The notes under the pieces were generated by a model. That model was not told the origin of the DNA and did no database searches. It saw only the letters and a list, made by a program, of their open reading frames with translations. A stretch of DNA of 34,654 nt from a virus. The stretch spans positions 1 through 34,654 of the IMG/VR virus record IMGVR_UViG_3300032296_000257. One strand, 5' to 3'. Made by a program: the position numbers and the translations under genes. Positions 1 to 34,654 of the stretch are shown in pieces; positions within the stretch are counted from its first letter, which is position 1; every line of letters starts with the position of its first letter.

Positions 1-1
1 C

Positions 2-1138
2 ACAGGAACTACTGGAAAGACAGGACCTGGTTTAACAAATCCAACTCTTTCAGGCAACGATCTCCTGATAAGTCTAATAGACTCAAACGGAACAGTAATA
101 TCAACCCCAAATCTTGGTAGAGTAAAAGGAAGTACTGGTACAACAGGTACAACTGGAACCACAGGCACGACAGGAACTACAGGTGCAACTGGTAGAACTG
201 GTACTACAGGAACTACAGGAAATACTGGAGCAACAGGTGCGACAGGAAAAACAGGAGCAGAGGTAACTGATGTTGATTTGCAATTTTCAGGAGGTCTGTA
301 TAATGTAAATGGAAATGTAGTTCCATCTACTTTTCCTGCTGATGGTTACAATATCATTCAAGGATTTTCATTCGATTTTACAACAACTGATGCCAATGGT
401 GTCACAAGATCAATTACAGCAGATAGTTCAACATCTATAAATCTTCCCGCTTCGATATTTAATTCAGCGTTTTGGGGAGGTTTGCCATCTACTGCATCAA
501 TGAAGTTTGAAGATACAGCATTTGCACCCCCTCCCAAATATATCCCAACCGTCTACGACCCAAAAACAGAAACAGTAGACTTCCTTGAAACTCTAGCGGG
601 TAATACCGCACAGATGTACATTGTTCTCACAACAGGTACTAGTGGCGACACCTTGGCAATTTCTGATGGCATGACCATGAGCATGGCAGATGGAACAGTA
701 TCAATTGGTTACGGAATCCAAGGTGTTGTTGGTATAACAATGGAAGGCCCAATCCAATTCAACGATTATGCAGCGGTTCGTCCTGCTCTGTTGGATTATT
801 CTGAGATTGTAGAAGAAGTTGGTGTAACTAATCAAAACTATAACTTTGATTTCCGAAATGGAAATGTTCAGACAATGAGATTGGGGGCGGGAAGCGTTGC
901 CCTTGGTTTTACCAATCCACCAGTACAAGGAGAAGCAGGATCAATCACTCTAATCCTAACAGATGGTGCAACCACGGGTCTTACGCTAACATGGCAGAAT
1001 TACATCAAGTTCCCAGATGGTCAAGTTCCTGCACTATCAGTCACAGGAACAGATATTCTTGGTTTTATCACAATCGACGGTGGAACATCCTACTATGGAT
1101 TCGTCGGTGGATTGAACTTCTTATCTCAAGTTTCATAA
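2..1138 (+). CDS. Tail fibre protein with collagen-like repeats (5' end outside window)
   Basis: The reading frame is open from base 2 to the TAA at 1136-1138, so this is the C-terminal part of a larger protein. A TTG at 278 could be mistaken for a start, but it lies inside the continuous frame. Visible order: a few Gly-X-Thr triplets at the window edge, a short non-repetitive stretch, about fifteen uninterrupted Gly-X-Thr/Ala triplets (bases 128-259), then a roughly 290-residue beta-rich, Gly/Thr-rich domain. Collagen-like triplets in phage tail proteins usually form trimeric rods, so a fibre shaft followed by a C-terminal head or knob is the natural reading. A glycine-rich adhesin-like gene and baseplate genes follow. 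The family of the C-terminal domain is not recognised, and whether it binds a receptor is inference. Confidence 0.75.
128..259 (+). repeat. Collagen-like Gly-X-Thr triplet repeat
   Basis: In-frame nine-base units of the type ggN-acN-acN encode consecutive Gly-Thr-Thr, Gly-Ala-Thr, Gly-Arg-Thr, Gly-Asn-Thr and Gly-Lys-Thr triplets. The units vary at wobble positions, so the periodicity is kept at the protein level. A few more triplets are visible at bases 2-30, so the repeat region probably extends upstream of the window. Confidence 0.85.
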
Positions 1139-1150
1139 TGAGGTGAATCA

Positions 1151-1909
1151 ATGCTAGGTGCTACAAGAGTTGTATTTCTAGGATCGGCAGGAAGACCAAT
1201 ATTGGTTCTTGCTCTTCTTTTTGAGCAGACATTCTCATCAGCAGGATCGACATATTTCACGGTTCCTGATGATACTACCTACATCGACTTTGAGATTTGG
1301 GGTTCGGGTGGTGGTGGTGGTGGTCGATATGCTACGGGTTCGGGTAGAGGTGCTGCCTTTTATGGTGGTGGAGGTGGTGGAGGTGGCGGTTATGCACAGC
1401 ACACATACACAGCATCTTTCTCTTCGGGTGATAGAATCAATATGGTGGTGGGTTTGGGTGGTGGAGGTGGAAAGTACATCAATCCTGTAACATTCTATCC
1501 CGGCGGAACAGGTAATATAACACAACTGACAAGTCACGCAAATAGTTCAGGAACAACTATTGCGGGAATAACTGCATACGCTACTGGTGGGCAAGGTGGA
1601 CTTTCTAGAACAACTCCATACGGAGGAACTGGCGGAATAGGTTTTGGTAGCGGAATAACTCTTAGTGGAACAAATGGTCAAAATGCTGGACTAAACTCAA
1701 ATGGTGGTACTGGAGGAAATGGCGCATCGGGTGGTCTAGGTGGTGTAGGCGCACTTGTTATTCCTGCAACAGCAGCACAGGTCGGAACTGCCCCCGGTGG
1801 AGGTGGTGGTGGTGCAGCATATTCAGGAACTTATGATGATGGTGAGGATGGAGCAGTCGGAAGAATCGTAGTCAGAGCATATGGATACACATTACCATCA
1901 GAACCTTAG
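1151..1909 (+). CDS. Glycine-rich tail fibre/adhesin-like protein
   Basis: A 252-residue protein with an AGGTG ribosome site just before its ATG. After a short hydrophobic N-terminus (residues about 5-25) comes a segment of the type VPDDTTYIDFEIWGSGGGGGG (residues 38-58). This matches the opening of glycine-rich domains common in phage fibres and tail-tip adhesins, in which a beta strand leads into a poly-glycine sandwich. Long Gly runs at about 53-58, 72-80 and 103-107 and many GG pairs continue to the C-terminus. Such domains in T4-like phages (for example gp38-type adhesins) contact receptors. The gene follows the collagen-repeat fibre by 12 bases, so it could be a fibre-tip or accessory fibre protein. 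The N-terminal hydrophobic stretch is too weak to call a signal peptide. Confidence 0.7.
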   Translation: MLGATRVVFLGSAGRPILVLALLFEQTFSSAGSTYFTVPDDTTYIDFEIWGSGGGGGGRYATGSGRGAAFYGGGGGGGGGYAQHTYTASFSSGDRINMVVGLGGGGGKYINPVTFYPGGTGNITQLTSHANSSGTTIAGITAYATGGQGGLSRTTPYGGTGGIGFGSGITLSGTNGQNAGLNSNGGTGGNGASGGLGGVGALVIPATAAQVGTAPGGGGGGAAYSGTYDDGEDGAVGRIVVRAYGYTLPSEP

Positions 1910-1951
1910 TGATGGAAATGCCCTAATAGACACAGTAATAGTGGAGCAAGC

Positions 1952-2542
1952 ATGAGATATGAAGTAAACATTCCTGAAGGAGCGAGTGGGGATTTTTCCG
2001 TTTCCCATCTTACAATTAGCAACTGGGTTGGCGAAGAAGAACCATTAGACACATATACAATTCTGTTCTACGACCCATCAGGTGAGGGATCGGGCATCTA
2101 TTCTATAATGCAAAACACAACCAAAGAATACAGAGAGTGTCAGCAGTTTGTAAACGCCGCAACTGGAGATGTTCTCATAGCGGGTCTTGGACTTGGATGT
2201 ATTCATGTTCCTTTGTTGCAGAATCAAAATGTCATTTCTGTGACTATCGTGGAGAAGTATCAAGAAGTGATTGATCTTGTTTGGCAACATTGCCCCAAAG
2301 ATGGAAGATTCAGAATAATCCATGATGACATCTACACATGGACACCCGATAAACACTTCGATGTCGCATGGTTTGATTCATGGATAGCGGAAGATGCGAC
2401 TATACAGAACCCCTATTTCCACTTCTCACCCGAATATGAGCAGTCGATGACAAACAAATATTCTCAACATTGCGATCAGATGTTCTTTTGGAGATCGGAA
2501 TTAACAGAGAACGACAATCCCTATCCACCAACAATAGGATAA
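1952..2542 (+). CDS. Class I SAM-dependent methyltransferase-like protein
   Basis: A 196-residue protein. Residues 74-82 (VLIAGLGLG) form the glycine-rich SAM-binding loop. Glu101 at the end of the next strand (TIVEKY) is the expected ribose-binding acid, HDDIYTW (124-130) fits the motif at strand 4, and FDVAWFDSW (136-144) fits the following strand. The layout resembles the spermidine-synthase-like group of Rossmann methyltransferases. The substrate cannot be read from the sequence. It sits between fibre genes and the spike tip in a late structural cluster, so modification of a virion or host surface component is possible, but this is only inference. T4 has no counterpart at this place. A GGAGCAAGC site precedes the ATG, and the stop overlaps a late-promoter-like octamer. 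Confidence 0.7.
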   Translation: MRYEVNIPEGASGDFSVSHLTISNWVGEEEPLDTYTILFYDPSGEGSGIYSIMQNTTKEYRECQQFVNAATGDVLIAGLGLGCIHVPLLQNQNVISVTIVEKYQEVIDLVWQHCPKDGRFRIIHDDIYTWTPDKHFDVAWFDSWIAEDATIQNPYFHFSPEYEQSMTNKYSQHCDQMFFWRSELTENDNPYPPTIG

Positions 2543-2545
2543 ATA
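2538..2545 (+). promoter_or_regulatory. Possible T4-type late promoter before PAAR gene
   Basis: GATAAATA matches the T4 late consensus TATAAATA at seven of eight bases. It lies only four bases before the PAAR ATG and overlaps the methyltransferase stop. With T4 spacing the RNA would start at or just inside the start codon, so this is the weakest member of the set. Confidence 0.3.
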
Positions 2546-2549
2546 CAAG

Positions 2550-2819
2550 ATGATACCAATCGCAAGACTGACTGATTTATGTGGAGGGCAGATAATCACC
2601 GCAGCAACAAGTGTGCTTGTGGAGGGTCTTCCATGTGCAAGGATTGGAGATAAAATTGAACCCCATCGTCACGGAAACCACACCCACAATGTAGTAATAG
2701 GAACTGGGTTCTCTTCGATTTATGCCGAGGGGTTGCCTGTTACCCATCTAGGAGCGATGGCGACTTGTAATGTTCACAATGTCGTGACATCTGCATCTAC
2801 TGTTTATGGGGGAAGATAA
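2550..2819 (+). CDS. gp5.4: PAAR-repeat baseplate spike tip protein
   Basis: An 89-residue protein with the PAAR layout: two half-repeats, each ending in a PAAR-like signature. The first is GLPCARIGD (27-34 region) and the second GLPVTHLG (61-68). Histidines at 39, 41, 44, 46, 66 and 76 and cysteines at 11, 29 and 73 could supply the metal ligands that hold the PAAR cone tip together. T4 gp5.4 is the family member that caps the gp5 needle and sharpens the membrane-piercing device. The length is right for a stand-alone tip, and the gene lies directly before baseplate genes. No good ribosome site is seen, and the ATG follows a late-promoter-like octamer by four bases. Confidence 0.85.
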   Translation: MIPIARLTDLCGGQIITAATSVLVEGLPCARIGDKIEPHRHGNHTHNVVIGTGFSSIYAEGLPVTHLGAMATCNVHNVVTSASTVYGGR

Positions 2820-2822
2820 ACT

Positions 2823-3626
2823 ATGCCAGTATACACAAGACCACTATTGGACACATCAGGTTGCGATACACCAGTTCTAGGTTTCAGTACGATTGAAAAG
2901 AAGATTCTAGAACTCATGGGTTCAACCGCAGAGTCCTTTGTCAACCCAATTGAAGACGCAATGACAGGTATTCAAAATGGAATTGGAGACATCCTTTCAG
3001 GGATCGACAAAAGTGCGGGTGTGCTGTTCACAGATGCCGATGGTAATCCTGTTCTAGGCCCAGATGGTCAACCACTCACCACATTTGGTTATCTTGCAAA
3101 TAGTCTTGAGGGTTTGAATGGTGAAATAGATGATTTTAGAATTCACACAAACAGATTGAGTGGGGTGAGTCAAGATACTATTAGTGAATATCCTGGCCTA
3201 GCAGGTCTTCACTCTATCGCGTGGCAATACCACACATGGAAGGCAACTCTTCGTGATCCCGAACAAGCAATCAAGGATCATTATTCTCCCATATTCAATA
3301 GTTTGTTTGGGCCAGGCAACGATCTGATGCGTTCTATAGATTTTCTCATCAAGGGAGATGTCGCCAACTTCCTCACCAACTTTCCAACAGGAGGGAATGA
3401 ATCTCTATCCGAACTAGCACGATTAGGTTCTGCCATTGCTGATTTGCAGACAGGAATAACCGCTCTCATAAATGACGATAATCTTCAACTTGAATTTGCT
3501 TTGGACTTTATTGCAAAGAAGACTATAGGAATCAGCGTTCTACAGATGTTGGATCAACCTTGTTTCGGAACCAAACTTCTTGAAAGAATTGCAGGAAATG
3601 ATCTAAAGCAAGTCGCAGGGTTATAA
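2823..3626 (+). CDS. Putative baseplate/spike-associated structural protein, unknown family
   Basis: A 267-residue protein starting three bases after the PAAR stop, so the two are almost certainly translationally coupled. No catalytic motif or signal peptide is visible. Residues about 25-75 are an amphipathic helical stretch with short repeats (MTGIQNGIGDILSGID). They are followed by a Gly-Asp turn-rich segment (DADGNPVLGPDGQP) and a mostly helical C-terminal half. I do not recognise it with certainty. Its position between the spike tip and gp25 suggests a hub- or spike-associated protein. It lacks recognisable lysozyme residues, so I do not call it gp5. Confidence 0.5.
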   Translation: MPVYTRPLLDTSGCDTPVLGFSTIEKKILELMGSTAESFVNPIEDAMTGIQNGIGDILSGIDKSAGVLFTDADGNPVLGPDGQPLTTFGYLANSLEGLNGEIDDFRIHTNRLSGVSQDTISEYPGLAGLHSIAWQYHTWKATLRDPEQAIKDHYSPIFNSLFGPGNDLMRSIDFLIKGDVANFLTNFPTGGNESLSELARLGSAIADLQTGITALINDDNLQLEFALDFIAKKTIGISVLQMLDQPCFGTKLLERIAGNDLKQVAGL

Positions 3627-3630
3627 AGGA

Positions 3631-3638
3631 CATAAATA
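3631..3638 (+). promoter_or_regulatory. T4-type late promoter before gp25
   Basis: CATAAATA matches TATAAATA at seven of eight bases in the 21-base gap before gp25. With T4 spacing (last A at -6) RNA would start near 3644, four bases before the ATG, leaving almost no leader. Confidence 0.5.
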
Positions 3639-3651
3639 CCATAAGATATGG
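3639..3651 (+). promoter_or_regulatory. Small start-codon hairpin at gp25
   Basis: CCATA (3639-3643) can pair with TATGG (3647-3651) across an AGA loop, and the second arm contains the gp25 ATG. On RNA coming from upstream the start codon would be in this stem. RNA started near 3644 would lack the first arm. At five base pairs it is weak alone; the similarity to other starts in the window is what makes it worth listing. Confidence 0.3.
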
Positions 3652-4028
3652 CAAAATACACGGACATAGACCTTTCTTTTTCTAGAAACCCCGTCACGAA
3701 TGATGTGTCGATTCTCAACGATGCTGCTTCCGTCAAAGCGGCAATAAAGAACCTAGTTCTCACAGACTTGGGAGAAAGACCATTCAGACCTGATCTTGGT
3801 TCTACTATTCGTGGTATTCTTTTCGAACCCGTCTCACCTATCACAGCGAGTGAGATAGAAGCAAGAGTTATGACTGTTCTTCGTAATTATGAACCTAGAT
3901 GTACTATTCTTGGTGTTAAGGTTGTTCCAAAGATTGATGAGAATGCTTTTGATATTACCATTGGGTTTAAACTGTTGAATGATACAAGAATAACCCTAGT
4001 TCCGATCACGCTGAAAAGATTGAGATAA
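3648..4028 (+). CDS. gp25: Baseplate wedge subunit gp25
   Basis: A 126-residue protein of the gp25/lysozyme-like wedge family (T4 gp25 is 132 residues). Recognisable features are the DIDLSF start, NDAASVKAAIKNLVLTD (24-40) with GERPFRPDLGS after it, and the family's Glu-Pro-Arg signature at 82-84 (YEPR). gp25 joins gp6 and the sheath in the inner baseplate and starts sheath assembly; relatives are found in all contractile injection systems. It is followed after 11 bases by gp6, the T4-like partner. There is no convincing ribosome site next to the ATG (AAGGA at 3626-3630 is 17 bases away). Confidence 0.93.
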   Translation: MAKYTDIDLSFSRNPVTNDVSILNDAASVKAAIKNLVLTDLGERPFRPDLGSTIRGILFEPVSPITASEIEARVMTVLRNYEPRCTILGVKVVPKIDENAFDITIGFKLLNDTRITLVPITLKRLR

Positions 4029-4039
4029 GAGGAAAATCA

Positions 4040-5872
4040 ATGGCAGATAGAAAAAGTCTACAAGTAAACTCCGTCGAATTTGATGGGATCAAGAATAACC
4101 TGAAGGCATTCCTGCAAGGTCAAGAAACCTTCAAGGATTACGATTTCGAAGGTTCAGGTCTTTCTGTTCTTATCGACATTCTTGCTTACAACACATATTA
4201 TCAAGCGTTCTACAACAACATGGCAGTCAATGAAATGTTCCTTGATAGTGCGGTAAAGAGAGCATCGGTCGTCTCCCATGCAAAGACTCTAGGATACACA
4301 CCAAACTCAAGAACAGCGGCAACCGCAATTGTTGATGTGACTTTTCCTACGACACCTAGTGCCAGTATTCTTCTTCCGGGCGCACAGTTCACGACAAGCA
4401 TTAATGGAAAAACCTATACATTTGTCAATACACAGACAGCAACCATTTCTGCAACTGCTCCCCATATTACCAACCTTTCCATCAAGGAAGGAAGACTTGC
4501 TTCTACAACATATGTTGTCCCTGATGTCTCCAAAAACAGAAAGTATGAAATACCCGAATTGAGTGTGGATATCTCCACAATCACGGTTCGTGTTCAAGCA
4601 TCTCAAACAGATACAACAGGTTATACAGACACATGGTCTGTCTCTGGTGATCTTACTACCATCACTCCCACATCAAAGGTTTATTGGATTGAAGAAAATA
4701 CTCTAGGTTCATTTGAAATTGTTTTTGGTGATGGTGTGATTGGTCAAAAACTCTCCGCAGGAAATGTGGTGACAATCACATATCTTGTGACCAACGGTTC
4801 TATTGGAAACGGTGCAGGAAACGGAGACACAACAACAGCAAGGGCATTCCGATATCTGACTTCCTCTTATGATGTAGCGGTCAAAAGTGTTGCTAGTGGT
4901 GGAGCGGAGAGAGAATCAATAGAAGACATCCGCTTCAAAGCACCAAGAGCATACACAACACAGAACAGAGCGGTGACAAAAGGAGATTATTCTTCTTTAG
5001 TAGAATCCAACTTCACGGGTTTTGACTCTGTTTTTGTTTTTGGAGGTGAAGAAGCAGAACCACCAAGTTTTGGAAGAGTGTTCGTGGCATTAAAACCATC
5101 GAATGGAACCGTGGTGAGCGAACTTCTTAAAAAATCAGTAGAAGACTTTCTGAAGACAAAGGCAGTTCTCAGTATCACACCCACAGTCATAGACCCCGAC
5201 TACACATATCTGCGTTTCAAAGCAAATGTCTTCTACGATACAACTAGAACGACGCTTTCAACACAAGGAATATCCACAGCGATAAGATCAGGAATAGTGG
5301 ACAATCTATCGCAAAATCTAGGAAAATTTGGAAGAGTATTCTCAGTCTCCAAACTTCTCAAGGAAATCGACGCATCATCAGATTCAATAGAATCATCTTC
5401 TGTGAAGGTCACAATGGAAAAGAGACTACTTCCTTCATCTGAAAGACCAGTTTCTTATGTCGCCAAGTTTGGAAATGAAATTTACCACCCACATGACGGG
5501 CATAGTGTGGTAATCACATCAAATACATTCAAGTATCTTGATCCAACAGATCAAGTGGTAAAAGATGTTTTCATTGAAGATGATGGATTTGGTAAGTTGG
5601 TGCTGTTTACCCTTGTTAACGAAACAAAACAACTAATTCTAGAAAATGCAGGAGAAGTTGATTATCTAAATGGGGTGGTCAGATTGAATCAAGTTCAGGT
5701 TCTACCCCCCGATGACGATCCTTTCATTAAAATCTACGCAGTAGCAGAGAATCAAAGATATAAGTCTGTCCGTGACATGATTCTCTTCTGTGATTATGTT
5801 GAGGACACATCCGCGATTGAAGTCGTGGTAAATGGAGTAACCGACACAGGTTCTCTTGTAATCTCTAGTTGA
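4040..5872 (+). CDS. gp6: Baseplate wedge subunit gp6
   Basis: A 610-residue protein close in length to T4 gp6 (660). The N-terminal third carries the family's characteristic helical region: an FKDYDFEGSGLSVLIDILAYNTYYQAFYNN-type segment (about 32-60), then NEMFLDSAVKRASVVSHAKTLGY (about 64-86) and a beta domain starting IVDVTFP. This region is shared with baseplate J proteins. Further on, EDIRFKAPRAYTTQNRAVTKGDYSSLV (about 295-320) is the second conserved J/gp6 block. gp6 dimers form the continuous ring at the heart of the baseplate wedges. An AGAGGAAA site lies just before the ATG. Confidence 0.93.
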   Translation: MADRKSLQVNSVEFDGIKNNLKAFLQGQETFKDYDFEGSGLSVLIDILAYNTYYQAFYNNMAVNEMFLDSAVKRASVVSHAKTLGYTPNSRTAATAIVDVTFPTTPSASILLPGAQFTTSINGKTYTFVNTQTATISATAPHITNLSIKEGRLASTTYVVPDVSKNRKYEIPELSVDISTITVRVQASQTDTTGYTDTWSVSGDLTTITPTSKVYWIEENTLGSFEIVFGDGVIGQKLSAGNVVTITYLVTNGSIGNGAGNGDTTTARAFRYLTSSYDVAVKSVASGGAERESIEDIRFKAPRAYTTQNRAVTKGDYSSLVESNFTGFDSVFVFGGEEAEPPSFGRVFVALKPSNGTVVSELLKKSVEDFLKTKAVLSITPTVIDPDYTYLRFKANVFYDTTRTTLSTQGISTAIRSGIVDNLSQNLGKFGRVFSVSKLLKEIDASSDSIESSSVKVTMEKRLLPSSERPVSYVAKFGNEIYHPHDGHSVVITSNTFKYLDPTDQVVKDVFIEDDGFGKLVLFTLVNETKQLILENAGEVDYLNGVVRLNQVQVLPPDDDPFIKIYAVAENQRYKSVRDMILFCDYVEDTSAIEVVVNGVTDTGSLVISS

Positions 5873-5885
5873 GGAGTAGAACAAT

Positions 5886-8195
5886 ATGCCCCTACAAGTA
5901 TTCGGTGGTTCTCTTCTTCTACCTCTCCGCATAGATGGTTATACATTTGACCGAATCCCATACACGGGTTCTGTGGACGAAAGATTCTCCACACAACTAC
6001 TGGATCAACTTCCGGGATTCGTGATTGAGAACTATGAAACCTTTGTGCAGTTCTTGAAGGCATACTACGAGTGGTCAGAGCAATATGGAAATCCAAGAGG
6101 AGAGGGTGTTCGTCTCACAACATACTCCGACTTGGATCATACCCTTGATTCATTCGTTCAATACTTCAGAGACACATATCTGAAGGATTTTCCATTCAAT
6201 ACGGCAGACGGAATCAACGAAAAGACTCTGATAAAGAACATCAGCGATCTTTACAATGCCAAAGGTTCTAGATCGTCTTTTGATCTTCTGTTCAGACTTC
6301 TTTTCAATACGACCATTGATGTTGATTTTCCAAAGGATAGAATCCTAAGACTATCGACAAGTACTTTCGATGATCGTCAGTTCATAAGAATTCCTTCTGT
6401 GATGTCGATTGACGAAGCGAAGACTCTTGAGAATAGTCTTATAATTCAAAGATATGAAGGAAATAAAGGAATAGTTGCCACCGCCTTGATTGATGAAGTA
6501 AAGTTCGTCAACGAGGGTGGATTTGACTTTCTTTCTCTTGCTGTTCAGAATGTTTCAGGTGAGTTTGTAAGTTCTCTACCAATCAAATTTGATATCAAAG
6601 GAACCACACAGCAAACATACTATGCATATCCCATACCCACATTAGGTTCCATGAAAATAAACTCAGGTGGTAGTGGATATCAAATTGGTGATTTGGTTCA
6701 AGTAAATGATCTTTATGGAAACAAACTGCTCGACGCGAGAGTAAGTAAACTAGGAGCGGGAAACCAAGTTCGTGGTTTCAACTACACGAACAATTATGGC
6801 GTATACCGCTCTGATGAAGGGGTGACATACACCATAGACACAGCAGCGGGTGTTGGTCTTAGTCTTTCACCTCAAGCAGAGCAAATCATCACCGATGGGC
6901 CAGACGATTATCTTGATGAAAGTGGTAAACTGAGTTCTCGTTCCTTCATTCAAGACAGTTTCTTTTTTCAAGATTACTCTTACATCATCAGAGTGAACAA
7001 GAGTCTTGCAAAATTTGCGGATGCTGTGAGAAAACTAGTTCACCCTAGCGGTTCTCTCATGTTCGCGGAGTATATCAATGAAGTGTCGATGACTGCATCC
7101 TCTGATTTTAATGCAGAGAAAAACACTACATTTGTTCCTGTCATCGGTCACTATCTTCCCCACACATTTGGAACAACAATCGACCCCCGTGGTTTCACCT
7201 ACACAACAGGAGCGGGAAGCACATTCTACGATTTCTACCCAAGGGGTTACAATGGTCAAGATGGTAGAACTGCGGGAGACTTCATCAATACTTCACGGGT
7301 GAATAGCACATATGGAACACCCCACCTATTTGTCGATCAGGGTGTCACACACGATCCCACAAAAATATACACATCTGCGAGTAAGTCAGCATCATTTGAT
7401 TCATTTGAGGCATCTAGAACATTGATAAATGGAGCGATAGGTTCAACTGGTTATATTGGGGCAACTGTTGATACTGAAGGAGAGGGTGTCGGTCTTTATG
7501 GATGTTTTCCTGTGGGTTCAAGTAGAACCAATACAGTTGCATATGGTCTAACACACTACGGCGGTTATACTTGCCCACCACTTTCTGGTCTTTCGGGTGG
7601 TGTAACATCGGCCCAGATAATTCAAGTCAGAGGAACCGACTCCGCAACAGCAGACTATTGGATAGTGAATCACCACATCAACTCTATAGGTCTTGATGAT
7701 CTTGGAGTCACAGGTGTAAATGAAGTGTATAGAATACCAGTACAACAAGTTACAACTAATGATACACAATATCCCGTGTATGGTAATAGAAGTGGTTATG
7801 GTTCATTTGGATCGGAGAAAGGATTTACTCTCAATGGTGGTGCGACATATATCATCGGTGAAATTGTAAGACAAAAGAAATGGAATGAACCTGAAGCAAT
7901 AGGAAGAGTATTGCAGTTCAAGGCGAGTGGGTATCACCAAGGTCTTGGAACACCCTACTGGAACAATGGAATAGATTGGGTTACTGTTGAAGTACTCAAT
8001 GGTAAATTCAGTAAATACTTAGACTCCTCACGGGTGTATCGACCCATCACAGGAGACGATAGCGGTTGTTCAAGACTTGTAGATCAATCCTATAATGGAA
8101 ACATACATACATCTGTGACCCATGACACCAGTTGGATGGATGTTCCTATTGAAATCATCATAAATGACATCACCGTGTTGAATTCAGTTACTTAA
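5886..8195 (+). CDS. gp7: Baseplate wedge protein, gp7-like
   Basis: A 769-residue protein with GGAGTAGAAC before its ATG. Residues about 40-65 (LPGFVIENYETFVQFLKAYYEWSEQ) and about 80-150 form a helical N-terminal domain typical of the wedge protein found between gp6 and gp8 in cyanophage-type T4 relatives. After about residue 230 the protein becomes beta-rich, with Gly/Ser/Thr/Tyr-rich stretches. T4 gp7 is longer (about 1030 residues) and similarity is mostly by position and the N-terminal block, so the gp7 label is partly inferred from gene order. gp7 clamps gp6, gp8 and gp10 together in the outer wedge. Confidence 0.7.
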   Translation: MPLQVFGGSLLLPLRIDGYTFDRIPYTGSVDERFSTQLLDQLPGFVIENYETFVQFLKAYYEWSEQYGNPRGEGVRLTTYSDLDHTLDSFVQYFRDTYLKDFPFNTADGINEKTLIKNISDLYNAKGSRSSFDLLFRLLFNTTIDVDFPKDRILRLSTSTFDDRQFIRIPSVMSIDEAKTLENSLIIQRYEGNKGIVATALIDEVKFVNEGGFDFLSLAVQNVSGEFVSSLPIKFDIKGTTQQTYYAYPIPTLGSMKINSGGSGYQIGDLVQVNDLYGNKLLDARVSKLGAGNQVRGFNYTNNYGVYRSDEGVTYTIDTAAGVGLSLSPQAEQIITDGPDDYLDESGKLSSRSFIQDSFFFQDYSYIIRVNKSLAKFADAVRKLVHPSGSLMFAEYINEVSMTASSDFNAEKNTTFVPVIGHYLPHTFGTTIDPRGFTYTTGAGSTFYDFYPRGYNGQDGRTAGDFINTSRVNSTYGTPHLFVDQGVTHDPTKIYTSASKSASFDSFEASRTLINGAIGSTGYIGATVDTEGEGVGLYGCFPVGSSRTNTVAYGLTHYGGYTCPPLSGLSGGVTSAQIIQVRGTDSATADYWIVNHHINSIGLDDLGVTGVNEVYRIPVQQVTTNDTQYPVYGNRSGYGSFGSEKGFTLNGGATYIIGEIVRQKKWNEPEAIGRVLQFKASGYHQGLGTPYWNNGIDWVTVEVLNGKFSKYLDSSRVYRPITGDDSGCSRLVDQSYNGNIHTSVTHDTSWMDVPIEIIINDITVLNSVT

Positions 8196-8223
8196 TGTCA
8201 CAGAACCAAATTAGAAGAGAAAC

Positions 8224-10152
8224 ATGGCAGAACTAAGCAATAAACTCAAGGTTTTTCTTGCCCGTGAACTTCAGAGGCAGTTCACATCGAACGATAATTC
8301 GGTCGCTTTGTTCATTGGTCAGACAACTACTGATGTCTCGGCAACCCAATCAATTGATAACGAAACTCTAACCCGTAGGCAAATTCAGACTGCAAAGATT
8401 CTGACCGATTCCAAGGTCGCATTGATGATCCCAAGAGTCAACTGGACTGTGAACACCATCTATGACGATTACGATACATCGGAAGACATGGAAACAAAAA
8501 ACTTCTATGTCTATACGACAGAAGGAAATGTCTACATCTGCTTGGCAAATGGTGGCGGAAGAAAGTCCATAGAAGAACCAAGAGGAACAGGAACAACACC
8601 AATACAGTTGAGTAATGGTTATATTTGGAAGTTTATGTACAAGATTCCCACCGAACTCATAGACTTCATCGACTCAAATTGGATTCCACTACAAGAACTT
8701 CCAACATATCAAGGAAAACCATATGCATATGCAGATGAATCTCAACTTCAGTATGCTGTTCAGTACAACGCTGTCGGTGGTCGCATAGAACAGATCAAAG
8801 TTTCAAGTTCAGGTGGTTCTTTTCCTTATCATGTCTCCGCTTCGATGGGACATAAAGTTCGTCAATCAACCACAACAACTGTAAAACTGGACTCTAGAGC
8901 ATTTGGTTCCGATGATGTGTATAATGGGTATTCCATTCGAATCATTGGAGGAACTGGAGTCGGTCAGATCAGAGTTATCTCTGACTATTCAGGAAGTTCC
9001 AAGACAGCAACTATATCCCAAACATGGTCAACTCTACCTGATACAACTAGCGTTTATGAGATACTCCCATCGGTTGTCATAACAGGAGATGGAAGAAATG
9101 CATCTGCCTATGCAAAGATGAGTGCATATGGAGAAAGAACTATAAACTCGGTGGTGATGGTTACTGGTGGAGAAAACTACACCACAGCATCAGTTTCTAC
9201 ATCTCCAACAATCGGAAGTAATCCTGTTCTTGTTCCAATAGTGTCTCCTACTGCGGGTATTGGCGCAGAACCTATATTTGATCTTTTTGCAAGAAGAATG
9301 ACGATTCTTGTTAAATTCGAAGGAACAGAAGACAAGAAAGCAGTTCTAGGAAATGACTACCGTCAATTTGGTCTATGGTTGTCACCCAAGATTGGTACTG
9401 GTTATGCAAATAGCGGCAAGATAGCGGGTACTGAATCATATCTCCGAACCGTAGTCGATCTCTCCAATATAGGTGGAGCAACATTTGACGAAAACTGGGT
9501 AACTGCGGGTGAGTTCATCTTTGGAAGCGAATCTTACAATACTGGAAGAGTCGCACAGATCACGAATCCCTTCATTAAAGTCAGTCCAACAAGAGCAAGA
9601 GTATACCTTGACGGTCTTGAGTCTCCATTTAAGGATGGTGAAACCCTTTATACATTCACCACCGATACTGTAACTGGTGGATATACATTCACACAGAAGA
9701 CTGCGACCGTTGTCAACACTCTATTTGACGACTCTGTTCGATCATCCTTCACAGAAACCTATAGATGCTCACACAAATTGACCGTTGCTAGAACAGACGG
9801 AAATTCATTTGATGTTGGAAATCCTTCCTCAAATATACCATATGATGCCGCTGTCACAGGGGCAAGTGGTTCTCAAGCGAATGTTCTTAATTTGTTTGGG
9901 TTTGGGGGGAGTGCGGGTGATCTTTACCTCACAAATGTCATCTGTGGTTCGTCTGCTGATACGGTTGGTTTTACCAATGGGGAGACTCTTGGAGTGTGGA
10001 ATGGTAGTACCGTTCTATCGCTAAATGTTGTCAATGTATCTGCCCCTGAGTTGAATTTGTTTTCGGGAAATCTCTTATACATATCCAATATAGAGCAAGT
10101 AACGCGAAACGCAGAGCAACTTGATCTATTCAAGATCAATTTTGATTTTTGA
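8224..10152 (+). CDS. gp8: Baseplate wedge protein, gp8-like
   Basis: A 642-residue protein. The N-terminal 170 residues match the gp8 family: NDNSVALFIGQTT (about 24-36), an IPRVNWTVNTIYDDYDT stretch (about 75-90), then FYVYTTEGNVYICLANGG and YIWKFMYKIPTELIDFI. T4 gp8 has only 334 residues; here the C-terminal half is extended by beta-rich segments, including a Gly-rich region near 545-600. The position after gp7 agrees with T4. gp8 forms a dimer in the outer wedge. AGAAGAGAAAC before the ATG is a fair ribosome site. Confidence 0.85.
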   Translation: MAELSNKLKVFLARELQRQFTSNDNSVALFIGQTTTDVSATQSIDNETLTRRQIQTAKILTDSKVALMIPRVNWTVNTIYDDYDTSEDMETKNFYVYTTEGNVYICLANGGGRKSIEEPRGTGTTPIQLSNGYIWKFMYKIPTELIDFIDSNWIPLQELPTYQGKPYAYADESQLQYAVQYNAVGGRIEQIKVSSSGGSFPYHVSASMGHKVRQSTTTTVKLDSRAFGSDDVYNGYSIRIIGGTGVGQIRVISDYSGSSKTATISQTWSTLPDTTSVYEILPSVVITGDGRNASAYAKMSAYGERTINSVVMVTGGENYTTASVSTSPTIGSNPVLVPIVSPTAGIGAEPIFDLFARRMTILVKFEGTEDKKAVLGNDYRQFGLWLSPKIGTGYANSGKIAGTESYLRTVVDLSNIGGATFDENWVTAGEFIFGSESYNTGRVAQITNPFIKVSPTRARVYLDGLESPFKDGETLYTFTTDTVTGGYTFTQKTATVVNTLFDDSVRSSFTETYRCSHKLTVARTDGNSFDVGNPSSNIPYDAAVTGASGSQANVLNLFGFGGSAGDLYLTNVICGSSADTVGFTNGETLGVWNGSTVLSLNVVNVSAPELNLFSGNLLYISNIEQVTRNAEQLDLFKINFDF

Positions 10153-10170
10153 TGAAATCTAGGAATAAAG

Positions 10171-13100
10171 ATGCCAAAGTCATATAGAAAAGAAATCCAC
10201 GGTATTGAACCCTACTACGATGATTATGATTCTCAAAAGAAATTTGTGAGAATCCTTTCTCGTCCCGGTTTTCCACTTCAGGCGAGAGAAGTCACACAAC
10301 TCCAGACTATTCTCCAAGAGCAAATCGAAAGACTAGGAGATCATCTTTTCGCAGATGGTGCTTCTGTTCGTGGTGGGGAGATCACCGAGGCAACTGCGTA
10401 TGCCATTCGTCTTTCCAATACATCTTACACCACAGATGAACTCAATTCTTTTGTAAATAAGATCATCTCAAATCAAAATGGTGTGAAGGCAAGAGTCATC
10501 GCATATGCTGATGGTTCTGATGTTCTGCCAAATGACCAGTATCAGGTTTTCTTTGTAAATTATATTACTGCGGGTGCTTTCAATGGTGGGGATACCATCA
10601 GCATCGAAGCGACTCTTCCCCTTGAGCAGTTCTCTATCATAACGGGAACACAAGCAATAACAATTGCATCCAATGTCGTGTGTATCAACAAGGGTATTTT
10701 CTATGCTGATGGTTTCTTTGTAGAGAACGACAGTCAGTCATTTGTCGCATACAACAATGGTGGGACATATAGAAACTTTGAAAATCCAACTTCTTCCATA
10801 GGTTTCAAAGTCGTTCGCGATGTGATTACCTCGGGAGAAGACGAGACTCTAAAAGACCCCTCATTCGGTTTCTATAACTTCAACTCCCCCGGTGCAGATC
10901 GTTATAGAATCAGATTAGTTCTCACACAGATCGAACTCTCCGATGCAAACTCAATAATCGACTCTGATGACTACATTGAACTCATTCGTGTTGTCAATGG
11001 TCAGACCACGAAAAAGGTTCGCTATACCGATTATGCAATCTTTGAGGACACACTCGCTAGAAGAACATTTGACGAATCGGGCAACTACACAGTTCGTCCA
11101 TTTGAAATCATTCCAGTAGCATATTCTACAGCGTTTGGTTCTTCATCTACATCTACAACACAACACGGCATAAAGATCGGTGCAGGAAAAGCGTATATCC
11201 TTGGTTATGAATTTGAAACAATTGCACCAACATATTTTGCAATAGACAGAGCGTTGACCAAGCAGAAATTGTATAGACAGACTCTCAGTATGCCTCTGAC
11301 AAACTATGTGTCTGTTTTGAGATCGTCTTCATATGACTCCACATATGATGGAGACAGAGCAACATATTCACAGAACAAAAAGGGAATAATTCAAAGAGTT
11401 GACGGTCAAACCGTAACCAATCTTGGTACTTGCAATATCAGAACAATCGAAGAAGTTGATGGTGAACTGAGACTCTATCTGTTTAATGTCAGCATGACTG
11501 CAACGGGAGAGGGTAATGGTTTTGCATATTCAACCCATATTGCAGTTGACGATGGATCACCATCAGACAATACCCAGAGATATAGAATTGGAACCACAGA
11601 TACCGATACTGAAATCAAGGGTGTCGGTTCTTCTCGTCAGATTTTCCGCGCACCAGTTGGTTCTGCTCTTATTCGTGCTAGTGGTTCCGATGGTCTATTT
11701 TCTTCTTTCCTTGTGAAAAAACCATATCAGTTTGAAATTGCTTCGGGTTCTGACAGCGCGACAATCACATCAAACAAGAACTTCCTTGAAGGAACTCCAA
11801 GAAACCATGTTGTCTTCTTGACTGATTCCACCTCTACTGGTGCAACTGCCATGAAGATTGGTGAAGATGTCATCATCTACACATCCAACAACCAAACGAC
11901 ATCGACACTAACTATTGAAATTCCCGAAGGAAGTGGGATCACAACTGGTGTTGGTGGTCTGAAGGGTACTATAATTGCCTCTCAGATTTGGTCTTCGGAT
12001 GGTTCTTCAAACATTAGAACCAAGACATTGGTTAATGGAACAGTATCAGGCATCACAGGAAATCCCGAAACAGGAATTGTGAATCTTGGTCATGCAGATG
12101 TCTACTCAATCATTGAAGTCAACGATTCGACAAGAAGTGTGACTGACAGTTTTGATCTTGATGTCAACTCCACCGTGGATTGCTACCGTAGAAGTAGACT
12201 TGTCCTTCGTGCGGGTGCTACTTGTGGTCTAGATGAAAACGGTGATCTATTGATCGACTCGGTTTCCTACAAGTATTTCTCCCACTCGGGAGATGGCCCA
12301 TTCACCGTTGACTCTTATCCTCTGACATCAGACTTCGTGTATGACGACATTCCTACTTTCACAGACCCCGAAACTGGAGAGTCCTATAGTCTTTCAGATG
12401 CATTTGACTTCAGACCCTCTCCTATTGACGGATTGGAGTCGGGATTCAACAACGGAAGCGGTGGTTCACAGGTTGTCGCCTTCGACAACGGTGTCATCCT
12501 TTCAACCGTCTCATATGAACACTATCTCTCTAGAATCGACAGAGTTGTCTTGAGTCAGAACAGAGGTTTCAAGATCGTAAAGGGAATTCCTTCGGTCAAT
12601 CCAAAGTCTCCTGAAGTCGAGCAAAACGACATGATTCTTGGCGATCTTCTTGTCTCCCCATATACGAGAACAGAAGATGACATTCGTTTCCGCTACATCG
12701 ACAATCAAAGAACAACGATGGCGGAAATCAATGAGCAAGAAAAGGCACAGCAATTCGATCAGTTCTTTATCTTCAAGAATGATCTTGAGCAAGAGGCACT
12801 AAATCGCGCTCAGAACTTCCGTTCCTCTAGAACTGCTTTGGCAGATGGTGTGTTCGTTGACACCTTCATTGGTCACAATAATGCGGTTACGGTGAAAAGA
12901 GATCATAACTGTTCAATCGACCCCGAATATGGCGAACTTCGTCCCGCATTTGAATCACAGTTCTATTCAATGGGTACGAGTGGTGCGAATCTAGGAGGTG
13001 ATCTCGTTCTCAGCAGCGACGGTGTTTATCACCTAACCTCTTCAGACTCCATCTATTCTGGAAATACCCTAGCGTCAAATACAATCTCTGCAAATCAGTT

Positions 13101-15813
13101 CTCCGTTCCTGATTTCTTGGGAACACTAAACTTGACACCAAGTAGCGACAATTATTTCTCTGTTGTCAAGAAACCAAGAGTGATTGTGAACACCGTGGGT
13201 GAAGTGGACAACTGGGAGCAAGCAATCAACGCATATCAGCGTGGTCGTACAAGAGGTTTTGGTTCTCAATGGAGAGATTGGGAAACTCTATGGTTCGGAT
13301 CACGCAAGAGAAACGACATCAACATTGAGCATGAGACAAATGGAACTGAATACACCGTGTCGAGAAGATCGTCATTTGTGTCTAGAGTCATATCCGATAA
13401 GGTAATCAAGAAGATCGGAAACAAGATTGTCGATCTTAGCGTTGTTCCTTATGTCAGAAGCAGAACCATTTCCTTCACCGCAAGAAATCTAAAACCATTC
13501 ACAAACCACACAGTATACTTCGACGGAGTTGTACAGACAAATGTGACAACAGATGTGAATGGTGCAGCATCAGGCACATTCACGATTGCATCACAGAGAT
13601 ATCTTACTGGGGAGAAACTGGTTCGATTGGTTGATAGAACAGATGGACTTGCCCTTGCTACATCTAGTGCCGATGCAATCTATTACGCTCAAGGTTTGCT
13701 GAACACAAAGGAGGGAGATGTTTATTCAATTAGACCTCCCATCACTAGAAGAAAGGCAAGCAATGTCGAAGATGTAAGCACAGACTACTATGTTGCCAAT
13801 GCCAAAGACAATCTTTCTCCGACATATAACTCTCAGACTCCATTCGCCCAACAGATCACGGTCGATCCTAGTGCATTCCCAAATGGAATAATGCTGAAGT
13901 CCGTAGAATTGTTCTTTGCCAAGAAACCAACAGAACAGACTGTTCCTGTCAAGGTTGCCATCAGACCAATGTTCAATGGCGCACCCCATCCATTCAAGGT
14001 TGTTCCTTTCTCTGAGAAGACATTGAATTGGAGTGAAATCACGGTTTCTTCTGCCGAAGCAACTACAGGTGGAGGAACTACATTCACCTTTGGAACTCCT
14101 GTATATCTCAAACCAAATACAAGTTATGCTATCTGCATAACAACCAACGCATCTGATTATCTTCTTTGGTACGGTGCTTTTGGTGCAAAGGCAATTGAAG
14201 GCGATTACGGTCAGACAACAGAAACAAACACAACAATAGTTAAACCACGATACATGGAATCCCTCCATGATCCATCCAATAACGGTTCTGCCTACGAGAC
14301 AACAGACAGTTATCTCAAAATGAATGTTGTCAAGTGTGCATTTGCAAGTTCGACTCAAGCAGCAAGAACACTTGTCCTCTCTACTTCTGCTCCTTCGACT
14401 CGCCCATACCATGTTCTTTATACACACGGAAATGAACAAGTCACAGATACAGTAAAACCATCATACACATTGAAGTCTAAGAACTACAATGGTGGTGAAG
14501 AAGCAAGATTGATTGATTTAAATACCACAATAAATGATTTCGCAACAAAGAAGATCATTGACGATAGTGGAAGTCAGTCATCTACCCGCATTGAAGCAGA
14601 GTTTGTTATTGACAGCACGGGTTCTGTTTGTTCTCTAATCGACTCGGAGAGAATCGGTTGCCTTGCCGTGGAATACATGGCAAACAACGATGATCCCGCA
14701 GCACAGATTGAAGAGTCTCAACCATCATCTAGACTAGCGACCAACAGATCACGCTATATCTCTAGAAAGATCAGTCTAAACAGAGCAGCAGACGATATTG
14801 TTGTGATTGTTGATGGTTCTTATGTTGGTGATTCTCAGATAAAAGTGTATGTAAAACTTCAAGGACCAGATCAACCAAATGGTGTCTTTGATGACAATAA
14901 TTGGGAAGAACTGTACCCCGAAGGAGACATAGGATCGGTATCTGTTTCTGCTCGTTTTGCAGAACTAAAACCAAATGGCCCCCGTGGAGGAATCATGCGT
15001 TTCACCACGAACTCAATTTCTCCGGGAACTTCGACTGATTTCGTTGCATATCAGATCAAGGTTCTCCTTATGGGTCAGAATGTCACCAACGAGGGAAATT
15101 CGACTCAGATTCCCATAATCTATTCGCTATCTGCTGTTCCTCTTCGTAGAACATCGCAAGATGAAGTTCGCAGATATATCCCTGCGGGTACAGTAATGTC
15201 ATGGGCGGGTGGTGGAAACGCCCCATTCGGATTCGTCTACTGCAACGGTGCTGAATATGACTATGTGGAAAATCCCGAATATCGAATTCTCTTCGATGCA
15301 ATCGGTTACACATATGGTGGTTCGGGCAACACCTTCAAAGTTCCTGATCTTCGTGCAAGAACCATAATAGGAAGAAACGACACCGCGATCCCAAGTTGGG
15401 TTGGTGGAGACAATTCTTTCGATAGATCGGTTAGATATTTGGGTCAGTATGGCGGAAGAGAGACTGTAGTACTTCAAAAAGATGAAATACCACCACACAG
15501 TCATGTTCTTGGTAGAAAAATTGAACTTATAAGAGGATTCAATAACGGTCAACCCGCAGGAACCAACATACCACAAAATGACCAGTTTATGTTTGCTTCC
15601 GTTCGATTGGTTCAAGAGTCGGGTGGCGATGATAATGCATCTTTCTCTTTCCAAGCAAGAAATGGTGATGGTTACGGAAACAACAATGCTATTACAAAAT
15701 ATCACGCCGAGGCAGTCGGAACTCCCCCATCAAACGATCCCACTAGTATGGCGGGACACTCTCACCCAAATATGGTTCCATACCAAGTTCTAGACTATAT
15801 AATCAAGATTTAA
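10171..15813 (+). CDS. Giant DUF4815-type baseplate/fibre protein with tail-collar C-terminus
   Basis: A single 1880-residue frame with no break. The N-terminus (EPYYDDYDSQKKFVRILSRP, then QAREVTQLQTILQEQIERLGD, residues about 12-55) is the signature of the DUF4815 structural proteins of cyanophage-like myoviruses. The middle is a long series of beta-rich segments. The C-terminal 210 residues hold a phage tail-collar domain: PAGTVMSWAGGG from residue 1671, FGFVYCNG, and YGGSGNTFKVPDLRAR. His-X-His pairs lie near 1776 and in the final 20 residues, as in the metal-binding tip of T4 short tail fibre gp12. It occupies the place of T4 gp9-gp12. A fusion-like protein that both attaches to the wedge (gp10-type) and acts as a short fibre (gp12-type) is a reasonable inference. 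Confidence 0.8.
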   Translation: MPKSYRKEIHGIEPYYDDYDSQKKFVRILSRPGFPLQAREVTQLQTILQEQIERLGDHLFADGASVRGGEITEATAYAIRLSNTSYTTDELNSFVNKIISNQNGVKARVIAYADGSDVLPNDQYQVFFVNYITAGAFNGGDTISIEATLPLEQFSIITGTQAITIASNVVCINKGIFYADGFFVENDSQSFVAYNNGGTYRNFENPTSSIGFKVVRDVITSGEDETLKDPSFGFYNFNSPGADRYRIRLVLTQIELSDANSIIDSDDYIELIRVVNGQTTKKVRYTDYAIFEDTLARRTFDESGNYTVRPFEIIPVAYSTAFGSSSTSTTQHGIKIGAGKAYILGYEFETIAPTYFAIDRALTKQKLYRQTLSMPLTNYVSVLRSSSYDSTYDGDRATYSQNKKGIIQRVDGQTVTNLGTCNIRTIEEVDGELRLYLFNVSMTATGEGNGFAYSTHIAVDDGSPSDNTQRYRIGTTDTDTEIKGVGSSRQIFRAPVGSALIRASGSDGLFSSFLVKKPYQFEIASGSDSATITSNKNFLEGTPRNHVVFLTDSTSTGATAMKIGEDVIIYTSNNQTTSTLTIEIPEGSGITTGVGGLKGTIIASQIWSSDGSSNIRTKTLVNGTVSGITGNPETGIVNLGHADVYSIIEVNDSTRSVTDSFDLDVNSTVDCYRRSRLVLRAGATCGLDENGDLLIDSVSYKYFSHSGDGPFTVDSYPLTSDFVYDDIPTFTDPETGESYSLSDAFDFRPSPIDGLESGFNNGSGGSQVVAFDNGVILSTVSYEHYLSRIDRVVLSQNRGFKIVKGIPSVNPKSPEVEQNDMILGDLLVSPYTRTEDDIRFRYIDNQRTTMAEINEQEKAQQFDQFFIFKNDLEQEALNRAQNFRSSRTALADGVFVDTFIGHNNAVTVKRDHNCSIDPEYGELRPAFESQFYSMGTSGANLGGDLVLSSDGVYHLTSSDSIYSGNTLASNTISANQFSVPDFLGTLNLTPSSDNYFSVVKKPRVIVNTVGEVDNWEQAINAYQRGRTRGFGSQWRDWETLWFGSRKRNDINIEHETNGTEYTVSRRSSFVSRVISDKVIKKIGNKIVDLSVVPYVRSRTISFTARNLKPFTNHTVYFDGVVQTNVTTDVNGAASGTFTIASQRYLTGEKLVRLVDRTDGLALATSSADAIYYAQGLLNTKEGDVYSIRPPITRRKASNVEDVSTDYYVANAKDNLSPTYNSQTPFAQQITVDPSAFPNGIMLKSVELFFAKKPTEQTVPVKVAIRPMFNGAPHPFKVVPFSEKTLNWSEITVSSAEATTGGGTTFTFGTPVYLKPNTSYAICITTNASDYLLWYGAFGAKAIEGDYGQTTETNTTIVKPRYMESLHDPSNNGSAYETTDSYLKMNVVKCAFASSTQAARTLVLSTSAPSTRPYHVLYTHGNEQVTDTVKPSYTLKSKNYNGGEEARLIDLNTTINDFATKKIIDDSGSQSSTRIEAEFVIDSTGSVCSLIDSERIGCLAVEYMANNDDPAAQIEESQPSSRLATNRSRYISRKISLNRAADDIVVIVDGSYVGDSQIKVYVKLQGPDQPNGVFDDNNWEELYPEGDIGSVSVSARFAELKPNGPRGGIMRFTTNSISPGTSTDFVAYQIKVLLMGQNVTNEGNSTQIPIIYSLSAVPLRRTSQDEVRRYIPAGTVMSWAGGGNAPFGFVYCNGAEYDYVENPEYRILFDAIGYTYGGSGNTFKVPDLRARTIIGRNDTAIPSWVGGDNSFDRSVRYLGQYGGRETVVLQKDEIPPHSHVLGRKIELIRGFNNGQPAGTNIPQNDQFMFASVRLVQESGGDDNASFSFQARNGDGYGNNNAITKYHAEAVGTPPSNDPTSMAGHSHPNMVPYQVLDYIIKI

Positions 15814-15822
15814 GGATAACAG

Positions 15823-17616
15823 ATGGCAGGAAAAGCATTCCAAAATCTAAGCAAACTCTATCTCTCGGATACATTCCGCGCTTGGTTTGACAAAACCAAC
15901 GAGATCATTTATACTATCAATGACCTTCAAATCTATGGAGTTACTGGAGGTGGTTACACCTTTACTGGTCTTGGAAATGGAATCACGATTTCAATTGGAA
16001 CTGATGGAATCGCGTCAATTGGAATTGATCTTCCAAAGTCATTGACAGGAACCTACACTTTTGTAAATGGAATTACATTTGGTGGATTCGCAAACTTCAC
16101 AGGACTCACATTGAATTTGAATCCAACTGGAAGTGGTGCGGGTGCGACAATGTATGGTCGAGTTGTCCGTAGTGTAAACGGCATGACGGGAGATGTCACC
16201 TTCAATACACTCTCCACACCATCCTCTTCCATGAGTGGTGACATTCTAGTATACAATGCGACAGGTTCTACATACGCACCATACAACCTTTTCTCGGGGG
16301 GAACTGCACAGGCAGGATTCTTCCACATTGGAGCAAACGGTGGTTTGTTTGCGGGTGTCACTTCGGGTGGTGCTTCTGCGGCATCTTTCCTTTCCAAAGG
16401 TCAGATGCAACTCATCGGTGCTACATCGTCGGGAATCTATCTCACCAAGAATGGCACAAGTCTCTCTGTTTCACAGACCACAGGTGCGGATATTAGTTAT
16501 GGAAATGATGGTGGTTCAAATGTTTTTACTATTAATGGAAGAAACATCAGCGGAACCAAACATGGAGTTCCTGCTTTTGTACTAGATTTCGACCACTACA
16601 CAGCATCACTCGGTGGTGGTGGTACTGGTAATGCTTCACTAAACATCTATGATAATAAAAAGTCAAGCATTCCGTTCCAGTTCACCGATTATACGGGAAT
16701 CACTTTCAACCTTCATTTCCTAGATGCAAATGAAGCAAGTGGAAGAACATCAGGTGGAGCAACTGGTCTTGCCCTTTTTGGTGGTAATCCTGCATCAAAG
16801 GGTCTAAAAGAACAGTCAAGAATCCGTCTTGAGAATACCAACGCATCTTTTGAAGTCGAACTAGTCGGCACAGGTTTCACCACAGCGTTCGCGGTCTATG
16901 GACAAAACTCAGGTGGCCCATATGGAACCCTTCTCACTCCAACACTTGTCGCTCGTAGAGATGGAACTGTTGTTATCGGTGGAATTGGTATAAACGATGG
17001 AGGAATCACAGGAACCACCCACGGTGCTTTGAACATTCCTAGCGGAAAACTCTATATTGGTGGAACAATGGGTTCTTCTGTTTCATCGGGATATCAAGTT
17101 CTTACTTCCAATGGTTCCACCGCATCTTGGAAAACACTTGAGTCAACATCTTTTGTTTATGATGGAGAAATTTCAAGTCTTGTATCAGGTGTTATTCAAA
17201 ATGGAGTATCAAACTTCGTTTTTGTCTCCTCCAATCCGATAGATTGGGCAAACTCCGAGATAAACTTCTTGGATAGTACAAATCAAAATATGAATGGACC
17301 ATTTAGTGCTACATTCAATTTCCCAATAGTTTGCGTTGTTGGTTCACCAAGTAACAATACTATAGGAGTAGTTGGTGTGAGAATGATTCTTGATGGAGTC
17401 TCCACGGACAAGTATATTTCGTGGAAGAATCTTTATTACAATGGAAGTGGAGTTGGAAAATATGTGTCTCCATCTTTCACTTTTAGTGGAAACGCTACAT
17501 CTAGTGTTTCGTTTATTCCATTTATGACATTTGGTTCTGGTCTAAATAGCATCGAAGAGGGTTTCCTTTACATAGGAAAAGGTAGTTATTTGGTAAACTT
17601 CCATAAACTAGGATAA
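15823..17616 (+). CDS. Fibre-type virion protein
   Basis: A 597-residue protein with an AAGGATAAC site. The N-terminus (FQNLSKLYLSDTFRAWFDKTNEI, residues 6-28) is the kind of short helical anchor seen at the start of fibre and baseplate-appended proteins in marine myoviruses. The remainder is strongly Gly/Thr/Ser/Asn-rich with repeated beta-strand patterns, typical of a trimeric fibre. Residues about 120-150 (RSVNGMTGDVTF) resemble the SVNG.TGDV element frequent in phage fibre shafts. The C-terminal 200 residues are a different, less repetitive domain that could be the distal end. It follows the giant baseplate protein by nine bases, so attachment to the baseplate periphery is plausible. The exact fibre type is not resolved. 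Confidence 0.65.
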   Translation: MAGKAFQNLSKLYLSDTFRAWFDKTNEIIYTINDLQIYGVTGGGYTFTGLGNGITISIGTDGIASIGIDLPKSLTGTYTFVNGITFGGFANFTGLTLNLNPTGSGAGATMYGRVVRSVNGMTGDVTFNTLSTPSSSMSGDILVYNATGSTYAPYNLFSGGTAQAGFFHIGANGGLFAGVTSGGASAASFLSKGQMQLIGATSSGIYLTKNGTSLSVSQTTGADISYGNDGGSNVFTINGRNISGTKHGVPAFVLDFDHYTASLGGGGTGNASLNIYDNKKSSIPFQFTDYTGITFNLHFLDANEASGRTSGGATGLALFGGNPASKGLKEQSRIRLENTNASFEVELVGTGFTTAFAVYGQNSGGPYGTLLTPTLVARRDGTVVIGGIGINDGGITGTTHGALNIPSGKLYIGGTMGSSVSSGYQVLTSNGSTASWKTLESTSFVYDGEISSLVSGVIQNGVSNFVFVSSNPIDWANSEINFLDSTNQNMNGPFSATFNFPIVCVVGSPSNNTIGVVGVRMILDGVSTDKYISWKNLYYNGSGVGKYVSPSFTFSGNATSSVSFIPFMTFGSGLNSIEEGFLYIGKGSYLVNFHKLG

Positions 17617-17620
17617 AAAA

Positions 17621-18670
17621 ATGGCAAAATATAGCGGAAACCTTTACGGTCAAAGATCATATTTCGTATTCGATAGAGTTACGGGTACTGGTGGGACTTG
17701 TGCTAATTTTCTTACTGCGATAAGCATAAACAGCACAACAGGTGATTATGTTGCCGCAGGTGGTTCTACTTATGGTTCAACTCTAGACTTGAACCAATTT
17801 ATTGGTAACAATGCTTACCTAAACTTTTCAAAGAGAAAGAGAAAAACACTATCTTCTCTAGACAAATCTGGTGGAATCACAACAACAATAGCGACATATA
17901 CCCCCGATCCTAGAATAGTGGTAGGAGTCTATGTATCAGGAAATTCAGGATCATTCACAGGACATCACATGGATGAAATTCATGTGACAGAATTGAGTGG
18001 TTCAACATATCAAGCATTTCTTGGCAGACTAACATATCCTGAACAAAACCCCTCCATACCATCAAACCACATTCTTCTTGATCTTCTTGCATATGGAGTT
18101 AGTGGTTCTAATAAAGGTTCACAATTCTCATTCAATGCTGGTAATACTCTAACCAATATCTCCAATGGAATTGGAGCAACTTTTGCTTCTTCCTCTTATG
18201 TTGAATATATTCCCGTTGACTCTTATTCCAACATTATTCAAGGTCAAGTTGGTGTATCTCTAGACAATCTCGGATTAACGGGAGTCACAGTAGGAAGAAG
18301 CACAGATATACAATATGTCTTCTACAATCAAAACAACAAGTTTTTGTTTGATTTTGTCTCAAGTGTATTGCCTGCTTTTGCTTTTGGTGGAAGCGGTGCA
18401 TCAGGAACTAATTCAAGACAATCTAAAATATTCACAATCCATGCAGGAACAACAACAGGAGGAAGTAATCTTTTCAACATCACTTCCGCAGACAAGTATG
18501 GAGTCACATTCAACGCAATAACTGGTGGAACACTTGGAAATTCTGCATTTGAGGAATTTGCCCATCATGTCATTCACTCTTGGGTTGGAAAAGAAAATAA
18601 CAAAGGGTCATTAATTTATTCTATATCCAATAAACTAAATGTGAGAGATATTGACCAAATCGCATTCTGA
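17621..18670 (+). CDS. Virion structural/fibre-accessory protein, unknown family
   Basis: A 349-residue protein starting four bases after the previous gene. The composition (Gly, Ser, Thr, Asn, aromatic residues at strand positions) and location suggest a beta-rich virion component, perhaps a fibre tip or whisker. No signal peptide, membrane segment or catalytic motif is visible. Distinct segments are a basic patch KRKRKTLSSLDK (about 68-79) and a C-terminal stretch with EEFAHHVIHSWVGKENNKGS. I do not recognise the family. It is the last gene before the neck genes, where T4 has wac (fibritin), but it lacks the long coiled coil of fibritin. Confidence 0.5.
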   Translation: MAKYSGNLYGQRSYFVFDRVTGTGGTCANFLTAISINSTTGDYVAAGGSTYGSTLDLNQFIGNNAYLNFSKRKRKTLSSLDKSGGITTTIATYTPDPRIVVGVYVSGNSGSFTGHHMDEIHVTELSGSTYQAFLGRLTYPEQNPSIPSNHILLDLLAYGVSGSNKGSQFSFNAGNTLTNISNGIGATFASSSYVEYIPVDSYSNIIQGQVGVSLDNLGLTGVTVGRSTDIQYVFYNQNNKFLFDFVSSVLPAFAFGGSGASGTNSRQSKIFTIHAGTTTGGSNLFNITSADKYGVTFNAITGGTLGNSAFEEFAHHVIHSWVGKENNKGSLIYSISNKLNVRDIDQIAF

Positions 18671-18683
18671 TTTAGGGTTTCAA

Positions 18684-18712
18684 TGCTCCATACATACATT
18701 ATGTAAGGAGCA
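18684..18712 (+). promoter_or_regulatory. Hairpin sequestering the gp13 ribosome site, with embedded late promoter
   Basis: TGCTCC (18684-18689) pairs with GGAGCA (18707-18712) and TACATA (18691-18696) with TATGTA (18700-18705). There is one A-A mismatch and a three-base loop, giving twelve pairs. The second strand contains most of the AAGGAG ribosome site of gp13. The late-promoter-like octamer CATACATA lies in the first strand. RNA started from it (about 18702) would lose the first strand and expose the ribosome site. The layout parallels T4 genes e and soc. Confidence 0.6.
18689..18696 (+). promoter_or_regulatory. T4-type late promoter before gp13
   Basis: CATACATA, a TANATA-type octamer in the 48-base gap before gp13. 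T4 spacing predicts an RNA start near 18702, giving a 17-base leader that carries TAAGGAG at 18704-18710, a standard late leader. Confidence 0.55.
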
Positions 18713-18718
18713 AAATAT

Positions 18719-19510
18719 ATGGCAAAACCCAACTCTAGAGAAGAACTAAAAGAATACGCTCTCCGTAAACTCGGTTCACCTGTCATTGAAATCAATGTCG
18801 ATGACTCGCAAGTCGAGGATCGTATTGATGATGCCCTTCAGATGTTCTCCGAATACCACTTCGATGGTGTTCAGAGAGCGTTCTACAAATATCAAGTCAC
18901 CTCCGCTGACAGATCAAACGGGTACATCGCCACAGACAACCTAACCAAGAACGACGGTGCTATTGGCCCAGAACTAGAAACTGGTCAACAGATAATCTCT
19001 GTTCTTAAGATTTACGAGTTTTCAGAGAGTGGTTCTTCCAATATCTTCAGTATTCCATACCAACTTGCACTTAACGACATATATGGTCTTCGTTCTCCGG
19101 GTTCGATGATTAATTATGACATGACGATGAATCACATTCGTCTAATTCAGACATATCTTGATCCTGAAAAGATGATCCGTTTTAGCAGAGTGACAAACAG
19201 AATCTACATTGATGCAAATTGGGAAGATGATATTACTGAAGGAATGTATCTTGTAATAGAGTGCTATGTCGCTCTAAGTCCAAACACATACCCTGAAATC
19301 TACAATGACATTCTATTGAAGAGATATGTCACCTCATCCATTAAACAGCAATGGGGTGCAAATATGTCAAAGTATCAGAACATAACTCTGCCCGGTGGAC
19401 TACAATACAATGGAGCAGATATCTACACACAGGCAACAGAGGAGATGAAGGAAATCGAAGATACCCTCTCCAACAAATACGAGTTGCCACCTGACTTTAT
19501 GGTAGGATAA
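18719..19510 (+). CDS. gp13: Neck (head completion) protein gp13
   Basis: A 263-residue protein (T4 gp13 is 309). The N-terminus SREELKEYALRKLGSPVIEINVDDSQVEDRIDDALQ-type region (residues 5-40) is the gp13 signature in T4-like phages, followed by MFSEYHFDGVQRAFYKYQVT. gp13 joins gp14 to close the head portal after packaging and to dock the tail. The gene has a strong TAAGGAG site, its own late-promoter-like octamer and a hairpin over the ribosome site. It is followed two bases later by gp14, so the two are probably co-translated. Confidence 0.92.
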   Translation: MAKPNSREELKEYALRKLGSPVIEINVDDSQVEDRIDDALQMFSEYHFDGVQRAFYKYQVTSADRSNGYIATDNLTKNDGAIGPELETGQQIISVLKIYEFSESGSSNIFSIPYQLALNDIYGLRSPGSMINYDMTMNHIRLIQTYLDPEKMIRFSRVTNRIYIDANWEDDITEGMYLVIECYVALSPNTYPEIYNDILLKRYVTSSIKQQWGANMSKYQNITLPGGLQYNGADIYTQATEEMKEIEDTLSNKYELPPDFMVG

Positions 19511-19512
19511 AA

Positions 19513-20373
19513 ATGGCGACGAATCCATACTTCAGAAAGTCGGTTCGTTCAGAACAAGACTTGATAGACGATCTTTCCGTTGAAATCATCAAGATTCACG
19601 GGTTTGATATGGTCTATTTACCAAGAACTCTTGTTCGTGAGGATGAACTCTTCGGAGAGGATAGATCGCCATCAAGATTCACCACAGGCATAGAAATAGA
19701 AATGCTTGTGGAAAATGTGGATGGTTTTGAAGGAGACGGCGAGATCATGTCCAAGTTTGGACTTGAGATCAAAGACAACATTTCACTTCTAGTTGCTCGT
19801 AGAAGATTTGAAAAAGAATTTTCCCATCTAGGTTTTCTTTCTCCAAGAGAAGGAGACTTGATTTGGTTCCCTATTTCGGGTGCTTTGTTTGAAATCAATT
19901 TCGTTGAACGCGAGAATCCATTCTACCAGTTGAACAGAATCAGTACATACAAGATGACCTGTTCGCTCTTCCAATATACAGGAGAGGATTTCGAAACTGG
20001 TTGGTCTTCCATTGACGGAGTTACTTCAGACCACACAGACAGATACAGAGAACTTACATTCTCTTCGGGTACTGGTGAATATCTTGAGGGAGAATTTGTA
20101 TTCCAAGGTTCTACCCTATCAGGTGCAACTGTTGCAGGGCGTGTGGAAGAATGGGACTCACCTATTACCCTCTTTGTCACAGGTGTTACAGGAACATTCC
20201 AAACAGGGATCACAGTCGAGGGTGCTGTGTCGGGTGCTAAGTACATCCTCTCGACTTCAGGTCTTACCAACATTTTTGCTATTAAGGACCCATCAACGGA
20301 CAACCTTGAATTTGAAATTGGAAACCTCATCGACTTCACAGATCGTGATCCATTCTCGGAGGGTGATTTCTAA
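19513..20373 (+). CDS. gp14: Neck protein gp14
   Basis: A 286-residue protein (T4 gp14 is 256). Conserved features: the start NPYFRKSVRSEQDLIDDL, IIKIHGFDMVYLPRTLV (25-41), DELFGED (44-50), then a beta core with FSHLGFLSPREGDLIWFP (103-120) and FEINFVERENPFYQLN (126-141). Residues about 185-250 are an extra Gly/Thr-rich beta segment that makes the protein longer than T4's. gp14 is the second connector ring between portal/gp13 and tail terminator gp15. Its stop and the gp15 start overlap as TAATG. Confidence 0.92.
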   Translation: MATNPYFRKSVRSEQDLIDDLSVEIIKIHGFDMVYLPRTLVREDELFGEDRSPSRFTTGIEIEMLVENVDGFEGDGEIMSKFGLEIKDNISLLVARRRFEKEFSHLGFLSPREGDLIWFPISGALFEINFVERENPFYQLNRISTYKMTCSLFQYTGEDFETGWSSIDGVTSDHTDRYRELTFSSGTGEYLEGEFVFQGSTLSGATVAGRVEEWDSPITLFVTGVTGTFQTGITVEGAVSGAKYILSTSGLTNIFAIKDPSTDNLEFEIGNLIDFTDRDPFSEGDF

Positions 20374-21224
20374 TGTTCAAGACCTTTTACAATCAAACTA
20401 TTCGAAACACCGTGATTGCCTTTGGTTCTCTTTTTGATGAGATTTATGTTGTTCGTAGGGATGCAAGTGGCAATGAAACTGATAGATTTAAAGTTCCAAT
20501 CACCTACGCACCAAAGGAGAAGTTCTACAGAATGCTCAAGGAGTATTCTGCCCTAAAGGGACCAGACAATGAAGCAGATATTTCTACCATTCTTCCAAGA
20601 ATAGGGTTTAACATTGAGTCGATCTCCTACGATTCCGAGCGTAAGAGAAACACTCTTTCTAAAAGACTCACATTGGCATCTGACAATAGCACAATGAAGT
20701 ATGAATACTCTGAAGTTCCTTACAACATAGATTTCAACATGAGTATTGCCGCTCGTACTATGGAAGATGTTCTTCAGATAACAGAACAAATTCTAGCATA
20801 CTTTACACCTGAATTTGTAATCTCAATCAACTACACCGACACTAGAAGAAGAATTGATGTTCCTATAGTATTTACGGGAATTGCAACAGAGATAGATTGG
20901 GAAGGTGACACATCTACCCAAAGATCGTTGTTCTTCAATCTTACCTTTACTGCCAAGACATACATCTATGGGCCAGTCAAGGAAGGAAAGGCAATTCGTG
21001 TTGTCGATACTACTTTCTTCAATGCTGACTTTGATTCAAGTCGCGGAGTCACAGGTGCAACAGCGGCGTTGGCAAAAGTTTACGCAGGAATCACGGGAAC
21101 ATCAGGTGCTAACAGCAATCCTGATGACTTCATGGTTTCATACTTTGGAACCACAGGTGATCGCGCCAAGACTATATTCGAATCACCCGATAATCTCAGT
21201 ATAACTGGAGCAACATTACCATGA
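20373..21224 (+). CDS. gp15: Tail sheath stabiliser/tail terminator gp15
   Basis: A 283-residue protein (T4 gp15 is 272). The start FKTFYNQTIRNTVIAFGSLFDEIYVVR, the segment FKVPITYAPKEKFYRML (about 38-54) and LPRIGFNIESISYDSERKRNT (about 71-90) are diagnostic. Later PYNIDFNMSIAARTMEDVLQI (about 115-135) also fits. gp15 forms the hexameric ring that ends the tail tube and sheath and binds the neck. It overlaps gp14 by one base and gp16 by four (ATGA), as expected in a tightly coupled operon. Confidence 0.92.
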   Translation: MFKTFYNQTIRNTVIAFGSLFDEIYVVRRDASGNETDRFKVPITYAPKEKFYRMLKEYSALKGPDNEADISTILPRIGFNIESISYDSERKRNTLSKRLTLASDNSTMKYEYSEVPYNIDFNMSIAARTMEDVLQITEQILAYFTPEFVISINYTDTRRRIDVPIVFTGIATEIDWEGDTSTQRSLFFNLTFTAKTYIYGPVKEGKAIRVVDTTFFNADFDSSRGVTGATAALAKVYAGITGTSGANSNPDDFMVSYFGTTGDRAKTIFESPDNLSITGATLP

Positions 21225-21679
21225 ATGAAAATCTAGAGAATGCATTAAATATCAACCCCCCCGAAGTGAAAGAGGGAGAGGTAATAAAGAGAGAACCCAC
21301 ACAGATCAAAGTCACGGATGAGATGGATGCACATAGAAAGCAAATAGATCGTCGTGCTGACTATGCCACGGTTCGTGACAATCTAAAGAATATCATTGAT
21401 AGCGGCATGAACGCGATAGACGGGATTCTGTCGGTCGCAAGCGAAGGGGAGTCTCCTAGAGCGTATGAGGTCGTCTCACAACTCATCAAGAGTGTGTCGG
21501 ATGCCAACAAGGACCTGATAGGTCTTCACCAACAAATGAAAGAGTTGGAGAAGGAACTGCCCTCCCAATCGGCAGGGTCAATCACCAACAACTCTATATT
21601 TGTGGGTTCGACTAAAGAACTTCAGCAATTGGTAAAGAGTAACTGGAAAGAACTAAAGGCACAGCAAGACAATGAGTGA
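21221..21679 (+). CDS. gp16: Terminase small subunit gp16
   Basis: A 152-residue protein (T4 gp16 is 164). The central region matches the family: DYATVRDNLKNIIDSGMNAIDGIL (about 47-70), then ASEGESPRAYEVVSQLIKSV (about 73-92) and a helical DANKDLIGLHQQMKELEKEL coiled-coil stretch. gp16 oligomers regulate the packaging ATPase gp17 and take part in recognition of the DNA to be packaged. The start overlaps the gp15 stop, and the end overlaps the gp17 start by eight bases. Confidence 0.9.
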   Translation: MNENLENALNINPPEVKEGEVIKREPTQIKVTDEMDAHRKQIDRRADYATVRDNLKNIIDSGMNAIDGILSVASEGESPRAYEVVSQLIKSVSDANKDLIGLHQQMKELEKELPSQSAGSITNNSIFVGSTKELQQLVKSNWKELKAQQDNE

Positions 21680-23327
21680 AGTCGAGAACGCGACATACTA
21701 TGGAAATGTGAATCTAAAACCATCGGGTGTAAAGGTAGAGTTCACAGAAGATCAGGTGAAAGAGTACATGAAGTGTGCCAATGATCCTCTTTACTTTATT
21801 CAAAACTATGTCAAAATCATCTCTCTAGATCACGGTTTGGTTCCATTCGAACCTTATGCGTATCAGAAGAACATGATTAACAGCATCCACAACAATCGCT
21901 TCGTGATCGCAAAACTTCCTCGTCAGAGTGGAAAGTCTACGACGGTTGTTTCTTATCTTTTACACTATGTTCTATTCAATTCTGAGGTTTCCGTTGCAAT
22001 CCTTGCCAACAAGCAGGCGACTGCCCGTGAACTCCTGCATCGTCTCAAACTCGCATATGAAAATCTACCAAAGTGGTTGCAGCAAGGTATTCTTGAGTGG
22101 AACAAAGGCAACATCACACTAGAGAACAACTCCAAGGTTCTTGCCTCCTCAACCTCATCATCCGCAGTCCGTGGTGGATCATTCAACATGATCTTTTTGG
22201 ACGAGTTTGCATATGTTCCTGAAAATGTTGCAGACGAGTTCTTCTCATCTGTGTATCCTACGATTTCTTCGGGTAAGGAAACCAAAGTTCTCATTATCAG
22301 CACCCCCAAGGGTCTGAATATGTACTACAAGTTATGGAGGGATTCGGAAGAAGGAAACAACTCCTATGTTCCGATTGAGGTGCATTGGTCTGAAGTTCCT
22401 GGCCGTGATGAAAAATGGAAACAAGAAACCATTCGAAATACCTCCAAGTCCCAGTTCCGCACAGAGTTTGAGTGTGAGTTCATCGGTTCTCAAAACACAC
22501 TTATCGAACCAAACAAACTGAAGTGCATGGCGTACAAAAAACCAACGAGACAAAGGGACGATGGTCTGAAGCAATATGAAGAACCCAAAGAAGGTCACAC
22601 CTATTTCATGTCCGTCGATGTCTCCCGTGGTGCAGAGATTGACTACCATGTAGTTACGGTCATTGATATCACCGAGATGCCATATAAGATCGCGGCGATC
22701 TATAGAAACAACCAACTAGCACCCATGCTTTTGCCAAACATAGTGAATGCTTTGGGACACATATACAACAAGGCATGGTGTCTTGTCGAAATCAATGATA
22801 TTGGTGGTCAGGTCGCGGACATCCTCTACAACGAACTAGAATATGAGAATATCATGGTAACTAGCGTCCGAGGTCGCAAGGGTCAGACTATGGATGGTGG
22901 TTTTGGTAGTTTTCAGACCCAACTCGGTGTTAGAACAAGTCCTGCTGTCAAAAAACTTGGGTGCGCTCTACTCAAGGATATGATCGAAGGAGACAAGTTA
23001 ATCATTGAGGATTACGACACCATACAAGAACTGACTGCCTTTGTCGCCAAAAAGGGTTCCTATGAGGCGGAAACTGGTTATCACGACGATACGGTGATGA
23101 CTTTGGTTCTTTTTGCTTGGTGTACTAGTCAGAACTACTTCAAAGAATTGACAGACCTAGATATCAGAACGAGACTCTATCAAGAGAAAATGGCACAGAT
23201 CGAAGAAGACCTCGCACCGTTTGGTTTTATTGATGATGGATTGGGTGAAGATACCTTTGTAGACAACGAGGGAACTAGATGGTCGGTTGATTCTGAGAAT
23301 AATAACAATAACAGCATGGATTGGTGA
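21672..23327 (+). CDS. gp17: Terminase large subunit gp17 (packaging ATPase-nuclease)
   Basis: A 551-residue protein (T4 gp17 is 610). ATPase domain: Walker A PRQSGKST at 83-90, Walker B MIFLDE at 173-178 with the catalytic Glu178, and the coupling motif STPKG at 210-214. Nuclease domain of RNase H fold: Asp316 in SVDVSRG, Glu373 in LVEIND and Asp472/473 in YHDDTV are the expected metal ligands. The C-terminus ends in an acidic, Asn-rich tail. It docks on portal gp20 and pumps DNA into the prohead, then cuts it. All key residues are present, so it should be active. Confidence 0.96.
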   Translation: MSEVENATYYGNVNLKPSGVKVEFTEDQVKEYMKCANDPLYFIQNYVKIISLDHGLVPFEPYAYQKNMINSIHNNRFVIAKLPRQSGKSTTVVSYLLHYVLFNSEVSVAILANKQATARELLHRLKLAYENLPKWLQQGILEWNKGNITLENNSKVLASSTSSSAVRGGSFNMIFLDEFAYVPENVADEFFSSVYPTISSGKETKVLIISTPKGLNMYYKLWRDSEEGNNSYVPIEVHWSEVPGRDEKWKQETIRNTSKSQFRTEFECEFIGSQNTLIEPNKLKCMAYKKPTRQRDDGLKQYEEPKEGHTYFMSVDVSRGAEIDYHVVTVIDITEMPYKIAAIYRNNQLAPMLLPNIVNALGHIYNKAWCLVEINDIGGQVADILYNELEYENIMVTSVRGRKGQTMDGGFGSFQTQLGVRTSPAVKKLGCALLKDMIEGDKLIIEDYDTIQELTAFVAKKGSYEAETGYHDDTVMTLVLFAWCTSQNYFKELTDLDIRTRLYQEKMAQIEEDLAPFGFIDDGLGEDTFVDNEGTRWSVDSENNNNNSMDW

Positions 23328-23340
23328 AAAAATCTAAATT

Positions 23341-23348
23341 GATAGATA
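23341..23348 (+). promoter_or_regulatory. T4-type late promoter before gp18
   Basis: GATAGATA, a TANATA-type octamer in the 49-base gap before gp18. The predicted RNA start near 23354 gives a leader of about 23 bases with TAAGGAG at 23361-23367. Confidence 0.5.
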
Positions 23349-23376
23349 CTACAGCGTTGATAAGGAGAATAAACAC

Positions 23377-25665
23377 ATGGCATTTCAACTCAGTCCCGGT
23401 GTAGAGATTAAGGAAATCGACCTCACAAGCATCATCCCTGCTGTTTCCACGACAAGAACAGGTTTCGCAGGATTGTTCAACTGGGGTCCAGTCGGTCAGA
23501 GAATTACAATTTCAAGCGAGAATGATCTTTTTGCTACATTCCGCGGCCCAGATGACACCAACTATACCCATTGGTTCACCGCAGCAAACTTCTTGGGTTA
23601 CGGAAACAACCTTCAGGTCGTTCGCGTGGTCAATCAGTCCACAGCAAAGAACGCATCGACTAGCGGAACTGGTTATACTGCTGTTCTGAACACCGAAGAC
23701 TATGAAGAGGAAGTAGCATCCCTATCTGCGGGAAACTATTCCTTCGTCGCAAAGTACCCCGGTGATCTTGGAAACTCGATTTCCGTGTCCGTCTCCGACA
23801 GAACCCATGTCGAGTTAAATCCAATCTTTGCCGATACAACTCAGCGTGGTTTCTCCACAGAAGCAACAACGACATCAAATACATCATTCTTGCACATGAC
23901 CACAAGTTATGGTGGTGTTACTGGTTCCGATCTTCTTCAGTTCAAGAAGGGAACACCCAAGACACTCACAGGTTATACTGCTGCTCTTGCGCTAGTAGAC
24001 TCTGCTTCTACAACAATAACAATGCCTGCTTCTATTCCTATTGCAACAACTGCTGCTGCACAGGCATTCAATGTCGGAAAATCGGGTCTGAACAGCATTC
24101 TTTCTGCGGGTGACTATATCTCCGTTCAGTATAATGGAAGTCGTGGTTATGCATATGTGTCAGGCATCACACACGGTACTGTAAACGGAACCACAATCGG
24201 CATCGGAGCAAGTGGATTCGGTTTTGCTGCGGGTGCTACAAGCACCGTCAGCATGGGAATTACCCGTGTCGGTACTGTTACCACAGGAACAACCTTCTCT
24301 GATGCGGGAATTACCGCTGCCACAGTTCTTTGGAAGTACTACAATCAGTTCAATGAGAAACTTCCAAACACGACAGGTTTCGCTGCTCCCAACGGAAATA
24401 CATTCGACATGGTTCACGCCATCGTCGTTGACGAAGATGGTTTGATCTCTGGAACAAGAGGCACAGTTCTTGAGAAGTTCCCTGCAATGTCCAAAGCAGC
24501 AAATGCTATAGCATATGATGGTACAAACATCTACTACAAGAACTACATCAACTCCAATTCACAATGGATTTGGTGGGGAGATCATCTTGAAGATGCGACC
24601 AAGACAGGTGGTGCTGCTTGGGGTACTGAATCTTTACCCTCGGGTGGGCAGACATGGGCGCAACTTTCGTCCAACTACTACAAGTCCCTCACAGGTGGTA
24701 CTGCCGCAGCACCATCAGGTGATGATTACTTCACAAATGGTTATGAACTATTCAAGGACCCCGAAACAGTTGATATCTCAATCATCCTTGGTGGCCCACA
24801 GTCTGGTTATCAAGCACAACTAATTTCAGACATGGTTACAGCAAGAATGGACTGTGTTGCCTTCTTCTCACCACCTCAACTCGCCGTTCTCACTTCGGGT
24901 GGTTCACCCAAGTCTGCAAAGGTCGCAACTGCGAATGTCATCGCTTATCGTGATGGCGTGAATGCTGCTCCCTCGGGTGGAGATGTTGACTACTCTCAGA
25001 GTAATCTCAACATCTCTTCCTCCTACTCTGTTCTTGACTCGGGTTGGAAGTATATGTACGACCGCTATAATGACAAGTTCAGATTCGTTCCTCTCAATGG
25101 TGATATCGCAGGTATCGCGGTTCGCTCCGATGAGCAGACAGAAACATGGTTCTCCCCTGCGGGTTATAACCGTGGTCAGGTTCGTGGAGTTGTCAAACTC
25201 GCATACAACCCTGTCAAGACTCAAAGAGACGATCTCTATAGCGCAGGTATCAACCCAATTGTCTCCTTCCCCGGCGAAGGCACAGTTCTCTTCGGTGACA
25301 AGACAATGCAGTCGAAACCATCTGCTTTTGATCGTATCAATGTTCGTCGTCTCTTCATCGTTCTTGAGAAGGCAATCGCAACCGCTTCGAAGTACAAACT
25401 CTTCGAACTCAACGATTCCTTCACCCGTGCTTCGTTCAGACAACTCATCGAACCATTCCTCCGCGACATCCAATCGCGCAGAGGTATCATTGACTTCAAG
25501 GTTATCTGCGACGAAAGCAACAATACAGCGGAGATCATTGATCGTAACGAGTTTGTTGCAGATATCTACATCAAACCAACCCGTTCCATTAATTTCATCA
25601 CCTTGAACTTTGTTGCTACTAGAACAGGCGTTGATTTCAATGAAATCGGCGGAACACCCAACTAA
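23377..25665 (+). CDS. gp18: Contractile tail sheath protein gp18
   Basis: A 762-residue protein (T4 gp18 is 659). The N-terminus SPGVEIKEIDLTSIIPAV (6-23) and the FAGLFNWGPVG block are typical of the sheath family. The conserved C-terminal domain ends in DIYIKPTRSINFITLNF and FVATRTGVDF, the part that makes the inter-subunit mesh. Residues about 190-320 are a Gly/Thr/Ala-rich beta segment absent from minimal sheaths and likely exposed on the outside. There is a strong TAAGGAG site and a late-promoter-like octamer. Codon use favours C-ending codons more than in the fibre genes, which fits very high expression. This also leaves a long, meaningless antisense frame. Confidence 0.95.
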   Translation: MAFQLSPGVEIKEIDLTSIIPAVSTTRTGFAGLFNWGPVGQRITISSENDLFATFRGPDDTNYTHWFTAANFLGYGNNLQVVRVVNQSTAKNASTSGTGYTAVLNTEDYEEEVASLSAGNYSFVAKYPGDLGNSISVSVSDRTHVELNPIFADTTQRGFSTEATTTSNTSFLHMTTSYGGVTGSDLLQFKKGTPKTLTGYTAALALVDSASTTITMPASIPIATTAAAQAFNVGKSGLNSILSAGDYISVQYNGSRGYAYVSGITHGTVNGTTIGIGASGFGFAAGATSTVSMGITRVGTVTTGTTFSDAGITAATVLWKYYNQFNEKLPNTTGFAAPNGNTFDMVHAIVVDEDGLISGTRGTVLEKFPAMSKAANAIAYDGTNIYYKNYINSNSQWIWWGDHLEDATKTGGAAWGTESLPSGGQTWAQLSSNYYKSLTGGTAAAPSGDDYFTNGYELFKDPETVDISIILGGPQSGYQAQLISDMVTARMDCVAFFSPPQLAVLTSGGSPKSAKVATANVIAYRDGVNAAPSGGDVDYSQSNLNISSSYSVLDSGWKYMYDRYNDKFRFVPLNGDIAGIAVRSDEQTETWFSPAGYNRGQVRGVVKLAYNPVKTQRDDLYSAGINPIVSFPGEGTVLFGDKTMQSKPSAFDRINVRRLFIVLEKAIATASKYKLFELNDSFTRASFRQLIEPFLRDIQSRRGIIDFKVICDESNNTAEIIDRNEFVADIYIKPTRSINFITLNFVATRTGVDFNEIGGTPN

Positions 25666-25671
25666 TAACGC

Positions 25672-25679
25672 CATACATA
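25672..25679 (+). promoter_or_regulatory. T4-type late promoter before gp19
   Basis: CATACATA in the 33-base gap before gp19, identical to the octamer before gp13. The predicted RNA start near 25685 leaves a 14-base leader that still contains GAGG. Confidence 0.55.
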
Positions 25680-25698
25680 CAAAAGAGGTACAACCACA

Positions 25699-26262
25699 AT
25701 GAATATCGAAAGATTCAAAACAGCACTCAATACAGGTGGCGTTCGTCCTGCACTCTTCAGAGTTCAGGGCCCAATCGGCAGAACCACTCTAGCAGATCAA
25801 GTCGGTTTCTTGACAAAAGCAGCAGCACTACCCGCAACTACGCTTGGTGAAATTGCTGTTGACTACCGTGGAAGACAACTAAAGTTTCCCGGTAAAAGAG
25901 AGTACGCAGATTGGCAGATCACTATTCTGTCGGATGGTAAGTTCCAACTCAGAAACGCATTTGAGCGTTGGGTCAATGATCTGAACTCAACAGTTGGAAA
26001 TGTTGCTACAGATGAACACAATTTGAGCAATGTTCTCTTTCCACAATGGAATATTGACCAACTCGACCGCAAAGGCAAACCAATAAAGACATATACATTC
26101 TTCCATTGTTGGCCCAAGGAAGTTGGAACAATCGAAACAACCTATGAAAATGAAGGACTAGCAGAGTTCACAGTTACTCTCGCTTACTCCTACTTTGTAT
26201 CGAACGATGGAACCGATGTCCGCGTTCCACTTGGTAACGCAGCGTTCCCGGGTGAAAGTTAA
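25699..26262 (+). CDS. gp19: Tail tube protein gp19
   Basis: A 187-residue protein (T4 gp19 is 163). It starts MNIERFKTALNTGGVRPALFRVQ and contains LPATTLGEIAVDYRGRQLKFPGKREYADW-type sequence (residues about 47-75), the core beta-strand and loop of the gp19 family. IQ-less WITILSDG-like strands, FERWVNDLN (about 89-97) and a C-terminal FTVTLAYSYF strand follow. The protein stacks as hexameric rings to make the inner tube through which DNA passes. It directly follows the sheath gene, as in T4. Confidence 0.92.
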   Translation: MNIERFKTALNTGGVRPALFRVQGPIGRTTLADQVGFLTKAAALPATTLGEIAVDYRGRQLKFPGKREYADWQITILSDGKFQLRNAFERWVNDLNSTVGNVATDEHNLSNVLFPQWNIDQLDRKGKPIKTYTFFHCWPKEVGTIETTYENEGLAEFTVTLAYSYFVSNDGTDVRVPLGNAAFPGES

Positions 26263-26278
26263 AAATAAGGATCGTTGA

Positions 26279-27784
26279 ATGGGAATTGGTGATTTTTTTG
26301 GTTTTACGATTGGGAAAAAACGACCCTCACCTACTTTAGACCCTACTGTGGACTCTAAAGAGGTGAGGTCGTTTGTTGCTCCTCTCGTTGATGATAGCAG
26401 TTATGTCGAAGCGGGCGGTTATTTCGGATCATATCTTGATCTCGACGGTGCGCTTAAGACAGAGGCAGAATTCATTCTCAAATATCGTGAGATGTCATTA
26501 CACCCCGAGTGTGAAAGTGCCATCGAAGATATCTGTAATGAAGCGATTGTTGTAGACGAGCAAAGAAAATCTGTAGAACTCGTTCTAGACAATGTTGCTG
26601 TCTCTGACATGATTAAGAACAAGATGTTCGAAGAATATGAGAATCTTCTCAGACTCCTAGACTTCACTAATCGTGGTTATGAAATCTTCAGAAGATGGTA
26701 TATTGATGGTAAGGGTTATTATCACATCATCATTGACAAGCAGAATCCAAAAAAGGGAATTATAGAGTTAAGACCAATCGACTCTACTAAGATCAAGAAG
26801 ATGATCGAAGTGGAAAAGGCAACTGATCCTGCGTCCAAAGCAACCTATGTGAAGTCTGTCAAGGAGTACTACACATTCCGAGATAAACCCACAGATCAAA
26901 CAGGTCTTAAGATTCCACCCGATGCGATCTGTTATTACCATTCAGGACTATTTGATCCCATTTCAAATAGAGCGATTAGTTATCTACACAAGGCAATCAA
27001 ACCACTCAACCAGTTGAGAATGATAGAAGATGCCGTTGTGATTTATAGAATCGCCCGTGCGCCTGAGCGTAGAATCTTCTATATTGATGTCGGTTCGCTA
27101 CCAAAGAACAAGGCGGAAGCGTATGTTCGTGACCTTATGAACCGCTACCGTAATAAGTTGACATACGATGCGACCACAGGTGAAATGCGTGATGACAAGC
27201 GTTTCATGTCCATGCTTGAGGACTATTGGTTGCCTCGCCGTGAAGGTGGAAAGGGTACTGAAATTTCTACCCTAGACGGTGGGCAAAATCTCGGAGAGAT
27301 GGCAGATGTTGAGTACTTCTTGAAGAAACTATACAAGTCTCTCAATGTTCCAATCTCTCGTCTTGAAGCAGAAAATGGTTTCAACATGGGTCGCTCATCT
27401 GAAATCACACGCGATGAACTTAAGTTCCAAAAGTATGTTGATCGTCTTCGAAGTAAGTTCAATCATCTCTTCCTAAATCTTTTGAGAGTTCAATGTATTC
27501 TCAAAGGTATCTTCAAGGAAGAAGAATGGTACAATATATCTCAAGATATTCGGTTTGAGTATGTTACCGATTCATATTTCAGCGAGTTGAAAAACTTTGA
27601 GATCATCAAGGAAAGACTAGATACATTAACGCAGATTGAAAAGCATATCGGTGATTACTATTCACGCGAATGGGTTCGTAGAAACATCCTTCAGCAGACC
27701 GAGAAGGACATCAAGCGTCAAGACAAGATGATCCAAAAGGAAAGAGAACTCGGTCTAATCAAGGATAACACAGGAGACTTCTGA
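26279..27784 (+). CDS. gp20: Portal protein gp20
   Basis: A 501-residue protein (T4 gp20 is 524). Characteristic segments are YFGSYLDLDGALKTEAEFILKYREM-type sequence (about 48-72), HPECESAIEDICNEAIV (76-92), RPIDSTKIKKM (about 165-175), a helical APERRIFYIDVGSLPKNKAEAYVRDLMNRYRNK region (about 262-294) and NVPISRLEAENGFNMGRSSEITRDELKF (about 358-385). Twelve copies form the head vertex ring that nucleates prohead assembly and is the docking site for gp17. The AAGG ribosome site lies 12 bases upstream, and the stop overlaps the next start by one base. Confidence 0.95.
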   Translation: MGIGDFFGFTIGKKRPSPTLDPTVDSKEVRSFVAPLVDDSSYVEAGGYFGSYLDLDGALKTEAEFILKYREMSLHPECESAIEDICNEAIVVDEQRKSVELVLDNVAVSDMIKNKMFEEYENLLRLLDFTNRGYEIFRRWYIDGKGYYHIIIDKQNPKKGIIELRPIDSTKIKKMIEVEKATDPASKATYVKSVKEYYTFRDKPTDQTGLKIPPDAICYYHSGLFDPISNRAISYLHKAIKPLNQLRMIEDAVVIYRIARAPERRIFYIDVGSLPKNKAEAYVRDLMNRYRNKLTYDATTGEMRDDKRFMSMLEDYWLPRREGGKGTEISTLDGGQNLGEMADVEYFLKKLYKSLNVPISRLEAENGFNMGRSSEITRDELKFQKYVDRLRSKFNHLFLNLLRVQCILKGIFKEEEWYNISQDIRFEYVTDSYFSELKNFEIIKERLDTLTQIEKHIGDYYSREWVRRNILQQTEKDIKRQDKMIQKERELGLIKDNTGDF

Positions 27785-28581
27785 TGAGACTTCTAGTTGA
27801 TCTAGTAGAAAACAACGAACTTGAGGAAGGGAAAATCCTTATCCATGAAATGCTCCGTGGTATTGTCATGGAAAGATTCAAGGATATCTCTTCGAAGTTC
27901 CTACTAGATGAACAAGGAGCAGGTGGAGGTCAACAACCACCCGATCCTGATGATGTCGCAGGAACACTTGAAGACCCACTCATCGACCCCAATATGTCGC
28001 GTGAGTATTTCTTCAAAAGATTTACCCACACAGAGCATGAGATTATTCTTAAGAAACTAGGTCTTGGTCAAAACGCCCCTACTGTTTCTTATATTAACGG
28101 GGTCAGATACGAACTTTTTACTACTCCACTACAGGCGGAAAAAGAAACAATCCGCTACATCGAAGATGGAAGTTATGAAAAGGAACTAGAAAAGAAGAAG
28201 AAGGAAAAGGAAGAGAAGGAAAAGCAAGCGGAGGCACAGCAAAAGAAACCTCCAGTTCCCGCTCAACCAAAACCTCAAAAACAACAAGCACCTCAACAGC
28301 AACCACAAGAGAAACCTGTAGAGAAGAAAGAACTACCCACAAACGAATCTTTGCAGATCATGTCGGAAGTTCTACTCTCTGGAAGACCTATGGTGATTGA
28401 CTTCAGTAATGGAGATTCCCGCGTAATCACGATAGAAGAGGCGAAAAACGCGCTAGAAATATACGATCTGCTAAATAATGAGAACAAGGCAAGATTCGTA
28501 GAAAGATTACATTCGGGTCAAGAAATCTATCTTGAAATGTTAGATTTCCTAATGGATCGCGTAAGAAAAGGAATAATCTAA
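27784..28581 (+). CDS. Putative prohead core protein in the gp67 position
   Basis: A 265-residue protein whose ATG overlaps the portal stop and whose stop overlaps the next ATG. Three parts: a helical N-terminus (1-125), a highly charged Lys/Glu helix (132-148) leading into a Pro/Gln/Lys-rich linker (155-183), and a helical C-terminus (187-265). T4 has core genes 67 and 68 between portal and protease, so a scaffold or core role is inferred from position. T4 gp67 is only about 80 residues, and I see no direct sequence match. Several Leu/Ile-X-Glu triplets could be cut by gp21, but they are common by chance in such a sequence. Confidence 0.5.
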   Translation: MRLLVDLVENNELEEGKILIHEMLRGIVMERFKDISSKFLLDEQGAGGGQQPPDPDDVAGTLEDPLIDPNMSREYFFKRFTHTEHEIILKKLGLGQNAPTVSYINGVRYELFTTPLQAEKETIRYIEDGSYEKELEKKKKEKEEKEKQAEAQQKKPPVPAQPKPQKQQAPQQQPQEKPVEKKELPTNESLQIMSEVLLSGRPMVIDFSNGDSRVITIEEAKNALEIYDLLNNENKARFVERLHSGQEIYLEMLDFLMDRVRKGII

Positions 28582-28892
28582 TGGACACAAAAGACCTAAT
28601 TAAAGCAATAGAAGCAGACAAGTACAATGATGCAAAAAACATCATTGACCAAATCCTCATGTCAAAGGTTGGTTATTCTTTGAGTGAAAAGAAAAAGACT
28701 CTTGGCGATTCATTGGTTGTGGAGAAGGACATTTCCGAAGAGGATGACTCTGAATATGAAGCATTCTTCCGCAAGGCAATGAAGAAGTTCGGCATCTCCT
28801 CCCCCGACGAACTAGACACCGATGAAAAGAAGAAGGAATTCTTTGACTACATCGACAAGAACTACAAGGGAAAGAGCGAATCCGCAGTTTGA
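28581..28892 (+). CDS. Small acidic prohead core candidate in the gp68 position
   Basis: A 103-residue, strongly charged, helical protein. The C-terminal half (EEDDSEYEAFFRKAMKKFG, then DELDTDEKKKEFFDYIDKNYK) is of a type I associate with small proteins next to the protease gene in cyanophage-like myoviruses. T4 genes 67 and 68 lie here, both coding for prohead core proteins removed by gp21. This protein is therefore probably a core component, but homology is not shown. The start overlaps the upstream stop by one base. The next gene follows after eight bases. Confidence 0.5.
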   Translation: MDTKDLIKAIEADKYNDAKNIIDQILMSKVGYSLSEKKKTLGDSLVVEKDISEEDDSEYEAFFRKAMKKFGISSPDELDTDEKKKEFFDYIDKNYKGKSESAV

Positions 28893-28900
28893 GGTAAAAT

Positions 28901-29551
28901 ATGCTTCTAATCACAGAAACAACCCACGATGTTAGACTAGTCACCGAAGGTGTCGATGGTGGTTCCAAGAACTACTTCATCGAAGGCATCTTCATGCAGT
29001 CTGAAAAGAAAAACCGCAACGGTCGCGTCTATCCCAAGAAGATTCTCTCGGGTGAGGTTGCTCGTTACAACAACGAGTTTGTGAAGCAGAACAGAGCAAT
29101 GGGAGAGTTGGGACACCCCGAAGGCCCAACTGTGAATCTTGAGCGTGTCTCCCACATTATCAAAGACCTCCGAGTTGAGGGTGATGATGTGGTCGGTAAG
29201 GCAAAAATCCTCGACACTCCCTACGGAAAGATCGTTAAGAATCTTATTGATGAGGGTGTAAAGATCGGTGTCTCCTCTAGAGGCATGGGATCACTAAAGA
29301 GCATCAACGGAGTAAACGAAGTCCAAGAAGACTTCATGCTTTCTGCTGTTGATATTGTCGCAGACCCATCTGCGCCAAATGCCTTCGTTGAAGGTGTAAT
29401 GGAAGGCAAGGAATGGGTTTGGAATAACGGTGTTCTAGAACCAAGAAACATCGAATCGTACAGGGACAGGATCAAGAGAGCAAGATCAGGCAGAGAACTT
29501 GAGGAAGCGAAGTTGTATGCCTTCGCAGATTTCCTGTCGAAAATTGTTTGA
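28901..29551 (+). CDS. gp21: Prohead core protease gp21
   Basis: A 216-residue protein (T4 gp21 is 212) with the herpesvirus/HK97-type assembly-protease arrangement. It has NRNGRVYPKKIL (38-49), the catalytic-His motif GELGHPEG (68-75, His72), the catalytic-Ser motif VSSRGMGS (124-131, Ser125 or Ser126) and an acidic residue in the AVDIVADPSAPNAF block (149-162). It assembles with the scaffold, then digests the core and trims the capsid protein. T4 gp21 cuts after Leu/Ile-X-Glu. A GAGG ribosome site lies close to the ATG. Confidence 0.94.
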   Translation: MLLITETTHDVRLVTEGVDGGSKNYFIEGIFMQSEKKNRNGRVYPKKILSGEVARYNNEFVKQNRAMGELGHPEGPTVNLERVSHIIKDLRVEGDDVVGKAKILDTPYGKIVKNLIDEGVKIGVSSRGMGSLKSINGVNEVQEDFMLSAVDIVADPSAPNAFVEGVMEGKEWVWNNGVLEPRNIESYRDRIKRARSGRELEEAKLYAFADFLSKIV

Positions 29552-29552
29552 T

Positions 29553-29560
29553 TATAGATA
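29553..29560 (+). promoter_or_regulatory. T4-type late promoter before gp22
   Basis: TATAGATA matches TATAAATA at seven of eight bases, in the 32-base gap before gp22. The predicted RNA start near 29566 gives an 18-base leader with AAGGAG at 29569-29574. Confidence 0.55.
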
Positions 29561-29583
29561 CAAAGAACAAGGAGTAGAACCAA

Positions 29584-30795
29584 ATGAGAGATGCAATAGC
29601 AACAGCGAAGGCGATTCTAGAAAAGAACTCTTCTATCAAAGAGATGGAAGACAAGGCAGAAATGCAAAAAATGAAGGCAGAAATGATGGCCATGAAGGAA
29701 GCAATGATCCAACACATGACCGACAACGATGCCACAACTGAAGAAATGGACAAGATGATGGATAAGATGGAAAACATGGCATATGAGGAACTAAAGAACC
29801 TTATGAAGAAGGAAGGCATCAAGTATGAGGCATATGTCTCCGAAGATGTCGGTACTGCCACAGGTGGCGCACAAGAACTAAAACTTTCTAATGTTAGCAA
29901 TCCGTTCGCCACTAGGGCCGACGCTGACAAGGACCTCAAGACTCTTGCTGATGTCAAGAAAAAGAAGAAAGTTGCAGCAGGAACCATCAAGAGTTCTGAT
30001 GCAAACGCAAAGGTCGTTGATGACAAGAATGATTTGCCAATGAAGGAAGACCTTGACGCTCTCTTCAGCGGTGAAGAACTGTCCGAGGACTTCAAGAACA
30101 AGGCAGCGGTCATCTTTGAATCTGCTCTTGCACTCCGTACCAAGCAAATCCAAGAAAGTCTTGAAGCAGAGTACGCTGAAATCTATGAGGCATCGAAGGA
30201 AGAGTATCGTTCTGATCTTGCCTCCAAGATGGACGAATATCTTTCCTATGTTATCGAAGAGTGGATGAAGGATAACGAAATCGCGATTGAGCGCGGACTT
30301 CGTGCAGACATTGCTGAATCCTTCCTCACAGGACTCAAGGGACTCTTTGAGCAGCACTATATCAGCATCCCCGAAGAGAAGTACGATGTTCTTGAGGAAC
30401 TCACCAAGAAGGTCGAGTCTCTTGAGGAATCACTAAACTCTCAGATGAAGAAAAACGCTGAACTCCGTAAGGATTCAATGATCTCCCGTTGCATCAATAT
30501 CTTTAATGAAGCAACCGATGGTCTTTCCGATTCCGAAGTCGAGAAGTTGAAGGCACTCGCAGAGGGTCTTGAATATGATTCTGAGGATCAGTTCCGTCAG
30601 AAGATCACAGTCATTCGCGAGAACTACTTCACCCCATCAAATGATACAAATGAACTTGCAAATGAGATCGTCGGTGAGACAATCTCCGAGGCAGTTGAGG
30701 AACAAGTCTCTCACCTCAACGAATCAATGAAGTTCTATTCCGATATGCTTTCCCGTTCCGCCCATATCAAGAAGCAAACTAACTTCTTGAAATGA
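29584..30795 (+). CDS. gp22: Prohead core scaffolding protein gp22
   Basis: A 403-residue protein. Residues from about 152 to the end match gp22: DLDALFSGEELSEDFKNKA (about 156-174), then long acidic helices (EAEYAEIYEASKEEYRSDL, DEYLSYVIEEWMKDNEIAIE) and coiled coil near 270-300. That part (about 250 residues) is close to the whole of T4 gp22 (269). Residues 1-150 are an N-terminal extension with 15 methionines in the first 80 positions and a Lys-rich stretch near 122-132. gp22 fills the prohead and is destroyed by gp21 during maturation. It lies between protease and capsid genes as in T4. The ATG after AAGGAG is well supported. Confidence 0.9.
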   Translation: MRDAIATAKAILEKNSSIKEMEDKAEMQKMKAEMMAMKEAMIQHMTDNDATTEEMDKMMDKMENMAYEELKNLMKKEGIKYEAYVSEDVGTATGGAQELKLSNVSNPFATRADADKDLKTLADVKKKKKVAAGTIKSSDANAKVVDDKNDLPMKEDLDALFSGEELSEDFKNKAAVIFESALALRTKQIQESLEAEYAEIYEASKEEYRSDLASKMDEYLSYVIEEWMKDNEIAIERGLRADIAESFLTGLKGLFEQHYISIPEEKYDVLEELTKKVESLEESLNSQMKKNAELRKDSMISRCINIFNEATDGLSDSEVEKLKALAEGLEYDSEDQFRQKITVIRENYFTPSNDTNELANEIVGETISEAVEEQVSHLNESMKFYSDMLSRSAHIKKQTNFLK

Positions 30796-30808
30796 AAATA
30801 AGGTTAAA

Positions 30809-30816
30809 CCTATATA
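30809..30816 (+). promoter_or_regulatory. Possible T4-type late promoter before gp23
   Basis: CCTATATA, a TANATA-type octamer in the 58-base gap before the capsid gene. The predicted start near 30822 gives a leader of about 32 bases with AAAGGAG at about 30838-30844. The surrounding AT-rich sequence makes the exact octamer less certain. Confidence 0.4.
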
Positions 30817-30853
30817 AAAGGATTTCTTTCTAACAAAAAAGGAGAAGTAAGAA

Positions 30854-32242
30854 ATGTCACAGAATTTCGTCACAGAACAACTCAGAAAGAAGTGGGCCCC
30901 CGTCATTGAACACAATGACCTCCCCACCATCTCTGATGAATATCGTAAGAATGTCACAAGCGTTCTTCTAGAGAATCAGGAGAAGTATCTCCGCGAATCA
31001 GCACCAACCAACAGCGGTTTTGCAGTTTCGTCCACAAACCCCGGCACATTCAACACCGTCAACGGTTTTGATCCTGTCCTCATCTCGCTCGTTCGTCGCG
31101 CAATGCCAAATCTCATGGCATACGATGTCTGCGGTGTTCAACCAATGAACGCCCCAACAGGACTCATCTTCGCAATGAAGTCCAAGTATGTCAACAAGGC
31201 AGGAGATGAAGCACTTTTCAACGAGGCCCGTACCAAGTTTGCAGGTGGTGCTTCCGCTGCTGCAAACCAAGTTGCTGATGGTCTTCTTGATCCACTTCTA
31301 ACAACATCCTCCTCCGCAGTTGGTTTCTCCTTCGGATCAGGTATGTCCACCGCCACTTCTGAGGCACTTGGTGATTCTTCATCCAACGCCTTCAACGAGA
31401 TGGCATTCGTCATCGACCGTCAGTCGGTGACTGCGAAGACTCGCGCTCTCAAGGCAGAGTATTCTACAGAACTCGCACAAGACCTCAAGGCAGTTCACGG
31501 TCTTGATGCCGAGACTGAACTCGCGAACATTCTCAGCACAGAAATTCTTGCTGAAATCAACCGCGAAGTCATCCGCGCCATCTACCAAGGTGCTAAATTG
31601 GGCGCACAGCAACCCGACCTCTACCATAAGGGTGGTCAAACCGCAACTGGTGGTCTTTCGGGTGGTCAGACAGGAGTTGGTGGTATCTACGACCTCAACC
31701 TCGACTCCGATGGTCGTTGGTCAGCAGAACGCTTCCGTGGTCTTGTCTATCAGATTGAGCGCGAAGCAAATGTCATCGCCAAGGAAACTCGTCGTGGCAA
31801 GGGTAACATCGTCATCTGCACATCGGATGTCGCTTCCGCCCTCGCAATGTCAGGATTCCTCAACCTCACTCCAACTCCATCCGTTCCTGGCCTTGCCGAC
31901 GATACACAGAACACCTTCGTCGGTACGCTCAACGGAAACATCAAGGTCTTCATCGACCCCTACTCGGTTAGCGGTTATGACTACCTCTGCGTTGGATACC
32001 GTGGTTCATCCCCATACGATGCGGGTATGTTCTACTGCCCATATGTGCCACTACAGATGGTGCGCGCAGTCGGTGAGAACTCCTTCCAACCCAAGATCGG
32101 ATTCAAGACCCGCTACGGCATGGTCAACAATCCCTTCGTGTCGGACGGTACAGATCGTAGCGACCCATCTGCGTCCGCTGCAATCCGTCGCAACCAGTAC
32201 TACCGCATCTTCCGCGTCGATAGCATCCACGGTGCTGTCTGA
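30854..32242 (+). CDS. gp23: Major capsid protein gp23
   Basis: A 462-residue protein (T4 gp23 is 521). The block LVRRAMPNLMAYDVCGVQPM (79-98) followed by NAPTGLIFAMKSKY (99-112) is the hallmark of gp23. The HK97-fold core continues to the C-terminus, where KIGFKTRYGMVNNPF is again typical. Residues 46-48 (Leu-Arg-Glu), followed by SAPTN, fit the Leu-X-Glu cut site of gp21 and would release a 48-residue N-terminal peptide (T4 cuts after residue 65). The gene has a strong ribosome site and is followed by a strong terminator. Codons are mostly C-ending, as expected for the most abundant virion protein. Confidence 0.96.
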   Translation: MSQNFVTEQLRKKWAPVIEHNDLPTISDEYRKNVTSVLLENQEKYLRESAPTNSGFAVSSTNPGTFNTVNGFDPVLISLVRRAMPNLMAYDVCGVQPMNAPTGLIFAMKSKYVNKAGDEALFNEARTKFAGGASAAANQVADGLLDPLLTTSSSAVGFSFGSGMSTATSEALGDSSSNAFNEMAFVIDRQSVTAKTRALKAEYSTELAQDLKAVHGLDAETELANILSTEILAEINREVIRAIYQGAKLGAQQPDLYHKGGQTATGGLSGGQTGVGGIYDLNLDSDGRWSAERFRGLVYQIEREANVIAKETRRGKGNIVICTSDVASALAMSGFLNLTPTPSVPGLADDTQNTFVGTLNGNIKVFIDPYSVSGYDYLCVGYRGSSPYDAGMFYCPYVPLQMVRAVGENSFQPKIGFKTRYGMVNNPFVSDGTDRSDPSASAAIRRNQYYRIFRVDSIHGAV

Positions 32243-32275
32243 TAAAGACTAGATAAGGTAACAACAAATAGGGAG

Positions 32276-32308
32276 CAGGGAGAGGGAAACCTCTCCCTGT
32301 TTCTTTTA
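32276..32308 (+). terminator. Intrinsic terminator after gp23
   Basis: CAGGGAGAGG (32276-32285) and CCTCTCCCTG (32290-32299) form a perfect ten-pair GC-rich stem closed by a GAAA tetraloop. It is followed by TTTCTTTT. It lies 33 bases after the gp23 stop and ends the head-gene transcript. The T tract runs straight into the late-promoter-like octamer of the next gene. Confidence 0.9.
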
Positions 32309-32314
32309 TACATA
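32307..32314 (+). promoter_or_regulatory. T4-type late promoter before gene at 32322
   Basis: TATACATA matches TATAAATA at seven of eight bases, immediately after the terminator T tract. The predicted RNA start near 32320 is two bases before the ATG, so the RNA would be almost leaderless. No ribosome site is present. Confidence 0.5.
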
Positions 32315-32324
32315 CTTTAGTATG
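32311..32324 (+). promoter_or_regulatory. Small start-codon hairpin at gene 32322
   Basis: CATAC (32311-32315) pairs with GTATG (32320-32324) across a TTTA loop, and the second arm holds the ATG. RNA reading through the terminator would have the start in this stem. RNA started near 32320 would not. Five pairs only, so weak by itself. Confidence 0.3.
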
Positions 32325-32915
32325 AGCAGTCTTCCCACTAATTACGACAACTTCTTTGAACCGAACAATGCTCTTCACGGAACGAAGTCATCCTTGGAGA
32401 TTCTTTCGGGTCAGTCACCATTGACTAGACAACCATCCACGCAGAACTACATCTATCCCACCTATTTCAATTTTTTGCTCCATAGACTTCCCAAGATGAC
32501 CTATAGCGTGACTAAGGTAAATCTACCTCAGTTTGGTTCGGATGCTGCATTCGAACAAGACAACAGGTTCACAAAGATCAAGCATACTCCAAATAGAGTT
32601 TCTTTTGCAAACCTTGAGGTGCAGTTCCTTGTCGATGAAGATATGAGCAACTGGTTGGAAATCTATGATTGGATTAAAACCACAACCTTGGTTGACGATC
32701 ATTCTGAATTTGATCCAAATGTAAAAGACCATTATTCTGATGCTACCCTTCTAATTACAAATAGTGCAAAGAACGCCAATGTGGAGGTCGAGTTCAAGAG
32801 CATCTTCCCCATCTCCATCACGGGCATTGACTTTGACAGCGGTGTGACAGACCTGACCGCAATCCAATGCACCGCGACCTTCGTCTATGACTACTACACC
32901 ATAAGAAAACTTTGA
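32322..32915 (+). CDS. Tail-tube-fold structural protein, possibly gp3 tail completion protein
   Basis: A 197-residue protein. After a disordered N-terminus (1-40) come YFNFLLHRLPKMTYSVTKVNLPQFG (48-72), LEVQFLVDEDMSNWLEIYDWIK (98-119), SDATLLITNS (139-148) and FKSIFPISITGIDFDSGVTD (157-176). This strand and helix order is that of the tail-tube family in T4-like phages (gp19-related proteins such as tube initiators and tail completion proteins). Cyanophage-type genomes, as far as I recall, have gp3 between gp23 and uvsY, which would make it the tail completion and sheath stabiliser protein. The gp3 assignment rests on gene order; the tail-tube type is the safer statement. Confidence 0.7.
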   Translation: MSSLPTNYDNFFEPNNALHGTKSSLEILSGQSPLTRQPSTQNYIYPTYFNFLLHRLPKMTYSVTKVNLPQFGSDAAFEQDNRFTKIKHTPNRVSFANLEVQFLVDEDMSNWLEIYDWIKTTTLVDDHSEFDPNVKDHYSDATLLITNSAKNANVEVEFKSIFPISITGIDFDSGVTDLTAIQCTATFVYDYYTIRKL

Positions 32916-32933
32916 GAAACCTCCTAGTATCCC

Positions 32934-32961
32934 TTGACTGTTCAAATAACCTGATTACACT
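32934..32961 (+). promoter_or_regulatory. Sigma-70-like promoter before uvsY
   Basis: TTGACT (32934-32939) and TACACT (32956-32961) are separated by 16 bases and match the host vegetative consensus at five and four of six positions. The predicted RNA start near 32968 lies upstream of the uvsY ATG and just inside a GTG at 32966 that would lengthen the frame, which argues against that GTG. No TANATA octamer is found before uvsY, which fits early or middle expression. Confidence 0.4.
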
Positions 32962-33007
32962 CTGAGTGTCAACGAAGGAAAAGGGAAACTCTAGAGAGAT
33001 ACACACT

Positions 33008-33442
33008 ATGAATTTAGAGAACATCAAAAGCATGGTAGCGAAGGATTGTATTATTGACGAAACCCGTCTCGACGCAGAATCTTTGCGCTTGCCCCAACTA
33101 CACAACAAATATCTAAACTTCCTACTAGATGCGAAGTTGATCCTTGAGCGCAAACAAAACGATTTTTATCGTATGCGGAGAAATAAGTGGGAATACTACA
33201 CGGGTAAAATGGACGAAGAAACTCTCGCTCGTCTCGGTTGGAAACCATTTGATCTCAAAATCCTAAAACAAGATATTGCAATCTACCTAGAAGGTGACGA
33301 TGATCTCATTGCTCTTCAAGAGCAAGTCCGTTACTACAGAGAAATGTGTGAATACCTAGACTCCACGGTCAAGGAGATCACATATCGCCACAACAAGATC
33401 AGAAATGCAATTGATTGGCAGAAGTTTATTGCGGGTCAGTAA
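33008..33442 (+). CDS. uvsY: Recombination mediator UvsY
   Basis: A 144-residue protein (T4 UvsY is 137). The N-terminus MNLENIKSMVAKDCIIDE, PQLHNKYLNFLLDAKLILERKQNDFYRM-type helix (about 31-58), RNKWEYYTGK (about 59-68) and DIAIYLEGDDDLIALQEQVRYYREMCEYL-type region (about 84-112) match the UvsY family. UvsY loads the UvsX recombinase on single-stranded DNA covered by gp32. The ATG at 33008 was chosen because UvsY proteins begin Met-(Asn)-Leu-Glu-x-Ile here; the in-frame GTG at 32966 would add 14 unrelated residues. It is the only complete non-morphogenetic DNA-metabolism gene here and appears to have its own promoter. Confidence 0.88.
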   Translation: MNLENIKSMVAKDCIIDETRLDAESLRLPQLHNKYLNFLLDAKLILERKQNDFYRMRRNKWEYYTGKMDEETLARLGWKPFDLKILKQDIAIYLEGDDDLIALQEQVRYYREMCEYLDSTVKEITYRHNKIRNAIDWQKFIAGQ

Positions 33443-33443
33443 A

Positions 33444-33451
33444 CCTACATA
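33444..33451 (+). promoter_or_regulatory. T4-type late promoter before protease-dockerin gene
   Basis: CCTACATA, a TANATA-type octamer directly after the uvsY stop. The predicted RNA start near 33457 gives a 15-base leader that carries AAGGGAG at 33457-33463. Confidence 0.5.
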
Positions 33452-33471
33452 CTTTAAAGGGAGAAAATCAA

Positions 33472-34512
33472 ATGATCTTGAAGAAGCACATTCCAACCGT
33501 TCACGATATCCACACATACAGTCCACAGGCAATCTATCAGCAAACCGATGGTGTTCAGAATGGTTACAATAGTTCTTGCCAAGGTGTCGCGCTTGATTGG
33601 TCAGGTATTAGTCTTCGCAACAGATCATTCTGTAGAGTTTACCCACAAACTGGTGCTATCAATTTCACGGAACCATATGTCGTATCGGATATCAATTTTT
33701 GGAACACCTGTAATCCCTGCGCGGTTCTTGTGAGTCCAAGACACGCATTGATTTGCCAACACTATCGCGGCACACACGAACGACCTGAAGAATACTACAC
33801 ATTTCTAGGTAAGAGTGGTGTAAAGTATACCCGTAGGGTTGTCGGTGTTACATTGAATATCGGTAGCGACCACACTCTTCTTGAGTTTGATTCCGAATTT
33901 CCCGAAGATGTAAAGGTCTACAACAAGATTGCCGATGTTGAGTTCATCCCTAACGGTTATGATCTTTGGATGCATGACTGCAATGGAAAGTGCGTCAAGA
34001 TAAGAATGAATAAAGCAACTATGGGATACTCTGGTCCAACTGGTTATACTTGGACTCCAATTCTTGATGGTGTAAACAACGGAATAAACACAAATGGAAT
34101 GATGGTCATCTTCACAGGTGATAGTGGAACACCAACATTCGTAGTCGATCAATACGGCAATACAGTTCTAGTCGGTCTGATGTGGGGTGGTATGCAGATC
34201 AATAAAATGGAGTTGGACAACATCAATTCCATAATCAACCCAAAGGGTTACAGCGTCGTTCACACAAAGATCGCGGCGAAGGCAGAAGACTTGAACCAAG
34301 ATGGAAAGGTAGATGCGGAAGACTTGGCGATTCTTTTTGCTTCTTGGGCAAGCGGAGAGGCAGGAGACATCAACATGGATGGTCGTGTTGACTCGCAAGA
34401 CCTTTCTAGAATACTCGCGCAATGGGGAAACTACACAATTGTTTCGAATGCATCTGCTCCACCATCCACAATAATACCTCCCGATTCCGACAACACAAAA
34501 CCCCGAGCATAA
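33472..34512 (+). CDS. Trypsin-like serine protease with C-terminal dockerin domain
   Basis: A 346-residue protein. AAGGGAG nine bases before ATG 33472 decides the start; an in-frame TTG at 33415 lies inside uvsY. Residues about 60-265 look like a chymotrypsin-fold protease: LVSPRHALICQHY (86-98, catalytic His97), SDHTLLEFD (132-140, Asp133 candidate) and FTGDSGTPTF (214-223, catalytic Ser218 in the GDSG motif). Residues 273-319 hold two dockerin type I repeats: calcium loops DLNQDGKVDAED (273-284) and DINMDGRVDSQD (299-310), each followed by a helix ending near Trp (292, 318). A short Pro/Ser/Thr-rich tail ends the protein. No signal peptide is seen. T4 has nothing similar between uvsY and uvsW. 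Possible roles are virion protein processing or attack on host surface proteins at entry or exit; the partner of the dockerin is unknown. Confidence 0.75.
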   Translation: MILKKHIPTVHDIHTYSPQAIYQQTDGVQNGYNSSCQGVALDWSGISLRNRSFCRVYPQTGAINFTEPYVVSDINFWNTCNPCAVLVSPRHALICQHYRGTHERPEEYYTFLGKSGVKYTRRVVGVTLNIGSDHTLLEFDSEFPEDVKVYNKIADVEFIPNGYDLWMHDCNGKCVKIRMNKATMGYSGPTGYTWTPILDGVNNGINTNGMMVIFTGDSGTPTFVVDQYGNTVLVGLMWGGMQINKMELDNINSIINPKGYSVVHTKIAAKAEDLNQDGKVDAEDLAILFASWASGEAGDINMDGRVDSQDLSRILAQWGNYTIVSNASAPPSTIIPPDSDNTKPRA

Positions 34513-34535
34513 GATCAACAGAATGAAAGTGATAG

Positions 34536-34569
34536 ACTCATGCAAAACCCTAAATAGGGTAGCATGAGT
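34536..34569 (+). promoter_or_regulatory. Hairpin enclosing the uvsW start codon, with embedded late promoter
   Basis: ACTCATGC (34536-34543) pairs perfectly with GCATGAGT (34562-34569), which contains the uvsW ATG. Inside, ACCCT (34547-34551) pairs with AGGGT (34556-34560) across an AAAT loop. That makes thirteen pairs with one small internal loop. The late-promoter octamer CCTAAATA is within the inner hairpin. RNA started near 34562 would lack the whole first strand. There is no T tract, so it is not an obvious terminator. Confidence 0.6.
34549..34556 (+). promoter_or_regulatory. T4-type late promoter before uvsW
   Basis: CCTAAATA contains TAAATA of the T4 late consensus. The predicted RNA start near 34562 is two bases before the ATG, giving a practically leaderless RNA. 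T4 uvsW is itself a late gene. Confidence 0.5.
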
Positions 34570-34654
34570 GATATTGTAATTGAAGATGTCGATTCAGTCA
34601 ATATAAGGGTTCGCTGCGAAAGAAGCATCGCGAAGGAACTCTCGGACTTCTTCA
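34564..34654 (+). CDS. uvsW: UvsW helicase, N-terminal fragment (runs off window)
   Basis: Thirty codons from ATG 34564 stay open to the window end. The fragment reads like the start of UvsW: a short beta strand with VDSVNIRVRCE, then RSIAKELSDFF, matching the T4 pattern of a strand, an acidic/Cys-Glu pair and a helix ending in (D/E)-x-Phe-Phe. The position just after uvsY supports this. UvsW is the late T4 helicase that resolves R-loops and branched recombination intermediates and helps switch replication from origins to recombination. Only the first 30 residues are visible, so the call rests on a short match plus gene order. Confidence 0.65.
   Translation, partial: MSDIVIEDVDSVNIRVRCERSIAKELSDFF

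Follow-up and report, generated by a model that had tools for sequence, protein, structure and literature searches.

A dockerin-tailed, chymotrypsin-fold serine protease gene between uvsY and uvsW of a T4-like phage, and candidate cohesin partners in other phages that carry the gene

Cohesin-dockerin docking has been reported from bacterial and archaeal cells, and several described systems resemble the phage locus presented here. The 'planctosome' of freshwater Phycisphaerae (Nemodlikiaceae) is itself a hypothesis, namely a cohesin-dockerin peptidase complex made up of peptidases with dockerin tails and of scaffold or adaptor proteins that bear cohesins, and its adaptor, which has a signal peptide, a dockerin and a cohesin, resembles proteins of two phage loci discussed below, L158 and L159 (PMC6461901). 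The planctosome differs in being encoded by bacterial genomes and in having larger anchoring proteins and M12B and M14 metallopeptidases, whereas the phage has a chymotrypsin-fold serine protease (PMC6461901). The cellulosome-like complex of Cloacimonadota (Ca. Stygibacter) likewise has dockerin-tailed peptidases, including a serine peptidase, and a cohesin scaffoldin, but its serine peptidase is of the S8/S53 type, signal peptides are present, the genome is bacterial, and tandem cohesins are accompanied by carbohydrate-binding domains (PMC8542988). The type I and type II pairs of clostridial cellulosomes share with the phage proteins the dockerin fold and sequence (PF00404) and the cohesin fold (Z 15.3 to 2vo8; dyad 3l8q), but the phage system is phage-encoded, no carbohydrate-active enzyme was seen in it, and its enzyme has no signal peptide. 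In the open-access literature we found no report of dockerins or cohesins from phages.

The gene between uvsY and uvsW and its two domains

We analysed a 34,654-nucleotide virus sequence (IMG/VR record IMGVR_UViG_3300032296_000257), called the window throughout, in which the protease gene occupies 33472..34512. The reading frame is intact, with an ATG at 33472, a stop codon ending at 34512 and 346 amino acids plus the stop; the gene, its parts and its two neighbours are all on the + strand. To the left, and separated from it by 29 bases, is uvsY (33008..33442; PF11056, E 2.4e-29; phrog_231), and to the right is the start of uvsW (34564..34654, ATG at 34564), which is cut by the contig end and was recognised through a by-eye comparison with the uvsW of L009. 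L009 is the closest relative by gp23 (77% identity), and there uvsW directly follows uvsY. In gp23-related loci with both genes, uvsY and uvsW are adjacent or at most about 0.65 kb apart, while the 1.1 kb between them in the window is occupied by the protease gene. The first-pass annotation's placement of the gene between uvsY and uvsW is thus confirmed, and gene order in T4-like relatives, which have uvsY beside uvsW without the protease, indicates that it is, as suggested there, an accessory insert. The apparent late promoter that the same annotation had assigned to the gene was not confirmed: TATAAATA, the T4 late promoter, is absent from the entire window, and the nearest CTAAATA, at 34550, precedes uvsW rather than the protease gene, which begins only the 29 bases after uvsY. 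In L009, a different accessory gene of unknown function (L009:1858-3375, 505 aa) separates the tail tube gene from uvsY. The window phage also encodes another serine protease, the T4 prohead protease gp21 (S77) at 28901-29551, which is unrelated to the dockerin-tailed protein in both family and role; the dockerin-tailed protein is not the maturation protease.

The N-terminal region (residues 1-39; 33472..33588) contains an invariant H11-D12 pair, was modelled with low confidence and has by eye no signal peptide. It is followed by the chymotrypsin-fold domain, at about residues 40-265 (33589..34266), whose boundaries come from Foldseek and VIA. The predicted catalytic residues are His97 in ICQH (codon 33760..33762), Asp133 in GSDHTLLEF (33868..33870) and Ser218 in GDSGTP (34123..34125), all three invariant across 13 homologues, as is the stretch Gly216-Asp217-Ser218-Gly219. 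In the sequence alignment, the His-Asp-Ser order with GDSG is that expected for the S1/PA clan. An AlphaFold2 model built from an alignment of 11 sequences had a pLDDT of 66 overall, rising to about 70-95 across most of the protease core and to about 85 in the dockerin. Among the Foldseek matches listed, all were chymotrypsin-fold (S1) proteases (elastase, HGF, Deg5, V8) at a probability of 1.00, and VIA gave the window protease model a Z of 13.5 and an rmsd of 3.0 over 169 residues. The model places His97 in a short helix and Asp133 and Ser218 each directly ahead of a strand, which is the placement of His, Asp and Ser relative to the helix and strands in family S1. Judging from this model, the protease half is a chymotrypsin-fold domain with a predicted double beta-barrel. 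The first-pass annotation had read such a fold from an upstream His and Asp together with GDSG and had tied its reading to a double barrel, and that barrel is present in the model.

The profile search that had been proposed for both domains matched the dockerin to Pfam, but for the protease half (the N-terminal three quarters) nothing was above cut-off in Pfam, PHROGs or NCBIfam and nothing significant was found among PDB sequences; the Pfam Trypsin profile (PF00089) did not reach its cut-off, with a single homologue matched at E 0.14. Fold, triad order and GDSG motif are what the phage protease has in common with S1/PA clan proteases, and it differs from them in having no Pfam match, no Asp189 and no assigned family. 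By sequence register, the position six residues ahead of the catalytic Ser, which is Asp189 in trypsin, is V212, and by the same register no aligned homologue has an Asp there. Because this Asp is missing, specificity for Lys or Arg is probably not to be expected, so that the earlier label 'trypsin-like' fits the fold and probably not the specificity. By eye, no protease homologue has a Sec-like leader, and in-frame extensions upstream supply none.

The type I dockerin spans residues 272-319 (34285..34428) and consists of two calcium loops with a helix after each. Loop 1, DLNQDGKVDAED (residues 273-284; 34288..34323), and loop 2, DINMDGRVDSQD (residues 299-310; 34366..34401), both fit D-x-[ND]-x-D-G-x-[VI]-D-x-x-D exactly, and when the residues of the window protein were shuffled, even one such loop arose in just 2 of 20,000 shuffles. 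The model has helices at 282-290 and 308-316, one after each loop. Pfam Dockerin_1 (PF00404) matched the window protein with 34.7 bits (E 2e-8) against a curated cut-off of 22.9 bits, and it matched all 11 of the 11 aligned homologues; the calcium ligands are nearly all invariant in the 13 distinct homologues. By profile and loop pattern, then, the C-terminal domain is a true type I dockerin, as had been proposed from its two calcium loops. Beyond it, a tail that ends in KPRA (34429..34509) contains K343-P344, which is nearly invariant among homologues.

Other phage proteins have loops or domains of related kinds. Dockerin_1 matches in G016, G014 and G001 were rejected as EF-hand-type loops of other phage proteins that are not protease homologues. 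Several T4-like relatives encode, a few kb upstream of gp23, proteins with a repeated EF-hand-like loop, D-x-[DN]-N-D-G-[DE]-V-D-[DE]-[ST]-D (L005:2770-3459, L010:3229-4062, L011:459-899, L051:2351-2749); these are possibly prohead core proteins and are unrelated to the dockerin. A phage protein of about 800 aa (816 aa in one case) and of unknown family has its own C-terminal dockerin and is encoded directly downstream of the dockerin protease in L100-L102 (L101:3934-6327, L102:5362-7815, L100:3635-6070). In L100-L103, it is this second dockerin protein, in place of a cohesin, that adjoins the protease.

Spread of the family and the two-cohesin proteins

With the window sequence alone as query, a first scan of IMG/VR returned no homologue. 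The first was found when whole records of gp23 relatives were searched, as a full-length, 47% identical protein in G006, a 168-kb T4-like phage. Rescans of IMG/VR with a two-sequence alignment gave 15 loci and with eleven sequences 17 loci, which collapse to 13 distinct proteins, the window's included (12 further, from IMG/VR). The scans were pattern scans, and the counts of homologues and of cohesins are lower bounds. All 13 proteins have both protease and dockerin, at 35-84% identity. In pairs with unsaturated synonymous sites, dN/dS ranged over 0.07-0.24 in the protease, and over 0.08-0.47 in the dockerin and tail taken together, values that point to purifying selection on both halves. No relative of the protease family was found among cultured phages and none in plasmids. 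A single-sequence pattern scan of genome contigs matched only a Ruminococcus dockerin; cellular genomes may hold members of the family as well.

The carriers include both T4-like and non-T4-like phages. The window and G006 phages are T4-like relatives with structural genes in common, and G045 (147 kb), G042 (175 kb) and G054 (129 kb) have, at the threshold used, no other gene in common with the window. The G006 protease is nonetheless 84% identical to the G045-type one, with a branch support of 97/100. Given this similarity, the protease gene has, by sequence comparison, moved between unrelated phages. G054 and G042 are mutually syntenic, yet the protease gene is at a different position in each.

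Two observations on the carriers may bear on their host. ARAGORN predicted phage tmRNA genes in G006 (tag ANKQTRRYALAA) and G042 (L178:4590-4932 and L181:3223-3588), which adjoin tRNA clusters and are a possible host clue. Proteins of G006 (L145:253-996; G006 6071-6820) and G045 (51001-51711) have PEP-CTERM-like C-terminal tails (PxPG, a hydrophobic stretch, RRRR); NCBIfam did not confirm PEP-CTERM for the L145:253-996 protein. These tails, recognised by motif alone, and the barrel-like phage proteins described below fit a diderm, planctomycete-like host and are a possible hint of one.

A search with Pfam Cohesin (PF00963; cut-off 24.1 bits) covered 16 records, that is, 15 carriers and the window, and found one ORF above cut-off and weak matches in four more records. 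These matches are a single protein family with two cohesin-type domains per protein. Tested singly, the proteins of L144 (G044; 26.3 bits), L145 (G006; 34.4 bits) and L153 (G056; 32.1 bits) were above cut-off, and there was no Pfam Cohesin match for P0003 (G042) or L140 (G055). For P0003, the AlphaFold model (pLDDT 73) had as its top Foldseek match the scaffoldin cohesin dyad 3l8q, and against single cohesins its second domain gave a Z of 15.3 (2vo8) with an rmsd of 2.5 over 135 residues. The first domain is supported through 3l8q and through the domain-2 profile, which matches it in some members with E values as low as about 3e-7, and because of this profile relationship to the second domain it is probably a cohesin too. 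On the model, the two-cohesin partner candidate has a cohesin fold. A search of BFVD with the cohesin model returned low-coverage matches alone. By eye, three of the five two-cohesin proteins (L144, P0003, L140) have a Sec-like signal peptide.

In four of the five distinct phages (six contigs: G040-42, G044, G006, G055), the two-cohesin protein occurs together with the dockerin protease; the fifth is G056, a fragment of 28 kb. Between the two genes lie 376 bp in G042, a single thyX gene in G055 and about 3 kb in G044, with both genes on the same strand in each of these phages; in G006 they are far apart. G048 has just a 50-residue cohesin-like C-terminal remnant and was left out of these counts. 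The first-pass annotation had proposed a search for cohesins but had placed the cohesin on the host: cohesins were the right target and are phage-encoded in relatives, although none was found in the 34.6-kb window, which is a fragment. Two large carriers, G045 (147 kb) and G054 (129 kb), likewise had no detectable cohesin protein. Because no cohesin was detected in these three, the cohesin-protease pair is not obligatory.

Two further kinds of protein were noted. In two other phages, L158:4339-5133 and L159:1960-2742 each encode a protein with a signal peptide in which one cohesin-like domain is joined to a dockerin at the C-terminus; these proteins appear scaffoldin-adaptor-like, with the cohesin assigned by similarity to the two-cohesin family and below the Pfam cut-off; a second scan for such adaptors found nothing beyond these two. 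There is also an outer-membrane-barrel-like family with a Sec signal, about 260 aa long and with a C-terminal Phe, one member of which weakly matches PF13557 (L153:11263-12057, L158:3050-3841, L159:7815-8696, L101:6390-7169, L102:7868-8674, L100:6147-6926, L095:13783-14661, L096:9840-10586). This family recurs in many of the phages with cohesin or dockerin genes, often as a neighbour: in L153, L158 and L100-L102, its members adjoin these genes or are near them.

Possible roles of the protease

Our leading but tentative interpretation, to which we give slightly under an even chance, is that the phages encode a calcium-dependent cohesin-dockerin proteolytic complex resembling the planctosome. 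The protease would be made without a leader, and its C-terminal dockerin, with calcium bound in the EF-hand loops, would dock it onto a protein that bears cohesins. In several related phages this would be the phage's own two-cohesin protein, most versions of which have a Sec-like signal peptide. That protein would be exported to the envelope, and the protease would travel with the virion or be released when the cell lyses. With no leader recognisable on the protease and one on most versions of the cohesin protein, the two would encounter each other only beyond the cytoplasm; this same difference counts against the proposed complex, as do the carriers with no cohesin found, the distance between the two genes in G006 and the second dockerin protein of L100-L103. 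Once docked, it would be a phage-made analogue of the planctosome that concentrates proteolysis on envelope or surface proteins. The interpretation is drawn from the computed fold and triad, the dockerin, the conservation of both halves, the cohesin fold and the co-occurrence of the genes, and is favoured as well by their proximity in three phages, by the cohesin-dockerin adaptors and by the complex reported from Phycisphaerae; from these we infer binding of the protease to the cohesin, the calcium dependence, the meeting place, the substrate and a cohesin in the window phage. A wider version, which we regard as somewhat less likely than not, is that large phages which are unrelated but infect one host group encode in common a cohesin-dockerin system that rebuilds or rivals a host surface proteolytic complex during infection; its parts, put forward just as guardedly, would be the dockerin protease, the exported two-cohesin scaffold, the cohesin-dockerin adaptor and the outer-membrane-barrel-like protein.

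The missing signal peptide would also suit a protease of the virion, packaged or attached to the tail, whose dockerin plugs onto a virion protein or which acts at adsorption by clipping host surface proteins. In G054 the protease domain occurs once more, in a diverged version (E 5e-22) that retains the triad but has no dockerin; it forms the N-terminus of a 965-aa protein (L202:13755-16649; G054 111255-114149) whose gene shares a cluster with a baseplate-wedge gene, and the syntenic protein of G042 has no protease domain. This one case suggests that proteases of the family can be virion-borne. Against it, no further protease-tail fusion was found beyond G054, the 965-aa protein is structural by position alone, the stand-alone gene is in accessory places outside the tail clusters, and the cohesin candidates often carry signal peptides, and we consider a virion role for the dockerin protease somewhat unlikely. 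The dockerin could instead bind cohesins of the host, so that the protease is plugged into a host surface complex or displaces enzymes from it. Cohesin-dockerin peptidase complexes have been reported in freshwater Phycisphaerae (PMC6461901), the large carriers G045 and G054 have no detectable cohesin, and the PEP-CTERM-like tails of two carriers, as a motif, fit a planctomycete-like host; but that host is putative and four carriers encode a cohesin protein of their own, which leaves such hijacking a rather unlikely explanation.

Calcium loops stabilise many proteases, and the EF-hand pair might serve the protease itself, as a means of calcium stabilisation or activation or as a solubility tail, and never bind a cohesin. 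The tail-fused copy in G054, which has no dockerin, speaks for this idea. We judge it very unlikely, however, given that the domain has both loops of a complete dockerin and conserved residues in the helices, that dockerins are also present on the unrelated neighbouring 816-aa phage protein and on a cohesin protein, and that the dockerin protease co-occurs with cohesins. Finally, every carrier is a metagenomic contig, as would be so if the gene had come about by misassembly or by a false join of cellular DNA to phage DNA, but the 13 distinct homologues are on independent contigs and inside phage clusters (uvsY/uvsW here, gp23 and gp32 regions elsewhere), and we give this explanation almost no credence.

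Both halves of a docking system that has otherwise been reported only from cellular life thus seem to be present in phages. Having both halves on phage genomes gives a concrete binding prediction, and the phage cohesin and dockerin offer a phage-derived interaction pair. The protease domain in a tail-module protein of one phage hints at two ways to position one enzyme. For the phages themselves, the proposed cohesin-dockerin complex suggests a way in which hosts that are difficult to culture, perhaps Planctomycetota, may be acted on at their surface.
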